DNA of 64,000 bases from the NCBI GenBank assembly GCA_012840085.1, contig DUMB01000094.1, positions 1-64,000 of the forward strand, in the 5' to 3' direction. The translations under genes and the position numbers were made by a program. This document shows positions 1 to 64,000 of the stretch, in pieces (position 1 is the stretch's first letter; every line of letters starts with the position of its first letter). Under the pieces are notes generated by a model. That model saw only the letters and a program-made list of their open reading frames with translations, did no database searches and was not told the origin of the DNA. This stretch comes from Clostridiaceae bacterium (GTDB lineage Bacteria; Bacillota; Clostridia; Acetivibrionales; DUMB01).

Positions 1-3000
1 CATGTTACAGGTTTCAATCCACGCACCCGTGCAGGGTGCGACGTTTGAGGTAAGATGGAAAAACTCGGGCTTGAGGTTTCAATCCACGCACCCGTGCAGG
101 GTGCGACAGCAAGAACAATACGATGATGGATTCTATCCGGGTTTCAATCCACGCACCCGTGCAGGGTGCGACTCGCCATTGGCGGAATATAATATAATTG
201 GTTATTGTTTCAATCCACGCACCCGTGCAGGGTGCGACATGTTATGAATGTGAGCAAAATCATCTATACGGGTTTCAATCCACGCACCCGTGCAGGGTGC
301 GACGTGAAACTGTTTGTAAGGTTTTCATTAGGAAACTTGTTTCAATCCACGCACCCGTGCAGGGTGCGACATTTGCTGCCGCTTGATGTGGTAGGGGGAA
401 TAATTGTTTCAATCCACGCACCCGTGCAGGGTGCGACCCCGGCAGCTTCGATGTTGAAATGGATTCCGCCGGTTTCAATCCACGCACCCGTGCAGGGTGC
501 GACAGTTTTTGCATGTTCACATTTTGCCATGTTACAGGTTTCAATCCACGCACCCGTGCAGGGTGCGACGTTTGAGGTAAGATGGAAAAACTCGGGCTTG
601 AGGTTTCAATCCACGCACCCGTGCAGGGTGCGACTTTCGTCTAGTATCGTGGCAAAATTCAAAAAGAATGTTTCAATCCACGCACCCGTGCAGGGTGCGA
701 CATTAACGCAAACACTTAAAGAAACTCAGGCAGAGGTTTCAATCCACGCACCCGTGCAGGGTGCGACAACCCATTTTTTAAAATCCTCATAATCTTCTTT
801 TGTTTCAATCCACGCACCCGTGCAGGGTGCGACAATTATTGCAAAGAAGCTTGGTAGAACGCTGGATGTTTCAATCCACGCACCCGTGCAGGGTGCGACA
901 GTACATGGTAACTGACCCTTTGACCGGCAAGACTGTTTCAATCCACGCACCCGTGCAGGGTGCGACTGGATTGGGGGAGTAAGGATGATTGATAAATTCA
1001 ACGGTTTCAATCCACGCACCCGTGCAGGGTGCGACAGGAGATTTATCAGATGTATATAAAATGACAGTGGTTTCAATCCACGCACCCGTGCAGGGTGCGA
1101 CGCAAATGACTAAAAAATATCAGCACATTTTAAAGGTTTCAATCCACGCACCCGTGCAGGGTGCGACTTCAAACTGCTCAGGATATTTTTGTGCAAGTAT
1201 TAGTTTCAATCCACGCACCCGTGCAGGGTGCGACTGTTATTTTGCATATACCCCCTTTTTTATGGGGAGTTTCAATCCACGCACCCGTGCAGGGTGCGAC
1301 TTCCGATACAGCACTAGCCATAATCAAGCAAAATTGTTTCAATCCACGCACCCGTGCAGGGTGCGACTCACTCTAAGCGGATATTAACAACGTTTATCGG
1401 AGTTTCAATCCACGCACCCGTGCAGGGTGCGACTATACAAGGGTGTTTGAGATTATACAGTCCAGAGGTTTCAATCCACGCACCCGTGCAGGGTGCGACT
1501 ATCTTGTGTCAAGCTGTCCGCCTTTTAACGTACAGTTTCAATCCACGCACCCGTGCAGGGTGCGACATTCAATACCTCTGGCAGATTCTCTGCCCTGCGC
1601 TAGTTTCAATCCACGCACCCGTGCAGGGTGCGACTTGATTTCACATTTTAAGGACAATGTGCACAACAAGTTTCAATCCACGCACCCGTGCAGGGTGCGA
1701 CAAAGAGAGAGATACAGAGGATAGAGAGAGCACTGGTTTCAATCCACGCACCCGTGCAGGGTGCGACATAGCAGGATTTCTCCTTTCTGTGGCGAATTAT
1801 GGTTTCAATCCACGCACCCGTGCAGGGTGCGACAAATATAATTTATACCTATCCGCTTTGCTATCGAGTTTCAATCCACGCACCCGTGCAGGGTGCGACT
1901 TACATAATATACTTGAGCATATTTTATCACAATGTTTCAATCCACGCACCCGTGCAGGGTGCGACATTTTTACATTACGGATGATGAGTTTGAAAAAATG
2001 TTTCAATCCACGCACCCGTGCAGGGTGCGACTTTATGGCTGATTCAATTATGCCTGTGTATGAAGTTTCAATCCACGCACCCGTGCAGGGTGCGACTATT
2101 ATATTTATCTAATTCTTCCTGAGTTATGTTCGTTTCAATCCACGCACCCGTGCAGGGTGCGACACTAACAAATTTCAGATTAGAGCAGCTTGAGAAGTTT
2201 CAATCCACGCACCCGTGCAGGGTGCGACTCTAAGTTCCGGATCAGCCGTCATGCGACCCATCAGTTTCAATCCACGCACCCGTGCAGGGTGCGACCTTAT
2301 CTTAGGTTATGCCGGAAAAACACTATTTGTTTCAATCCACGCACCCGTGCAGGGTGCGACTTGCCCCTGGTATTGATTGGCTGATGCGTCCAGAGTTTCA
2401 ATCCACGCACCCGTGCAGGGTGCGACTAATGTCAACATGTTTGCCAGAGATGTTGGCGAGTTTCAATCCACGCACCCGTGCAGGGTGCGACATTGTAGAT
2501 GGGGTACTTGCAATTGCGAATAGTAGGTTTCAATCCACGCACCCGTGCAGGGTGCGACGAGAATGTGGGAAAATTTTTGTATTAGGAGAAAAGGTTTCAA
2601 TCCACGCACCCGTGCAGGGTGCGACCAAGGGTCAGGAGGTAAACTATAAGCAAAAAATTGTTTCAATCCACGCACCCGTGCAGGGTGCGACAAGACTATC
2701 AGGCTTCATTAAAGTGCCTTTTTCAGTTTCAATCCACGCACCCGTGCAGGGTGCGACCTTGCTACGACACACCAAATATCGGCGCATTTATGTTTCAATC
2801 CACGCACCCGTGCAGGGTGCGACTCTATGATAACATTACCAACTGGAACAAATACCGTTTCAATCCACGCACCCGTGCAGGGTGCGACGTGTAATTAATC
2901 TATGTTGGAAGCATCATCACGGTTTCAATCCACGCACCCGTGCAGGGTGCGACTTATGTTTACAATTTTATTGGCCAGGTCCGTATAGGTTTCAATCCAC

Positions 3001-4150
3001 GCACCCGTGCAGGGTGCGACAGGCGAGGTTATTTTACTAAAACGAGAACAGGTAGTTTCAATCCACGCACCCGTGCAGGGTGCGACTTGCTTGGTGTCGT
3101 ATGTTGAGCTTCCAAAGTACAGTTTCAATCCACGCACCCGTGCAGGGTGCGACCCGCTTTCCTTAGCTGGTGCCTGGAGCATAAGCCTGTTTCAATCCAC
3201 GCACCCGTGCAGGGTGCGACTTGTTATTATGTAGCGCTTGACGATCACGTCGGTGTTTCAATCCACGCACCCGTGCAGGGTGCGACGTTCCGCTCGGAGC
3301 ATTATCCAGCGCCCATAGCCAGTTTCAATCCACGCACCCGTGCAGGGTGCGACCCACAATTTGAAATTTCAATTAATCCAAAATATTTGTTTCAATCCAC
3401 GCACCCGTGCAGGGTGCGACCCCGCATTGATGATTGAATATAACTTTATCAGTAGTTTCAATCCACGCACCCGTGCAGGGTGCGACGATGTTCGGACAGA
3501 TCCGGCCAATAGTCATAGATGTTTCAATCCACGCACCCGTGCAGGGTGCGACCCATATCATTCACCGCCTTTAATATCATCAAACAGTTTCAATCCACGC
3601 ACCCGTGCAGGGTGCGACCATCCGCAACTTCAACGATTACATACTTAATTTTGTTTCAATCCACGCACCCGTGCAGGGTGCGACCTGGCTGGTGAGTACA
3701 AGGGAAGTATGATTTTCATGTTTCAATCCACGCACCCGTGCAGGGTGCGACTCGTATTAAATTCCACTTATGGTGCAATGAAAGATGTTTCAATCCACGC
3801 ACCCGTGCAGGGTGCGACATCCGCAACTTCAACGATTACATACTTAATTTTAGTTTCAATCCACGCACCCGTGCAGGGTGCGACTGCCTATCTACATACA
3901 CACCATCTTTGTATATATGTTTCAATCCACGCACCCGTGCAGGGTGCGACATGCACTTTTTGTTTCTTGTTTCCACATACCCTTTGTTTCAATCCACGCA
4001 CCCGTGCAGGGTGCGACATGATGTTATTCTAATTGATATTGATGATGCTGAAGTTTCAATCCACGCACCCGTGCAGGGTGCGACTTCTTCAGGGGTAAGC
4101 TTCCTGTCTATGTCAAAAGTTTCAATCCACGCACCCGTGCAGGGTGCGAC
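1..4150 (-). CRISPR. Type I-C CRISPR array, 63 visible repeats, left end outside window
   Basis: A 32-bp repeat, identical in every copy I checked, recurs 63 times from 11-42 to 4119-4150, separated by spacers of mostly 33-35 bp (one is 37 bp, 967-1003). The repeat contains a 7-bp stem, CGCACCC/GGGTGCG. Read on the minus strand it ends in ATTGAAAC, the usual I-C crRNA handle, so transcription runs leftwards, in line with the cas operon. The leader side is at 4150, so the newest spacers are on the right. Positions 1-10 are the tail of a further spacer, so the array continues beyond the window. Spacer 43-75 recurs at 570-602, and spacers 3619-3652 and 3819-3852 overlap by 33 bases with a one-base shift. 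Short peptides translated across the repeats are not genes. Confidence 0.98.
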
Positions 4151-4323
4151 TGTTATGCCTAAAAAAAGCTTAAACACGTAGGTTTGCAGCGCCCTTTTGC
4201 GCGGACCTATTTATTTTGAAGAATTTAATTACGATATTTTAGGCGGAAATTGCTCGATAGGCCTTGAAAATACTCATTTCGCGGATGGCCTAGCAAATTA
4301 ATGTTCACTTTGGGTTCGCGCTG
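4151..4323 (-). promoter_or_regulatory. Leader of the type I-C array
   Basis: These 173 bp lie between the cas2 stop codon and the first repeat, where an I-C leader is expected. On the minus strand the stretch carries an inverted repeat (GCGC-AAAAGG-GCGC, around 4187-4203) and an A/T-rich segment next to the first repeat. It should hold the array promoter and the integration signals read by Cas1-Cas2. I could not pick a single convincing -35/-10 pair. Confidence 0.75.
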
Positions 4324-4614
4324 TCAGGTTATTATTACACCTTCCGGATCATATGTCTGCTTTGCACCTACATGCTCAATTCTGTTTTTCCAGTTGCTAC
4401 CCAGATAGTAGTATCTTAAACTGTCCTTTTTTGGGTCAATTATAGATTCAAGAATTTTTTTTAGCTCGGCAAACTGTTGCGGTTCAATCAAGCATTCAAA
4501 AACAGAATTTTGTACTCTCTGTCCCCAGTTTTGGCAATGTTTTGCAACCTTATTGAGCCGTTTTTGTCCTGATGGTGAGGAAGTGTTTACATCATATGTA
4601 ATTAAAACCATCAT
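4324..4614 (-). CDS. cas2: Cas2, adaptation protein
   Basis: Cas2 forms the dimeric core of the Cas1-Cas2 integrase that inserts new spacers at the leader end. The protein (96 residues from this start) opens with MVLITYDVNTS, the ferredoxin-like first strand with the conserved aspartate of the family, and has the normal length. An in-frame GTG lies four codons upstream, but it is part of the ribosome binding site AGGTG, which is well spaced for the ATG chosen here. It is the last gene of the cas operon, just behind cas1 and directly before the leader and array. Confidence 0.95.
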   Translation of the reverse strand: MMVLITYDVNTSSPSGQKRLNKVAKHCQNWGQRVQNSVFECLIEPQQFAELKKILESIIDPKKDSLRYYYLGSNWKNRIEHVGAKQTYDPEGVIIT

Positions 4615-4623
4615 ATCAATCAC

Positions 4624-5655
4624 CTACTTCCATAAAAATGGCGGGTAATCCTCCATGTCTCCTCTTATAAACCTCGACAACAGCATTGACTGTACGTAAG
4701 GTAAAAGTCCTATTGGTATTTTCTCTTCAAGATATGGATGTATGATCTCGTTCTGTTTTCTTTTTTGCCATTCACTTAATACTGTTTTACGTGTATCTTC
4801 ATCCATAATAACCGCTCCGGATTCCTTTTTTACAAAACCCTTGGCTTCAACTTGTTTTCGGTTTATCAATGACAATACCAGTCTATCTGCCAAATATGGT
4901 CTTAATTCCTCCATAATATCTAAGGCAAGGCTTACTCTTCCTGGTCTGTCCCTATGTAAAAAGCCAACCTGAGGGTCAAGTCCTACGGACTCTAATGCTG
5001 CTGTAACGTCATGAGCAAGCAAAGTATATACAAAAGACAGCATTGCATTCACATTATCTTTAGGTGGGCGTCGAATACGCTCGTGCATAGAAAATGACTC
5101 GCGCTGTGTTGTAATCATCTGATTAAAACAACTAAAATATTCTCTTGCTGCTTCTCCTTCAATGCCTCTTACTCTTTCAAGACTCACTGCATCTTGCAAC
5201 TCCAGCACTCTATCTTCAAGAAGATTGATAACATGTCTTACAAACTCATTATTCATAATTGATCCATGCTCCCTTAGGGAACGCAGCAGCGAAACTCTAC
5301 AATTTAATATCTTGCCTGTAATAAACCTCTTGGCTAGTCCTAGTGATTTTTCTTCACTATCAGACCACCTATATTGCGCCCTTCTTAGAAGTACATTTCC
5401 ATGAACCCCACCTGTAACCCTTCCGAGAAATCTTCCGCTTTCGCTTAAAAAACAGAGCGAAACACCCCTATCGCAACAAAGTCGCATGAGTCCGGGACTT
5501 GCTCCTGTATAACCAAAAGTAATTATACTTTCAAGGTTATGAATAGGAAAGCGTAAGCGTGTTTCGTCATTTATCTTGACAAGAACATTTTCTCCCTCAC
5601 AAGCAAGATATGCATCAGGTGAAGTAACATATAATGTGTTCAGCAATCTCCGCAT
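4624..5655 (-). CDS. cas1: Cas1, CRISPR integrase
   Basis: Cas1 is the metal-dependent integrase that joins prespacers to the first repeat. The 343-residue protein has the expected two-part layout: an N-terminal beta domain to about residue 85 and a helical catalytic domain. The likely metal ligands are Glu166 (in RGIEGEAAREYF), His234 (GFLHRDRPGR) and Asp246 (LALDIMEELRP). The sequence is of the I-C type and the gene lies between cas4 and cas2, nearly touching both. All key residues are present, so the adaptation module looks functional. It is the only cas1 in the window, although a second CRISPR system is present. Confidence 0.97.
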   Translation of the reverse strand: MRRLLNTLYVTSPDAYLACEGENVLVKINDETRLRFPIHNLESIITFGYTGASPGLMRLCCDRGVSLCFLSESGRFLGRVTGGVHGNVLLRRAQYRWSDSEEKSLGLAKRFITGKILNCRVSLLRSLREHGSIMNNEFVRHVINLLEDRVLELQDAVSLERVRGIEGEAAREYFSCFNQMITTQRESFSMHERIRRPPKDNVNAMLSFVYTLLAHDVTAALESVGLDPQVGFLHRDRPGRVSLALDIMEELRPYLADRLVLSLINRKQVEAKGFVKKESGAVIMDEDTRKTVLSEWQKRKQNEIIHPYLEEKIPIGLLPYVQSMLLSRFIRGDMEDYPPFLWK

Positions 5656-5657
5656 AG

Positions 5658-6347
5658 TTACCCCCTACTTGTTTTTATCTCTTCCAGGGCTGTCCCTAAG
5701 TAGTTCTTTACTGACCGGCTTTTATAGGTTAGCCTGGGTTGACATTGTTCTATCAATGAGCATAAACTGCAGTGTTTTCCCGAAGTAGCTCTTGGAGTTT
5801 TCCCCTGAGCAAACATCTCATGCATTCTCTTGGAAAGCTCTTCTACACGCATTCTTAAGTTACTGTCAAAGAATATCTCTTCCCTATGCCTTATCTGTGC
5901 ATAATAGAGCGCACCCTTGCAAACTTCAGTTCCCAGCATTTCTTCGAGACATATTGCTTGAGCACAAAGCTGTACCGCATCTCTATCGTCCTTTTTAGGT
6001 TTTCCTCTTTTATACTCAACCGGATACGCTCTCCACCATCCATCTCTTCCATCAAGCTTAATTGCTCGGTGTGTCTTCTCTTCGCTACGATAAAATTCTA
6101 CTACATCAGCAATTCCTTGAAGTCCAAGCTTCATTGAAACAATCGGCATGCCTCTAATAATGAGGCGTCCACCTCTACTGTCATTGAAAAATGGATCATC
6201 CACTTGCTCATGTAAATGTCTTCCTTCAACTGTTCTTACATTTTCAGCCCAATATTGCTCTATATGAATCAAAGCCCACTGCCTTTCGCAAAACGCAAAG
6301 TGCTGTATGCCAGAGAGCAACAGCAAGTCCTCTTCATTTTGATGCAT
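5658..6347 (-). CDS. cas4: Cas4, PAM-selecting adaptation nuclease
   Basis: Cas4 is a RecB-family iron-sulfur nuclease. In I-C systems it pairs with Cas1-Cas2, recognises the PAM and trims prespacers. The 229-residue protein shows the four cysteines for the cluster (Cys20 in FAFCERQW; Cys193, Cys196 and Cys202 in CSLCSLIEQC) and the nuclease core GIADVVEF ... PVEYKRGKPK. It lies two bases before cas1 and its start codon overlaps the end of cas7, so translation is probably coupled. Nothing suggests inactivation. Confidence 0.95.
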   Translation of the reverse strand: MHQNEEDLLLLSGIQHFAFCERQWALIHIEQYWAENVRTVEGRHLHEQVDDPFFNDSRGGRLIIRGMPIVSMKLGLQGIADVVEFYRSEEKTHRAIKLDGRDGWWRAYPVEYKRGKPKKDDRDAVQLCAQAICLEEMLGTEVCKGALYYAQIRHREEIFFDSNLRMRVEELSKRMHEMFAQGKTPRATSGKHCSLCSLIEQCQPRLTYKSRSVKNYLGTALEEIKTSRG

Positions 6348-7222
6348 TATAGTAACTCCAATAGTGTTATACCTTCAGGTACATTTTCTCTGTCTATTAT
6401 AATTTCATAATCGTTAAAAGCTCGTGGACTTTTCTCCATGTCTTTACGTTTTACTTCAATAAGATCGAAAAGTTTTTGAGCAGGGGCATTTCCCAGAGCA
6501 AACTTATGTTCAAAAACAATGAGCTTACGTGCAGACATTTTGCCATGTGATGCGGATCGGTCATGCTCAAATAAGTTAATAAGCGCATTCCACAATAGTT
6601 CTAAATCATCTGTATTGAATCCTGTTTTTTGCGCTAAATGAGCTGAAATGTATCCTTCCATTCTATATAATCCATATGGTACAAAACTTTTTCTTCCCAT
6701 TGTTCTTTCCTTTTCAGCATCCTTTTCATTTGTAACCGCCATACGGGTAATAGTAACTTCTTGAGGGACAATTGGGTCAATGCTTTTAGCAAAATTCATC
6801 TGTACCGGTCCCCGTACCTGTCCACAATTAATTTCTGTAGTCATAACCGCACCAAAAGCTCTTATATCAAAAAAGTGGCTGCACATAAATTTCGTTAGTT
6901 TTTGCTGTTGCTCCCGGGTTTTTTTCCCATCAACACTTATTCCCAGATTGTCATAGGCTTTTTTGTTTTCATTATTCAATACTGCACCCTCGCGAACATA
7001 AATATCATAGCCGATTTCTTGATTTCCTTCTTTGTCCTTCTTTACAAGTTCAACATAATTACGTATTTTGCGCTTAATACATACATCTGTTACCAATCCA
7101 ACACTGGTTTCCGGATCAAATCTTGGCAAGTTTCCGGCATCCGGGTCTCCATTTGGATTTCCATTTTCCACATCAAAAAGGTAAACAAATTCATAGCGGT
7201 TACTTATAATTTTCTTTTCCAT
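6347..7222 (-). CDS. cas7c: Cas7c (Csd2), Cascade backbone
   Basis: Cas7c polymerises along the crRNA to form the backbone of the I-C Cascade complex. The N-terminus NRYEFVYLFDVENGNPNGDP is the hallmark of the Csd2/Csh2 family, followed by KRKIRNYV. A longer reading frame would start six codons earlier, but GGGAGG lies eight bases before the ATG used here, which gives 291 residues, the usual size. It sits between cas8c and cas4 in the operon. Confidence 0.95.
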   Translation of the reverse strand: MEKKIISNRYEFVYLFDVENGNPNGDPDAGNLPRFDPETSVGLVTDVCIKRKIRNYVELVKKDKEGNQEIGYDIYVREGAVLNNENKKAYDNLGISVDGKKTREQQQKLTKFMCSHFFDIRAFGAVMTTEINCGQVRGPVQMNFAKSIDPIVPQEVTITRMAVTNEKDAEKERTMGRKSFVPYGLYRMEGYISAHLAQKTGFNTDDLELLWNALINLFEHDRSASHGKMSARKLIVFEHKFALGNAPAQKLFDLIEVKRKDMEKSPRAFNDYEIIIDRENVPEGITLLELL

Positions 7223-7240
7223 TAATATTACCTCCCTCAT

Positions 7241-9076
7241 TTACTTTTCTTCTTTATCTTCTTTAGCTTTATATAGAGCTTCTCTTTGATGATAATACCC
7301 AAGAATAAAAAGGCCTTGTTCATCCAACGACAGATGTGCAGGGAAATCACTTATCCCGGACATGACTTTCTCCATAAGCTTATCAAGCCATAAGCTTTGT
7401 TCAGCTTTAGATAAATGGTGCTGAGATAGTCTTAGGAGTATTGGGAACACAGCTGCAGGTGTAGATGAGGCTGAGTTAAAATACCTATCCTTAATTGTAG
7501 TGTTTAAATCACCTCCAAGAGCATTTCTTTGCGCTTTTTCAAGTAGTGCAAATAATCTTCCCAGTCTATATGCTGTGTTGGTAGATTCTTCATTTAAGCT
7601 CACACTAATAACCTCCTCCATTTTTTTATTTCCACTGGCTCTATATTTACGCAGCAGGCAAGCCTTAATAAAACCCGCACGATACCGGTTTATTTTTAGT
7701 TGTTTATTATCTTTATCGCTGTCAGCACGGACACGCAATATTAATTGTGTCAGAAGTGAGTTGGGATAAGGTTGTCCGGTTAAAACAGCTCTCATTATCT
7801 GTCCTTCAGCAATTCGAGGTATATTATCATATTTATGTTCCGGAGCAAGTTCAATTAATAGGCGCGTTACTGTAGGAAATTTATCCATCCCATCTACCTG
7901 CATATCCAGATAGTGCTGCATTATTTTTTCTGCTACTTTTCCAAATGTGTCAACATGCCAAAATCGTACTGATAGTCTGGCATTATTGGGAGATAAACCT
8001 AAAATGTAAAATTTGGTATCCAACATGTCTGAAGGAAGTAAATTCTTCAATGGCATTCCCTTTTTAACATTCTCGAACGCATTCTTGATTGCCAAAACCG
8101 TCTGGTAATCAATTGACCATTTCCCCTCATTATTTTTGTCATCGTCCTTTTCAACAGATTCTTCAGGGTTTAAAAGGAATGCTAACCAATCTTCCTCGGC
8201 ACAACAGCTTTTCTTTTCGGCCCAAAACACAGTTGTAGTCTCACCAATCAGCACCTTATTCCTTTGACTTGCCAAGAGGTAGTTTAGAGCTGTACTATAG
8301 CCAAATGCAGCTTTTTGAGAAACCGGAGAATTATAAGATTGCTTTTTTCCGTAAGAACAAAAAGATTCCTGATTAAAAGAAACAATACTTGCACCGGAGC
8401 TGTTAGCTCCTTTTACTCCTTTAATATCAGGATGTAATCTTTCAACTTTTGCTTGTTCACCGGTAATAAGACATTGAGAGTATATATTTTCACCTTCTGC
8501 AGACTGCATACTTTGCTCCCAAGCTTTTTTTATCTCAGGAATCTCATGCACTAAAGTGTAATCCGGATCATATCTGAAAACAAAATTTCCTCCGGTTACA
8601 ATATCTTTTATATTATTTCTTATTAGCGGCACGTCTTCCCAACTTTTTGGAGACCACTTTTCAAAAAATTTTATCACAGCTTTTGCAGCTGGGTTATCTA
8701 CTGAACTCAATAAGCTTTTATGTAGCTCATACGACAATTTATATCTTGTAAGGTTAACAGATGTTTTTATTTCTTTATTATTCTTGGTTTTTTTCTCGTC
8801 CGATTTATCCTTTTCAAGTCCCAATAAATACGATGAATTGTCGCAAAGAAAATATGCTTTGTCACCACTGGATCGTTTCTTCTGTTCCGGAACAAGCATG
8901 GTTTTAGATCCAGTCTTGTTATTTTCTTTTAGAAAAATAATATCAAGGAGGTCTCCTTCTTTTGATATTAAAAGTTCAAAGCCTATTTTTGCAACGCTGT
9001 AACCTGGAGGTGCTATCCCGGAATCAGGATCGTTAAAAAGAGTTTGATAATGCTGATAGAGCGCTTGCAAGATCAA
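7241..9076 (-). CDS. cas8c: Cas8c (Csd1), large subunit of I-C Cascade
   Basis: This 611-residue protein is the large subunit that recognises the PAM and recruits Cas3. It has the length and position of Csd1, between cas5c and cas7c, and the N-terminus of that family (LQALYQHYQ, then APPGYSV). The start is TTG, supported by GGAGGTG seven bases upstream inside the end of cas5c. In I-C systems the Cas11 small subunit is made from an internal start in cas8c. I did not pinpoint that start here. Confidence 0.93.
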   Translation of the reverse strand: MILQALYQHYQTLFNDPDSGIAPPGYSVAKIGFELLISKEGDLLDIIFLKENNKTGSKTMLVPEQKKRSSGDKAYFLCDNSSYLLGLEKDKSDEKKTKNNKEIKTSVNLTRYKLSYELHKSLLSSVDNPAAKAVIKFFEKWSPKSWEDVPLIRNNIKDIVTGGNFVFRYDPDYTLVHEIPEIKKAWEQSMQSAEGENIYSQCLITGEQAKVERLHPDIKGVKGANSSGASIVSFNQESFCSYGKKQSYNSPVSQKAAFGYSTALNYLLASQRNKVLIGETTTVFWAEKKSCCAEEDWLAFLLNPEESVEKDDDKNNEGKWSIDYQTVLAIKNAFENVKKGMPLKNLLPSDMLDTKFYILGLSPNNARLSVRFWHVDTFGKVAEKIMQHYLDMQVDGMDKFPTVTRLLIELAPEHKYDNIPRIAEGQIMRAVLTGQPYPNSLLTQLILRVRADSDKDNKQLKINRYRAGFIKACLLRKYRASGNKKMEEVISVSLNEESTNTAYRLGRLFALLEKAQRNALGGDLNTTIKDRYFNSASSTPAAVFPILLRLSQHHLSKAEQSLWLDKLMEKVMSGISDFPAHLSLDEQGLFILGYYHQREALYKAKEDKEEK

Positions 9077-9080
9077 TTTT

Positions 9081-9743
9081 TTACACCTCCTTCCACAAAT
9101 CAGGTACTTCTATTATGCCATTTTTCATTATCGGTCTAAAAAACTTTGGAGATATTTCATTGCCAAATTCCATATCCCAAAGCATGTATCCAAGGTCCTT
9201 CTCTCCAGTAATTGGAGATGCCGGAACCTCACCTTCCAATAACTGAAAAAATGCAGGGAACTCACGGCATCCAAGGTATGGTTGATAGAAACATTGACCG
9301 TTCCTGGCTCTTCTTATAAAAATGTTATAATGCTTTTCAGGAGTTTCATCGTTTTTAACGATTGTTCTATCCGTAATTCTCATTTCAAAATGAGCTTCAA
9401 TAACATACTCTACATTGCGCAATACAACAGACGCTCGCTGCTGACGGTCCTCAGTTGTATATTGGTGTAAATCTACCACTTTACCTTTTGCAGCACTCAA
9501 TACATTGTTTATTGGTATCTTCCCTCCCACCTCATTTCTTCTGATATTTTCAAATCGAATAGGCTTAAGCACATGAATTCTGTCTATGACCCAACGAATA
9601 GTGGGTTTCCAGTGTATAGCTTCCAATATACCTCTGGCAGCAGAAGGTGTAATAACATCATAGCTGACTCGTTCAGCTTTCATTTCAGGCCGGGTAAAAC
9701 ATGCATAATCTCCCCAAACCCTTAACTTTATTCCATATCCCAA
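9081..9743 (-). CDS. cas5c: Cas5c, pre-crRNA endoribonuclease of I-C
   Basis: In type I-C, Cas5c replaces Cas6: it cuts the repeat transcript and holds the crRNA handle. The segment [20 protein letters not shown], then [17 protein letters not shown], is characteristic. An ATG 31 codons further upstream keeps the frame open, but that stretch overlaps the end of cas3 and does not resemble the family. I place the start at the TTG preceded by AGGAGGG, giving 220 residues beginning [11 protein letters not shown]. It lies between cas3 and cas8c. Confidence 0.94.
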
Positions 9744-9771
9744 TTTTATTCCCTCCTTTCTTGAATGCTTT

Positions 9772-12003
9772 CTAAAATATAAGAATTTCATTTTCAATTT
9801 CATTGGAATCAGCTTGCAAAAGACCTGTTTTATCACTGTAGTAGCGCATATCGTTTAATACTGGAAAATAGTCCGCTACCCAGGTAATCAACTTTTTATC
9901 AACATAGGATTTAAACTCATATGGGTAAATCTGTACTGTATAAGCTTGCAGCCTTCTCGCAAAACCCAAAGGACTGTTGCTCCATTTAGCTTTTTCCAGT
10001 AAACTTTCCGCCTTTTCATCCCATGGAATGATTATAGATTTCATATCCTGCTCTATAAATATAAGTCTGTGGTCTTCTTTTGATGGATTCCAATTGTAAT
10101 CCCAATCAGCAAATTGAAATAAAGGAAATGGTAATCCTGCCTTCACTCCCTCTTCATATGTTTTTAAAATATCCTTCTCGTCAAGACTTCCTTCTCCGTT
10201 ATAAAGACGTGAAAAATATTTCTCAATAGCCTCAAGAGAAAGTAGTTCATTATCGTAATTTCGTATTACACTTCGAGTGACGGATGCAGTCCTTGAAATC
10301 CACCCTTTTGGCATACCATGGCTCTCAGGTTCAAATACAATAACGCTACCTGTACTTCTTTTACCTTCTCTATTACATCTTCCTGCTGCTTGTGCAATCG
10401 AATCCAACCCCGCCATTGCTCTGTAAACTACCGGAAAATCTACATCTACGCCGGCTTCTATAAGCTGTGTGGATATTAACCTGCACACAAGGCCTCTTGA
10501 AAGCACATGACGGATCTCGCTAAGAACATTTGAGCGATGTTTCGGACACATTCGAGCACTTAGATGATATGAACCTTCAAGTCCATGAATTTGATTATAC
10601 AATTTTTGTGCATGTCGCCTTGTATTAACGATACAAAGTACCTGCTTTTCTGCTGAAATTCTTTCACATAATTCCTCATCTAACGTAATTTGAGAGTTTT
10701 CGCTATTGTGACCTTTTGATAGTACAACGTTTACTCGCTTAAAATGTTTCATAAGAAGTTTCGGATTATCCATCAGCTCGACAGGGCGTATATTAACGTA
10801 TTCCCAAGCAGGCTGTGTTGCTGTACACAATACCGCGCTGCAGTTATATCCTCTTATAAGTTCTTGAAGAACAGCTACACACGGTTTCAAATATCCGACG
10901 GGAATGCTTTGGGCTTCATCAAGTACAATAACAGATTTGGCAATGTTATGAAGTTTCCTGCATCGGCTCCTGCGACTGGAAAAAAGAGACTCAAAGAACT
11001 GCACTGAAGTTGTCACTATTATAGGTGCATCCCAATTCTCAGCCATAAGGCGATATTTTATGCCTTCTATCGTATCATCATCGAAAGTTTCATCAACTTG
11101 AAAATTACTATGATGTTCCAGAATTACATCGTCGCCTAATGCTTTCCTGAATTGATCTGCAATTTGCTCAATAATGCTTGTAAATGGTATAACATAAATT
11201 ACTCTTTCCATTCCATAATGAACTGCATGTTTTAAAGCAAAAGACAGAGAAGAAAATGTCTTGCCTCCTCCAGTAGGAACATTAAGTGAAAACAGACCTG
11301 GGGGCAAAACAGACTTATCTCTGCATTCCTGTAAAATCTTTGCCCTATATTTATTAATTAAAGTTGCCTCAGCTGTCTTCATTTTATTTTCCATGTAATT
11401 GTAAAGTCTTTCCTCTAACACCTTTAAATGTGGAAAGGACGGCCGAAGAGCAGCTGTTTCAGGATCTATAAAATTCTGCGTATCTAATGAATCAGCATCA
11501 ACAAGGCATGAGTAAAGCATGCGAATGAGAAAAGCACAACTAAGTCCAGGTTGTTTAGGATTAATACCAAACGGTAATCCGACTTTTTCCGGCTGAATAT
11601 TTATTTCCTTATCCCAACCATCTATATCAGGTATATCTTCCTTATTTAAGCGTGATATCATTGAACTACCATCATTAAGTGATCCGGCATTTGGTAAGCC
11701 ACCATGATGTCCAATAATAATATATGCTAATAGGTGCCCTAAAGGCCTCTTCAAAAGTTCCACCGCTTTCTTAGCTCCTACAGTCGAGTGATCCACTCTG
11801 ACAGCTTTACCCTCAAGCCTCTTCTGAAACTCAACTGAATATTTTCCTATATCGTGAAGAATACCTGCAACATTAGCCATCTCTTGGGCATTAAATGAGC
11901 TTGCAAATTTGCTTGTTAAATATGCAGTTTGATTTAAATGCTCTTTTAGCAACTGCCATTCTTCTTTATTTAAATTCTCTTTTGAATGTGCATAAAATTG
12001 CAT
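9772..12003 (-). CDS. cas3: Cas3, HD nuclease-helicase of I-C
   Basis: Cas3 is recruited by target-bound Cascade, then nicks, unwinds and degrades DNA. The 743-residue protein has an N-terminal HD domain (His22, His50-Asp51 in GILHDIGK, His72, His99-His100) and an SF2 helicase with Walker [10 protein letters not shown] (about 241-249), DEAQ box (362-365, VLDEAQSIP) and motif VI-like [11 protein letters not shown]. All nuclease and ATPase motifs are intact. It is the first gene of the operon, and the probable promoter is just upstream at 12064-12092. Confidence 0.96.
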
Positions 12004-12063
12004 AAATGTCTTTTTATCTCCTATAAAAATTCATTTGTTGCAATTAAATTCTAAATTACAACT

Positions 12064-12092
12064 ATATTATATATTTCTATACAATTCTTCAA
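12064..12092 (-). promoter_or_regulatory. Probable promoter of the I-C cas operon
   Basis: On the minus strand this reads TTGAAG, 17 bases, TAATAT (an overlapping TATAAT is also present), about 60 bases before the cas3 start. The surroundings are A/T-rich. This is a plausible sigma-A promoter found by eye only. Confidence 0.5.
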
Positions 12093-12159
12093 TATCCTTC
12101 TAATAAAAGTATCTTACTTATAGCTTAAATTACTTTTATATATGAAAAAGTTGATGTAT

Positions 12160-12260
12160 TGTTGCAACCATTGCCCTTGGCTAATGGTTCCTGCCATCAA
12201 CCCCGTATCAGACTTTCACCCGCTAGATTGTTCCCATTCTGGGAGCAGCATTATAAGAAA
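12160..12260. other. Structured relic in the cas3-PL8 gap
   Basis: The gap 12004-12604 has no credible gene. It holds a strong hairpin (AACCATT at 12166-12172 pairs with AATGGTT at 12183-12189, with GCC/GGC inside). Next to it, the minus strand reads GGGTGAAAGTCTGATACGGG, whose style recalls group II intron RNA or an insertion-sequence end. I cannot classify it and see no reverse transcriptase or transposase nearby. Confidence 0.3.
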
Positions 12261-12340
12261 GGTGACGTGTAAGTTTCACACACATGCATCACGCTCATAC
12301 TTCGCGCATAAACTTTATGTGCAAACTATGTACAAAAAAG

Positions 12341-12375
12341 AGCCCAAAACCTATATATCTCAACGGTTTCGGGCT
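12341..12375 (-). terminator. Terminator downstream of the PL8 gene
   Basis: AGCCCAAAACC and GGTTTCGGGCT form an 11-bp stem with one mismatch. A-rich sequence on the left (giving a U-run on the minus strand) and T-rich sequence on the right make it potentially bidirectional. It lies 230 bases past the PL8 stop codon and would insulate it from the cas operon. Confidence 0.65.
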
Positions 12376-12604
12376 TTTCTAAACTCATTTCCTGCAGAAC
12401 CAGTATATTTTATAATTCGTTCTACAGTCCACTCCTTGTAATGGTCTCAACAAACAATATTATCATTTTTTCATAGAAGTTATTGCATTTCAAGAATCAA
12501 ATATAATTATATTTCGAATCACTTAATCGGGGAGTTTATTTTGGCAAGGATATTATAGCTAGTGGAATAACTATAATATCCTACTACCTGTAAAACTGTA
12601 ACTA

Positions 12605-15600
12605 TCAGGATAAACCAAAGTTGCTGGTAATCAAGTTGTACAATACCTGTGCCATTTCAGCTCTTGTAGTCGTATCCTTTGGTGAAAGTTTGTTGAGGCT
12701 TCCATTTATTATTCCTGCTTCAACAAATGTTGACATTGCAGGCCTTGCCCATTCACCTATATCATCAGCATCACTAAATTCATTCAGGCTCTTTCCTGTA
12801 TTCCTTTCAGGCAATTCACCTATCAACATCAATGTGTTGTACAGGAGTGTACACATATCCTCTCTGGTGATTTCTTTGTCCGGTGCGAACATGTTGTTTC
12901 CAATTCCCTTGGATATACCGAGCCTCTTTGCAGCTGCCAGATAACCGGTATAGTATTTTTCACCTGCATCTGCAAAGTTATCTGTCGGATTTTCATCAGG
13001 TTTTATACCATATGCTCTCATAATCATTGTCAGGAATTGGCCTCTGGTCAGCTTTTCATCAGGGCTGAAATTGCCGTTTCCAGTACCTACTGTAATACCT
13101 CTTGCAGCTATAAAGCTAACTGCTTTAGAATACCATGCACCTTCCGCTACATCATTGAAGCTTATCTTGTTGTAGCCTACTGCGTATTTTGAGAAATGAT
13201 TTGTCTTAAAGCTTATCATTCCTGTCTCTTTGTTATATGCACAGTTGCTTACCAGTTCAAGCTGACCCTGCGAATTAATATAATATATGACAATTGCTTC
13301 GATATCTTCTCCTTCTTTTGGAGTATACGGAATAGATACTGTTACGTCTCCTGTAAACTGTGATATAGTCTTGTCACCGCTGGCCACAGTAAAGCTGAGT
13401 ACCGGCCTGTCACCTACAATCTGTACTGCTTCATCGGACAAGCTTGCACTGTCAACCTTGGTAACTATGATCTTTATATCTTCCCCAGCTTCCTGAGAAA
13501 TTGTTTCTACAGAATCTTTATCAAAAGTTATACTTGCAATTGGTAACGAAACAGTCACAGTATCTAATTCGTTGTCAATAACATTGTCAACTGCTGCTTT
13601 TGGCAAGTTAATCTCAACAGTTTCTGAATCTGCCGGAGCTGATACCTTTATTTCCAGATTTGCTGCTGCATCCTCACCCATGTTTTCCACAGCTTCATTT
13701 AACTTATTTATAGCCTCTGTAATTTCACTTTCTGTAACAATTGCTATTGTCTTTCCATCCTCATCTGTTTTTGAGTCTACTGTAATTGTACTTGTAGCAG
13801 AGTCACGAGCTTCTGTGGATGTATAAGAAACTGAAACATTTGGTGCGGTATCAGTATCATCAGTATCCGTTTCAGTATCTACAGGAATGACGATGACACC
13901 CGGTCCTGCCGGCTTCGGTGCTTTTACCAAACTATTTATAGCTTCATTTAATTCGGCAATGATAGAATCTACTTCTTCCTGTGTAGCATATTCATCAAAG
14001 TATAATGAATCAGCATCAGCAAGTAACTTCTCAATGTTGGCATTTTTCCAGCTTTCAGCCGTATAATCTGTTTGTTTCAAAGATTTCACTTGCGATATTA
14101 TTTCTACTAAAGAATCCTTATTTGCTTTTTTCACTAATACACTCATTGCATTCTTCAGTTCTTCTATTACACTGTCAACCTGCCGTTGTGTTGCAGTCTC
14201 ATCAATTAGCAGAATATTGGCATTTATTAAAATATTATCTATATTTGAGTCGCTCCAGGTTGAAGAAATATAGTCATTTTGGTCAAGCTGTGATGCTATA
14301 TCGTAAAGTGCCTGTAAATCATCTTTATACGTATTCACTTTAACTGTGCATAAATCGTATTCAGGACCATCTGAATGGCGAACTATAACAACTGAACTTC
14401 CGCCGGAAACAGCCTCCAGTGTAACAGTAAATATTCCTTCCCCTTCTACTTCAGGATTCTCAATAGCTGTCGTAGCTCCAACAGTTACTGCATCTGTATT
14501 ATAGGATTTAAATTCTGCAACGTCTGTTTCTACATATGGGAATATATAAGCATTCAAATCAATGGTGTCTCCCTTGTTTAATGCTATTGTATTCTTGTCC
14601 AGCTTAAATGAGTAATCCCCATAAACCTCAATCTCATAAAGAGACAATCCATATTTTGTGGCCATTACTCCTCTGACCTGTATATATCGAGCTGTGGTTG
14701 GTGCGAATTTTACGACATCCTGCTCATTACCTTTGTATATATCTCTCTTAACCTCAGCTAAAGGTAACCATGGTTCACTCAGATCATTAGTATATTCTAT
14801 AATTACATGCTGAGTATTTACTTCCCAGAAAAGCTTTATTTCATTTACTGTTAAAGGTTCACCCAAATCCACGTATAAGGAGCGTTCTGTAATTCCTGCG
14901 TCTCCTCTGCCCGTACTCAATCTTGTTCCATAATTTCCATCTGTAGGAATAGTAGTTTCTATTGGTCCGTCAACATTTTTTGATCCATTATAAGTTGAAT
15001 CATATATGACTGTTTTACCAAAAGCTAAATTCGTTCTTCCTCCGTAATTTGGCAATGGAGCTGGTACACCGGCTTCTTCAAACACTTCGAACTCAAAGAA
15101 CGATATACCATAATTATTAACCTTGGTTATGCTCTGCAACCTTATATATCTGGCATCAATGCTTCCTTCCGGGAAGTATAATATTTGAACACCTGCTTTG
15201 TCATTGGAAAAAGTATCTACGTCTGTCCAGGTACTTCCATCATCTGAAGTCTGAATTTTAAAGCTGGTTGAATATGAGCTTTCCCAAGAAATTCTGATCG
15301 TCCTGACCTTTGTTTTCCTTAGCAGGTCAACCTGCCACCATGCATTGGCTGCAGACCTGGGTCCGGACCATCTTGTGTTTTCATCTCCATCATTTGCATA
15401 AACTGCCGCTCTGCTTTCATCCTGTCCACTTGCCAATGAAGGTTTGTTTAGTGCCACATTTACATAATTATTAATACTGAGATTTTTGATTTCATATCCA
15501 TTTTTATTACTGCTTGAGAGCATCAATATGCGGATATAGTTTGCTTTAACATACGGCAATTCAATTACTTCTTCACCGCCGGTTCCATTCCACTGTAACT

Positions 15601-18025
15601 TTCCGTCTGTCCAATTAATATTATCCATGGAATATTGAACTATATACTCTTTTGCATAGTCGTCGCCCCAATTAATGGTGACTTTATCAACAAGAGAATT
15701 TGGAGCGTCGATGCTATAGATAATATATTGGCTTTCATCAGGCTCTGAACGCCATGAGCTATCCATATCATCATCTACTGCATTGAGAGGAGCAAATCCT
15801 GGTAAGAAGGAACTTGCTTTGATATTGCTGGCAGAAAGAGGAACATTCGATAATTTCTGAGTGAGCGATTGTCCCATATAAATTCCGCTTCCAAGATTAT
15901 ACCTTCCATATAATGTGTCTTCATCTGTGCGTTCAATCTTTACATCAACTACCAAGCCGTTAATCTCAGGATTTGCCACCGTTACTTCCGGCTCTCCGGA
16001 ACTTTCATCAATAATTACCAGACATGGTTGATTGACTGTTATTGTCGCACCGTTTCTGTATTCTAAACTTCCGGCTTCGTAGAAGATTATTTGTGTCTGC
16101 TTTAATCCTTCATGTCTTACAGCCTGTATTTCAGATGTATTTGATAAAATCTGGACCGGAATATTTTTTGAATACTCTTCAACTTCTTCCGCATCTTTTC
16201 CGGGAACAACAATATACTCATATGATGCGTCTGACGGTTGAATACCATGGTTAAAATAAAGTGTAAAGGCCTGTTTTGTTACTGCCGGGTTATCTATCCA
16301 GTTTGATGTCTGGTCAATATTTAGAACAGTAACAGTACTGTCGGTTGGGAATACATAACCAATCTGATCATTATATGCCCATTTTGGATTTGTATATGTC
16401 ACTGGTTCTGTACCCTTTGGCACCGGAACTCCATCAACTGATGCATTATCCTTTGCAATTCCCTGATTGATTGTGGTATGAACTTCAACAGGACGAGTTG
16501 ATGTTATTCCTGCTCCTAAAGCCACCATTTCATCATCAAAGTAGAAATAACCTTTACGTGCAAGAGTACTATTCATATTCTGAGTAAATACCGATGCACC
16601 ATACATGCCGTTGGATACGCCGCCTACAAAGCTTGAACTTGCATTAAACCTGCATTCCAGTGAATACGGCATTTTTTCATAAGGAGCCGTTGTTCCAGGA
16701 TAATGAGACCAATCAAAGGCAGGAACCAAATCAGTATACTCACGTCCATTGACAAAAATTGCTGTTGTACCTGCTGCATTCCAATAGATTTCATTTCCTA
16801 TAGACGAACGGTAAGTAGATCTGTATTCACCGCCGTTAATCCTGCTTGAACTCATTTTGGTCATAATTCCGTAGTCAGGCCTCATATGAGAGGTATAATC
16901 AGATCTCCAGAAATGCTTGTTGCCTACCAATCCGTTTGTTGCTGATTCACCTTTTATGTTGTCAACCAGTTGCTGGTATTTAGCTCTACGCTCCGGACTT
17001 GAATCATATTTTGCCATCATGATCATTCCTGGCAGAATATCAGCTGCGTAACTGGTGACTCCTTCAATAGTATTATACTTTCTATATCCAAGGTACAGGA
17101 ATCCAAATTCTCCGCGAATCATCCATCTTGTACCATCAAGTATGTAAAACTCCAATTTCTGTAAAGCTTCTTCCGGGAAAGCAAAATTAGTTCCACTTGT
17201 ATACATGACCCAGTTGGCAACCATGTTAAACTGAGCCATTCCATATCCTTCACTGTATAACTTTGCGCCATGGCAGTAAAAGCTTCCGTCTGCCTGAACA
17301 GCTTCACTTGATGTTCCTGTTTCATCAACTGCAAGAGTCTCTGCAAGGGTTAAAATTCCTTTTCTTATCTCAGCATAATTATTCTGTACAAGCATTTTAT
17401 ATAAATAATCCTGAGTTCTCCAAACACCATTTGCACCTACTGTATCAAGGCGGCCGCGATTGTAGTTAATACATACATCAAGCGCCTGTTTGCTAATGAT
17501 GCCTTCCATAAATATGCCTGTCACACCAAGACACATAGCCTGGCCAATTTCGTTTTCCCACCAGTTTGTAGATGAAGGCTTGACGCTATCCCAATAAATC
17601 AATGCTTTCTCAATAGCATCCTTTACTTTAGGATTGCGGTACGCTGGATTGCCCTCCTGATTATATCCCATCGCCATTGATGTTATACGGTATAAAGCAT
17701 AGTATGGGCTCCAGAACTTGCCATTTGCACTGCTGGTTCTGTCTGCATAATTTACATCCGCCCAACTTCCATCAGGTTGGATGGACTCCGCATACTCCAT
17801 CGCTTTTGATGTATAGCTGTATATTTCTGCTCCGCTGACAACTCTGTATGCATCACTTTCCAGGAACTTTGCCTTAATCCTGTCCTTTACAATTTGAATG
17901 CTTTCAGCATCCGTCATAGTTTCAGCATACACTGTCGAGGCCGAGAGCGTTGGCAATGCTGTAAATATTAGTGCAAATGCCAATAAAAAAACCGTCAACT
18001 TTTTAAGTGTAGCATTTTTTATCAT
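12605..18025 (-). CDS. S-layer-anchored polysaccharide lyase family 8 protein
   Basis: This is a secreted 1806-residue lyase cleaving uronic-acid-containing polysaccharides by beta-elimination. A signal peptide (1-35) precedes an alpha/alpha toroid with the PL8 signature. By family comparison the catalytic residues are Asn199 (TVGANGVWR), His252 and Tyr261 (DGSFYCHGAKLYSEGYG), with an aromatic patch at NWW 154-156. A beta-sandwich follows to about 700, then three F5/8 type C-like carbohydrate-binding domains (about 735-1140), two helical FIVAR-like repeats (about 1240-1375), an acidic/threonine-rich linker and three SLH domains (about 1640 to the end) that bind cell-wall polymer. The start chosen follows AGGAGG. 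The substrate (hyaluronan, chondroitin, xanthan or another) cannot be read from the sequence. The GH130 gene upstream hints at a mannose-containing glycan. Confidence 0.88.
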   Translation of the reverse strand: MIKNATLKKLTVFLLAFALIFTALPTLSASTVYAETMTDAESIQIVKDRIKAKFLESDAYRVVSGAEIYSYTSKAMEYAESIQPDGSWADVNYADRTSSANGKFWSPYYALYRITSMAMGYNQEGNPAYRNPKVKDAIEKALIYWDSVKPSSTNWWENEIGQAMCLGVTGIFMEGIISKQALDVCINYNRGRLDTVGANGVWRTQDYLYKMLVQNNYAEIRKGILTLAETLAVDETGTSSEAVQADGSFYCHGAKLYSEGYGMAQFNMVANWVMYTSGTNFAFPEEALQKLEFYILDGTRWMIRGEFGFLYLGYRKYNTIEGVTSYAADILPGMIMMAKYDSSPERRAKYQQLVDNIKGESATNGLVGNKHFWRSDYTSHMRPDYGIMTKMSSSRINGGEYRSTYRSSIGNEIYWNAAGTTAIFVNGREYTDLVPAFDWSHYPGTTAPYEKMPYSLECRFNASSSFVGGVSNGMYGASVFTQNMNSTLARKGYFYFDDEMVALGAGITSTRPVEVHTTINQGIAKDNASVDGVPVPKGTEPVTYTNPKWAYNDQIGYVFPTDSTVTVLNIDQTSNWIDNPAVTKQAFTLYFNHGIQPSDASYEYIVVPGKDAEEVEEYSKNIPVQILSNTSEIQAVRHEGLKQTQIIFYEAGSLEYRNGATITVNQPCLVIIDESSGEPEVTVANPEINGLVVDVKIERTDEDTLYGRYNLGSGIYMGQSLTQKLSNVPLSASNIKASSFLPGFAPLNAVDDDMDSSWRSEPDESQYIIYSIDAPNSLVDKVTINWGDDYAKEYIVQYSMDNINWTDGKLQWNGTGGEEVIELPYVKANYIRILMLSSSNKNGYEIKNLSINNYVNVALNKPSLASGQDESRAAVYANDGDENTRWSGPRSAANAWWQVDLLRKTKVRTIRISWESSYSTSFKIQTSDDGSTWTDVDTFSNDKAGVQILYFPEGSIDARYIRLQSITKVNNYGISFFEFEVFEEAGVPAPLPNYGGRTNLAFGKTVIYDSTYNGSKNVDGPIETTIPTDGNYGTRLSTGRGDAGITERSLYVDLGEPLTVNEIKLFWEVNTQHVIIEYTNDLSEPWLPLAEVKRDIYKGNEQDVVKFAPTTARYIQVRGVMATKYGLSLYEIEVYGDYSFKLDKNTIALNKGDTIDLNAYIFPYVETDVAEFKSYNTDAVTVGATTAIENPEVEGEGIFTVTLEAVSGGSSVVIVRHSDGPEYDLCTVKVNTYKDDLQALYDIASQLDQNDYISSTWSDSNIDNILINANILLIDETATQRQVDSVIEELKNAMSVLVKKANKDSLVEIISQVKSLKQTDYTAESWKNANIEKLLADADSLYFDEYATQEEVDSIIAELNEAINSLVKAPKPAGPGVIVIPVDTETDTDDTDTAPNVSVSYTSTEARDSATSTITVDSKTDEDGKTIAIVTESEITEAINKLNEAVENMGEDAAANLEIKVSAPADSETVEINLPKAAVDNVIDNELDTVTVSLPIASITFDKDSVETISQEAGEDIKIIVTKVDSASLSDEAVQIVGDRPVLSFTVASGDKTISQFTGDVTVSIPYTPKEGEDIEAIVIYYINSQGQLELVSNCAYNKETGMISFKTNHFSKYAVGYNKISFNDVAEGAWYSKAVSFIAARGITVGTGNGNFSPDEKLTRGQFLTMIMRAYGIKPDENPTDNFADAGEKYYTGYLAAAKRLGISKGIGNNMFAPDKEITREDMCTLLYNTLMLIGELPERNTGKSLNEFSDADDIGEWARPAMSTFVEAGIINGSLNKLSPKDTTTRAEMAQVLYNLITSNFGLS

Positions 18026-18296
18026 GTGCTTTCCTCCTTGTATTTGTAATAAAAATAATAACTGACTATGATTTCCAGTCAGCAATTCATTATTAACTGA
18101 CTATTTGCTTGACATAATCAAACTTCAAACTATAAAAGAATAAAATCGGCGATAAAATTTGAAAATAAAATGAGATAATCTAAAAATCCGCACTTAAAAT
18201 TATGTATACAGAGCGGATGACAAAGTCATTATAATATTGGCACCTCCTCTTATTTCAGGCTTTTTAGTCAGAAATATCATAATATTTTCTTTTCTG

Positions 18297-19346
18297 TTAG
18301 TCCTTTAATCCCAGTGAAATCATGATATCCTCTATCGGTATCTCTGCATAACACGTATAGGTATCAGCTGCTCCGTAATAGACTTTTACAAGATCATTCT
18401 CAAACAATACACCACAGCTGAATACTACGTTTCCAAAGAAGCCATTTACTTCGTAATCTTCAAGGGGTTCCATAACAGGTTTCTCGCTTCTTGCAATTAC
18501 TTTCCACGGTTTGTCGTAGTCCAGCAGCATTGCTCCAAGGCAGTATTTATGGTCTTTAGTAGCTCCATGGTATATCTCGAGCCATCCCTCCTTCACCCTG
18601 AAGGGAACGGCACTTGCACCAACTCTGCCATTATCCCAGTAATTCTCCCTTGTACCTGTCAAATATCTATGGTTTCCCCATGAAATCAGATCAGGAGATT
18701 CAGCTATCCAGATATCCGGGTTACCAAAATGCGATATGGATGGCCTATGAAGTGCATAATACTTACCGTTTATCTTTTCAGGAAATATCACAACATCTTT
18801 ATTATCCGGATGAAATATGACACCATGCCGTTGAAAATTAACAAAGTCCTTTGTAGATGCAACACAAGTTGTTATACCCAAATCAGAAACAGCACTGTAA
18901 CTTATATAAAACGTGTCGTCTATACGGGTTATTCTGGGATCTTCTACTCCATAGATTTCATATATATTCTCAGGTGAAATAGCCGGCTTATCTTCAATTT
19001 TAAAATGAATTCCATCCGTACTGCGTGCAACTCTAAAATGAGAAATAGACGTTATGTAATTAGTTGAGGGAGTCCTGATCCATCGTGAATCTGAAAAATC
19101 ACAATCGGGATCATTGGAATAAAAACACTTTTTAATAATTGTAGCTTTTTCGGCATCGTAAATCGGAGCTATATGAATATCATTATCATGGTTAATTGGC
19201 CTTTCAGCTACTCTAAGCAATAAAATTACCTCATCACCTAATCTGGCAACTCCGGCATTAAAGACACATATAACTTCAAAATCCGCTCTTGATGGTTTTA
19301 CATCCTGAGGTTTAATTATTGGATTATGTACATATCTTTGTACCAT
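18297..19346 (-). CDS. GH130 family mannoside phosphorylase or mannosidase
   Basis: GH130 enzymes act on beta-mannosides, most by phosphorolysis yielding alpha-mannose 1-phosphate, some by hydrolysis. This 349-residue, five-bladed-propeller-type protein shows NPIIKP, FNAGVARLGDEVILLLRV, GVEDPRI, and the late YHGATKDHKYCLGA and YYGAADT motifs of the family. There is no signal peptide, so it is cytoplasmic and should handle imported oligosaccharides. The start is the ATG after GGAGGAAACA; an in-frame GTG four codons earlier overlaps that ribosome binding site. It lies between the regulator and the PL8 lyase. Which linkage it cuts is not decidable here. Confidence 0.88.
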   Translation of the reverse strand: MVQRYVHNPIIKPQDVKPSRADFEVICVFNAGVARLGDEVILLLRVAERPINHDNDIHIAPIYDAEKATIIKKCFYSNDPDCDFSDSRWIRTPSTNYITSISHFRVARSTDGIHFKIEDKPAISPENIYEIYGVEDPRITRIDDTFYISYSAVSDLGITTCVASTKDFVNFQRHGVIFHPDNKDVVIFPEKINGKYYALHRPSISHFGNPDIWIAESPDLISWGNHRYLTGTRENYWDNGRVGASAVPFRVKEGWLEIYHGATKDHKYCLGAMLLDYDKPWKVIARSEKPVMEPLEDYEVNGFFGNVVFSCGVLFENDLVKVYYGAADTYTCYAEIPIEDIMISLGLKD

Positions 19347-19490
19347 TGTTTCCTCCACAAAGAATAGATTATTTGTATAAATTCATTAAAATTTTATTAG
19401 TACATAATTTCAATTTCCACTATTGAATTTAAATATTACTCAAGATTCTATTTATTTTGCTACTTCACATTTTAAAGCTGTCCTACTATT

Positions 19491-21821
19491 TTAAATAATT
19501 CCGTTAATTTTGTTCTTATTTCTGAATTGAGTAGGAGTAAGGCCGTTATATTTTTTAAAGAAAGTATAGAAATGATTCTCCGAATTCATTCCAATCATTT
19601 CGCTTATGGCTGAAATGGTTAAATTGGAATTTATGAGTAAATCTACGGCTTTTTCATATCTGTATTTATTTATGTAATTAGTCAATGAGATTCCCAACGA
19701 TTCTTTAAAGATAGCTCTAAGATAATTGACTGATAATCCTACCCGTTCAGCAATGCTTTCAATATTCAAGCCTGAATTATTATATTCGTCATGAATTATC
19801 GTTAAAACCTTGTCAATATATTCTTTCTTTGTATCTTTTTGAGTATTCTCTACATTTTCTATTTCCTTCTTATATATACAAAGCAGCCACTCTTTTATTT
19901 CCTTCAATGTATCAAAGTTCTCCATTTGGTCTCTCATAACCTTAAAGGAATATAAATTTCCGGAATTATTATATTGATTCATTAAGTTAATTGTAGTAAC
20001 TGAATCATGTATTAATTGTGAAAGTATGATTATAATATCATCATATTCCATTTGCTCCATCCTACTGAAAAACTTATCAACTTGTTCCTCCACAAGACTG
20101 TATTTGCGCAATTTCAAATTATTCAGTATAGGCATAAAAATATCTTCAGAATAACAGTACCTTTGAACATCATCCAGCTTCACCATTTCCTGAGTTATTA
20201 TAGATTTCTTGCCATATTTTAATCTGTAGTTCAAATTTAAAAGAGCCTTTTTATACGATTCATCAATATTTTTAATATTTTTCTGCAATTCACTGATACT
20301 ACTGCTTAAAGAAAATTTTAAATATTTCTGTACCGCGTCTTGAACCTGCTTTATAATTGTTTTCAAATTAGCTTCAATAGTGCCATAATCTTCATCCCCG
20401 GTTTTTACAATTACACAAACAGTATCCTCACCCATATCTACAGTTTCATTGGGATAAACCTTTTCAGTCAATTCCTTTGCTATATTAGCTATGGCGAACC
20501 TGTAAAGAGATAAATCCTCTGCTGAATAATTTAATTTTACTTCTTTATTATAGTTATCAATTTTCAAGATATAGATGACAACGTTTTTAAAGTCAGATAC
20601 CAAGTCTTTAAAGCGGTTTTCAAAATCTGCTCTGTACTCGCCCAAAAGAAGTTCTTTAAGCAATTTATTTCTGATTAATCCCAGGTAATTCAAAGACTGT
20701 TTTTTTGCCTCTAACAACTCATCTTTCATATTTGACATAACATCCGAAATATACTCTAATTCATGTTTATCAGACTCTTTAATCGTAATGGAGCCTTCCG
20801 TAATATCATTTACTTCACTAACAAGCTTTCGAATAGGCGAATAGAATTTTTTGGATATGAAAAATGATATAATAACTCCAAAAATGAATAGAATTATGCA
20901 AAATACTATAATCAGATTTCGCATATTATAAGCCTTTGAAACTATTTTTTCATAAGGTGTTATCTGTACTATTTTCCACTTTGTTCTACCGGATGAAATG
21001 TAGGTTACAAGCGACTTTTTGCCGTCTACGTTCTCCGTGAACTGTCCTAAAGTATCCTTTGATTCAATTATATTTTGTATGTATTTTTCAGAAGCCAAAT
21101 CCTTAAGGAATATATTTGGGTCATTATCAGAAATGACTCTTCCCTTTTCATCTATCAGCATTGTAACATCATCTGAAAATGGGATCAGTGATTTTAGAAT
21201 ATTTCTAATATAGCTCTCCTTAACATTTATTATTAAAGCACCTTCCAGATATCCTTCTTTATTGGGTGATTCACTTAAAATCAAAGTAAGTAAGTTCTCT
21301 TGAAATTCAATACCATTTATATCATACTTCACTTTTCTGGGAATAAAGTGCAGTGTTCTTAATTCATTTCCATTATTTATAAGTTCTAATATGTCTTGAT
21401 CATAAAATTCTTCCAAACTAGAAGTGCTTCCTTTAGTAGAAAACACCTTTTTCATTAAACCGTTATATAGATAAATAGATTCTAAATACACACTGTTAGG
21501 CATAGACATAGCCTTAGTTATTTTCAGGCTGGCATTTATTGCTTCGGTAACAGAAACATCTCCACTATGAATACAACTATATACATCTCCATCTCCATAT
21601 AATTCGTAAAGAATGTTACTGGACAAGTCCCAGACAAAATCTACAGCTAATGCAGTTTGGGTAAGGATTTGCTTAGATGAGGCACTTGCTTGCTGAATAG
21701 TTTGTTTTTCATAATTATTATAGAATACCATAGAAAAAGTACATAGTATTATAGATAAAAGAATTATCAATGAATAGAATAGTTTTATAAATGAACTCTT
21801 CTTATTAAACACTTTTAACAT
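19491..21821 (-). CDS. Membrane-bound AraC-family regulator with sensor domain
   Basis: The 776-residue protein has a membrane helix at about 14-34, a roughly 260-residue extracellular Cache-like sensor region, a second helix near 300 (IIVFCIILFIFGVIISFF), a HAMP-like linker and a C-terminal double helix-turn-helix of the AraC family (IESIAERVGLSVNYLRAIF, then ISAISEMIGMNSENHFYTFF). Such one-component sensors typically sit beside LplABC-type sugar transporters and activate them. Its place between the binding-protein gene and the GH130/PL8 genes suggests it controls this locus. AGGTGG precedes the ATG. Confidence 0.85.
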   Translation of the reverse strand: MLKVFNKKSSFIKLFYSLIILLSIILCTFSMVFYNNYEKQTIQQASASSKQILTQTALAVDFVWDLSSNILYELYGDGDVYSCIHSGDVSVTEAINASLKITKAMSMPNSVYLESIYLYNGLMKKVFSTKGSTSSLEEFYDQDILELINNGNELRTLHFIPRKVKYDINGIEFQENLLTLILSESPNKEGYLEGALIINVKESYIRNILKSLIPFSDDVTMLIDEKGRVISDNDPNIFLKDLASEKYIQNIIESKDTLGQFTENVDGKKSLVTYISSGRTKWKIVQITPYEKIVSKAYNMRNLIIVFCIILFIFGVIISFFISKKFYSPIRKLVSEVNDITEGSITIKESDKHELEYISDVMSNMKDELLEAKKQSLNYLGLIRNKLLKELLLGEYRADFENRFKDLVSDFKNVVIYILKIDNYNKEVKLNYSAEDLSLYRFAIANIAKELTEKVYPNETVDMGEDTVCVIVKTGDEDYGTIEANLKTIIKQVQDAVQKYLKFSLSSSISELQKNIKNIDESYKKALLNLNYRLKYGKKSIITQEMVKLDDVQRYCYSEDIFMPILNNLKLRKYSLVEEQVDKFFSRMEQMEYDDIIIILSQLIHDSVTTINLMNQYNNSGNLYSFKVMRDQMENFDTLKEIKEWLLCIYKKEIENVENTQKDTKKEYIDKVLTIIHDEYNNSGLNIESIAERVGLSVNYLRAIFKESLGISLTNYINKYRYEKAVDLLINSNLTISAISEMIGMNSENHFYTFFKKYNGLTPTQFRNKNKINGII

Positions 21822-22142
21822 ATTTCCACCTTCATCTGCTTATTAGCGCAAAATTCATCTATTTATATATATTAGCAATATTATATCAACAAATCCAGAC
21901 ATTTTTCACGCCTATGAGCACATTTTTCCGTATAACCCAAAAAGCTTAACTATAATAAAAATTGCCTGCCTGTACTGCTTGCTGTAGGACAATTTTATGT
22001 CTATCTTCTGAACCTTACTATCTATGAAAAACCTCTTTGTTAATAAATCTTGTATTCCCTGTTACCTTTATTGCTTTCAATACAATTCCATGATTGGCAG
22101 CTTTAGTAGTTAATTTATTCCTTTAACTGGAAATGCAAAAGT

Positions 22143-22176
22143 CAAAAGTAAGCCCAAAATTCTGGACTTACTTTTG
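22143..22176 (-). terminator. Probable terminator after the binding-protein gene
   Basis: CAAAAGTAAGCCC and GGACTTACTTTTG form a 13-bp stem with one mismatch, about 40 bases past the stop codon of the solute-binding gene and within the 396-bp gap before the AraC gene. It probably separates the transporter transcript from the regulator. The rest of 21822-22217 is A/T-rich with no gene seen. Confidence 0.6.
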
Positions 22177-22217
22177 GAATTTTGCAATAAAATCTGGAAT
22201 AATTACTGGTAAAATCT

Positions 22218-23783
22218 TTATTTTTTATTTGCTAAAAATTCGCTAACTTGTTTCTTAGCTTCTTCTACGATTTTCAGATATCCTGCATCTTCAAGTTTTT
22301 TCTGAGCTTTTGGCAATTCAGAAATGTCTACTGATCCATTCAATATCGGCAACATTGTTGAAGGCCAAATAGCTGATACTTTTGCAATTTCATTTTTAAC
22401 CGGTTCCAGATCCGGAGTAAAACCTGTCAGCATTGAAGGAACAAGCATATTTTCGTCTCTTAACTTTTTGTAATAGAACTTGTCATCTTCAGATGAAGTA
22501 GCTAAGGTTCTTTCAAAGTTTGGATTCCACATTAGAGTATATCCTGGGAAGTTATAGTTCTTTGAAGCATCTATTCCCTGAGGCAGATCGTACATCTTAT
22601 CACCTGCATCTACCCAGTGAACATCTTTAATACCATACCTTAATAAGTCATAATTTGCCTGATCTTCATACATCCAATTCAGGAATTTTACAACTCTTAC
22701 AGGATCTTTTGCGTTGGCATTTACACAAATGAAGTTCCATTGTGCAAAGTTTGTTACATGCTTATCGTTCTTACCTTCAAAACTTATAAACTCAACTTTT
22801 GCACCTGGTATTATTGATTCTATCTGATTTTGTATCGTACCAACAATATAATCACCTTTTATAGATGCAACCTTACCTGACTTAAATGCTCCGGTTTCAT
22901 CCTTCTGAGTCATTTGGTCTTTTTCTATCAATCCAGCTAAGTACCATTTTCTAACCATGTTTATCCATTCTAAAACATGTGGATTCTCATATATCGGTAC
23001 AATTTCTTCAACTTCATCAGCTGTTGCGAAAATATCTACTTCAGCGTTGTTTCCGCCAAATAACACAACGTCATATCCTGCATCGTAGAAACCATTAGGG
23101 CCAATACAATAGTTTCCAAGCCAGGTTAAAGGAATCATGCCCGCTTCATTTTCTTTAACCTTCATAAGATACTGCTCATACTGTTCAATAGTTTCAATTG
23201 GAGGCATTCCATATTTTTCTCTAAGATCTCCACGTATCCATAAACCATGGTAACTGGATAATACGTCACCCAGAGGAATACCCATTATTTTGCCATTTTG
23301 GCGGTTAGCATCAATCATCAGTTTTGGAAATGCCTTTAATAAATCCGGAGCATGCTCATTCAATAATTGCTCTAAGTCAAGATATGCTCCTGCTGAAATC
23401 ATCTGTGGCAAATGCATCCATGGTGCGTCAAAAATAAGATCTGTTTCATCTCCGGCTGCAATCATAACCTGTGCTTTGTTCGGGAAATCGGTCCATGATG
23501 CAAAGTTAATGCTTAATGTTACATTAAGTGCATCTTTTAACTTCTTATTAGCTTCTTCTAATACTTCATCCAGATGAAGAGGGGTATCTCCAGGCAAAAA
23601 GGCTGAAATTGCATAGGGTGCTAATTCTTCAGAACCGGATTTTTCAGAACCTGATTTTGCTTCATCTGAACTTTCATTTGTAGAATTTGTTGTTGTTGAG
23701 TCATTTGTTTTTGAACCGCAGGCAGTAAATATGGATACAAACATAATACCTGCAAGTAACAAACAGATCAACTTTTTAAACAT
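22218..23783 (-). CDS. Extracellular sugar-binding lipoprotein of an ABC transporter
   Basis: The 521-residue protein begins with a lipoprotein signal (LAGIMFVSIFTACGSK, lipobox Cys near residue 22) and a serine/threonine-rich tether, followed by a type 1 solute-binding fold. Length and the paired permeases match the LplA/YtcQ group, which bind oligosaccharides, often uronic-acid-containing ones. It should deliver PL8 products or related glycans to the two permeases encoded just upstream. AGGAGG precedes the ATG. No ATPase gene is nearby; such importers commonly share one MsmX-like ATPase encoded elsewhere. Confidence 0.9.
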   Translation of the reverse strand: MFKKLICLLLAGIMFVSIFTACGSKTNDSTTTNSTNESSDEAKSGSEKSGSEELAPYAISAFLPGDTPLHLDEVLEEANKKLKDALNVTLSINFASWTDFPNKAQVMIAAGDETDLIFDAPWMHLPQMISAGAYLDLEQLLNEHAPDLLKAFPKLMIDANRQNGKIMGIPLGDVLSSYHGLWIRGDLREKYGMPPIETIEQYEQYLMKVKENEAGMIPLTWLGNYCIGPNGFYDAGYDVVLFGGNNAEVDIFATADEVEEIVPIYENPHVLEWINMVRKWYLAGLIEKDQMTQKDETGAFKSGKVASIKGDYIVGTIQNQIESIIPGAKVEFISFEGKNDKHVTNFAQWNFICVNANAKDPVRVVKFLNWMYEDQANYDLLRYGIKDVHWVDAGDKMYDLPQGIDASKNYNFPGYTLMWNPNFERTLATSSEDDKFYYKKLRDENMLVPSMLTGFTPDLEPVKNEIAKVSAIWPSTMLPILNGSVDISELPKAQKKLEDAGYLKIVEEAKKQVSEFLANKK

Positions 23784-23847
23784 TCAAAATTCCTCCTTTA
23801 AGTATTTTTTATATGCTAACCGGATTTCCGGCGATAGCCAGTCGTGC

Positions 23848-24741
23848 TTAACCTTTAACTGCTCCAACCGTCAAGCCTTTAACAAAATACTTCTGAACAA
23901 ACGGGTAAAACAACACAATAGGGCCGATTGTAATTATACTTGTTGCCATTCGCACTGAATATGCGGGAGGTATTATACCCTGCTTTGAGTTAGGATTAAG
24001 CGCTTGCACCTCAGAGGAAAGATTTGATACCAAAGCTCTGAGAAGCAACTGTAATGGTTGAAGACGTCTGTCGTTTACAAAAAGCAAACCAAGCCACCAA
24101 TCATTCCAGAAAAACAGACTGTAAAAGAGACCTATTGTAGCCAGTGCAGGGAGAGACAGGGGAAGTGCAATTTTTACAAATATGTAAAAATCATTTGCCC
24201 CGTCAATTTTAGCAGATTCTATCAATGATTCAGGTATTGTGGTAAAGAATTTTCTTAACAAAAACATATACCAGGGATTTATAAGGTATGGCACAAACAA
24301 AACCCAAATGGTATCCTGGAGCTTCAGGTACTGGGTAATCAGAATATACCACGGTACCAGTCCTCCGGAAAACAGCATTGTAAATACTACATAAAATGAT
24401 ATTTGATTTCTGTATTTAATAGTTTTGAGAGAAAGTCCGTAAGCCATCATTGACGTCAAAATCATCGCCAATGTAGTTCCCATTATAGTGACTAAAACTG
24501 TGACTTTATATGCATTCAACACCCTGTTTCCTGCAAAAATTGTATCAAACGCATCCAATGAAAACTTCTTTGGAATTAACTGATATCCATTTTGAATTAT
24601 TGCTGATTCATCTGTAAAAGCTCCTGCTACCATTAACCAAAAAGGTAAAAGGCAGAAAACAGAAAAGAGAATAATTGATGAATAAGCTACAATATTATAT
24701 ACAAGATTACTTTTATTATTTAATATTTTTGAGCGTTTCAT
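23848..24741 (-). CDS. Sugar ABC transporter permease, LplC/YtcP type
   Basis: The 297-residue inner-membrane protein has about six hydrophobic segments and the EAA loop that contacts the ATPase (ESLIESAKIDGANDFYIFVKI followed by LPLSLP). It is a MalG-family permease of the LplC/YtcP branch, with the typical C-terminal YPFVQKYFVKGLTVGAVKG. It is 17 bases behind the partner permease and 64 bases ahead of the binding lipoprotein. AGGTGG precedes the ATG. Confidence 0.93.
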   Translation of the reverse strand: MKRSKILNNKSNLVYNIVAYSSIILFSVFCLLPFWLMVAGAFTDESAIIQNGYQLIPKKFSLDAFDTIFAGNRVLNAYKVTVLVTIMGTTLAMILTSMMAYGLSLKTIKYRNQISFYVVFTMLFSGGLVPWYILITQYLKLQDTIWVLFVPYLINPWYMFLLRKFFTTIPESLIESAKIDGANDFYIFVKIALPLSLPALATIGLFYSLFFWNDWWLGLLFVNDRRLQPLQLLLRALVSNLSSEVQALNPNSKQGIIPPAYSVRMATSIITIGPIVLFYPFVQKYFVKGLTVGAVKG

Positions 24742-24758
24742 TGCAATTCCACCTTCTT

Positions 24759-25727
24759 TTAAAATAAAGCTGCATCACTTTGATACTTTCTTACCAGCAG
24801 ATTAGATCCAAATACCATTACAAAGCACATTAGAGATTGGTACAGTCCAACGGCGGAAGCCATTCCAAAATCGGACATAAGTCTGAGTGCTCTGTAAACA
24901 TATGTATCAATAACGTCTGTAGTGGCATATAAAATTCCGTTATCGCCGATTATTGAATAGAACATTCCGAAGTCTCCATAAAAGATTTTACCTATCTGGA
25001 GTAATGTTAAGATTATTATTGTTGGCATCAAAAGCGGAATCGTAATATATCTTATTTGTTGAAACTTGCTGGCACCATCGATTGCTGCAGCTTCAAAGCA
25101 TTCCGTATCGAACCCTGTAATAGTTGCAAGGTATATTACAACATTATAGCCACACCATTTCCACAAATAGAAAATAACTAATATAAATGGCCATAATTCC
25201 GGGGAACTATTCCAGCTTACCGGCTCCATATTTATGCTTTTCAGGAAGCTGTTTATTGCTCCATTTTCACTTGCAAAAAAGCCTTGAGTAATAATTCCGA
25301 CAATAGCCCATGATACAAAATAGGGCAAAAACATTACTGACTGTGTTACTTTCTTAAAAACTTTTTTTGTAACTCCATTTAAAAATATTGCCAGAGCAAC
25401 TGAAATGACTGTACTGAATATTAAGAACAATAAATTCATATAAACTGTATTAAATGTAATTCTAAAAGCATCTCCTGAAGAAAAGAAGAATTTAAAATTA
25501 TCAAGGCCATTCCAGCTGCTGCCGAAAATACCTTTTTTGATATTATAGTCCTTAAAAGCCATGATTACACCGACCATGGGAATATATGCAAAAATAAAGA
25601 AAAAGAGTATTCCTGGCAGCATCATTAAATATATGGTTTTATTTTTTAATAGCTCATGTAATATTCCATTCTTTCTTAGTCTTACTTTTTTTCCCGAATG
25701 ACCTGTTTCACATAGTACTTTAGACAT
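24759..25727 (-). CDS. Sugar ABC transporter permease, LplB/YteP type
   Basis: The 322-residue permease pairs with the LplC-type protein. It has an N-terminal cytoplasmic stretch, about six membrane segments (first at KTIYLMMLPGILFFFIFAYI), the FKDYN motif of LplB proteins and an EAA loop (CFEAAAIDGASKFQQIRYI). It is the first gene of the transporter operon. The ribosome binding site GGGGGA is present. The 420-bp gap upstream should hold the operon promoter. Confidence 0.93.
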   Translation of the reverse strand: MSKVLCETGHSGKKVRLRKNGILHELLKNKTIYLMMLPGILFFFIFAYIPMVGVIMAFKDYNIKKGIFGSSWNGLDNFKFFFSSGDAFRITFNTVYMNLLFLIFSTVISVALAIFLNGVTKKVFKKVTQSVMFLPYFVSWAIVGIITQGFFASENGAINSFLKSINMEPVSWNSSPELWPFILVIFYLWKWCGYNVVIYLATITGFDTECFEAAAIDGASKFQQIRYITIPLLMPTIIILTLLQIGKIFYGDFGMFYSIIGDNGILYATTDVIDTYVYRALRLMSDFGMASAVGLYQSLMCFVMVFGSNLLVRKYQSDAALF

Positions 25728-26147
25728 TAATGAACATTCCCCCTAAAATAAAAATGGTTTTCATATGTGATGCCGAATCTGGTGCTGAATATGATGCTTA
25801 AACTATAGCATTAGAGCATATATTTTTTAAACTTCTCATTTTAACATTTACTTCAAATGATAAATGTTTTACACCTATTTAAGTTTAATTAACCTCACAA
25901 ATTTAACTACTTGGAAGTATTTGTATAATTGATGGGTTTTAAATCCATTGATTCTTGATTTTAAGTAAGTCAGAATACTGTGCCAATACTTTCTGGTAAA
26001 TTTTACTATATAAATAAAATATCGAATCATTAGGAACTTGATAATAAAATAAAAATAAGAAGTTAAATAAAAAATGAAGGGCAGCTTATTTGCCCCTCAT
26101 ATTATTCCGGCTTACGTCTGCTTTATTCAGTTAACTGAATTCATATT
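25728..26147 (-). promoter_or_regulatory. Gap upstream of the transporter operon
   Basis: This A/T-rich 420-bp gap has no gene. The right part holds the terminator of the neighbouring small gene (26076-26098). The left part should contain the promoter of the lplB-type gene, but no single -35/-10 pair is convincing. Confidence 0.4.
26076..26098 (-). terminator. Terminator of the glycine-rich protein gene
   Basis: On the minus strand GAGGGGCA, loop AATAAGC and TGCCCTTC form a stem, followed by ATTTTTTAT. It lies about 50 bases past the stop codon of the small gene at 26148. Confidence 0.8.
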
Positions 26148-26585
26148 TTATATCGCATTATGAACAAATGATACAATTGAGTCAATCGGTATATCCGTTA
26201 CGGAACCTACTGTTGCTACAGGATAGCCATCCCATCCGCCTGCCGTAAATGCTCCGGTTTTACTTGCAGGCAGTATTGGTCCGCCTGACCAGCCATCATA
26301 GCCTCCGTCACTGCCCCATTGCCCGCTGTGCTTGCCGTATCCGTCTCCATAGCATCCATAACCATATTTATCAACGTTAAATCCGGTACAAGCATTTCCA
26401 AGCGAGCATCCCGGAGGAGGCCCTATTCTGGTGATAAGGCGTACAAAACAATCATTTACCGACAATATCACACCGGTAAAGCCGGCTCCGGACTGTCCAC
26501 CGCTTGCTGTGAATATGGTTACAGTCTCACCTATATATTTTGAAAGAAGTGCTGCAAGATTTCCACCGCAGAATCCACTAGACAT
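26148..26585 (-). CDS. Small glycine/tyrosine-rich protein, unknown function
   Basis: The 145-residue product has two parts. Residues 1-70 (IGETVTIFTASGG, then GFTGVILSVNDCFVRLIT) form a small all-beta segment that looks Sm-like. The second half is rich in Gly, Tyr, Asp and Trp (about 75-120: YGYGCYGDGYG, GGYDGWSGG), a composition seen in spore-coat and surface proteins. There is no signal peptide. It is a single-gene unit with its own terminator and a triple 33-bp repeat in its upstream region. The ATG used follows AGGTG; an in-frame GTG three codons earlier is less likely. A spore-coat role is a guess from composition. Confidence 0.7.
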   Translation of the reverse strand: MSSGFCGGNLAALLSKYIGETVTIFTASGGQSGAGFTGVILSVNDCFVRLITRIGPPPGCSLGNACTGFNVDKYGYGCYGDGYGKHSGQWGSDGGYDGWSGGPILPASKTGAFTAGGWDGYPVATVGSVTDIPIDSIVSFVHNAI

Positions 26586-26660
26586 ACTTTTCACACCTTT
26601 CCCAATAACAAAAATAATGCATCTTGCTACATATTATGTAAATTAATTACGTATTGTTAC

Positions 26661-26759
26661 AATCTGCTTAAATCTCATGGAATTCAGCTTTAGAATATGC
26701 ATAAATCTAATGGAGTTTATCTTTAGAATCTGCTTAAAACTAATGGAGTTCAGCTTTAG
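26661..26759. repeat. Three tandem 33-bp repeats upstream of the glycine-rich gene
   Basis: Three head-to-tail units (26661-26693, 26694-26726, 26727-26759) share the pattern AATCTGCTTAAA-n-CTAATGG, then AGTTCAGCTTTAG, with a few differences. They end 75 bases before the start codon at 26585, so they could be regulator sites. No coding frame is suggested. Confidence 0.8.
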
Positions 26760-26831
26760 CAAGTTTAAAGTTTGAATTGGGCAGATGGTTTATTTACATA
26801 AGTTATATAAGAAGAGAATAAAGGAAAGCAC

Positions 26832-27376
26832 ATTCAAACCTTGTTTTACTGAAGTGTGCATTTTAAGCTGTTATTCTTCATGCGTAACCAGGCAGTTGCC
26901 TTGACGTTTCAATCCTTATTTGCTGGAGTACGCATTTTAACTATTAAGGTGGATTTGACAGAGGAATTCAGTCTATCGTTTCTATCCTTGTTGTCCTAGA
27001 TTGAGCATTTCAGCTTAGACAGAAGAACCGTCCCCACTGTCTCGATTTGGAGTTTCAATCCTTGTTTTACTGGAGTATGCATTTTATTAAAAGGTAACGA
27101 CCTATATTGGGGACGTGTAATCGTGTTTCAATCCTTGTTTTGCTGGACTGTTCATCAAAATTCTGGGTTGTATACGATTTTCTCGTACTAACCTATTTGT
27201 TTCAATTCTTGTTCTGCTGGAACATGCATTCAGTGGTAGAGGATACACAAGCACTGGTTCGGCAATAATATTCCAATCCTTATTGTCTTGGATTGAGCAT
27301 CTCAGCTCAGACAGAAGAACCGTCCCTGTTGTCCATGTTGTCTAAATCCTTCTTCTATTGAAACTATTTTTCATAG
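26832..27376 (-). CRISPR. Degenerate CRISPR-like cluster A, 8 units
   Basis: Variants of a 37-bp element (best consensus starts GTTTCAATCCTTGTTTT and ends near GCATTTCAAC) begin at about 26832, 26906, 26978, 27052, 27125, 27199, 27270 and 27340, so the spacing is 70-74 bp, as in a repeat-spacer array. No two copies are identical. The last copy overlaps the end of the 170-residue gene. Units at 26978 and 27270 share not only the repeat but also the following spacer region (CAGACAGAAGAACCGTCCC). It looks like a decayed array. Confidence 0.7.
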
Positions 27377-27854
27377 CCTTTATTTGTTCCTCAAGTGATA
27401 AGCCGCTGATATCAATCTCTTCCTTCTTTCCCTCCTTAGTAATACTGCCCCTAAATGGATTTTTATCATATAAACCTTTTTCATCTCGACTGACTAACTC
27501 TTCCCTTTTGGCTATTCTTCTTGCCCAACCCAGCACATAATTCAACTCATCCATGGAAAGACTTGATAACTCATTACTCTGCCATAAAACCTGGCCATTA
27601 TTTGCAAACCTGATTTTAAGGCCATTTTCTATAAAACTCTTGAACTCTCTCTCACCTTTTTTTCCTGTACCGAGTATCCCGGTCTGGTTATAATAGAGCC
27701 TTATCATGGTAAGAAACTCGTTTTTACTTTCCTGCTCCGGCAAATTCTTTGAAGCCGTCTTCTGAACTATCTGCTGAACTTTGCTGATAACCCTGTCATC
27801 GCCCTGCTCTGACAACCGGGATGCAAGCTCAAGAAATTCCCTTTTCTTTATCAT
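27342..27854 (-). CDS. Unknown protein at the end of the III-D-like operon
   Basis: The 170-residue protein is charged, mainly helical, with no membrane segment, cysteine cluster or nuclease motif. Recognisable stretches are NEFLTMIRLYYNQTGILG and ELNYVLGWARRIAKREEL. It begins 11 bases behind the last Cas7-like gene with AAGGAGG before its ATG, so it is cotranscribed with the effector genes. By position it could be a second small subunit or an accessory factor. It does not obviously match Csx19, the usual extra protein of III-D. Its 3' end merges into a degenerate CRISPR-like repeat. Confidence 0.75.
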   Translation of the reverse strand: MIKKREFLELASRLSEQGDDRVISKVQQIVQKTASKNLPEQESKNEFLTMIRLYYNQTGILGTGKKGEREFKSFIENGLKIRFANNGQVLWQSNELSSLSMDELNYVLGWARRIAKREELVSRDEKGLYDKNPFRGSITKEGKKEEIDISGLSLEEQIKAMKNSFNRRRI

Positions 27855-27865
27855 ACTTGTCCTCC

Positions 27866-28702
27866 TTACAGCGACTTGACCATATTTCGGAAATCAAGTA
27901 TTTCTGAAAGCTTGTTTTTATTGTTCTCAATCTTTCTGTCACCCTTGCCATAATTCTTAGCATATTCTTCCGGTCTGAACACGCTTCCATTCAGCATGGC
28001 CTTTTTAACTTCCACTTTGCAGCTCCCAAAAAAACCCGACTTATTATTCCCTATCTTCAGCTGAAAAGAATTATCCAATCCCAATGAGTAGCAAAGAAGT
28101 TCAAGCTGCTTTTGATGCAGGTCTTCAAAAAACAATTCACCTTCAAATATTGCTCCCTCTTTTACAGCCTCCACGGGAATTTTGGCTTTTTCAATAATCC
28201 TGTAATCCCCATGCCTGTAGAACTTGATGCCTTTCAGCTTTCCGTTTTTATAGTATATCTGTCTGATATTCACATTCGGACCCATCTGAATGGGGATTCG
28301 GATAATTTCCATCTGTCCCTGAACAAGTTTTTGGTCTTCTACTCTCACTTTAGCTTTCTTTCCCATCTTTCCAAAGGTGCTGCATACAATGCAACTACAA
28401 TCAAAATATTGGAATGGAAGATCTTTTTTGATTTTCCTGTCAACTTCCACACAACTGTATGAAACAGCCTGGCTTATAGTCCTCAGCACGCCTTTTAACG
28501 AACTTCCCGGTATTACAGGTGTTGAACCAAACCTCTCAAAGCACCTGAACAGCACTTTTCCGTCTCTGTCTTCATAACCTGACGCGATAAAAAGCGGTGT
28601 CAGTGTCTTTATATTTAAAACCATTTTTCCGCTGAGGTTTCCTTGCTCATTAAATGATTTGGCAGGACCTAGAAATTCAACAAAGTCATAGAATATGCTC
28701 AT
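27866..28702 (-). CDS. Cas7-family RAMP, fourth in order, probably non-cleaving
   Basis: This 278-residue Csm3-like RAMP has LTPLFIASG near residues 34-42, VIPGSSLKGVLR (63-74) and a zinc-type cluster CSCIVCSTFG. In Csm3-like proteins the target-cutting Asp lies 14-17 residues before PGSS. Here the aligned residue is Leu51 (Asp45 and Asp47 lie just upstream), so it may not cut. It is longer than its siblings, with an extra segment around IYYKNGKLKGIKFYRHG. The start overlaps the preceding gene by 17 bases. It is the last Cas7 of the set, equivalent by position to Cas7.4 of single-chain III-E effectors (inference). Confidence 0.88.
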   Translation of the reverse strand: MSIFYDFVEFLGPAKSFNEQGNLSGKMVLNIKTLTPLFIASGYEDRDGKVLFRCFERFGSTPVIPGSSLKGVLRTISQAVSYSCVEVDRKIKKDLPFQYFDCSCIVCSTFGKMGKKAKVRVEDQKLVQGQMEIIRIPIQMGPNVNIRQIYYKNGKLKGIKFYRHGDYRIIEKAKIPVEAVKEGAIFEGELFFEDLHQKQLELLCYSLGLDNSFQLKIGNNKSGFFGSCKVEVKKAMLNGSVFRPEEYAKNYGKGDRKIENNKNKLSEILDFRNMVKSL

Positions 28703-29456
28703 TAAAATCTACCTTTCTCATTTCTTTATCGTCCAGCGAAATTTTCATTAGCTTGTCCTTAATTTCTTCAAGAGAAAGCTCTTTCTCCATAAAGAACTCT
28801 CCGGCCACCTCTCTGCCGTACTCCCTCACAAACAACTGAACCTGGTCAGCTGACATTCTTCCGAATCCTCTTGATGTCAACCCTCCGAAAGTTACAAAAC
28901 CTTCGTTTATGTCATCAATAACCTGCAATATAGTCTTTAGCTGCCACAAAAAGAAATTCTTCATGTAAATATTAACTTCAAATGTTCCCTGCTCAAGCAC
29001 TTCAGGCTGATATAAAGCACCGGTCATTGCCGAGCCGGTAACTCTGTTGATACCGACATTATGTCTCCTTGCAAGTACTACTGTATCCTTCAGAGGATAT
29101 GCATCCTTGAATTCAATTCTGCTCTTTAGGGACATACTGCCAAAAAGCCTGCATGCTGGGCAATTTTCAACATATCTTTTTTTGATGTCCTCTATTCCTT
29201 TTGTGCGTTTAAAGCAGCTGTTATCAAATACCCTGCACGAACCTTTAAGATATTTTTCTGCTCGGTTGCGGAAAACCCCCTTAATACTGCTTCCGGGTAT
29301 AACCACGTTCATTTCACCGTTATGCATACTGCGAATAAATTGAATATCAGATAAGGATGGATCCAGTTCCACATTTTCACCTGAGCGTATACACACAGGA
29401 CTTTGTGCACTTAACAGGAATTTGATTCTGCACTCGTTGTATAAGGTCTTAAACAC
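28686..29456 (-). CDS. Cas7-family RAMP, third in order, predicted catalytic
   Basis: The 256-residue RAMP shows VIPGSSIKGVFR (52-63), a Cys cluster (CRVFDNSC, then CPACRLFG) and the C-terminal glycine-rich loop FGGLTSRGFGRM. Asp37 (SLSDIQFI) aligns with the Csm3 residue that cuts target RNA at 6-nt intervals, so this subunit is probably catalytic. The start is GTG, with GGGGGAAATAGT just upstream, 12 bases behind the previous gene. It acts in the cytoplasm as part of the crRNA-guided backbone. Confidence 0.88.
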   Translation of the reverse strand: MFKTLYNECRIKFLLSAQSPVCIRSGENVELDPSLSDIQFIRSMHNGEMNVVIPGSSIKGVFRNRAEKYLKGSCRVFDNSCFKRTKGIEDIKKRYVENCPACRLFGSMSLKSRIEFKDAYPLKDTVVLARRHNVGINRVTGSAMTGALYQPEVLEQGTFEVNIYMKNFFLWQLKTILQVIDDINEGFVTFGGLTSRGFGRMSADQVQLFVREYGREVAGEFFMEKELSLEEIKDKLMKISLDDKEMRKVDFNEHIL

Positions 29457-29468
29457 ACTATTTCCCCC

Positions 29469-30194
29469 TTAACCCAGTCCGTAATAGCTGGCAATGTTAT
29501 TCTTATCTATTTCATCAATCTTCTCATCTATAAGTTTGATTTGCCCCAGTCCTCTGGAGGCATAACCTCCAACTGATATTTCGCCGTCTCTGAGAAGTTT
29601 CAGCATTAAATTTAATAATTTCCGCTGCTTTTCCTCCAGGTTCTCAGCCACCATGTAAAAATCAAACAAAGCGCCTGCAGGCACTATTTCGAAATTATAT
29701 TTTGCACGGGGGTATGCAGTTCCGGAATCTCTGTCTATACCCACACCGTCCCGGCGCTCATATTCCAGCCTTTCCCCTATGTACATCATATCCTTGATCT
29801 GTAATCTGGAAGACATCTGCTTATTGCCAAACAGCTTGCATACATCACAGCTCTTTTGATATATTTCTTCCGCAATTGCCCGGTAATTGTCCTTATTGCG
29901 TTCTTTTATGTCATCTATATACTTTTCAATACATGATTCATCGTCATTGATTACATTGCAGCTGGACCAGCTTCCTTTCAGGGCAGGATTTCTAAGTATT
30001 GCTTCCAGCCGGCTTCTCAATACACCTTTTAGTGAAGATCCCGGTATCAACGGCCTTCTGTCTCTATCCTTCAAAACAGGTAAATCCACCTGAACAGGGT
30101 CTATTCCGTTATCACTGGCACCAATATGAAGAGGTTTGGATGCAATAATTTTTCCTCTTACTATTATCCGGTTCTCAAACACGTCAAACAACAT
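29469..30194 (-). CDS. Cas7-family RAMP, second in order, predicted catalytic
   Basis: This 241-residue protein is the most Csm3-like of the set: PLHIGASDNG, VDLPVLKDRD, PLIPGSSLKGVLRSR (48-62), CDVCKLFG and the C-terminal GGYASRGLGQI. Asp37 in QVDLPV matches the catalytic Asp of Csm3, so RNA cleavage activity is expected. A Cys quartet (Cys79 region and CDVC) resembles the zinc fingers of III-D/III-E Cas7 domains. It follows the Cas11 candidate by 18 bases. Confidence 0.92.
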   Translation of the reverse strand: MLFDVFENRIIVRGKIIASKPLHIGASDNGIDPVQVDLPVLKDRDRRPLIPGSSLKGVLRSRLEAILRNPALKGSWSSCNVINDDESCIEKYIDDIKERNKDNYRAIAEEIYQKSCDVCKLFGNKQMSSRLQIKDMMYIGERLEYERRDGVGIDRDSGTAYPRAKYNFEIVPAGALFDFYMVAENLEEKQRKLLNLMLKLLRDGEISVGGYASRGLGQIKLIDEKIDEIDKNNIASYYGLG

Positions 30195-30212
30195 TTATTT
30201 AACCCCCCTTGC

Positions 30213-30584
30213 TTACGATGCTTGATTTTCGCTCACAAGCACTGTAGCCTTCCAATACAAGTATCCAAAAAACAGCTGCAGCATTTGCATTAAGTCTTTT
30301 TCATCTGACTGTGACCTGATCTTTTCCATATAATCAATTATTACATCGCCGCATTTTTTATCTCCCAATATTTTTTGGTCCCACCCGTTTCCTTTGGCAG
30401 TTTTGTATTCAATCAAGAGCTTTATTTCTTCATAAAACTGAGCTTTTTCACAAACCTCAGCAAGAGTTCTGAACTGGGATTTACCTATAGAGTTTTTCGT
30501 CCCCTCTTTTTCTGATAAATGTTTTCTCAACGTAGTCTTCTCCGCAATCTCATTAACCATATTTATTAGAGTCTTTTTATCCAT
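30213..30584 (-). CDS. Candidate Cas11 (Csm2-like) small subunit
   Basis: The 123-residue, all-helical, charged protein contains KSQFRTLAEVCEKAQFYEEI and LMQMLQLFFGYLYWKATVL, a pattern resembling Csm2/Cas11 small subunits, which line the target strand in type III complexes. Size and position (directly after Csx10, start overlapping its end by 8 bases) agree. No enzymatic motif is visible. Assignment rests on size, helicity and position more than on a diagnostic motif. Confidence 0.7.
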   Translation of the reverse strand: MDKKTLINMVNEIAEKTTLRKHLSEKEGTKNSIGKSQFRTLAEVCEKAQFYEEIKLLIEYKTAKGNGWDQKILGDKKCGDVIIDYMEKIRSQSDEKDLMQMLQLFFGYLYWKATVLVSENQAS

Positions 30585-31758
30585 TCACTATCTCCCCCTT
30601 CAGGTGTAGTTCATTACATATCTCTATCTGTCCGAAACCATTGTTTTTATCTCTTCCTACGCCTTCAGCTTCCATTTGTTCCAGTCTTCCTATAACGCTC
30701 TCAATATAGTTTTTTGTAGACAATAGAAGTGTTGTGCCCCTGAGAGTCAGTATCTCAGGCTTCTTTTCCCATCTGCCCCATTCTCTTGAAGTATCATAGC
30801 CTCTCACAATTTCTTGTTCAGTATATACCTGCTCTATATCAAAGCCATCATCTTCCGTCCCCATGACCATCCTTTTCCAAATATTTCGGTATTCGGCATC
30901 ACTTATAGCTTTGCTAAGGTCAAATTCTTCAATTCCCAGCTTTGCATCACTTTTAAAAAGGATTGGTATAAAATATTTATCCTGCTTTCCTTCCTTCTCC
31001 TGCTTCCTTTCGTTAAATTCTCTCAGAAGAGGCAACAGGTCCTGTCTTTTCTTATCAGGCGTAACAGAAATAACTTTAACTCTTCCAAAACCTACCGAAC
31101 AATAGCCTCCAATATGATATATCTGGCCTTCTTTTACTCCAAGGGCTTCGGTATCCCCAATATGCCCTTCGAATACCGTACCCTGCCGTATGGCGTAAAT
31201 AGAGTACAGGCTTCCGTCAAGAGCTGTCTGGGTGTAGGAATTGATGGCTGTCTTGGTATACAGTTCTTTATCAATTGAAACCCTTGCCTTGCCTTTTCTG
31301 TATCCTTTAACTGATTCCAGCCTTCCTGCCAGACCTCTCATTACGCTATCCATACCGCTTTCATTTATACAATGCCTGCATTTATGTTCACCGTCATTAA
31401 CGAGCATGTCTCTAAATCCATGTTCCCTGTTGGTTTTACATCCTTTTGCTGTTAAAGGCAATATGTCACAGCCCTCAGGATAGAAGAACGAAAACTTAAT
31501 ATCTCCAAATGTGCTGCATGCCTTATAAAAGGTACATGATATACATTTTGATTCGTCTCTGACATATACATAATTGTATCTTCCCTGTGCATCCGGTTCC
31601 TGGGGATTATACAAAGGACAGTTCATCAATATATGCTTTGCAAACGCTGCCCTCACTACATGACCTGGTATATAATCAATAGATTCATAGACATTATCCT
31701 TAAGCCTTCTGCCTCCTATAAGCATGGGACTTTCCAGTCTGAAAACAACTCTACTCAA
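30577..31758 (-). CDS. csx10: Csx10, Cas5-like RAMP of type III-D
   Basis: The 393-residue protein starts FRLESPMLIGGRR and has a Cas5/Csx10-like layout. It carries a cysteine group near the N-terminus (CISCTFYKACSTFG), a second (CKTN, then CRHC) and two glycine-rich RAMP loops, one in the middle (GGYCSVGFGRV) and one C-terminal (GVGRDKNNGFGQI). Csx10 caps the crRNA handle, taking the Cas5/Csm4 role, and is the marker gene of type III-D. The TTG start follows GGAGGTG with 7-base spacing, overlapping the stop of the upstream Cas7 by 8 bases. Confidence 0.82.
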   Translation of the reverse strand: MSRVVFRLESPMLIGGRRLKDNVYESIDYIPGHVVRAAFAKHILMNCPLYNPQEPDAQGRYNYVYVRDESKCISCTFYKACSTFGDIKFSFFYPEGCDILPLTAKGCKTNREHGFRDMLVNDGEHKCRHCINESGMDSVMRGLAGRLESVKGYRKGKARVSIDKELYTKTAINSYTQTALDGSLYSIYAIRQGTVFEGHIGDTEALGVKEGQIYHIGGYCSVGFGRVKVISVTPDKKRQDLLPLLREFNERKQEKEGKQDKYFIPILFKSDAKLGIEEFDLSKAISDAEYRNIWKRMVMGTEDDGFDIEQVYTEQEIVRGYDTSREWGRWEKKPEILTLRGTTLLLSTKNYIESVIGRLEQMEAEGVGRDKNNGFGQIEICNELHLKGEIVNG

Positions 31759-32311
31759 TATCTTTCACCTCCACATGGACAAATCCCAATCCGCGGCTCT
31801 TACCCGTACCAATAGCTTCTATCATCTTGAAGCTTAACTTTAATTCTTTCTCAAACTGTATGGTTTCAGGTGTAAAATATACCTGCACCCTGCCGTGAAA
31901 TACTCCTTTGCTCAGAACTTCATTAAATACAAGCGCTTGATCCTTCGCTACTTTCCTGTATCTGTCTATTGCCACGTTTGGACGAATAGAAATGGGTACG
32001 TCAGCATTATCCTGCTTTACAAATAAAAAGTCCTCAATTATTATCCTTGCAGGTTGATAGCCTGTACCTCCGAAAATACTGCACACCGGGCATGTACAAT
32101 ACTTATTCCCGCTTTTGCTTTCACACTTGCTTTGTACAAGCTTTGAGAAATTATCCCGCGCCTTTCCCTTAATAGCTGATGCAGGGACGATAGGTCCTGA
32201 GCTTGTCCTTAGAATTGCATTATAGCCCCCTTGTCGGGTACCTGATGATATATGCATGGGGGATTTTAATATCAGCTGTATATCATACTCTTTTTTCAAT
32301 GTTCCTATCAA
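31751..32311 (-). CDS. Cas7-family RAMP, first in order, short and probably non-cleaving
   Basis: This compact RAMP (about 186 residues) has LKSPMHISSGTRQGG, IVPASAIKGKAR, CTCPVCSIFGG and the terminal GTGKSRGLGFVHV. The PGSS motif is replaced by PASA, and there is no Asp between residues 11 and 52, so the target-cutting residue appears absent. It overlaps the end of cas10 by 29 bases. The TTG chosen is well spaced from GGGGAGGTG; an ATG two codons earlier would sit too close to it. By position it matches the first Cas7 domain of fused III-D and III-E proteins. Confidence 0.85.
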   Translation of the reverse strand: MIGTLKKEYDIQLILKSPMHISSGTRQGGYNAILRTSSGPIVPASAIKGKARDNFSKLVQSKCESKSGNKYCTCPVCSIFGGTGYQPARIIIEDFLFVKQDNADVPISIRPNVAIDRYRKVAKDQALVFNEVLSKGVFHGRVQVYFTPETIQFEKELKLSFKMIEAIGTGKSRGLGFVHVEVKDIE

Positions 32312-34280
32312 CCTCATCACCTCCCCCAAAATCCCATATATCCAGTATATCTCTCCATGGAGAAATCAATATTGAATTCAGCTTATCAACATAAAATCCG
32401 CTATCCCACTCAAGTCCCCTGATATTGTTTGCTTTAAAAAGTTTCTCCAGCCTGTTTTTATGTCTTGCCTGATTATAGCTGTAAAATAGTCTGGCCTCCG
32501 CAGCATCTGCATTTTCAGCGGCGTTTTCCATCTGATACAGGCTGGTTTTTCTGACACCGGACCCTTTGGCTTTCATAGAGTTCACAAGTGCCATCATGGC
32601 CTTTATCCTGTCCAGGGTATAAGGCCGCAGTGTATGTAATACTTCAGTTTCGTTTTTTCCAGCACTCATACCAGCAATTTCGGCTCCCAACCCTTCCAGA
32701 ATCACAAAATCCATGCTGCCGTTATCCGTCCCTTGCAGCATGCTTTTCCTTGCCGTCAGCTTCGCATTTTCCAATGCTTTCTCCGCATATTCCTGCATGA
32801 GTCTTACAGGAGATCTGTACTTGCCAATACACAGCCCGACAGACAGTGTGGCACGATAACGGCATTCTCCTTCAGAAGCGCTCATATTTCTGAATTCTTC
32901 ATTAAATAATTCAATCAATCTTGCACAAAATTCTATGGATCCACGGGCGGGTACTATCAGGAATATATCATCGCCCCCGACCGCAATAATTTCGAACTGG
33001 CTGAAATTAGTCTGCTCCAGTGCCTTGTATACCGAATTCTGTGCGGCCATACTGATTTTGCGGCTGAAGTACATCATATCGCTTAGCGAGTTTATGTTCT
33101 GGACTATACCGCCCATATTGTTTCCGTCACCGTAAATTACAGCAATATACTTGTTTTCATCCTTTATATCACTTAAATTTTCGGCAGCAATATCAACTTT
33201 TCTGCCCGTGTATTTTTCAAAATTATCAACATACTCCTGTTTTGTGCTTTTCCCAACCAAATTCTTATGAAGGCAGCTGCCACAGACAACCTCTCCGCTT
33301 CCTGTGTTCAGCCTGTAAATTGCTTCTCTCACTCTGCACTGCCTGCAGGTTCCCGGATGGTTAAGCTCACTGGCATCAATTGCTATGCGATTACCGTCAA
33401 TGGTAATTTCTCTAATATCCCAGAAAGGAGAAGCGGGGCATGTATCATTATAAATTTTTAGTTTTTTTCTTTCATCGAGTCTTTCTTGTACAGCTGCCAT
33501 GGCCTCTTTGTAATTTCCAAGCAACCTGTCCAGAACCACGTCAACCATGCAAAATGCATTTTGCAGGCTTAACGTATATTTATGAAATTCATCTTCAAGC
33601 TCAAATATCAGGCTTTCGTCTGCCCATTCAGGAAGAACGCACAGAATATTTCCACCACCGGCATAAATGATACACTCCGGAATAAACAAATTGGATATAA
33701 TGCCGGGTATATGCTTCTCACTTACATATGAAAGCAGCTTGCTTGCTCCCCTCATATCCTTTAATCCGTTGGTTTCAAGATAGTATTTTTTGATCTTATA
33801 AGCTCCTCCTTTTAGAACTCTGACATTAAGCTTGCTTTTCAGGGTTCCTTCAGGGTTTAACAGCAATTCCAAAGCATTCCATGCCTCTGCGTGAACATTT
33901 TTGTCCTCTGCGAAAAAGGCTTTATAAGCTGATTGCCTGAGCTTATTCTTATCTTTCGCTTGTTTACCTTCATAGAGATATGCAAACAATACAAAAAGGC
34001 GGGCTACATCTCTGACTGTACAGATTCTGTTCTTTCCATCAACTATATAGGGAAGGGTGCTTTGAAAGCCTGGCTTGTCCAGGTAATCTGTTATATATGA
34101 AACACTCAACTCTCTTACTTGTATCTGTATTTCAGAATAAAGCGCAGAATATTCATCATTTCTAAGGAAAAAACCTGTTCCACTGACAGGGTCAACCCAG
34201 GATGTGCTATCCTTTGGCAGTGAGGATACAAGGGTTATGGTCCCATCCTGCATAAAATCTTTCCAATGTATGAATCTCAT
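32283..34280 (-). CDS. cas10: Cas10, type III signature protein with GGDD cyclase
   Basis: Cas10 is the large subunit that makes cyclic oligoadenylate when target RNA binds. The 665-residue protein has a first palm-like domain (IIYAGGGNILCV, near 205-215), a zinc ribbon (Cys312, Cys315, Cys333, Cys336) and a second palm with YGDGNNMGG (383-391) and the catalytic GGDD at 435-438. I see no HD nuclease motif in the N-terminal 200 residues, so DNA cutting is unlikely, as in many III-D systems. The gene follows the CARF-HEPN gene by 14 bases. With the cyclase motif intact, signalling to that effector is expected. Confidence 0.95.
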   Translation of the reverse strand: MRFIHWKDFMQDGTITLVSSLPKDSTSWVDPVSGTGFFLRNDEYSALYSEIQIQVRELSVSYITDYLDKPGFQSTLPYIVDGKNRICTVRDVARLFVLFAYLYEGKQAKDKNKLRQSAYKAFFAEDKNVHAEAWNALELLLNPEGTLKSKLNVRVLKGGAYKIKKYYLETNGLKDMRGASKLLSYVSEKHIPGIISNLFIPECIIYAGGGNILCVLPEWADESLIFELEDEFHKYTLSLQNAFCMVDVVLDRLLGNYKEAMAAVQERLDERKKLKIYNDTCPASPFWDIREITIDGNRIAIDASELNHPGTCRQCRVREAIYRLNTGSGEVVCGSCLHKNLVGKSTKQEYVDNFEKYTGRKVDIAAENLSDIKDENKYIAVIYGDGNNMGGIVQNINSLSDMMYFSRKISMAAQNSVYKALEQTNFSQFEIIAVGGDDIFLIVPARGSIEFCARLIELFNEEFRNMSASEGECRYRATLSVGLCIGKYRSPVRLMQEYAEKALENAKLTARKSMLQGTDNGSMDFVILEGLGAEIAGMSAGKNETEVLHTLRPYTLDRIKAMMALVNSMKAKGSGVRKTSLYQMENAAENADAAEARLFYSYNQARHKNRLEKLFKANNIRGLEWDSGFYVDKLNSILISPWRDILDIWDFGGGDEVDRNIEKRV

Positions 34281-34294
34281 CCTGCAACCCCCTA

Positions 34295-35749
34295 CTATTT
34301 CAATTCGATAAATTCCATAGCTGAGAACAGACCATCTTTATCAACCTTATATTTGTCAAATAACCTGTTTATGAATTCTTCTACAACATTTTTAAACTCA
34401 GCATATCTCTTTTTATCAATAAACTCAAAGCCATGTGCAAAAATGCTGTTGTTACGGACATCAACATTTTTCTTCAAATTTTCAAGCAGTTTTAGTTTGT
34501 CAACTGATTTGTCTCCTTTCATTATGTCATCATCTATTGCCGCAAGAGTAACAAACCCTGCCATGAGACCTATAGTATGAGGCAATTCGGCAATTAATCC
34601 GTATCCTCTTATTTTTTTCCTTATTTCATTTATTTTCAAACGAAGAGCTTCAGGAGTCCCCAGTTTGGTATAATCCGGTTTTTCGGTACTAATGCCGTAA
34701 TCCCACAGGCACTTTTGCTCAACCATTTCAAGTGCCCTGTAAAGAAGGAGGGATGCCATTTCATACTTTTCCTGCTTTTCTCGTCTCAGAGCATTATTAT
34801 ATAAATTACCAATCACATAATATACATTGTTAAATACAGTTTCCTTTTCGCTTGGCTGATTATGGATTGCCTCCAGCTTTTCAAGGCATTTCAGTTGCAC
34901 TTTTATCTTATCTTCATAAGGAGCCAGTATAAAACGCATGTCCAGCTTTTTCTCTCTCAGGATAATATCATAACATGCTTGTAAATCTGCCCTTGCATTT
35001 TTTATATTGAGGCTGTCCCAGGCATTGTATGCACTTGCAAGATAACTTAAGGCTTCATATTGCCTTGTCCCGGGAACCTTTTGATCAAGCTCCATAAAAA
35101 TTATTCCTGCGGAAGTATAGTCCATGTTATTGAAAAGGTATATAGCTTGTGCCCTTTCCAGATCACCGAATACTGTGTAAGGATTATCGATAAAATATAA
35201 TTTTTCCGACCCCGGCCTGGGCTTCCTTAAAGTAGGTATGTAATCACCTGCCACGTATATAAGCTGAGCTCCTATGGCATGGCCTGCCATTGCGCACCCG
35301 GCAGCCATTGATTTAGTGCCTCCGGTAAAATCTACGTATATATTTTTAGGACGTTTCCATTCTTCATATGCGGTTTTAATTGTCTGATACAGCTTCAATG
35401 GATTTTCGGAATCAATTTCAGCAAAAGTGTACTGGCTTGGCCTAAGTTGAGTGAATTCTATGACATTGTCAAGCAATTTCCTGGTTTCTTCTGTGAATAG
35501 AATTAAAACTTTTTCAGGGTTTAAAGCAGATATTGATAATACGAGAGGTTCATACGAAGTTCCGAGAGTAAGGATAAGTCCATCACAACTATCAGGCTGG
35601 GAATACAGGCGAACAAATTTTTCTTTTACTAAAGGCATTATGTAATCTTTGTAATAATCTTCAGTCTCTCTTCTGCTTTCTTCGGAAGACCTGTCCATGC
35701 TCTCCCAAACTTTGCTTCTTTTTTGCATTTCTTCAATGATGTTTTGCAT
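34295..35749 (-). CDS. CARF-HEPN ribonuclease, Csm6-like (TIGR02710 type)
   Basis: The 484-residue protein has an N-terminal CARF domain (GLILTLGTSYEP, then VDFTGGTKSMAAG), the form seen in the TIGR02710 family, a helical middle, and a C-terminal HEPN nuclease with RNNSIFAH (Arg432 to His439, the R-x6-H active-site spacing). Such proteins are allosteric RNases turned on by the cyclic oligoadenylate that Cas10 makes. It is the first gene of the effector operon, with GAGGAG before its ATG. It is a trans-acting factor, not part of the crRNA complex. Confidence 0.88.
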   Translation of the reverse strand: MQNIIEEMQKRSKVWESMDRSSEESRRETEDYYKDYIMPLVKEKFVRLYSQPDSCDGLILTLGTSYEPLVLSISALNPEKVLILFTEETRKLLDNVIEFTQLRPSQYTFAEIDSENPLKLYQTIKTAYEEWKRPKNIYVDFTGGTKSMAAGCAMAGHAIGAQLIYVAGDYIPTLRKPRPGSEKLYFIDNPYTVFGDLERAQAIYLFNNMDYTSAGIIFMELDQKVPGTRQYEALSYLASAYNAWDSLNIKNARADLQACYDIILREKKLDMRFILAPYEDKIKVQLKCLEKLEAIHNQPSEKETVFNNVYYVIGNLYNNALRREKQEKYEMASLLLYRALEMVEQKCLWDYGISTEKPDYTKLGTPEALRLKINEIRKKIRGYGLIAELPHTIGLMAGFVTLAAIDDDIMKGDKSVDKLKLLENLKKNVDVRNNSIFAHGFEFIDKKRYAEFKNVVEEFINRLFDKYKVDKDGLFSAMEFIELK

Positions 35750-36027
35750 TTTGACTCTCCTCTATAAAAAAATAATTTTAAATATTTTCATATATATCTT
35801 TGTATCTCTTTGCATCTATAGTCTATTGATTTGGGCAACTAATCTGGACAAAAACAAACGGCACTGAAGCTTCATTTATCTGAATAAATGCAATAAATAT
35901 CAGGATATCCGTCTAGATATCTGTTTTTCTCAAAAAAGCAATAATTTTCTATTTGGTCGACATAATTATACTATTTTTTTCACCGGCCTACAAGCGCAGT
36001 TAACAGCGCCATGTGAAAATTGGTGCA

Positions 36028-36405
36028 GCTTCAATCCTTGTTGTACTGGACTATATTACCAATAAGTTTTCAAAACATAATTTTTCATTCCTTGTTCTTC
36101 TGGAGCAAATAATTAATCCTCTAAAAAAGAAACATCTTGAAGCTACGTTTCAATCCTTGTTATGCTGGAATGAGCATTTCAAACTCGTAAAGCCAATGAA
36201 AAAGCGATATTTAGAAGCGTTTCAATCCTTGTTTTAATAGAATGGTTATTTAATAAATTATTTTTCACAAACTTGACAGCACAAAACATATTATTGCAAG
36301 CGTTGTTTTAAAGGAATGGTCATTCAGCAAAATGCCTTTCACAAGCTTTGCCGTACAATCCGTATTGTGGCAGTCATTGCTATTTTAGATTGTGCATATC
36401 AATAA
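36028..36405 (-). CRISPR. Degenerate CRISPR-like cluster B, 6 units
   Basis: Six variants of the same 37-bp element begin at about 36028, 36082, 36147, 36219, 36290 and 36369, in the 690-bp gap between cas6 and the CARF-HEPN gene. The best copy is 36147-36183. The sequence following the unit at 36219 resembles that following the unit at 36290 (TTTCACAA, ACAA and TATT in register), so the spacers themselves look related. The remainder of 35750-36027 is A/T-rich with no gene seen. Confidence 0.65.
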
Positions 36406-36439
36406 CTATTCTGTTTGTACTGTCGTATTTCCCTGAGTT

Positions 36440-37129
36440 TTACCCAATATTAACCAGACTGCTTTTTAGATTACTTCTTTCTGCTCTAACAACAGTTCCA
36501 AGCCCCCTTGAAACTGCCTTGCCTAATCCCAGATACTCCGGGATAAGAAAATTAACCTTAAACCGTCCTTTAAATGCCTTCATATCAATGTTCTTAAACT
36601 TGACATGGCACTCCTCAACATCAAGCCAGGCATGCAGCATACAGTCAACTTTATACCCAAACCCCTTTGACATTGAAAGTATGTTGCCTATAAGTATTCT
36701 TTTAAGTATATCCTCTTTTTCAAAGTCGGTAGCTTTTATATATCTTCCTATATTTTTTTGATTCAACGCCATCCAGGGTGTAATAAACCTGTACTCCACA
36801 TAATTATCACAAACACCAAATTCAACTGGTTTGCGTATGATTTTTGTCTGGCTTACATTTATCTTTTCACCGTCAATATCTATTTCATTTGTATTGAATC
36901 CTATTTGCGATATAAGTGATGAACCTTCGCAAATACCGCATATTATAGGCTGTCCGTCAATTACCTTGTACTGTACTTTTGGATAATTATAAACAAATTT
37001 GTCACCACTATGATTGCTTATAATTTCTTCGTCAGGGAATTTGTTTGCAAAGTATCCTCTTAACTTGGTCGCCTGTCTTGCTTGTAAAAATATATTTTCA
37101 AATCTTACAAGTGTGTAGTCTATTTTCAT
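36440..37129 (-). CDS. cas6: Cas6, crRNA-processing endoribonuclease
   Basis: Cas6 cuts repeat transcripts to leave the 8-nt handle ending ATTGAAAC. The 229-residue protein has a Cas6b-like layout: KLRGYFANKF near residue 25, FITPWMALNQKN in the middle, and the C-terminal glycine-rich RNA-binding loop LGLGKAVSRGLGTVV. It is on the same strand as the effector operon but separated by degenerate cluster B. It is the only Cas6 here and would serve the GTTTCAATCC-type repeats around it, since I-C uses Cas5c. I did not identify the catalytic His/Lys with certainty. Confidence 0.82.
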   Translation of the reverse strand: MKIDYTLVRFENIFLQARQATKLRGYFANKFPDEEIISNHSGDKFVYNYPKVQYKVIDGQPIICGICEGSSLISQIGFNTNEIDIDGEKINVSQTKIIRKPVEFGVCDNYVEYRFITPWMALNQKNIGRYIKATDFEKEDILKRILIGNILSMSKGFGYKVDCMLHAWLDVEECHVKFKNIDMKAFKGRFKVNFLIPEYLGLGKAVSRGLGTVVRAERSNLKSSLVNIG

Positions 37130-37329
37130 TTTGACCTCTTTAATGCAATAATTTTTTAATGCAATAATTTTTTGTTTTATATCTCTTTTTTCTTTATAGA
37201 CAGAAAGTTTTTGAGTAATTTTTTTAAAATTAATGATATTATATCATAAAATTCCATATAATTCTCTAACGTGTGACAAATTGTGTGATTCCTTTGTGGC
37301 AGTAAAAAAGCAGCCAAATAATATTGGCT

Positions 37330-37514
37330 GCTTAAATTCTTGTTATTCCGGAGCGATCATTTCAGTAAAGTAATTAGCATTAGGAATAAAGGTTTTGAAT
37401 ATGAGTTCCAATCCTTGTTTTGCTGGATCGTGCACTTCAACGCCCAGGTAAGGGCCATAAGCGAGTAGCGAAAAGCAGTTTCAATCCTTGTTTTACTGGA
37501 TTGTGCACTTCAAC
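37330..37514 (-). CRISPR. Degenerate CRISPR-like cluster C, 3 units
   Basis: Units lie at about 37330, 37404-37440 and 37478-37514, spaced 74 bp. The last is the best-preserved copy and matches the consensus inferred from all clusters; on the minus strand it begins GTTGAAGTGCAC and ends GGATTGAAAC. It adjoins a leader-like sequence, the leader-proximal position where repeats normally stay most intact. Confidence 0.75.
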
Positions 37515-37590
37515 AGCTATTTTGCCTGAAATGCCCTATTTATCTGAGTTATATGCAATTCTAGAACGGGTTTTTTTGAGTCATTTTTTA
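37515..37590 (-). promoter_or_regulatory. Leader-like sequence of cluster C
   Basis: The sequence after the last repeat (AGCTATTTTGCC, AATGCC, TATTT, then AGAACGGGTTTTTTT) is repeated with changes beside cluster D. Two copies in the same position relative to the repeats indicate a conserved leader. The following 37591-37835 has no gene I can support. Confidence 0.6.
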
Positions 37591-37835
37591 TGAAAAAATA
37601 GCCTAAAATACGCTCAAACGAACTTTTTTCTTTCATCAACATCACCCTCAAACACAGTAATATCAATGCCTGGACGGTAATGTTCTGAATTTTCGCAATA
37701 ATTTTGTAACAACAAAAGTATTACTCATCTATATTTATTAAATAATTTCATCTTGTACTATTAAATTACCATATTTTGCTACACATTTCAACATAAACAA
37801 GCGGAAATATAATTAATTTGCGATAATGTTTTGTA

Positions 37836-37947
37836 TGTTCAATCCTTGTTTTGCTGGAATGGCCACTTCAACCGTCTGGCATTGACACAATGCTGGAAGT
37901 GCCTGGGCTGGTTTCAATCCTTGTTCTACTGGAATAATCGCTTCAAC
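37836..37947 (-). CRISPR. Degenerate CRISPR-like cluster D, 2 units
   Basis: Two units, about 37836-37872 and 37911-37947, are 75 bp apart and enclose one spacer of about 38 bp. Both keep GTTC(T)AATCCTTGTT and CACTTCAAC or CGCTTCAAC ends. It is oriented like the other clusters. Confidence 0.7.
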
Positions 37948-38025
37948 AGCTATTTTACCCATAATGCCATATTTTTTTAAATTTCACTCAATTTAAGAAC
38001 GGACTTTTTTCACCGTTTTTTATAA
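37948..38025 (-). promoter_or_regulatory. Leader-like sequence of cluster D
   Basis: It reads AGCTATTTTACCC, AATGCC, ATATTT, CAATTTAAGAACGGACTTTTTT, closely resembling the sequence beside cluster C, which marks it as a paralogous leader. Confidence 0.6.
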
Positions 38026-38066
38026 TATGCCTTTCAATATTCATTAATCCATCAATCGTTTGACTC

Positions 38067-38153
38067 TTACACCGCTAATCCTCTCAAAAACTCACCAGCC
38101 AGCCGGTCATACATTCTCCTCGGAATTCTATGACCATAATCCTGCTTACTCAT
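38067..38153 (-). CDS. Possible 28-residue small ORF behind the GGCT gene
   Basis: An ATG two bases past the end of the preceding gene, with GGAAG spaced for initiation, opens a 28-codon frame (MSKQDYGHRIPRRMYDRLAG, then EFLRGLAV). It is basic and could be translationally coupled. I do not recognise it; it may be chance or the remnant of a longer gene. Confidence 0.25.
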   Translation of the reverse strand: MSKQDYGHRIPRRMYDRLAGEFLRGLAV

Positions 38154-38154
38154 A

Positions 38155-38601
38155 TTACTTCCTTCTATTTTCCATAAACTTTCTCCAATTTCCATCCGGT
38201 ATCAGAATTCCGTTTTCCTTTGCATATCTCTCATCTGTGTAGATATATATCCAACAGGTCACCTTTTCCCCGTCCTCTGTCAATATCTCCCTTATTTTTC
38301 TCTCGTATAGATTACTGCTTCTTCCTTCGACATAATCCTCCAGTCTGTCCAGAGCTTTCAAAAGTTTTTTATCAACAGGCTCTATTATTTCACCTTCAAC
38401 TATTTCATTTCCTTCCAACAAAGCCGGATAACCTTCCGGCAGATGGTAAAGCAGGCCATATGTTTTCCCTGGTGTTATGCGGCTTATCCGGCCTTCAAGA
38501 TATCTTTTATAGTTCCGGAAATTTTTCATTAGTGTTCCATATACGAATACCTTGTCTAAATGAGTCTCGCCGGTTGCTGATTCATTTTTGTTTGTCGCCA
38601 C
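38155..38601 (-). CDS. Gamma-glutamylcyclotransferase-fold protein (AIG2-like)
   Basis: The 148-residue protein has the GGCT signature KVFVYGTLMKNFRNY near residue 17-31, GYPALLEG, a likely general-base Glu in the ALDRLEDY segment, and the C-terminal CWIYIY strand. Family members remove gamma-glutamyl groups as pyroglutamate or act on gamma-glutamyl-amines; the substrate is unknown. It starts with GTG after AAAGGAGGG. It stands alone between CRISPR-like clusters and the flavoprotein gene. Confidence 0.88.
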   Translation of the reverse strand: MATNKNESATGETHLDKVFVYGTLMKNFRNYKRYLEGRISRITPGKTYGLLYHLPEGYPALLEGNEIVEGEIIEPVDKKLLKALDRLEDYVEGRSSNLYERKIREILTEDGEKVTCWIYIYTDERYAKENGILIPDGNWRKFMENRRK

Positions 38602-38654
38602 TTTAACCCTCCTTTACATTTCTATACAAAGAATGCGCAGTGTTTAAGAAAAAA

Positions 38655-38722
38655 CTCTTTTCTTTTTGCCTGTATCTCTCGTATTGTTATGAGAATATTT
38701 TAACACAACAAAAAGAAAAGAG
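38655..38722. repeat. 14-bp perfect inverted repeat upstream of the GGCT gene
   Basis: CTCTTTTCTTTTTG (38655-38668) and CAAAAAGAAAAGAG (38709-38722) are perfect complements around a 40-base loop that holds a smaller palindrome (CTCGTA/TATGAG). It lies about 55 bases before the GTG start. It could be a terminator of the flavoprotein gene read-through, or a small mobile palindrome. Confidence 0.6.
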
Positions 38723-38840
38723 CCGTAAAGCAGAGTTATTCAATTTTATCAAGCAAACTTAACATACAGCTAAAATACCATGCATGCCCTTTTGCTGAAT
38801 TTCATACACTTTTTCAATCAGTTTATCTTATAAAACCAGT

Positions 38841-39458
38841 TTATCTTATAAAATTTGTAGTAACTCTTTCCTCTTTTTCCGGTAAACCAAACTCCTTCTT
38901 TCCAAGTTCAATACTCTTCATAAGGAACACCATGTTTCTTGCAAGAGTTCTCATGGTCTGTTTTCCTTCCTCATCCTGATCGGCTTCGCCAGGCAGACGG
39001 CCGTGAATTGAATTCCAGTATTGGCTGGACGCAACCGGCATACCGGAAATTGTGAAGTATTTGTTCAGTTGGTCAAAAGTTGCAGTACATCCGCTTCTTC
39101 TGGCGCATGCAATACTTGCTCCAACCTTCATAGTCTTATCAAAGTGGGTACTGTAAAAAAGTCTGTCAAGAAGTGCTATAAGAGTAGCATTTGCAGATGC
39201 ATAGTAGACAGGACTTGCTATAACAAGCCCATCTGCTTCCTCAAGTAATGGAGCCAATTTGTTAACTTCATCATCAAATACGCATTTAGCGGTTTTAGCA
39301 CAAGAATTGCAGGCAATGCATCCTCTAATGTCTTTATTACCTACCACTACCTCTGTGCATTCAATACCGGCTTCTTCAAATATTTTCTTCATTTCTCCCA
39401 ATGCTACACCACAATTGCTTCCTTGCCTTGGGCTTCCGTTAATCATTAAAACCTTCAT
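38841..39458 (-). CDS. Flavodoxin-family NAD(P)H-dependent reductase
   Basis: The 205-residue protein begins MKVLMINGSPRQGSNCG, the FMN phosphate-binding loop of the NADPH-dependent FMN reductase group, followed by CIACNSCAKTAKC and ASPVYYASANATLIALLDR. It probably reduces quinones, nitro compounds or metals with bound FMN in the cytoplasm. The CxxC-type cysteine group near residue 50 is typical of the clostridial iron-sulfur flavoprotein branch, though not proof of a cluster. The ATG after the GGGGTGGTG site is preferred over an in-frame GTG five codons earlier. Confidence 0.88.
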   Translation of the reverse strand: MKVLMINGSPRQGSNCGVALGEMKKIFEEAGIECTEVVVGNKDIRGCIACNSCAKTAKCVFDDEVNKLAPLLEEADGLVIASPVYYASANATLIALLDRLFYSTHFDKTMKVGASIACARRSGCTATFDQLNKYFTISGMPVASSQYWNSIHGRLPGEADQDEEGKQTMRTLARNMVFLMKSIELGKKEFGLPEKEERVTTNFIR

Positions 39459-39691
39459 TTTATAAGTCACCACCCCTGTATAATATTTTCAATCAACAAG
39501 CCAAACCCATAACCAAAACCCGGGCAAATAATCAATTATCCTCTTAATCAATTATCTTAAATTATTATAATATCTTTTATCGTTTTAGTTGACACTCTCT
39601 ATGACTGAAGTCAGGGAATTCTTTGATGGTAGTCGGAAGTCCATTTCTGGTATCCTTAGTTCCCCAAATTTTAAGGTGTGCCATCACCCCT

Positions 39692-39719
39692 CCTAAGACA
39701 GTGCATATAGCATCTTAGG
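39692..39719 (-). ncRNA. Possible omega-RNA hairpin relic of the IS605 element
   Basis: CCTAAGA and TCTTAGG form a stem just past the tnpB stop codon, where IS605 elements encode the TnpB guide scaffold. The remaining stretch to 39591 keeps more small hairpins. With tnpB gutted, any RNA here has no partner in this locus. Confidence 0.4.
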
Positions 39720-39734
39720 CTGGCAGATTATCGC

Positions 39735-40005
39735 TTACGCTACATCATCTGCCACAGGTACATTCATTATATTTATTGCACCTAATCTATCTCTGTGTGT
39801 ACTAAATCCACATTCTTTACATATATATTTTCTATCTTTTGCTTTGTTTGAACTTCCACAATGTGGACATCTTTGGCTCGTATATTCAGGATTTACATAT
39901 TCTACTCTTATACCTTCTAATCTTGCCTTGTATTCTATATATCTTGCAAGACGATTGCTCTTGCTCTTTAGCTGGAAGTATTTTGAATTTTACTGCTATT
40001 TGCAT
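39735..40005 (-). pseudogene. tnpB remnant with internal deletion
   Basis: The 5' end encodes a TnpB start (MQIAVKFKILPAKEQE). It is then joined, out of frame, to the family's C-terminus: YTSQRCPHCGSSNKAKDRKY, then CKECGFSTHRDRLGAINI, containing the zinc ribbon and the last RuvC aspartate. About 300 residues between, including the first two RuvC residues, are gone, so no active nuclease can be made. The parts lie on the same strand as tnpA. Confidence 0.85.
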
Positions 40006-40091
40006 AACTTACCATGTTTCTAGCTCATGTGCTTTTTGTAAAAATCTTTAATTTTTCAAAAAAAGCACTTGACTTTAATTAGCTGGTCTTT

Positions 40092-40490
40092 CTATACATT
40101 CTTCTGATTTTCTATATATTTTTGTATTGCCTCTTCATTTACACAACCAACGGTACAACAAAAATAACTACGTGTCCAAAGTGAAGGTATTCTACTTTTT
40201 AATTCCGGGTATTTATTTCTTAATATTCTGCTACTTGTTCCTTTAAAATATCGTATTAATTCATGCAATGGCTGCCGTGGGTCAAAGCTTATAAACATTT
40301 GAACATGATCAGGCATTATTTCTAATGCTTTTATTTCAGCATTTTTTTCTTGTGCTATATCATAAAATATTTGTCTTAAATCTTTTTCAATATCTCCAAC
40401 TAATACTTTACGTCTATATTTAGGACAAAATACTATATGATATTGATTGAAATATACAATTCTATTCTTATGAGTATATTTATCATTCAT
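40092..40490 (-). CDS. tnpA: IS200/IS605 transposase TnpA
   Basis: TnpA is the Y1-type single-strand transposase. The 132-residue protein has the usual length, FCPKYRRKVLVGDI near the N-terminus, the metal motif in the form PDHVQMFI (H-x-Q rather than the commoner H-x-H) and the nucleophile tyrosine in KYIENQ near the C-terminus. It looks complete. It lies 86 bases upstream of the tnpB remnant in the same direction and might mobilise the deleted element. Confidence 0.92.
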   Translation of the reverse strand: MNDKYTHKNRIVYFNQYHIVFCPKYRRKVLVGDIEKDLRQIFYDIAQEKNAEIKALEIMPDHVQMFISFDPRQPLHELIRYFKGTSSRILRNKYPELKSRIPSLWTRSYFCCTVGCVNEEAIQKYIENQKNV

Positions 40491-40613
40491 TAGATATACA
40501 CCACCTATCTAATTATAATATGGCGCAATATTAAATAAATGTCAAGTATATAATTTATTTAGGATCAAGATGAGCCTTCATCTCAACGACTAAAGTCGTG
40601 GGCTTTCTGCTAA

Positions 40614-41089
40614 GTTCTTTTAAAGCATTACGAAAAACAAAAAAGCGTGTTGATGATGAACGCCTGATTGTATCTGAATTTCATCCTGTTCTATTGGATT
40701 GTGCATTTCAACTTTCCAAAGAAGACCGCAGCTACAGTTGCATCGCTCTGGTTTCAATCCTTGTTATTTTGGAATAGTCACTTCAATAAGGAAAAACTAT
40801 TCATCATTGTGTAGCGTCTTATATGTTTCAATCCTTGTTCTATTGGATTGTGCTTTTCAACTAAAAATGACAGAGAGCTTACCACGCCCGACCGATTTCG
40901 TTTCAATCCTTATTATTATGGATTTAGCCTTTTAATCAAAATGGACTTCCTTGGATTACGTAACATGGGTATTATGTTTCAATCCTTGTTTTATTGGACT
41001 AATCACATCAACTTTGTGATGTTTTCGGCATCGATGAAATACAGTTTTTTAAGTTTCAATCCATGTTCTGATTGAACATCCATTTAAAT
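40614..41089 (-). CRISPR. Degenerate CRISPR-like cluster E, 6 units plus a possible fragment
   Basis: Units start at about 40677, 40751, 40825, 40900, 40976 and 41053, spaced 74-77 bp, each a different variant of the GTTTCAATCCTTGTT-type element. The copy at 40825-40861 is well preserved. The sequence from 40614 (GTTCTTTTAAAGC) falls where the next repeat would be and abuts the IS605 element, suggesting an interrupted unit. No leader-like sequence follows 41089. Confidence 0.7.
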
Positions 41090-41164
41090 ATTGTAAGGTC
41101 ATTTTTCTATGGTCTGGAACCGTCCCCACTGTCTCCACTGTCTTTCCCACTGTCTTTTTCTTTC

Positions 41165-42256
41165 TTAATCATACATCATTTCAACTATTCTGTCCACCTC
41201 TGCCCGTAACTTCGGATTGTTACCGGTCAGCCAGCTGGCAGGTATCCGGAAGCTTAAAATATCATTTTTCCTGCTCTTCAGATACGAATATATTATCTGA
41301 GCTTCATCTATCTCCTGCCGGGTTAGAATCTCACTGATATCAATATTTGTGTTTTTAAAATTGTCTATAATCAGGTTATAAAAATATTCTTCAGCACTTG
41401 TCCTGTCTGTATTTCCGGCATAAAATGCCTCACTGCTTATGAGCCTGTTGCCCTTGAAAAGGAACACCTTGTAACTGCGCTCTCCTGTTGCCTCAATAGC
41501 CACGACATTCCTTCTTTTTGCCGATAACCTGATCAGGTTTTGTTTGTTCAAAATATGCTTAAGAGCTCTTAAATCGTCCCTGTATTTTGCAGCCTTTTCA
41601 AATTCCAGCTTTTCAGCGGCCTGATTTATCTTCTCTGTTAAAGATTCAATGATTGAATTGTCCTTTCCCTCCAGGAACAGCGCTACATTATCAACGCATT
41701 TTCTATATGCGTCATAATCGGCATCCCCCCTGCAAACTCCCATACACGTACCCAGGCTGTAATTCAGGCATCCTGAAGACCTCTTGAAAAGCCCATTACT
41801 GCACTTCCTTATTAAAAAATTCTCTTTTATGACGGATACCGCCCTTTCAACACTATTCAAGCTCGTATAAGGGCCGAAGAAAAGTGAATCTGTTTCATCC
41901 TTATCAGTAACAACAGATATCCCGGGATACTTTTCATTAATGCTGATCTTTATATATGTGTATCTGCCGTCATTTTTCATTTGACTGTTATACCTGGGCT
42001 TGATTTCTTTAATCAGCCTGCATTCTGTAAGAAATGCATCCAGTTCAGTATCCGTAAGAATATATTCTATTGAATGGATATTGTCAACCATGACATCTAT
42101 TTTGGGAGCTCTGTCCTTTCTTTGATAAAAGTATTGCAATACTCTGTTTTTTAGTTTTTTAGCCTTGCCCACATATATAACATTTCCTAATGAGTCTTTC
42201 ATGATATATACTCCGGGTTTTGAAGGAAAAAGCTTTACCTGTTCAATCAAATTCAT
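41165..42256 (-). CDS. Truncated UvrC-like protein with GIY-YIG nuclease and UVR domain
   Basis: From the start at MNLIEQVKLFPSKPGVYIMK the protein has 363 residues. It shows the UvrC N-terminal GIY-YIG nuclease (GVYIMKD, then VIYVGKAKKLKNRV), a UvrC-type cysteine region (CLNYSLGTCMGVCRGD) and a UvrB-interaction motif (LEFEKAAKYRDDLRALKHIL). It then ends without the RNase H-like second nuclease and helix-hairpin-helix domains of full UvrC (about 600 residues). It therefore resembles Cho-like alternative 3' nucleases. It is a single gene between cluster E and the rnf operon. Confidence 0.82.
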   Translation of the reverse strand: MNLIEQVKLFPSKPGVYIMKDSLGNVIYVGKAKKLKNRVLQYFYQRKDRAPKIDVMVDNIHSIEYILTDTELDAFLTECRLIKEIKPRYNSQMKNDGRYTYIKISINEKYPGISVVTDKDETDSLFFGPYTSLNSVERAVSVIKENFLIRKCSNGLFKRSSGCLNYSLGTCMGVCRGDADYDAYRKCVDNVALFLEGKDNSIIESLTEKINQAAEKLEFEKAAKYRDDLRALKHILNKQNLIRLSAKRRNVVAIEATGERSYKVFLFKGNRLISSEAFYAGNTDRTSAEEYFYNLIIDNFKNTNIDISEILTRQEIDEAQIIYSYLKSRKNDILSFRIPASWLTGNNPKLRAEVDRIVEMMYD

Positions 42257-42605
42257 TTGTACACAAAACCTTTCAACTATCCGTTTATATTTCGGTTTAT
42301 TTCTCCGCTGATGCAAAAACCCTATCTCAGTTTATTCTAATTATATATCAGCTTATATAACATTATATAACTCAATATATATCTAATTGTATTTCTCATT
42401 GTATATCCTATTGCAATCTCACATTCAGATACAGTCCTGCTGCAGACCTTTGTGACTCCATGATTTCCATAAATCATGCATTTTCTATATTATAGCAAAT
42501 GTAGAAGTTAAAATCACAGACCGCCATAAATCCGTTTTGACTTACTTTTTGGCCTGCATTTTTATTTACTATTTGACTTACCATAAAAATAAATCCATCA
42601 AAAAA

Positions 42606-42631
42606 GCGATGCGGAAAATCCCGTATCGCTC
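42606..42631 (-). terminator. Terminator of the rnf operon
   Basis: On the minus strand AGCGATACGG pairs with CCGCATCGCT (one G-T pair), followed by TTTTTTG. It is 120 bases past the rnfB stop codon and ends the operon. Confidence 0.8.
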
Positions 42632-42750
42632 ATCAGTTGCTCTATCCACTAAATTGCTCTGTGTCACTTCGGTCTCTATGCCATTATATTCTCTATGTCA
42701 CTGCACTCTCTATGTCACTACGTTCTGTCACAACATCTTGTTATGATACA

Positions 42751-43572
42751 TTATACTGCTGCACTTTCTTTATTCAGCGTACCGCAAAGGAACAGCTCTA
42801 TTGCCTTTGTCGGGCACACTTTGGCACACTCGCCGCAGTTCTGGCACAATGCAGGATTAATCTTGGCCAGATTATTCTCCATCTTTATTGCATTGTGCGG
42901 GCAGACTTTTGCACATCTACCGCAGCCAATACATCCGACATCACAATTCTGTCTAACAACTTTTCCGCTGTCAAAACTGCTGCACCTTACAGTATATTCA
43001 CTGGTTACAGGCACCATTTCTATGATTTTCTTGGGGCACGCAGCAACACACTTTGTACATCCTGTACACTTAGTTGCAATCACTTTGGCAAGCCCGTCTT
43101 CAATCACAATTGCTCCGAAGGGACATGCCCTTACACAGTTGCCCATACCTACACATCCATATGTGCATGACGAAGGCCCGCCATAAAGGCTGGCGGCTGC
43201 AGCGCAGTCCTCTATACCCGAGTAGCTGTACTTGCTTCTGCAGGTCTTGGAACTTCCACCGCACATTACCCTTGCAACTTTTGCTTCGAATTTTTCAGCG
43301 GACTTGCCCATTATGTTGGCGACTTTTTCCGCTACTGCAGCTCCTCCGACAGGGCAACCGTTCACTTCAGCCACACCTGCCACAACTGCCTCCGCAAAAG
43401 CATCGCAGCCGGTCTGTCCGCATGCAGCGCAGTTTGCGCCTGGTAAGACATCTCGTATCAGCGAAACCCTCTCATCAACTTTAACTTCAAACTTTTTTGA
43501 AGCATATGCGAGTCCAAAACCAAATATCAGGCCAAGGCCTCCTATTATAAAAACAGGTAATAAAATTTGCAT
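42751..43572 (-). CDS. rnfB: RnfB, iron-sulfur subunit of the Rnf complex
   Basis: Rnf couples ferredoxin oxidation and NAD+ reduction to ion export. RnfB probably accepts electrons from ferredoxin. The 273-residue protein has an N-terminal membrane helix (LLPVFIIGGLGLIFGFGLAY), a 4Fe-4S motif CAACGQTGC with a later Cys, and several ferredoxin-type clusters (CVRACPFGA, CTGCTKCVAACP, CIGCGRCAKVCP, CQNCGECAKVCP). It is the last gene of rnfCDGEAB. Confidence 0.95.
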   Translation of the reverse strand: MQILLPVFIIGGLGLIFGFGLAYASKKFEVKVDERVSLIRDVLPGANCAACGQTGCDAFAEAVVAGVAEVNGCPVGGAAVAEKVANIMGKSAEKFEAKVARVMCGGSSKTCRSKYSYSGIEDCAAAASLYGGPSSCTYGCVGMGNCVRACPFGAIVIEDGLAKVIATKCTGCTKCVAACPKKIIEMVPVTSEYTVRCSSFDSGKVVRQNCDVGCIGCGRCAKVCPHNAIKMENNLAKINPALCQNCGECAKVCPTKAIELFLCGTLNKESAAV

Positions 43573-43599
43573 AATACTCTTAACTACTCCTTTCCCATC

Positions 43600-44178
43600 T
43601 TACTGGAACAATCCCTGGAATCCAAAGAATGCAAGGGATACAAGGGATGCTGCAATAAGAGTTATGGGCATACCTTTAAGAGATTCAGGTATATCACAAT
43701 TCTCAAGACGTTCCCTTACACCGGCAAACAGTACCAGCGCAAGTGTAAATCCTAACCCTGCACCGAAACTGTACAAAACTGCCTCTCCAAAATTATATTC
43801 CCTTTGCACATTGAGGAGAGCTACACCGAGTACCGCACAGTTTGTAGTAATAAGCGGCAGGTATATACCGAGAGCTTTATAAAGCGAAGGTACCAACTTT
43901 TTCAAAACTGTCTCAATAAACTGTACGAGTGCTGCAATAACAAGTATAAAAGCAATCGTCTGAAGATATTCAAGCCCATACCTTACAAGTATAAAGTTAT
44001 TAACAGCCCATGTAAATGCTGATGCAACCGTCATAACAAAGATAACCGCACCGCTCATGCCCAGAGCAGTATCCAGTTTCTTGGAGACACCCAGGAAGGG
44101 ACATATTCCCAGGAACTTAGCAAGCACAAAGTTTTCAACGAGAATTGCACCCAGCATCAAACTCAATAATTCTCTCAC
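43600..44178 (-). CDS. rnfA: RnfA, membrane subunit of the Rnf complex
   Basis: This 192-residue integral membrane protein has about six helices and the RnfA/NqrE signature ([33 protein letters not shown]). Each half carries a conserved cysteine that in related complexes holds an iron-sulfur centre at the RnfA-RnfE interface. It starts with GTG and overlaps the end of rnfE by four bases, indicating coupled translation. Confidence 0.95.
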
Positions 44179-44840
44179 TGCGCACCTACCTCCTTATTTG
44201 AAGAAGAGACGCCGCATTGCATACTACATCCCTGGCAGCCTGTCTTCCTTATCTTCACATTGGTAAATTTATTTAATAGCCCTATCAGAATACCAAATGT
44301 CAAAAATCCTCCCGGTGGCAGTATCATTATTATTGCCGGGTCAAAAAGATTTGCCGTCACAGTAAAACCGAAAATTGTTCCGTTTCCGATTAATTCCCTT
44401 ACAGAACCCATAATTACAAGTGCGAGGGTAAAACCTATTCCCATGCCCAATCCGTCCAGAATTGAAAGAAATACGGTATTCTTGCAGGCGAACATTTCAG
44501 CTCTTGCGAGTATAATACAGTTTACAACAATGAGGGGAATATATATTCCAAGAGTCTCATTCAGAGCGGGTAAATAAGCCTGAAGTAAAAACTGTACTAT
44601 CGTCACAAACCCTGCTATTATTGTAATAAAGGCAGGTATTCTAACCTTATCCGGAATAAGCTTTCTCGTAAGCGCTATAACAGCATTTGATCCGACCAGG
44701 ACCGCTGTAGTGGCAAGCCCCATACCAAGTCCGTTTATTGCCATTGTAGTTATGGCGAGAGTGGGACATGTTCCCAGTACAAGCCTGAAAGTCGGGTTTT
44801 CTTTTAACAAGCCGTTTGCCAATGTCTTTAATGCCTTCAC
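44175..44840 (-). CDS. rnfE: RnfE, membrane subunit of the Rnf complex
   Basis: The 221-residue protein is the RnfA-like partner, with six predicted helices and typical segments [20 protein letters not shown] and [14 protein letters not shown]. It has an extended C-terminus with CQGCSMQC. The GTG start overlaps the rnfG stop by four bases and is served by GGGGG nine bases upstream. Confidence 0.95.
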
Positions 44841-45433
44841 TTGGAACTTCCCCCTTCATTCATAAGCTCAGATGCCACATCTACCGCTGCCTGAACCGCA
44901 CTGGTAACAGCCCTTGAAGTTATTGTGGCACTGCTTATGGCATCAATTTCCTCTGTCTTTGTTTTGTTATCTTTAACTACTTTAAATGGTTCCTTTGGAA
45001 CAATGTTCTGGAACTGTGAGAGGAACTCAGGATTTTCTGCTTTGGCTCCCAACCCTGGTGTCTCACTGTGTTCCACTATTTTAACTCCTGTTATTTTTTT
45101 GTTGCCGTCAACACCAACTATTACTTTTACGTCTCCGCCATAACCCTTGCTTACAGCGGTAAGAACATAACCTTCAATTGTTTCTCCCTTCATGCCTTTA
45201 TAGGCTTCCTTTACCAGATTAAGTTCCGGTTTGCTTTTAACTATATCATCAAGCTCCTCAATTTCTACAAAAGTTTCGGCGGTGCTCAGAACTTCTTGTC
45301 TGGCAGCGATCTCATCAATCCTCTTACGTTCTTCAATAACATCCTTTGTTCCGGAATATGTGAACCCCAGAGCCGCTGAAACCACAATACATATTACAAA
45401 AAGAGAAATGGCTGGTTTTAATATCTCACGCAA
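44837..45433 (-). CDS. rnfG: RnfG, FMN-binding subunit of the Rnf complex
   Basis: RnfG carries covalently bound FMN on the outer face of the membrane. The protein (198 residues) has one N-terminal helix (ISLFVICIVVSAALGF) and an FMN-binding domain ending DAISSATITSRAVTSAV, where the threonine of SATITS is the usual FMN attachment site. An upstream frame extends into rnfD, but TTG at 45433 after GGAGGTG gives MREILKPAISLF, the normal start, with an 8-base overlap with rnfD. Confidence 0.94.
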   Translation of the reverse strand: MREILKPAISLFVICIVVSAALGFTYSGTKDVIEERKRIDEIAARQEVLSTAETFVEIEELDDIVKSKPELNLVKEAYKGMKGETIEGYVLTAVSKGYGGDVKVIVGVDGNKKITGVKIVEHSETPGLGAKAENPEFLSQFQNIVPKEPFKVVKDNKTKTEEIDAISSATITSRAVTSAVQAAVDVASELMNEGGSSK

Positions 45434-46379
45434 CTTTCTTTTCACCTCCGAAACTTCTGGGTATGGTATATCTATCAATAAGAGGCACCATTATATTCAT
45501 AAGAAGAATTGCAAATGATACACCTTCCGGATAATTAGTATAAAGCCTTATTATCGAAGTTATAATACCACAGCCCACACCCATGATTATTTTCCCCTTG
45601 AGAGTCATTGGAGAAGTGGAATAGTCTGTAGCCATGAAAAATGCTGCAAGTATCAAGCCTCCGGAGAGTATGTGATACAAAAAGTCTCCTCTGAACAGCC
45701 CGTCGCCGCCAAATATCCATGTAAAAAGCGCTACAGTTCCTATGAAAGTCAGCGGTATTTCCGGTGTAATAACTCTTCTGTAAAAAAGATATGCCGCACC
45801 AATTAAAAGGGCAAGTACTGATGTCTCACCTATACATCCGGCTATATTACCTATAAAGAGTTCCTTATAACCGGGAAGTGTACTTTCCCCTAATTTAAGC
45901 ATTGAAAGAGGTGTTGCAGAAGTAATAGCGTCCGACTGGTCCGGTAATACCCATGCAGTCATTTGCATCGGCCACGAAATCAGTATGAATACCCTTGCCG
46001 CCATCGCCGGATTCATAAAATTCTGACCAATTCCCCCAAAAAGCTGTTTTACTATGACTATAGCCACAACCCCGCCAACTGCCGCAATCCACAATGGTAT
46101 CGTTGACGGCAGGTTCAATGCCAGAAGAAGACCTGTAACAACAGCGCTTAAATCGCCAATCGTGGGCTTTTTTCCTAAAGCCTTTGTTGCAATATATTCA
46201 GATATAACACAGGATAATACCGTCGCTAGTATTACAAGCAAAACTCTTGCTCCAAAAAAGTAAGCACCAAAAGCTGCAGCTGGTATAAGCGCAATCACAA
46301 CATCCAGCATTATTCTACTTGTAGTACTGCTATCCTTTAAATGTGGTGAGGAAGATACAAGTAATTTGCTGTCTCCCAA
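45426..46379 (-). CDS. rnfD: RnfD, FMN-binding membrane subunit of the Rnf complex
   Basis: The 317-residue membrane protein belongs to the RnfD/NqrB family, with about nine helices and the covalent FMN site in the SDAITSATPLS segment (threonine in ITSATP, near residue 155-160). The usual N-terminal motif SSPHLKDSSTTSRIMLDVVI is present. It lies 71 bases after rnfC and overlaps rnfG. Confidence 0.95.
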   Translation of the reverse strand: MGDSKLLVSSSPHLKDSSTTSRIMLDVVIALIPAAAFGAYFFGARVLLVILATVLSCVISEYIATKALGKKPTIGDLSAVVTGLLLALNLPSTIPLWIAAVGGVVAIVIVKQLFGGIGQNFMNPAMAARVFILISWPMQMTAWVLPDQSDAITSATPLSMLKLGESTLPGYKELFIGNIAGCIGETSVLALLIGAAYLFYRRVITPEIPLTFIGTVALFTWIFGGDGLFRGDFLYHILSGGLILAAFFMATDYSTSPMTLKGKIIMGVGCGIITSIIRLYTNYPEGVSFAILLMNIMVPLIDRYTIPRSFGGEKKVA

Positions 46380-46450
46380 AGTTTGTTTCCCCCTTTACAA
46401 GCATGCGTGCTTATTGAACACATGCTTTTCTGATGTTAATTCCCGTAAGT

Positions 46451-47764
46451 TTACTTTGCCGCTGCCTTTCTCAGCTGTGCCTTCGCAAGTCTTATTGATT
46501 GCACCAGATGTCTTTTGGCAGGACATACATATGAACAGCTTCCGCATTCAATACAATCATTGGGTTTGTATTTTTCCAACTCGTCTATATTCTCCTTCAG
46601 TGCGTGAAGGTTAATATACAGAGGCATCAGATTCATTGGGCATGCATAAACACAGCGTCCACACCTGATGCAAGGACTTTCCTCGCCTGTCTCTGTCTCT
46701 TCTTTGCCAAAGGCCAGCAGCGCATTTGTGTATTTCATTACAGGAAGATTCAATGAGTGCTGTGCGATTCCCATCATAGGACCGCCCATAAGCACTTTAT
46801 GAACTTCACTATTAAAACCGCCGCAGAAATCAAACACGTCTTTTAGAGGAGTTCCTATAAGAATCTCCACATTAGACGGATTCTTTACTGCAGAGCCGTC
46901 TACAGTAACTCTCTTTTTAATCAATGGCATTCCTGTTTTTATATATTCACTAACAAACGAGACACTGTTTACATTCATCACAATAACGCCCACATCAAGC
47001 GGCAGTTTTCCTGGCGGAACTTTCCTTCCGGTAATGGAATATATCAGCATCTTTTCTGCGCCTTGCGGATAACGTGATCTGAGCTTTATTACCTTGATAT
47101 CATCAATTTTCTCAGCAAGATGTGTCATCACCTTTATAGCCTCAGGCTTGTTGTCTTCTATCCCGATATAGACGTTTTTAACCTTCAAAAGCTCTTTGAG
47201 TATATTTATTCCGCCTATTATATTCCCTGAATTTTCAATGATTTCCCTGTAGTCGGAAGTGATATAAGGCTCACACTCAGCAGCGTTGATTATCAGCGTG
47301 TCAACAGGTTTGTCCGGCGGAGGTGAGAGCTTTACATGCGTAGGAAAACCTGCGCCGCCGAGTCCGACAAGTCCTGACTGTCTGATAGCTTCAAGCAGCT
47401 CCTTATTGCTGGAATATGAAATAGGCTTTACACTCTCATGAACTTCCTGCATTCCGTCTGTTGTGATTTCTACTGAAGTAACCTGCATCCCTCCGGGAAA
47501 GAGCACTGGAACAATATTTGTAACAGTACCTGAGACACTGGAATGTACCGGAGCTGAGACAAACTTATCGGAGTTACCGATGATTTGCCCTACCTTAACC
47601 GTGTCTCCTTTTTTTACAAGAGGCTCACAGGGTGCTCCAATGTGCTGCAACATGGGAATAATTACTTTTTCAGGAACATTCATCTTTAGAGTTTCTTTTT
47701 GTGCAGTGTTTTTTCTGTGGGGTACTGCAGCCCCGCCCTTAAATATGTTTCTCAAAAGCGCCAT
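46451..47764 (-). CDS. rnfC: RnfC, NADH-binding subunit of the Rnf complex
   Basis: RnfC is the peripheral subunit exchanging electrons with NAD(H) by way of FMN. The 437-residue protein shows the N-terminal GGAAVPHRKNT, the glycine-rich nucleotide loop GLVGLGGAGFPTHVKL, and two 4Fe-4S motifs, CIRCGRCVYACP and CIECGSCSYVCP. It is the first gene of the operon, with GAGGTT before the ATG. The 650-bp region upstream should hold the promoter and any control sites. Confidence 0.95.
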   Translation of the reverse strand: MALLRNIFKGGAAVPHRKNTAQKETLKMNVPEKVIIPMLQHIGAPCEPLVKKGDTVKVGQIIGNSDKFVSAPVHSSVSGTVTNIVPVLFPGGMQVTSVEITTDGMQEVHESVKPISYSSNKELLEAIRQSGLVGLGGAGFPTHVKLSPPPDKPVDTLIINAAECEPYITSDYREIIENSGNIIGGINILKELLKVKNVYIGIEDNKPEAIKVMTHLAEKIDDIKVIKLRSRYPQGAEKMLIYSITGRKVPPGKLPLDVGVIVMNVNSVSFVSEYIKTGMPLIKKRVTVDGSAVKNPSNVEILIGTPLKDVFDFCGGFNSEVHKVLMGGPMMGIAQHSLNLPVMKYTNALLAFGKEETETGEESPCIRCGRCVYACPMNLMPLYINLHALKENIDELEKYKPNDCIECGSCSYVCPAKRHLVQSIRLAKAQLRKAAAK

Positions 47765-48420
47765 ATTTATAACCTCATTTATCTAATAGTCTTTAAATTT
47801 CTGCACAATGAACCTGAAGCAAGTATAAAACAAAGAAATCCTTTCTCGTGTAAGACAATTAAGCAGACCTTACGGAATACTTTTTAGCAGACCAATGTCA
47901 AAATCATAAAAATATTGTCAGTTTTTCTGTAAGTTAATTTAAAGCATGTTAAAATTAATATAATTTTCTAGCACGTACCACAAAATATTAATATTACTTT
48001 GCACATAAAATTATATTCGCAAGCATATTAGTTAGTCAAACAATGCAGGACTAAAATATCTCGTTTTAACCCTGTTTATCGTATTAATACCCTTATTTAT
48101 TACGCATATTTAATGTTTTTATAATTTCGAAAAGAACCGCAGAATTCACTTGTAGAGATGATTTGAGTATGTGTAAAGTGTATGTTGTATACAATGTTCG
48201 AGAAAATGTATACAATGTACAAAAAAATGTTAAGAATGTACAATTGACTTTTTAAATTTCCCTTATCAATATATTTACCTAAAATTAATATATATTTACC
48301 AATATTTATTGTGTTGTAATATAAACATATGTAATGATAAAAATTAACAAAACGAGGGTCCTATCTTATTATCTAAACTTACCTCTGCTGCCTCGTTATT
48401 AAAAAATTTACACAGAAGAT
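47765..48420. promoter_or_regulatory. Long non-coding region upstream of the rnf operon
   Basis: No gene is visible in 650 bp of A/T-rich sequence. The notable part is 48180-48245, with repeated TGTATACAATGT-like words (GTTGTATACAATGTTC, AATGTATACAATGTAC, AAGAATGTACAAT), each centred on a GTATAC or TGTACA palindrome. These look like operator sites. The sequence from 48353 partly complements the start of the palindromic element to its right. Confidence 0.45.
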
Positions 48421-48600
48421 AATTTAACTTGTTGTGCTAGATAATGAGATAGCATTGTGGAGAGCTTTAGAGCTAGTTAGCGAAGTGGAGGATAAGGCAA
48501 ATCACCTGAGTGAAGCGAATTGATTTGCCCCGTAACGAGCTTATTAGCTCTTGAGCTCGGAACTCCTGCTATCGAAATGCTAGCACAACAAGTTAATTTA
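48421..48600. repeat. 180-bp nested palindrome (MITE or structured RNA)
   Basis: The ends are inverted copies (AACTTGTTGTGCTAG on the left, CTAGCACAACAAGTT on the right). Inside, GATAGCA (48448-48454) pairs with TGCTATC (48567-48573), and GGCAAATCA (48496-48504) with TGATTTGCC (48521-48529). The whole unit can fold into one long hairpin. It has no reading frame. It could be a miniature inverted-repeat element or a structured RNA; it lies 18 bases past the stop of the membrane-protein gene. Confidence 0.7.
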
Positions 48601-48618
48601 ATTTTTTTATATTTTATT

Positions 48619-49491
48619 TTATTTATTTTCATTTAACTTTAGAAATACTACTCTGATAAAACCTGCAAAAGATATCAGCGCCATACTTGGAGGCAGAAGG
48701 CCTAATAACCTTCCATAAGGCATGGATTTGGATATATCCCCTAACGCAAGTACTCCATAAGTTTTGTACACAAGTATTATTGCAATTATGAACAGTGTGC
48801 TGCCTATCAGATTTAAATAAAGAAGTTGTACTGCATTCACATCGTCCATCTTTCCGCTGACGTGTAATACAAGAAGATATGTGCAAAGGGTCGTCACTCC
48901 CCAGAAAGGATACAGCCACAATATATTATCAGATGTGACCATGCTGTTTAGAACTCCTGAGAATATGAAAATTAATGATATAAATGCGGCCTGTGCCCTG
49001 CCCTTAATCCCGAGTTTTTTCTCAAGCAAGTCCATATATCTTGCAATAAGAAAAACCACAAAAGTTAAAACAGTTGCAAACAAAAACATTATAGAAGCAG
49101 ACATGTAGCTGGCAGTGACGGTAATTACAGGATTTTTTATATCGCTGAAAACCTCAAATAGAATCATAGCCAAAATCTGCAATACCGCCAAAACACATAC
49201 AGGTATTTTTTTAATCTTAATACCCACATAAATGAAATATGTAGGCAAAAGAATGCTCACCAGCCCTATAATCCGGTTAATATTAAAGGGCGGGTTCATT
49301 ACAATAATAGCGATTTTCCCTCGTGAATTTGCCAACTGCTGAATTATGATTACAATAGATACAAGCAGCACAAATGAGGTAATCCTCCCAATCAGGCTGC
49401 ATATCTTTATATTATTTACAAGATAACATAACAGTGCGCATGCCACAGGCAGAATAAATGTCAAAGTCAGTAAAAAATAGTTTCCTAACAT
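48619..49491 (-). CDS. Membrane protein resembling part of an antiporter-type Nuo/Mrp subunit
   Basis: The 290-residue, very hydrophobic protein has about eight or nine predicted membrane segments. LWLYPFWGVTTLCTYLLVLHV and LLPPSMALISFAGFIRVVFLK resemble NuoL/NuoN/MrpD-type ion-translocating subunits, but it has about half the usual length and I see no clear conserved Lys/Glu set. It is transcribed towards the rnf operon from beyond a long palindrome. The ATG follows AAGGAG. Function is not established; it may be a degenerate subunit or a distinct small family. Confidence 0.55.
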   Translation of the reverse strand: MLGNYFLLTLTFILPVACALLCYLVNNIKICSLIGRITSFVLLVSIVIIIQQLANSRGKIAIIVMNPPFNINRIIGLVSILLPTYFIYVGIKIKKIPVCVLAVLQILAMILFEVFSDIKNPVITVTASYMSASIMFLFATVLTFVVFLIARYMDLLEKKLGIKGRAQAAFISLIFIFSGVLNSMVTSDNILWLYPFWGVTTLCTYLLVLHVSGKMDDVNAVQLLYLNLIGSTLFIIAIILVYKTYGVLALGDISKSMPYGRLLGLLPPSMALISFAGFIRVVFLKLNENK

Positions 49492-49629
49492 ACAGGCTCC
49501 TTCAATAACCCGTTATACTAATAACTGTGATTGCAGATAACTGCAATAGCAAAACATCTGCATCAAAATCATTGCTCAAGAGGTTAAAGCAAATTTTTTA
49601 TTGTATATTTTAAGCAAAATACGGCAAAT

Positions 49630-50508
49630 TTACAAGGCTGTTTCTCTACAGCCTGATACTACTCTCTCGATTCCGGAGAGATCTTTTGTCTTTCTGATAT
49701 CCTCAAACTTTCCCTTCATCAGCGCTGCAACAGCATCTGCCTGTCCAAAACCTACCTCCAGTGCCAGAAGACCTCCTGGCTTAAGGAAATCATCTGCTCT
49801 ATTTATGATTGCGCGGTAAAATTCAAGCCCGTCCTGTCCCCCGTCCAGTGCAACTAACGGATCAAAGCATCTTACTTCCTTCTGCAGGTGTTTTATATCT
49901 TCAGTTGGAATATATGGCGGGTTGGAAACAATAACATCATACAATCCGCCAAAATATTCACTGGGTATATCTTCGAAGAGATTGCTGTGAATAAATATTA
50001 TCCTGTCTGCTACATTATTGGCCTCGGCATTTAACCTGGCAGTTCTCAGAGCCATTTCTGATATGTCTACAGCAGTTATAAACGAATTTCCAATGTAATA
50101 GGCAAGGCTTACCGCTATGCAGCCTGAACCCGTACCTATATCCATAATTTTGACTTTATCCTGGCTTTGGGTTTTTTGATTTTTTACCCATTCCATCACC
50201 GTTTCCACCAGTATTTCAGTGTCCTGTCTGGGTATCAGCACATGTTCATTAACTCTGAAAGGAAGGGACATAAATTCCTGGGTGCCTGTTATATGTTGAA
50301 CAGGTACACCAGAAGTCCGTTTTTTCAGTAATTCAAAATACTTTTCTTCCTGGGAAGGCTGAAGTTCATTATCACCGTGAGTATAAATATAAATTTTATC
50401 GCGGCCAAGGACATGACAAAGTATGACCCCGGCTTCTAAAGTCGGGGTCTCTATTCCAGCGGATTTAATAATATCTGTTCCTTTTTTTAATGCATCCCTG
50501 ATAATCAT
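49630..50508 (-). CDS. prmC: PrmC, release factor glutamine methyltransferase
   Basis: PrmC methylates the GGQ glutamine of peptide release factors, using S-adenosylmethionine. The protein (292 residues) has an N-terminal helical domain, the SAM-binding motif MDIGTGSGCIAVSLA, and the catalytic NPPY motif in VIVSNPPYIPTEDI that holds the glutamine. The ATG used here follows AGGTG; an in-frame GTG four codons upstream is part of that site. It lies behind the DUF1385 gene, a common clostridial arrangement. Confidence 0.95.
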   Translation of the reverse strand: MIIRDALKKGTDIIKSAGIETPTLEAGVILCHVLGRDKIYIYTHGDNELQPSQEEKYFELLKKRTSGVPVQHITGTQEFMSLPFRVNEHVLIPRQDTEILVETVMEWVKNQKTQSQDKVKIMDIGTGSGCIAVSLAYYIGNSFITAVDISEMALRTARLNAEANNVADRIIFIHSNLFEDIPSEYFGGLYDVIVSNPPYIPTEDIKHLQKEVRCFDPLVALDGGQDGLEFYRAIINRADDFLKPGGLLALEVGFGQADAVAALMKGKFEDIRKTKDLSGIERVVSGCRETAL

Positions 50509-50658
50509 CTGTCCAATCACCTGTTTTTTGCAAAAAACTTTTTGCCACCTTGTTCAACCCTATCCATCCGGTCTCCGGTACCGGCCTATCCTGCTTGAAT
50601 ATTTATACTGTCCTTGTCTGCCAAAGTATTTGCATCAACCACTGCCGGAATACTTGCA

Positions 50659-51648
50659 TCAGCAACCTCCACATGTGTTATCTGCATCTTCTTTGTCCAC
50701 CCGGACTTCGTTAAATGCTGCTATGGCAACTTCAATCATATCATCATCAGGTTCTTTTGTTGTGAATATCTGAAAAAACATTCCCGGTGCATTTATTATG
50801 CTCATAACTCTGTTGTTAAACCTGCCCGCCAGCTTTAAAACTTCATATGAAATACCTGCAACCAGAGGTATCAGCAAAATCCTGTACAACATGTTCACAA
50901 TGAGCTTATCATGCCACTGCACCAGTGAAAAAATCAGTATGCTTATAATCATAACAAGAAACATAAACGAAGTCCCGCAACGCGGATGCTTGGTAGAATA
51001 TTTTTTAATATTCTCAACCGTCAATTCTTCTTCATGCTCATAACAATGGATCGTCTTGTGTTCTGCACCATGATACTGCCACACTCTTTTAACATCCTTC
51101 ATTAAAGATGCCAGCACAATATAGGAAAAGAACAGAGTGACCCTTATCAATCCTTCAATAACATTCAGAAGAATGACTCCGCCTCTTGTTTCCCGGTTTA
51201 ATTTTAATAAGCTTGCCAGCAAATTGGGCAAAAGTATAAATAGCCCGATACTTAAAGCCAGAGAAACAATAACTGAAAAATATATCAATATATCATTAAA
51301 CTTTTCACCAAGTATTCTTTCTATAAAAGCTCCCAACCCGGCTTTCTTTTTGTCTTCTTCTTTATTGTCCTGTTTGCTTATATCATTGCTATCCTTCTTT
51401 TCCTCTTCTTCCAGTTCCACAAACTCTGCCGAGTACATGAGGGCTTTCATTCCCAGAACCATTTGTCTTACAAGATTGATTACGCCTCTTATTATCGGGA
51501 CCTTTGAAAGCTTGCTCTTCACAGGCAAGGGACGCTTGTCAACAACAATCTCGCCATCCGGCTTCCTGACTGCGACAGCCGCATTTTCAGGCCCAATCAT
51601 CAGGAGACCTTCAATTAAGGCCTGACCCCCAATAGTCGTCTTTTTCAT
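50659..51648 (-). CDS. DUF1385 family membrane protein (YqhQ-like)
   Basis: The 329-residue protein begins GGQALIEGLLMIGPE, the family signature, and has four or so membrane segments (two near 125-160, two near 225-265) with HGAEHKTIHCYEHEEELT, a His/Cys/Glu-rich motif likely to bind metal. Family members are conserved with prmC and rpmE in Firmicutes, but the biochemical role is unknown. GAGGGA precedes the ATG, and five 14-bp repeats lie directly upstream. The C-terminus ends in a small CGGC motif. Confidence 0.85.
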   Translation of the reverse strand: MKKTTIGGQALIEGLLMIGPENAAVAVRKPDGEIVVDKRPLPVKSKLSKVPIIRGVINLVRQMVLGMKALMYSAEFVELEEEEKKDSNDISKQDNKEEDKKKAGLGAFIERILGEKFNDILIYFSVIVSLALSIGLFILLPNLLASLLKLNRETRGGVILLNVIEGLIRVTLFFSYIVLASLMKDVKRVWQYHGAEHKTIHCYEHEEELTVENIKKYSTKHPRCGTSFMFLVMIISILIFSLVQWHDKLIVNMLYRILLIPLVAGISYEVLKLAGRFNNRVMSIINAPGMFFQIFTTKEPDDDMIEVAIAAFNEVRVDKEDADNTCGGC

Positions 51649-51663
51649 ATCAATTCCCTCAGT

Positions 51664-51733
51664 TTCTAAAGTATAAATTCTATAGTATAAATTCTAAAGT
51701 ATGAATTCTATAGTATGAATTCTATAGTATAAA
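51664..51733. repeat. Five tandem 14-bp repeats upstream of the DUF1385 gene
   Basis: Five exact-length units of TTCTATAGTATAAA (some with A for T at position 6 or G for A at position 12) run from 51664 to 51733 and end 15 bases before the start codon. On the minus strand each reads TTTATACTATAGAA, so every unit contains a -10-like TATACT. Confidence 0.9.
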
Positions 51734-51822
51734 CTTTAAAACACAATTACATTTAAGCTATTTTTTCTAATATTAAAGGCTGACACCACAGTGCAGCCTT
51801 AATAAACATAAATACATCGTTA

Positions 51823-52029
51823 TTAGTTTGTGTCAATACCGTATTTCTTTTTGAATCTATCAACACGTCCGCCACTATCAACAAACTTCTGCTTTCCAGT
51901 AAAGAAAGGGTGGCATTTTGAACAAATTTCAACACGAAGCTCTTTCTTTGTGGATCCTGTGGTAAATGTCTCACCGCATGCACATTTTACAACTGCTTCT
52001 CCATATTTTGGATGTATTCCTTCTTTCAT
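51823..52029 (-). CDS. rpmE: Ribosomal protein L31
   Basis: The 68-residue protein begins [19 protein letters not shown] and keeps the zinc-binding cysteines (CACG near 16-18 and CSKC near 36-39), so it is the zinc-containing form of L31, part of the central protuberance of the large subunit. AAGGTG precedes the ATG. It lies 113 bases downstream of rho, the usual clostridial neighbour. Confidence 0.97.
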
Positions 52030-52142
52030 TATTCACACCTTCTTTCACACTGATTTCACAATCAAAAAATATCTATAGTTATTAAACTTTCTTTTGAAAA
52101 GTCACGTTACATTTTAACATAAAAGCACAACAGGTTCAAGTG

Positions 52143-54152
52143 CTATTTTTCAAGGAACGCTAAGTTTATGCTGTTAACAAACTCTTCATTAGTTTTTGTC
52201 TGCATAAGCTTATTTATTAACATTTCTGTTACATCAGCAGTTCCCATATTGCTCATTGCCTTCCTGATTGCCCATATGCTTTCCAGTTCCTTCTGACTCA
52301 GTAGCAACTCTTCTCTTCTTGTACCGGACTTGTTTATATCTATTGCAGGGAATATTCTTTTCTCGGAAAGTTTTCTGTCAAGATGCAGTTCCATGTTTCC
52401 TGTTCCCTTGAATTCCTCAAATATTACATCGTCCATCCTGCTTCCGGTTTCTATAAGCGCTGTAGCTATGATTGTCAGGCTGCCGCCGAATTCAATGTTA
52501 CGGGCAGATCCAAAGAATCTTTTTGGCATGTGCAGAGCACCTGGATCAAGACCTCCCGAAAGAGTTCTTCCTGTAGGAGGAATGGTAAGGTTATATGCTC
52601 TCGCAAGCCTTGTAATACTGTCTAACAGAATAACAACATCTTTCTTCTGCTCAACGAGTCTTTGCGCTCTTTCCAGTACCATTTCTGCTACTTTTATATG
52701 ATGTTCGGGCACCTTGTCAAAAGTTGAATATATTACTTCAGCTTTTGTTGAACGCTGCATATCCGTTACTTCCTCAGGTCTTTCGTCGATGAGGAGTATT
52801 ATAAGTTCAATATCAGGATAATTAGTCGAAATACTGTTGGCAATCTTCTTTAAAAGTACTGTTTTTCCTGCCTTTGGAGGAGAAACAATCATACCGCGCT
52901 GTCCCTTTCCTATAGGTGCAATCAGGTCAATTAGTCTTGTAGACAGCTCTCTCGGAGTTGTTTCAAGAGTAATTCTTTCATCCGGATAAATAGGGGTAAG
53001 GTTTTCAAAAGGAATTCTCTTTGCAGCTACTTCCGGTGAGTCGCCATTTACGCTTTGAACATACAGCAACGCCTGGAACTTTTCGCCTTCTTTAGGTATT
53101 CTTCCTTTTCCTCTGATTTTATCTCCGGTTTTAAGATTAAATCTTCTGATCTGCGAAGGAGAAACGTATACATCCTTTGCTCCTGACAGATAGTTATCAC
53201 TTCTTAAAAATCCATAACCGTCAGGCAGTACTTCCAGAACACCCTCAACCGGGTCATCACTTTCTATTTTTTCGAAATTGTTATTATTTTGAGACGCTGA
53301 CCAACTTTCTCTTCTCTGCTCATAATTTCTGACATGCTGTGCCGGTTTGTCTTCCTGCTTTTCTTCAAATTTTGTTTCCTGTTTTATCTCCTGTGCCGTA
53401 TACTGTTTATCTTCCTGCTTATCTTCCTGATAATCCTCAAATCTTTTTTCTTGCTTTTCTTCTTCTTTTTCAGGTGCTATATCTTCTTTTTTGGTTGAAT
53501 CTAATATTTCTGTTGATGTATCAGGTTTTTGAAGAGATTGTTTATCGATTTGCTCAATATCAGTACTTTCACTTTCCAAATTACTGCTTTGTTGAAGTGA
53601 TGCTTTACTTGGTCTTCCACGGCGACCTGTTTTTTTCACAGCTGCTGGTTTTTCCGCCAGATTAGCATCTGTTTCCGGAACTTCAGCCTTGACTTCTGCA
53701 TCATCTTTTTTCTCTTCCGTTTCTGCTTTCTTTACTTGTTCTCCTTCTTTATCTGTTTCCTCTTTATAATCTATTTTATGATCTGCTTTCTCTTCCTTCT
53801 CTGTCTCCTCTTTCTGGTCCGTCTCCTCTTTCTTGTCTGTCTTAATATCTTCCTCTTCCTTTTGAACTTTTTCTGTATCTTGAACTTTTTCTGCTTCAAC
53901 TTCTGTTATTTGTTTTCTTTTTCTTACCCCCGTTTTCTTCACAGCTTCCGTTTCTTTCTCTTCAGCATCAATTACTTTCTCATCAGCATCAACATTTATA
54001 GCAGGTTCAATCGGGGTAGGATTTTTTCCTGCTTCAAGTATTTTCTCAATCAGTTCATTTTTTCGATACTTTGTAATACTTTTTATTCCCATCATCTTCG
54101 CTATATAGCGCAAATCTTCCAACGTCTTTTTACTTAAATTTACTTCCTCCAT
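52143..54152 (-). CDS. rho: Transcription termination factor Rho
   Basis: Rho is the hexameric RNA helicase that ends transcription of untranslated RNA. The 669-residue protein has the N-terminal Rho_N helix-extended-helix ([20 protein letters not shown]), a roughly 200-residue highly charged Glu/Lys/Asp insert (about 60-290), the RNA-binding cold-shock domain ([20 protein letters not shown]), and the ATPase domain with Walker [14 protein letters not shown] and [10 protein letters not shown]. The charged insert, common in clostridial and actinobacterial Rho, may aid RNA binding or phase separation (inference). Confidence 0.97.
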
Positions 54153-54351
54153 AATCCACCACCTATATCATCGTACTTATTAACACACACAAAATATATG
54201 AAAATTTCTTAAGGAAATCGTATTAGCAGACAAACAAATATAACACTCTAAGCAAGGAAGAATATAATACTTAGAGATGAATCCTTGAATTATCCATCTT
54301 AAGATTATAACACTTAGATATTGTTTTGTCAAGTTGGCTAGAGCATGAAAA

Positions 54352-55020
54352 TTATGAATTGTTCTTTATTTTTTCTGCATCACAGTCCATATTCTCAGTA
54401 ACAAGAAGTATGTGCCTCTTTGTAACAATATCTTTAAGGTCCTTGTTCGAAGTAGCACTCAAAATTCTTCTTCCTGAGCATTTTCTGCATTTGAGGAATA
54501 TCCTGTCTGACAATAGAATAACCTCTATGTCCTTGTTTCCACACTCACAAAACAGATTGCCTTTTTCTGCTATGTCATGTATTTTGTTTAATGAATCAAG
54601 CATTACCCTGCTGTTTTTAAAGTAACTGTCATATCCCAGCGTATCTATCAGATTGTCTTGCTCTCTTTCCAGCCTGTCAATGGTCTTCCTTAAAGCTTCA
54701 TCTTTTCCAATAAAGCAGTGTTCAATGCCCTTATTGGGACATATAAAGCTATTTACATCTCCCAGCATTATGTCTTTAAAATCTACTGAATGCAAATGCA
54801 TTTCTCCGCATCCTATACATGGAGTAAGCACACTCAGTGTATCAGATTTATCTACTTTTACAACTGCTTGTGATTTGCGGCAGTCACAGATAAAGATATG
54901 TTCTTTCTGACGGCGCAATTCAAAAAGTGACATACTTGTAAAATTGAAACTACCACAAACAGAGCATTTGTATGCAATGGTCGCCACCGTATCAATTAAC
55001 ATTGCTTCCACCTCATTCAA
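54352..55020 (-). CDS. Cysteine-rich putative zinc-binding protein, unknown function
   Basis: The 222-residue protein has several zinc-ribbon-type pairs (CSVCGSFNF near residue 19, CIGCGEMH near 74, CECGNKD and CRKCSGRR in the second half) and a helical stretch between. There is no signal peptide. It is encoded upstream of rho in the same direction, about 200 bases away. I recognise no named family; such proteins occur as conserved hypotheticals in clostridia. A nucleic-acid-binding role would fit but is unproven. Confidence 0.7.
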   Translation of the reverse strand: MNEVEAMLIDTVATIAYKCSVCGSFNFTSMSLFELRRQKEHIFICDCRKSQAVVKVDKSDTLSVLTPCIGCGEMHLHSVDFKDIMLGDVNSFICPNKGIEHCFIGKDEALRKTIDRLEREQDNLIDTLGYDSYFKNSRVMLDSLNKIHDIAEKGNLFCECGNKDIEVILLSDRIFLKCRKCSGRRILSATSNKDLKDIVTKRHILLVTENMDCDAEKIKNNS

Positions 55021-55371
55021 TAATTATAATATTCGCCAACAAGGCAGAAATTCCTTCTTTAAAAGATTTATTAATAAATGGAAATAATTCTAAGCAGAAC
55101 TTATATTTTTAATATTTTCCACATAGACTAAGATTTATACATGCTCTGACCGATTCTTGCCTTGCAGCCTTGCAGAATCTATTTCCGTAAGCTGTTACAT
55201 GACAAGTATTTTTTTATAAAGGGTTGTTTAGCGGAATAATTTACTATAACATATATGTCAGTAGCCATGCTGTCTTATTGCAAAACAAGTTTAGGTAGTA
55301 AATCAGTTAGTAAATTAAGCTAATTTTTCATAAAACCAATATGCAAATATACTATACAAGGAGCAATAATT
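55021..55371. promoter_or_regulatory. Divergent promoter region
   Basis: This 350-bp A/T-rich gap lies between the minus-strand cysteine-rich gene and the plus-strand MutS-like gene and must hold both promoters. I see no clear operator or RNA structure in it. Confidence 0.4.
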
Positions 55372-57122
55372 ATGCAGGATGGGATAGCGTTTGTCTTTTT
55401 AGCTGCTATTATTCTTGTTTTCATAGTCGTGGCTGAATCTATAAAAAGAAGAAGAAATATAAAAAAGCTAAGAACGGAGCTGATAAATAATTGGGGCAAG
55501 AAGCCTTCAGTCAAATATTATGACAATGACCTCAAGTCAATTGCAAGTTTTTTTAATAACCGCAGACAGCAGTTCAAAGATACTGGTTTTATGATAGATG
55601 ATATCACATGGAATGACCTTGATATGGACAATGTATTTAAAAGAATTAATTACACATTGTCTACGGTGGGAGAGGAATATCTCTACTGTCTTCTTAGAGA
55701 GCCGGTGTTTGACGAAGATATTTTGAAAGAAAGAAACAGGCTTATCAACTTTTTTCAAAACAACCCTAAGGAACGTCTGGAACTGCAGTATCAGCTTGCA
55801 AGGCTCGGGAAAATAAGATTCGCAGATATTACCGACTTTCTTTACAGCAATGAGAAACCTTCACCTTTAAAAGGGAGATATTATAAACTGCTGGCGGCGG
55901 CATTTCTTGTATCGCCATTTTTCACTATTTTTAATGCAACTTTCGGTATCACAGTACTTGTAGCTTTATTGGCTATAAACATGACTGTCTACTACCGCAC
56001 AAAAAGGGAGATAGAAAAAAATCTTCAATCCCTTGGATATATTGTTAACATGACAGTATATGCAAGAAAAATTTCAAACCTTGGCATGGAAGAAATTTCA
56101 TCATATAGGGAAATTCTAGGTGCCTGCTCCGGAAAAGTTATCAATACAGCCTTCAAATCCTTCTACCAGTTTTTCCGCCATACCCAGGATCTCTTTATCG
56201 AGTATATAAAAACAATTTTTCTGGGAGAACTTATAGCTTATGAAAGCCTGCTCAATAATATTTACAGGCACAGGACGGAACTGCTGAAAGTATATGAAAC
56301 GCTTGGACTTCTTGACAGCGCCCTTGCCATTGCATCCTACAGGGATAACCTTGACTATTATACAATTCCTGTTCTTAACAAAGCATCCGGCAGCAAAAAC
56401 TGCAAACAGGAAGGCTCAGCTCATCAAAAAGATTCTGTTCACATCGATTTTAAAGATATATATCACCCATTGATAGATGAACCTGTTGCAAATTCTGCAA
56501 GTATTTACCGTGATGTACTGATTACAGGTTCCAACGCATCAGGCAAGTCGACTTTTCTTAAGACAGCTGCCATAAATGCAATATTTGCACAATCGATATA
56601 ATATTTGCACAATCGATATATACATGCCTTGCCAGGGAGTATTCATCCAGCTATTTCATGGTTTTTTCCTCAATGGCTCTTAAAGATAATTTGCTTGCAA
56701 ATGAAAGCTATTTCATAGTAGAAATAAAATCTCTCAGGAGAATATTGAACAGCCTCAGAGAAGACATACCCTGCCTGTGTTTTGTTGATGAAGTTCTAAG
56801 AGGAACAAATACGGTGGAACGAATAGCCGCTTCGTCTGAAATATTGTATCATTTAAGCCGGAATAACTGTATATGTATAGCCGCAACCCATGACATTGAA
56901 CTTGCTTCAATATTAAGCAATTATTTTGACAATTACCATTTTGAAGAGCGCTTAACAGATAATGAAATTGTTTTTGATTATAAAATTTACCCCGGTAAGT
57001 CCAACACAAGAAATGCAATAAAACTGCTGAAGTTGATGGGATACGATAAAAGTATAGTGGACTCTGCTGAAGAAAGGTCGCTGAAATATCTGGAAGAAGG
57101 CAACTGGAGCACTATAAATTAG
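55372..57122 (+). pseudogene. Membrane-anchored MutS-like ATPase, frameshifted
   Basis: Two adjoining frames (55372-56601 and on from there to 57122) join into one 576-residue protein if one copy of a 20-bp duplication at 56580-56619 is removed. It has a membrane helix at the N-terminus (IAFVFLAAIILVFIVVAES), two more near residues 175-205, and a MutS-type ATPase: Walker A TGSNASGKSTF just before the break, Walker B CLCFVDEVLRGTNT after it. It lacks the mismatch-recognition domain, so it is of the MutS-related membrane group, of unclear role. As sequenced it ends in FAQSI without Walker B and should be inactive. AAGGAG precedes the ATG. Confidence 0.88.
56580..56619 (+). repeat. 20-bp tandem duplication that breaks the MutS-like gene
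   Basis: AATATTTGCACAATCGATAT is present twice head to tail. Because 20 is not a multiple of 3, the second copy shifts the frame and brings in a TAA stop. Removing one copy restores the reading frame exactly. Confidence 0.97.
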
Positions 57123-57296
57123 AGCTGCTGAGTAAACCAGCATTGCTGAATAAACTTAGGCTGCAATAAACTTGGGCCGCTGAGCAAACCAGAGCTTCTT
57201 AATAGACTTGGCCTGCCGAATATACTTGGGCGGCAGAACAAACTTGAGCTACATAATAAGCTTATCTGCTAATAAACTGTGACCGATAATAAACCG
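57123..57296. repeat. Degenerate short repeats after the MutS-like gene
   Basis: Words of the type CTGAATAAACTTGG recur about nine times with changes (for example CTGAGTAAACCAG, CTGAATAAACTTAGG, AATAGACTTGG, GAATATACTTGGG) over 170 bases between the stop codon and the terminator. There is no reading frame. The pattern suggests expansion of part of the terminator arm (GCTGCTGAATAA). Confidence 0.65.
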
Positions 57297-57326
57297 GGCT
57301 GCTGAATAATTCAGCAGCCCTTTTTC
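57297..57326 (+). terminator. Terminator of the MutS-like gene
   Basis: GGGCTGCTGAA, loop TAA, TTCAGCAGCCC and TTTTT make a perfect 11-bp intrinsic terminator on the plus strand. Confidence 0.95.
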
Positions 57327-57513
57327 TGGTTTCTCCCATCTGATTTCAGGTTTACGTTTTATAGCTTCCCATCCACAACAATAAATTCTTCCAAGTTATA
57401 TATTTCTATTGTCCTGTTTCTTGCTACTTCCCCTAGATCCTCGTCTTTATATCAAATGTCTTATACCTAATCCATATTCTATAACAACCGGTTTATATTT
57501 TTATTATTCCATC

Positions 57514-59691
57514 CTATTTCTGTAGATAATTGTATATCATAATTGCAGCTTCGGCCCTGGTCAAAGTTTTCTTCGGCATGAATTTTCCACCTGAACCGTT
57601 AACTATCTTCAAGCCGTATGCTATAGTCACATAGCCTACCAGATCAGGATTGATTTCAGCCTCATCATCAAAAGGACAGTTGTATATGCCTTTAATTTCT
57701 GCTACTTCATTATATTTGAGTGATCTTATTATATATTTTACAGCATCTTCTCTGCTTACAGCCGCTTCAGGATTCTTCTCATCAGCAGTTATTATTTTTT
57801 CCCTTATAAGGTAACTGTACATATTATCTATTTCTTCCTGTGAGCTGTCAGCATACAGAATAGGTCCATAATAGTAAGGCATTGTCCTTGTAAGCAATGT
57901 AAAGAATTCTTTTTGCTTGATCTGTTCTCCTGGTTTAAATTCCTTGCCTTCCAGGTATACGCCGTATTCTGCCAGTGTCTTGATTTGTTTTTCTGCGAAA
58001 TGCCCTCCTATATCTGTATACTCAACGGGCTTGTTTTCCTTGTATGGTGTACCGTCATAGCTTACTATGTTTCCTGTATATGCATCGAAGATATGAGGTT
58101 TATTTGACTTCAGCATATAAACCAGTTTTATTTCAGGTTTCTCTTTGCCGGATACTCTTACATATTCTTCGCCTTTTACCTTATTGTAAACATCTTTGTA
58201 CTGCAGTTCCAATCCTACCTGATCGAATAAAACTTCATATACTTTATCAACCGGAACTACATTCTCGATTGAAGGAAATTCAACATCGTACCAATCCATG
58301 CTGAACTCTGTTACCTTCTGATATACCGCATCATAGTTTACAGAGAAACCATTGTTTTGGAATGGTATGCCGTCTACCTGCCTGCTGAAGTGGAACCAGT
58401 AATATCTCGGCTTTTCATCACCTTCCATAATAATAATATTGTCATTGTAGTTCTCGTCCAGTTCAACCTGTTCAAATTTGTCAGGTTTGAACTCTTTAAG
58501 GAACTTTTCAACAGCAGCTTTGGCTGCAGCTTCATCATCTTTCGGTTTTTCTTCCGCATTATATGGAGCACTCACATAAAAACGTACAATTTCTCCTGTT
58601 CTGGCATCTATTGTTACATTTGCATATCTATATTCACCCTTTTCCGGTGCATTCGATACAAAGTTCAAAGTCCACAGTATTTTATTTCTATCATACCAAT
58701 CTCTTGAAAGGCTGTAATGCTCCAGTTTCAGCTCCTTGTCAATTCCTATGGCTTTGCTGTCCCTGGCTATCTTTTCGGCTTTTTCAAGAGATATCAGGCC
58801 GGATATTTCATTTAATTCCTTTTCTTCTTCCGGAGAAAGGACAATTTCCCCTCCTGATCCTGCATCCATCATTGCAGCTTCCTTCATAGCCATATTATAG
58901 CTGCTTGTGCCATAATAAACCTCATAAATTGGGCTGATATTTATTTTTTCACCTGTAACAGCATCAACAGCATATGAGTAATTGTCGTATTTAGGAACGT
59001 AAACCGGGAAAACCTTAATTTCATCTTTTACTTTTGCAGACTGGTACATCAGCTTTAATCCTATTTCCTTACCATAAGCTTCCTGTGCCTTTTCAATTGA
59101 AATAACCTTGGAAGCATCGGGGAATTCAAGCCCGTCAGTCCAGTTGCAATAGTAGTCTATAATCTCTCCCGTGTCACGGTGAATAGATATACTAATATTG
59201 TTGCTGTAATAAGGTACATTATTTACAACTCTTGTATAATTAAAGTAATATGCATAATCTATCAGATTGTTGTAATTATCTTCCTCGTATCTTACGCTGC
59301 TGAACGCGGATGGATTAACCTTCTTAATAAAGCTTTCAGCTTTTTTCCTTGCCTCTTCTTTGCTTATAGAGGGGAATTTTCTTTGTGTATCCTGATAAAA
59401 TTCCGGTTTGTACCTGTTATAGCGTATCAAAGTTCCGTTTTCATCGATACTGGCATCAATTCCGCCACCCAAATCCTTTTCGCTGTACCAACTTAAATTC
59501 CATACCGTTTTGTCGCCATAACTTCCATAGCTTGATACGAGCTTATAATCCTCAGGAACGTCGAAGTATGACTTGGCTGTCTTAATTGCTTTTTCAAGTC
59601 CCTTATCATTCGCTGCGGCAAAACTATTCATTGGGGCCAAAACCGATACAAGCATAAAAATTGTAAGGATTACTGCTAATTTTCTTTTCAA
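57514..59691 (-). CDS. Surface protein with YcdB/YcdC repeats and SLH domains
   Basis: The 725-residue protein has a signal peptide (KRKLAVILTIFMLVSVLAP, cut after SFAAA) and repeated PepSY-like YcdB/YcdC domains over about 30-560, recognisable by ISKEEARKKAESFIKKVNP, GEIIDYYCNW and DARTGEIVRFYV. Three SLH motifs follow (about 565-725), the last ending RAEAAIMIYNYLQK, so it is held on the cell wall. Family members may inhibit or sense proteases; the exact role is unknown. I place the start at the TTG after AGGTGG, because the in-frame GTG three codons upstream lies in that binding site. Confidence 0.88.
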   Translation of the reverse strand: MKRKLAVILTIFMLVSVLAPMNSFAAANDKGLEKAIKTAKSYFDVPEDYKLVSSYGSYGDKTVWNLSWYSEKDLGGGIDASIDENGTLIRYNRYKPEFYQDTQRKFPSISKEEARKKAESFIKKVNPSAFSSVRYEEDNYNNLIDYAYYFNYTRVVNNVPYYSNNISISIHRDTGEIIDYYCNWTDGLEFPDASKVISIEKAQEAYGKEIGLKLMYQSAKVKDEIKVFPVYVPKYDNYSYAVDAVTGEKINISPIYEVYYGTSSYNMAMKEAAMMDAGSGGEIVLSPEEEKELNEISGLISLEKAEKIARDSKAIGIDKELKLEHYSLSRDWYDRNKILWTLNFVSNAPEKGEYRYANVTIDARTGEIVRFYVSAPYNAEEKPKDDEAAAKAAVEKFLKEFKPDKFEQVELDENYNDNIIIMEGDEKPRYYWFHFSRQVDGIPFQNNGFSVNYDAVYQKVTEFSMDWYDVEFPSIENVVPVDKVYEVLFDQVGLELQYKDVYNKVKGEEYVRVSGKEKPEIKLVYMLKSNKPHIFDAYTGNIVSYDGTPYKENKPVEYTDIGGHFAEKQIKTLAEYGVYLEGKEFKPGEQIKQKEFFTLLTRTMPYYYGPILYADSSQEEIDNMYSYLIREKIITADEKNPEAAVSREDAVKYIIRSLKYNEVAEIKGIYNCPFDDEAEINPDLVGYVTIAYGLKIVNGSGGKFMPKKTLTRAEAAIMIYNYLQK

Positions 59692-59961
59692 TGAGACCAC
59701 CTCTTCGTTTATATTTATTTTTCGTTTCCTTTACAGACAATTAACTATGGCTTTGGGTTAATCTTGTTTATAGTTAATTATCTATAATGTGCATTCATAC
59801 TAATTAGACTGGTTAATTATTAATATAGTTCCAAGATGTTCTTATTTTTTTTATAAAATTTACTTATGGTGTCAGTATTTCGATAACAGCATTTATTATC
59901 CTTATATTGCCACATTTAATTTAATTATAGTACATTTTGGCAATTTTTAATACACAAAATA

Positions 59962-59993
59962 AAAACACCTCAGGACATTTCCCAAGGTGTTTT
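59962..59993 (-). terminator. Terminator of the rhamnose operon
   Basis: AAAACACCT and AGGTGTTTT form a stem around 14 bases; on the minus strand it is followed by T-rich sequence. It lies 47 bases past the aldolase stop codon. The rest of 59692-60039 is A/T-rich and should hold the promoter of the YcdB-type gene. Confidence 0.85.
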
Positions 59994-60039
59994 AAATCAA
60001 TATCTCCAGGATAAATAACTACAAAATTTATTTCAAAAA

Positions 60040-61101
60040 TTACTTGTTGCCTTTCAGAAGGCTTTTTCTGTATTTTTCGCTTTCCCAGTTCTTTATAAAG
60101 GATATCTGTTCCTGGGTCATTGTCTGAAGCTTAAGACCGCTTCTTTGTACCCAGTCGATAACATATATATATGCCAGAAGCGTCTCTTCAATTGTTACAG
60201 CTTCATTGAAATTTGCTTTATAAATGATCCCGCCTGTGGAAGTATTGATGTTAATCCTTCCGTTTCCCCCTTCAAAGCTTATACCATCATTCAGATATAC
60301 AAGCTGGTCGGGATACAGTGAATTTCTGTCAAAGAAGTCTTCATCAATGGTATTGTTTTTGAAGTAGTCGGAAAGATATTTTGTCTTGCTGACAAAAGTA
60401 TTTTCATCAACTTTTTCCACACATATCTGCGGATAATCCTCTTTAATTCCCAGATAATCCTTTATAATGTTGTTTATCCTGTCGTGCAGCTTGATGCATC
60501 TGTCTAAATCATCAGAGTTAACTATTAAGCCGTGATTCTTCATAAACACTGCTTCAGGCTTTTTGCCCTTCTTCTCTGAAATCTCGGCTATCCCTTCTTT
60601 TATCTTCAATGTAAGGGAAAAACCAGGATTAATGTATGGTACCCATATAAACGCAAAATCTTCGTCTTTGAAAATTTTCTCAGCAATTTCCCTGCCTTCT
60701 GCAGAACAGCATAAGATATTTGCGTATACGGAATGGGTATGTATCACATACCTGGCCAATATTGAATGAAAACCAGCCTCAACTGAAGGTCTCAAATTCT
60801 TTCCCTTTAATCTCTCAAATTCTACAATGTTTTTCTTTACGAACTCGCCGCTGTCCTTCTCGTAGTCCACTCCGGAGTTCAAATCAACCTTGTCATAATA
60901 ATCTGCAATGTTTTTATAATTTACAACAACATATCCTTCATTTTCTGTGATCTGGTTCAGCTTGTATCCTGATGCCTTTACTGCCATCAATTCATCATTC
61001 AGCTTTACTGATGTATTGCCTCCGCCGCCCTGCACATAATCAATGCGCTTTCCTACAGTCTGAGACATTACTTCAAGCTCTTTTAATCTTTCGTCCAACA
61101 T
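60040..61101 (-). CDS. Class II aldolase, probable rhamnulose-phosphate aldolase domain
   Basis: The 353-residue protein has a class II aldolase/adducin fold: GGGGNTSVKLND near residue 26-37, HTHSVYANILCC (zinc-binding histidines) and VFMKNHGLIVNSDD with a third metal histidine. It probably splits a ketose phosphate such as L-rhamnulose 1-phosphate into dihydroxyacetone phosphate and lactaldehyde, consistent with rhaA just upstream. It is longer than RhaD proper (about 275) and resembles the N-terminal half of RhaD-dehydrogenase fusions. GGAGGAATTGAT precedes the ATG. No rhamnulose kinase lies in the window. Confidence 0.85.
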   Translation of the reverse strand: MLDERLKELEVMSQTVGKRIDYVQGGGGNTSVKLNDELMAVKASGYKLNQITENEGYVVVNYKNIADYYDKVDLNSGVDYEKDSGEFVKKNIVEFERLKGKNLRPSVEAGFHSILARYVIHTHSVYANILCCSAEGREIAEKIFKDEDFAFIWVPYINPGFSLTLKIKEGIAEISEKKGKKPEAVFMKNHGLIVNSDDLDRCIKLHDRINNIIKDYLGIKEDYPQICVEKVDENTFVSKTKYLSDYFKNNTIDEDFFDRNSLYPDQLVYLNDGISFEGGNGRININTSTGGIIYKANFNEAVTIEETLLAYIYVIDWVQRSGLKLQTMTQEQISFIKNWESEKYRKSLLKGNK

Positions 61102-61123
61102 ATCAATTCCTCCAAATGTGAGC

Positions 61124-62401
61124 TTATTTTCTCTTGGAAAGAACCTCAGCTTCATACCCGGCAACTTCATTTAGCCAGTCAGTTCCAACCGGTACTCCCT
61201 TGTCCAGGCAATACTTGTTCCATACTGCGGAGTATGGCAGCATTTTGAACTCTTCCATAAGTGCAAGCCTGTTAGCAAGTCTGCCTGCATTTTCTTCTTC
61301 AACAAGCAGGTTTGTAGGCTCAAGCAGAGCAATCATTATTGCTTTCAACGCTGCTCTTGATCCTGTAACCCATGCTGCTATTCTATTGATGCTTGCATCG
61401 AAATAATCAAGGGCAAAATGTACACGGTCAAAGGAGTTGCTTCTCTTAACTTCCTGTGCAACGGCAAGCAAGTCATCGCTCAAAATGGCAACATGGTCAC
61501 TGTCCCAGCGTACGCCCCTGCTGACATGCAGCAGAACTTCATCTATGAAATTCAGCAATGAAGATATCTTATCGGAAATAGTCTCTGTCGGATGGAAATG
61601 GCCTGCATCAAGACAGAGCATCAAACCGTTTTTCACCGCATAACCCATATAAAACTCATGGGAACCTACAACATAGCTTTCTGAGCCTATACCGAACAGT
61701 TTGCTTTCTACTGCGTCAAGCATGTAATTTTTGTCATATTTTTCAGCAAAAAGTTCATCAAGGGATTCTTTTAAAATCTTCCTGTATATCATCCTGTCTG
61801 CAGGCAAATCCTTTGAACCGTCGGGTATCCATGTGTTAATTATACACGGTGTACCAAGTTCTTTTCCGATATCCGCTGCTATTTTACGGCATCTTTTTCC
61901 GTGCCTCAGCCAGAAAGAACGGACTTCATTGTCTTTGCTGGACAATGTATAACCTGAATCGGCCATTTTATGTGAGAAGAATGTACCGTTAAAGTCTATT
62001 CCGATTTTCCTCTCTTTTGCCCATTTAATCCAGCGTTCAAAGTGCTCTGTTGAAATCTCGTCTCTCTCGACATGCTTTCCGTCTGTTTCTGCATATATGG
62101 CATGAAGGTTAACCCTATGCTTTCCAGGAATCAAGCTGAATGCCTTATCCAGATCCTGACGCAGCTCTTCCGCATTCCGTGCACGTCCAGGATAATTTCC
62201 TGTAGCAAGTATACCTCCTCCTGAGATTCCGTCAGCATCTGTTTCAAAACCGGTTACATCATCGCCCTGCCAGCAGTGAACAGATAATTGAATAGCATCC
62301 ATCTTCTTAAGTACTTCGTCTGTATCTACGCCATATGCTGCATATGTCTTTTTTGCCAGTTCATAACTCTTCTCTACATACTCTTTGTCAAACTTAAACA
62401 T
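61124..62401 (-). CDS. rhaA: L-rhamnose isomerase
   Basis: RhaA converts L-rhamnose to L-rhamnulose, the first step of breakdown, with two divalent metals. The 425-residue protein matches the family: SVHCWQGDDVTGFE near residue 40-53, DFNGTFFSHKMADSGYTLSS, LCLDAGHFHPTE and VRWDSDHVAI, which hold metal-binding His and Asp residues. The ATG used follows GGGAGGTGG; an in-frame GTG four codons upstream overlaps that site. It is the second gene after the ASRT-like gene and 22 bases ahead of the aldolase. Confidence 0.95.
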   Translation of the reverse strand: MFKFDKEYVEKSYELAKKTYAAYGVDTDEVLKKMDAIQLSVHCWQGDDVTGFETDADGISGGGILATGNYPGRARNAEELRQDLDKAFSLIPGKHRVNLHAIYAETDGKHVERDEISTEHFERWIKWAKERKIGIDFNGTFFSHKMADSGYTLSSKDNEVRSFWLRHGKRCRKIAADIGKELGTPCIINTWIPDGSKDLPADRMIYRKILKESLDELFAEKYDKNYMLDAVESKLFGIGSESYVVGSHEFYMGYAVKNGLMLCLDAGHFHPTETISDKISSLLNFIDEVLLHVSRGVRWDSDHVAILSDDLLAVAQEVKRSNSFDRVHFALDYFDASINRIAAWVTGSRAALKAIMIALLEPTNLLVEEENAGRLANRLALMEEFKMLPYSAVWNKYCLDKGVPVGTDWLNEVAGYEAEVLSKRK

Positions 62402-62497
62402 AATACAATCCACCTCCCGGCTTTTTCCTTAAAATAAATGCTAAGTATATCACGCTTTTCAGCTAAAATGCGTAAGATGCGACGCATATCGCCCCTT

Positions 62498-62872
62498 TCA
62501 GGTTAATGGATATGCCATGGTAGTCATTAATGCCATCTCAGCCTGTGTAGTATCCATTCTGCTGTACTGTACAATGATATCTACATCACTTCTTACCATT
62601 GCTGCATAACTTACGCCCTTTGGAACCGGTTCTCCTTTATCATTTACCAACTTGTCCATCCTGATATGTTTTGTTCTCTCTGCTTCACACACAATCTTGA
62701 ATCCGTCAACTTTATCCCTGTCCTCGAAGTAAAGAGTTATTTCGATATTTGCATCAGTTTTGCCAGGATTCAGAACGCATATTGCTTCGTGACTGGGGAA
62801 TAAACCGCTGCTCTTTTCCGGATAAAAACAGTCAGGTATATACCATACCTTTGCTCCGCCGCATGAACTCAT
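62498..62872 (-). CDS. ASRT-like protein (sensory rhodopsin transducer family fold)
   Basis: The 124-residue protein has AKVWYIPDCFYPE, SHEAICVLNPGKTDANIEIT, RTKHIRMD, VPKGVSYAAMVRSDVDIIVQ and YSRMDTTQAEMALMTTMAY, the pattern of the ASRT family first known from the Anabaena sensory rhodopsin transducer. There is no rhodopsin in this non-phototroph. In bacteria the family often occurs with sugar genes and may bind a small carbohydrate (inference). It is the first gene of the rhamnose operon, with AAGGAGG before the ATG. Confidence 0.85.
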   Translation of the reverse strand: MSSCGGAKVWYIPDCFYPEKSSGLFPSHEAICVLNPGKTDANIEITLYFEDRDKVDGFKIVCEAERTKHIRMDKLVNDKGEPVPKGVSYAAMVRSDVDIIVQYSRMDTTQAEMALMTTMAYPLT

Positions 62873-63066
62873 AATGAACACCTCCTTAATAAAATATATG
62901 AACAGTTATCCGTTACTCATATTATATCTTTATCAGAATAATTCTATAGTTATTTCTTTAATACTTCCTTGGTATATGTTATTCTTTTATTGGGTGATTT
63001 TATTATTTCTGCCGGTCAGATTGCATAAGGCTGATATATGGCAGATATACGGGAGGAGAGCAAGGT
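62873..63066. promoter_or_regulatory. Divergent promoter region of the rhamnose operon and its regulator
   Basis: On the minus strand TATAAT (62921-62926) lies about 50 bases before the ASRT-like start, with no good -35, as expected for an activator-dependent promoter. The plus-strand AraC gene begins at the other side with GGGAGGAG before its TTG. Confidence 0.5.
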
Positions 63067-63954
63067 TTGGACGATTATCCTGTATTGAAGGGAAATACTC
63101 TTTTTAGAAAGGGCGAACTTGTCTATGTAAACAGATCTGATGAACTTCGCGAATATTGCGATATTGTGCATAAGCATGATTTTATTGAAATTGCATATGT
63201 TATTGAGGGGTCAGGCTTTCATATTGTCGGAGACAAAGAGTACAAAACTTCCATAGGCGACCTTTTCATAATTAATTACGATATACCCCATGGTTTTTTT
63301 CCTGAAAGCAGGAATAAGCCTGCTCCTATAGTATATAATTGTGTGTTTATGCCTGAATTTCTGGACACTTCCCTTTTTGCCAGCTATAATTTCCAGGACA
63401 TTACTTCATCTTTTCTTTTCAACTCTCTTTTCCCGGAAGATTTTAAGCCAAGCCCGGATCTAAAGCTCACAGGTACAGAGTTCAGTGAAATAGGAGAGCT
63501 GTTCAGTAAAATGTATTCCGAATATAAATTTATGCAAAAGGGTTATTGTGATATAATCAGGGCTTATCTTATAGAGCTGATTATTAAAGTTTTCAGATTA
63601 TTGGAAATTAAGAATGAAAAAGGCCCCGCATCAAAAAACGCAGAGCTTATCAGCAAAGCTATTGAATATATGAAACAAAATCTTGATTCTGATATAAAAC
63701 TTGATGATCTGGCACTCAAATCCTTTATGAGCAAAACTTATTTCAGCAGGCTCTTTAAAGAAACTACAGGCATAAATTTCAGCGACTATGTACAGCAGCT
63801 TCGGATAGACAAAGCCTGCAACCTTTTGAAAACCACAGACATGAAGATTATCGACATTGCTGTGGATTCAGGTTTTAATGATCTGAAGTTCTTTTATAAA
63901 GTATTTAAAAAAATCACCGGAAAAACTCCCGGTGATTTCAGAAAAGGTCTTTAA
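63067..63954 (+). CDS. AraC-family regulator with cupin domain, probable rhamnose activator
   Basis: The 295-residue protein has an N-terminal cupin sensor (KHDFIEIAYVIEGSGFHIVG, then GDLFIINYDIPHGFF) and a C-terminal AraC-type double helix-turn-helix (IKLDDLALKSFMSKTYFSRL and IIDIAVDSGFNDLKFFYKVF). The layout matches RhaR/RhaS-type regulators that bind rhamnose. It is divergent from the ASRT-rhaA-aldolase operon with 194 bases between, so it probably controls it. The start is TTG, supported by GGGAGGAG. Confidence 0.9.
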   Translation: MDDYPVLKGNTLFRKGELVYVNRSDELREYCDIVHKHDFIEIAYVIEGSGFHIVGDKEYKTSIGDLFIINYDIPHGFFPESRNKPAPIVYNCVFMPEFLDTSLFASYNFQDITSSFLFNSLFPEDFKPSPDLKLTGTEFSEIGELFSKMYSEYKFMQKGYCDIIRAYLIELIIKVFRLLEIKNEKGPASKNAELISKAIEYMKQNLDSDIKLDDLALKSFMSKTYFSRLFKETTGINFSDYVQQLRIDKACNLLKTTDMKIIDIAVDSGFNDLKFFYKVFKKITGKTPGDFRKGL

Positions 63955-64000
63955 TTCGGAGGGTTATTTGCTACTTTGAGGAATCTGTCATATGCTTCTT

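What the first reader, a model, noticed from the sequence alone, without database searches (positions are those of the whole stretch)
3619..3852. Two I-C spacers from one protospacer, offset by a single base
Spacers 3619-3652 and 3819-3852 share 33 bases. The first has an extra C at its left end, the second an extra A at its right end. They are not a duplicated unit, because their ends and positions differ, so the same protospacer was probably captured twice with a one-base slip. In crRNA sense one begins TAAAATT and the other AAAATT, so at most one can have the canonical TTC PAM directly adjacent. This is a natural record of PAM slippage, perhaps by primed adaptation with Cas4 trimming.
Basis: partly seen in the sequence, partly recalled or inferred. 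Interest (0 to 1): 0.6.

Follow-up and report, generated by a model that had tools for sequence, protein, structure and literature searches.

The report
One phage site captured twice, one-base slip
A bacterium's CRISPR memory holds two records of the same spot in one phage's DNA, one cut at the correct marker and an older one cut a single base too far; this is a known kind of copying error, caught here with its source phage and its order intact.

Summary
Confirmed. Window 3619-3652 (sp8 from the leader) and 3819-3852 (sp5) share 33 bases offset by one; the next-longest match between different spacers is 10 bases. The locus is an intact type I-C system with Cas4. The leader is at the right, so the slipped spacer is the older and the correct one the later capture.

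Eleven of the 12 leader-most spacers map to one phage's replication module (within 5.6 kb); older spacers already targeted it, so conditions for primed capture existed, though the trigger is not proven. sp1 also looks like a +1 slip.

In 61 I-C arrays of the class (2,295 spacers), 27 spacer pairs re-capture one site with differing ends: 25 keep the PAM end and vary distally, 2 (this one included) move the PAM end. The repeat before sp8 ends in C although the phage base there is T, so here the last repeat base was not PAM-derived. Slipping is known; this is a new, unusually complete natural case.

The parts
3619..3652 (-). Spacer 8 from the leader (older, slipped): AAAATT...GGATG; protospacer PAM TCT, i.e. 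TTC plus one base
3819..3852 (-). Spacer 5 from the leader (newer, canonical): TAAAATT...GGAT; protospacer PAM TTC
3653..3684 (-). Repeat on the 5' (crRNA sense) side of spacer 8; its last base is C while the phage base at -1 is T
3685..3786 (-). Spacers 7 (3685-3719) and 6 (3752-3786) between the pair; both map to the same phage (1 mismatch each)
3354..3586 (-). Older spacers 12, 11 and 9 (3354-3388, 3421-3454, 3553-3586) against the same phage module, all with TTC PAM; spacer 10 (3487-3520) has no source found
3885..4118 (-). Newest spacers 4, 3, 2, 1 against the same phage; spacer 1 (4085-4118) also looks like a +1 slip (TTC C before it in three exact contigs)
11..4150 (-). Type I-C CRISPR array, 63 identical 32-nt repeats in the window; continues on contig C59 (19 more repeats)
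4151..4323 (-). Leader region between cas2 and the first repeat
   Evidence: array follows the cas1 end in the same orientation in L142 and L144
4324..4623 (-). cas2
   Evidence: TIGR01573
4624..5655 (-). cas1, type I-C
   Evidence: TIGR03640 489 bits
5658..6347 (-). cas4
   Evidence: TIGR00372
6347..7240 (-). cas7 (csd2)
   Evidence: TIGR02589
7241..9076 (-). cas8c (csd1)
   Evidence: TIGR01863
9081..9836 (-). cas5c
   Evidence: TIGR01876
9772..12003 (-). cas3 (HD nuclease and helicase)
   Evidence: TIGR01587 and TIGR01596

Best explanation
The two spacers are two independent captures of one protospacer in the sliding-clamp-like gene of a phage. In the first capture (sp8) the Cas4-Cas1-Cas2 machinery took the prespacer one base past the correct cut, while the length ruler kept 34 nt, so both ends moved by one base and the target lies next to TCT. 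Two further spacers from the same phage were added, and then the same protospacer was captured again with its end exactly at TTC (sp5). Shown: same site, PAMs, equal lengths, array position, one phage carrying all the neighbouring targets. Inferred: array position equals time order; sp8 gave weak interference because of TCT; both captures were helped by earlier spacers against the same phage (primed or interference-driven adaptation).
For: Exact 33-nt site in four IMG/VR contigs with identical flanks TTC-T / G, so both full 34-nt spacers match perfectly. No other copy in the host genome besides the array, with up to 3 mismatches. Cas operon is intact type I-C with cas4. The leader abuts cas2, and two other genomes have the array on the same side and in the same orientation. 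Spacers 1-9, 11 and 12 map to one phage: contigs L020 and L033, from one metagenome, overlap by 111 nt with no mismatch and together hold all 11 protospacers; reversed and complemented control spacers gave no match at 7 mismatches or fewer in 160 tries. The 10 distinct sites span 5.6 kb of 18.2 kb, P about 2e-4 for random TTC sites. Re-capture needs no special hot spot: 13% chance among 11 draws from the 394 TTC sites of that region.
Against: The acquisition events were not observed. The sequenced contigs are close relatives, not proven to be the very phage captured (spacers 4, 6, 7, 11 and 12 differ by 1-2 bases). Array order can be scrambled by recombination, and this array does contain recombined duplicates further from the leader (sp54/55/61). 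No strand bias pointing to a single priming site was seen among the 11 protospacers.
Confidence: 0.87

Rival explanations
1. Array rearrangement: the repeat-spacer unit of sp5 was duplicated and then gained one base at one boundary and lost one at the other, giving sp8.
For: sp8's 34 bases occur word for word in the sp5 unit if the adjoining repeat base is counted, so sp8 needs no second visit to the phage. Unit duplications do occur in this array (sp54=sp62; sp55=C1; sp61=C2).
Against: It needs two compensating indels exactly at both boundaries with both repeats left perfect; the certain duplications in this array are exact copies; sp5 cannot come from sp8 because its first base T is absent there but present in the phage; in 27 near-duplicate pairs from I-C arrays end changes are 25 distal to 2 proximal, not the symmetry that boundary indels would give.
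Confidence: 0.06
2. Two different phages: one with TTC-TAAAATT (source of sp5), another with TTC directly before AAAATT (source of sp8), so no slip occurred.
For: The phage group is mosaic and varied; the true source genomes are not in hand.
Against: All four contigs with the site have the same flank TTC-T; the only further homologs of the clamp-like gene are under 52% identical at protein level; the base before AAAATT would have to differ while 33 bases and the base after stay identical.
Confidence: 0.04
3. Assembly artefact: the contig merges array variants of a population, so the two spacers come from different cells.
For: The genome is in 108 contigs, and the array is broken at exact duplicates.
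Against: The two units share only 34 bases between repeats and each has its own neighbours; even if true, the slip itself would stand and only the order in one array would fail.
Confidence: 0.03
4. Same double capture, but without priming: both are independent captures at a favoured site during separate infections.
For: No strand bias around a single priming site; a relative in the same family (G005) has a spacer overlapping sp11's site on the other strand, so the module is hit repeatedly.
Against: Eleven protospacers confined to 5.6 kb (P about 2e-4), and earlier spacers against the same module present when each later one was taken, are what primed or interference-driven capture predicts.
Confidence: 0.3

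Closest known systems
PAM slipping in type I-F adaptation, Pectobacterium (Staals et al. 2016, PMC5059440)
   Same: Spacers captured within 1-3 nt of a canonical PAM; slips past the PAM usually keep the right length, as sp8 does; length variants come mostly from the PAM-distal cut, as in the 25 pairs of the survey here.
   Different: Type I-F, which has no Cas4 (own knowledge), and laboratory plasmids; here a natural type I-C array with the source phage.
Overlapping I-C spacer pairs against element LME-1, Legionella (Rao et al. 2016, PMC5071653)
   Same: Natural I-C array with two spacers on overlapping sites; the older one has the poorer PAM or seed, the newer one is perfect. In the lab 20 of 22 new spacers had the canonical PAM.
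   Different: Explained there by escape mutations in the element; here the phage sequence is the same and the older spacer is shifted by one base.
Slipped spacers that drive primed adaptation (Jackson et al. 2019, not held; described in PMC10415147)
   Same: Target with PAM shifted by one base, poor interference expected, later capture of better spacers.
   Different: Shown there by experiment; here a record that fits the model, with re-capture of the very same protospacer.
Cas4-Cas1-Cas2 of Bacillus halodurans type I-C (Lee et al. 2019, PMC6519985)
   Same: Same adaptation genes; precise cutting just beside the PAM, which matches 25 of 27 natural pairs keeping the PAM end.
   Different: In vitro no strong cutting at non-PAM sites was seen; sp8 is an in vivo exception.

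Membership tests
[quoted passage not shown]
   All seven genes hit their I-C or general Cas models above cut-off
[quoted passage not shown]
   TTC directly adjacent for spacers 2, 3, 4, 5, 7, 9, 11, 12; TTC one base away for 1 and 8; TTT for 6 in its nearest source
Slipped spacer | Perfect match to a protospacer whose canonical PAM is displaced by 1-3 nt | tested here: met
   sp8: 0 mismatches, TTC displaced by one base in four contigs
Slipped spacer | Non-slipped capture at the same PAM is possible, so the PAM itself is usable | tested here: met
   sp5 uses the same TTC
Primed adaptation | Pre-existing spacer against the same element when the new spacer is taken | tested here: met
   Spacers 12, 11 and 9 are leader-distal to sp8 and target the same module, provided array order is time order
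Primed adaptation | Strand bias and direction relative to the priming site | tested here: inconclusive
   Six + and five - protospacers, no clear pattern
Primed adaptation | Acquisition depends on the priming spacer and on Cas3 and the effector complex | not testable with these tools
   Needs an acquisition assay
PAM-derived last repeat base (as in type I-E; suggested for I-C in PMC8482600) | Last repeat base before a spacer equals the protospacer's -1 base | tested here: not met
   Repeat before sp8 ends in C, phage -1 base is T; in 12 arrays with C-ending repeats the exceptions form one block (C x11 then T x9 in L274), as copying of the old repeat predicts

The most novel reading that the evidence does not exclude
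Natural I-C arrays are a readable fidelity record: when a site is captured twice, the PAM end is almost always identical and the distal end drifts (25 to 2), and the rare PAM-end slip, as here, is an inferior first memory that is later replaced by a correct capture of the same site, with the repeat's last base copied from the array and not from the PAM.
Probability: 0.5. Interest if true: 0.55.

Novelty: new member of a known kind. Interest (0 to 1): 0.45.

Why it matters
It is a natural, fully readable case of a slipped spacer next to its corrected version, with the source phage and the array order known, in a Cas4-bearing I-C system. It lets three questions be tested on sequence alone: how exact Cas4-dependent cutting at the PAM is in nature, whether slipped first captures are followed by correct ones, and whether the last base of I-C repeats comes from the PAM (here it does not).

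Tried and rejected
Phage and plasmid collections: no convincing source for this spacer; one plasmid of Thermocaproicibacter melissae matches spacer 2 at 97%. Exact scan for the C12/C14 spacer found nothing; a degenerate scan through its terminase-like motif found relatives with TTC next to it. Homologs of the clamp-like gene were checked for a TTC directly before sp8's start: none. Strand bias as proof of priming: inconclusive. Search of the one family relative held for the site: none. Looked for papers on same-site re-capture in natural arrays: none found with those terms. Rao et al. 2017 on I-C priming is not held.

Full report
The observation. The array occupies window 11-4150 with 63 identical 32-nt repeats. 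Beside it, on the minus strand, lie cas2, cas1, cas4, cas7, cas8c, cas5c and cas3, all intact and all matching the expected models, with type I-C models for cas1, cas7, cas8c and cas5c. The leader is the stretch 4151-4323 between cas2 and the first repeat; in Acetivibrio straminisolvens and Desulfosporosinus the array lies on the same side of cas1 and in the same orientation. So crRNA sense is the minus strand and new spacers enter at the right. They share 33 bases with an offset of one; no other non-identical pair shares more than 10.

The protospacer. An exact scan for the 33 bases found four virus contigs. In crRNA sense all four read CC-TTC-T-AAAATTAAGTATGTAATCGTTGAAGTTGCGGAT-G-AAGAA. Spacer 5 therefore sits directly beside TTC and spacer 8 beside TCT. 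Both 34-nt spacers match perfectly. The site lies in a gene for a 177-aa protein with a weak match (below the curated cut-off) to the DNA polymerase III beta clamp, next to DUF669, a weak family B polymerase match and a D5-like primase-helicase. The host genome holds no other copy.

Could there be two sources? A search for relatives of the clamp-like protein returned only the same four contigs; the two further homologs found among polymerase-bearing contigs are under 52% identical and lack the site. Three contigs are identical here and the fourth belongs to a distinct haplotype (98% in the clamp protein, about 88% in DNA over 6.5 kb), yet all keep TTC-T before and G after. No source with TTC directly before spacer 8 was found.

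The neighbours. Mapping all 80 spacers of the array to 87 loci of this phage group (1.2 Mb), spacers 1-9, 11 and 12 match with 0-2 mismatches and none of the others match at 7 or fewer; 160 reversed or complemented control spacers gave no match at 7 or fewer. The best contigs L020 and L033 come from one metagenome and overlap end to end by 111 bases without mismatch, so one phage probably carries all 11 protospacers. They lie in 5.6 kb of its 18.2 kb; the probability of such a tight range for 10 random TTC sites is 1.65e-4. PAMs: TTC for eight spacers, TCT for spacer 8, TCC for spacer 1 (TTC one base away in three exact contigs, so probably another +1 slip) and TTT for spacer 6 in a source with one mismatch. 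Re-capture of one TTC site among 11 draws has a probability of 13% in this region or 4.5% over the 18 kb, so it needs no special cause.

Mechanism. Equal lengths and a one-base shift at both ends say that the whole capture window moved, with the ruler intact, as described for slips past the PAM in type I-F (PMC5059440). The slipped spacer is the older. Because TCT is not the I-C PAM it probably interfered poorly, and the later exact capture of the same site is what the slipped-spacer model predicts (PMC10415147 describing Jackson et al. 2019). Spacers 12, 11 and 9 were already present, so primed or interference-driven capture was possible; that it happened is inference. No strand bias was seen.

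How common is this? Cas8c genes were found in 68 of 393 genomes of the class. I took stretches from 60 places, found arrays, and together with this genome compared spacers within 61 arrays, 2,295 spacers. Among pairs that cover the same site on the same strand but differ at an end, 25 keep the PAM end and differ distally by 1-3 nt, and 2 differ at the PAM end by one base: this pair, and one in L320 that also has a substitution. If end changes were boundary indels after duplication both ends should suffer alike (binomial P 2.8e-6; about 1e-3 if the array L323 with ten pairs is left out, computed by hand). The other end of this same array, on contig C59, holds one of the 25: C12 and C14, 35 and 36 nt, in a phage terminase-like motif; close relatives have TTC beside it and the extra A in place. 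So PAM-end slips are the rare class and this is the clean example.

The last repeat base. It has been suggested from PAM-repeat matches that the final C of some I-C repeats comes from the PAM (PMC8482600), as in type I-E. At spacer 8 the phage base is T but the repeat ends in C. In 12 arrays with C-ending repeats the only mixed one shows eleven C then nine T in blocks. Both speak for copying of the existing repeat; later homogenisation of repeats cannot be excluded.

Verdict. Slipping and overlapping spacer pairs are known, including in a type I-C array (PMC5071653), so this is a new member of a known kind, but an unusually complete one.

Noticed in passing
G000 contig C59 (L017), spacers at 770-804 and 904-939: A second twice-captured site in the same array: same TTC end, 35 against 36 nt at the distal end, one spacer between them; lies in a terminase-like motif (GVDTQDDRLE).
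   Followed up: yes
window 4085-4118 (spacer 1): The newest spacer matches three virus contigs exactly with TTC one base away (TTC-C), a probable second +1 slip.
   Followed up: yes
window 1-140 and 504-634, with C59 1-145: Spacers 54, 55 and 61 occur twice in the array as exact copies (62, C1, C2), a recombination that also breaks the assembly at the window's left edge.
   Followed up: partly
L265 (genome G005, same family), first spacer: A relative of another genus with the same repeat holds a spacer overlapping spacer 11's site on the opposite strand of the phage polymerase gene, also with TTC; two hosts hit the same spot.
   Followed up: partly
L323 array (genome G089): One array of 179 spacers holds ten pairs that re-capture the same site with the PAM end kept and the distal end changed, a rich natural set for measuring end fidelity.
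   Followed up: partly
L274 and L309 arrays: The last base of the repeat switches once along the array (C to T in L274, A to T in L309), recording a mutation in the leader-end repeat that all later repeats inherit.
   Followed up: partly
window 3752-3786 (spacer 6): The nearest source has TTT in place of TTC and one seed mismatch, which could be phage escape from this spacer.
   Followed up: no
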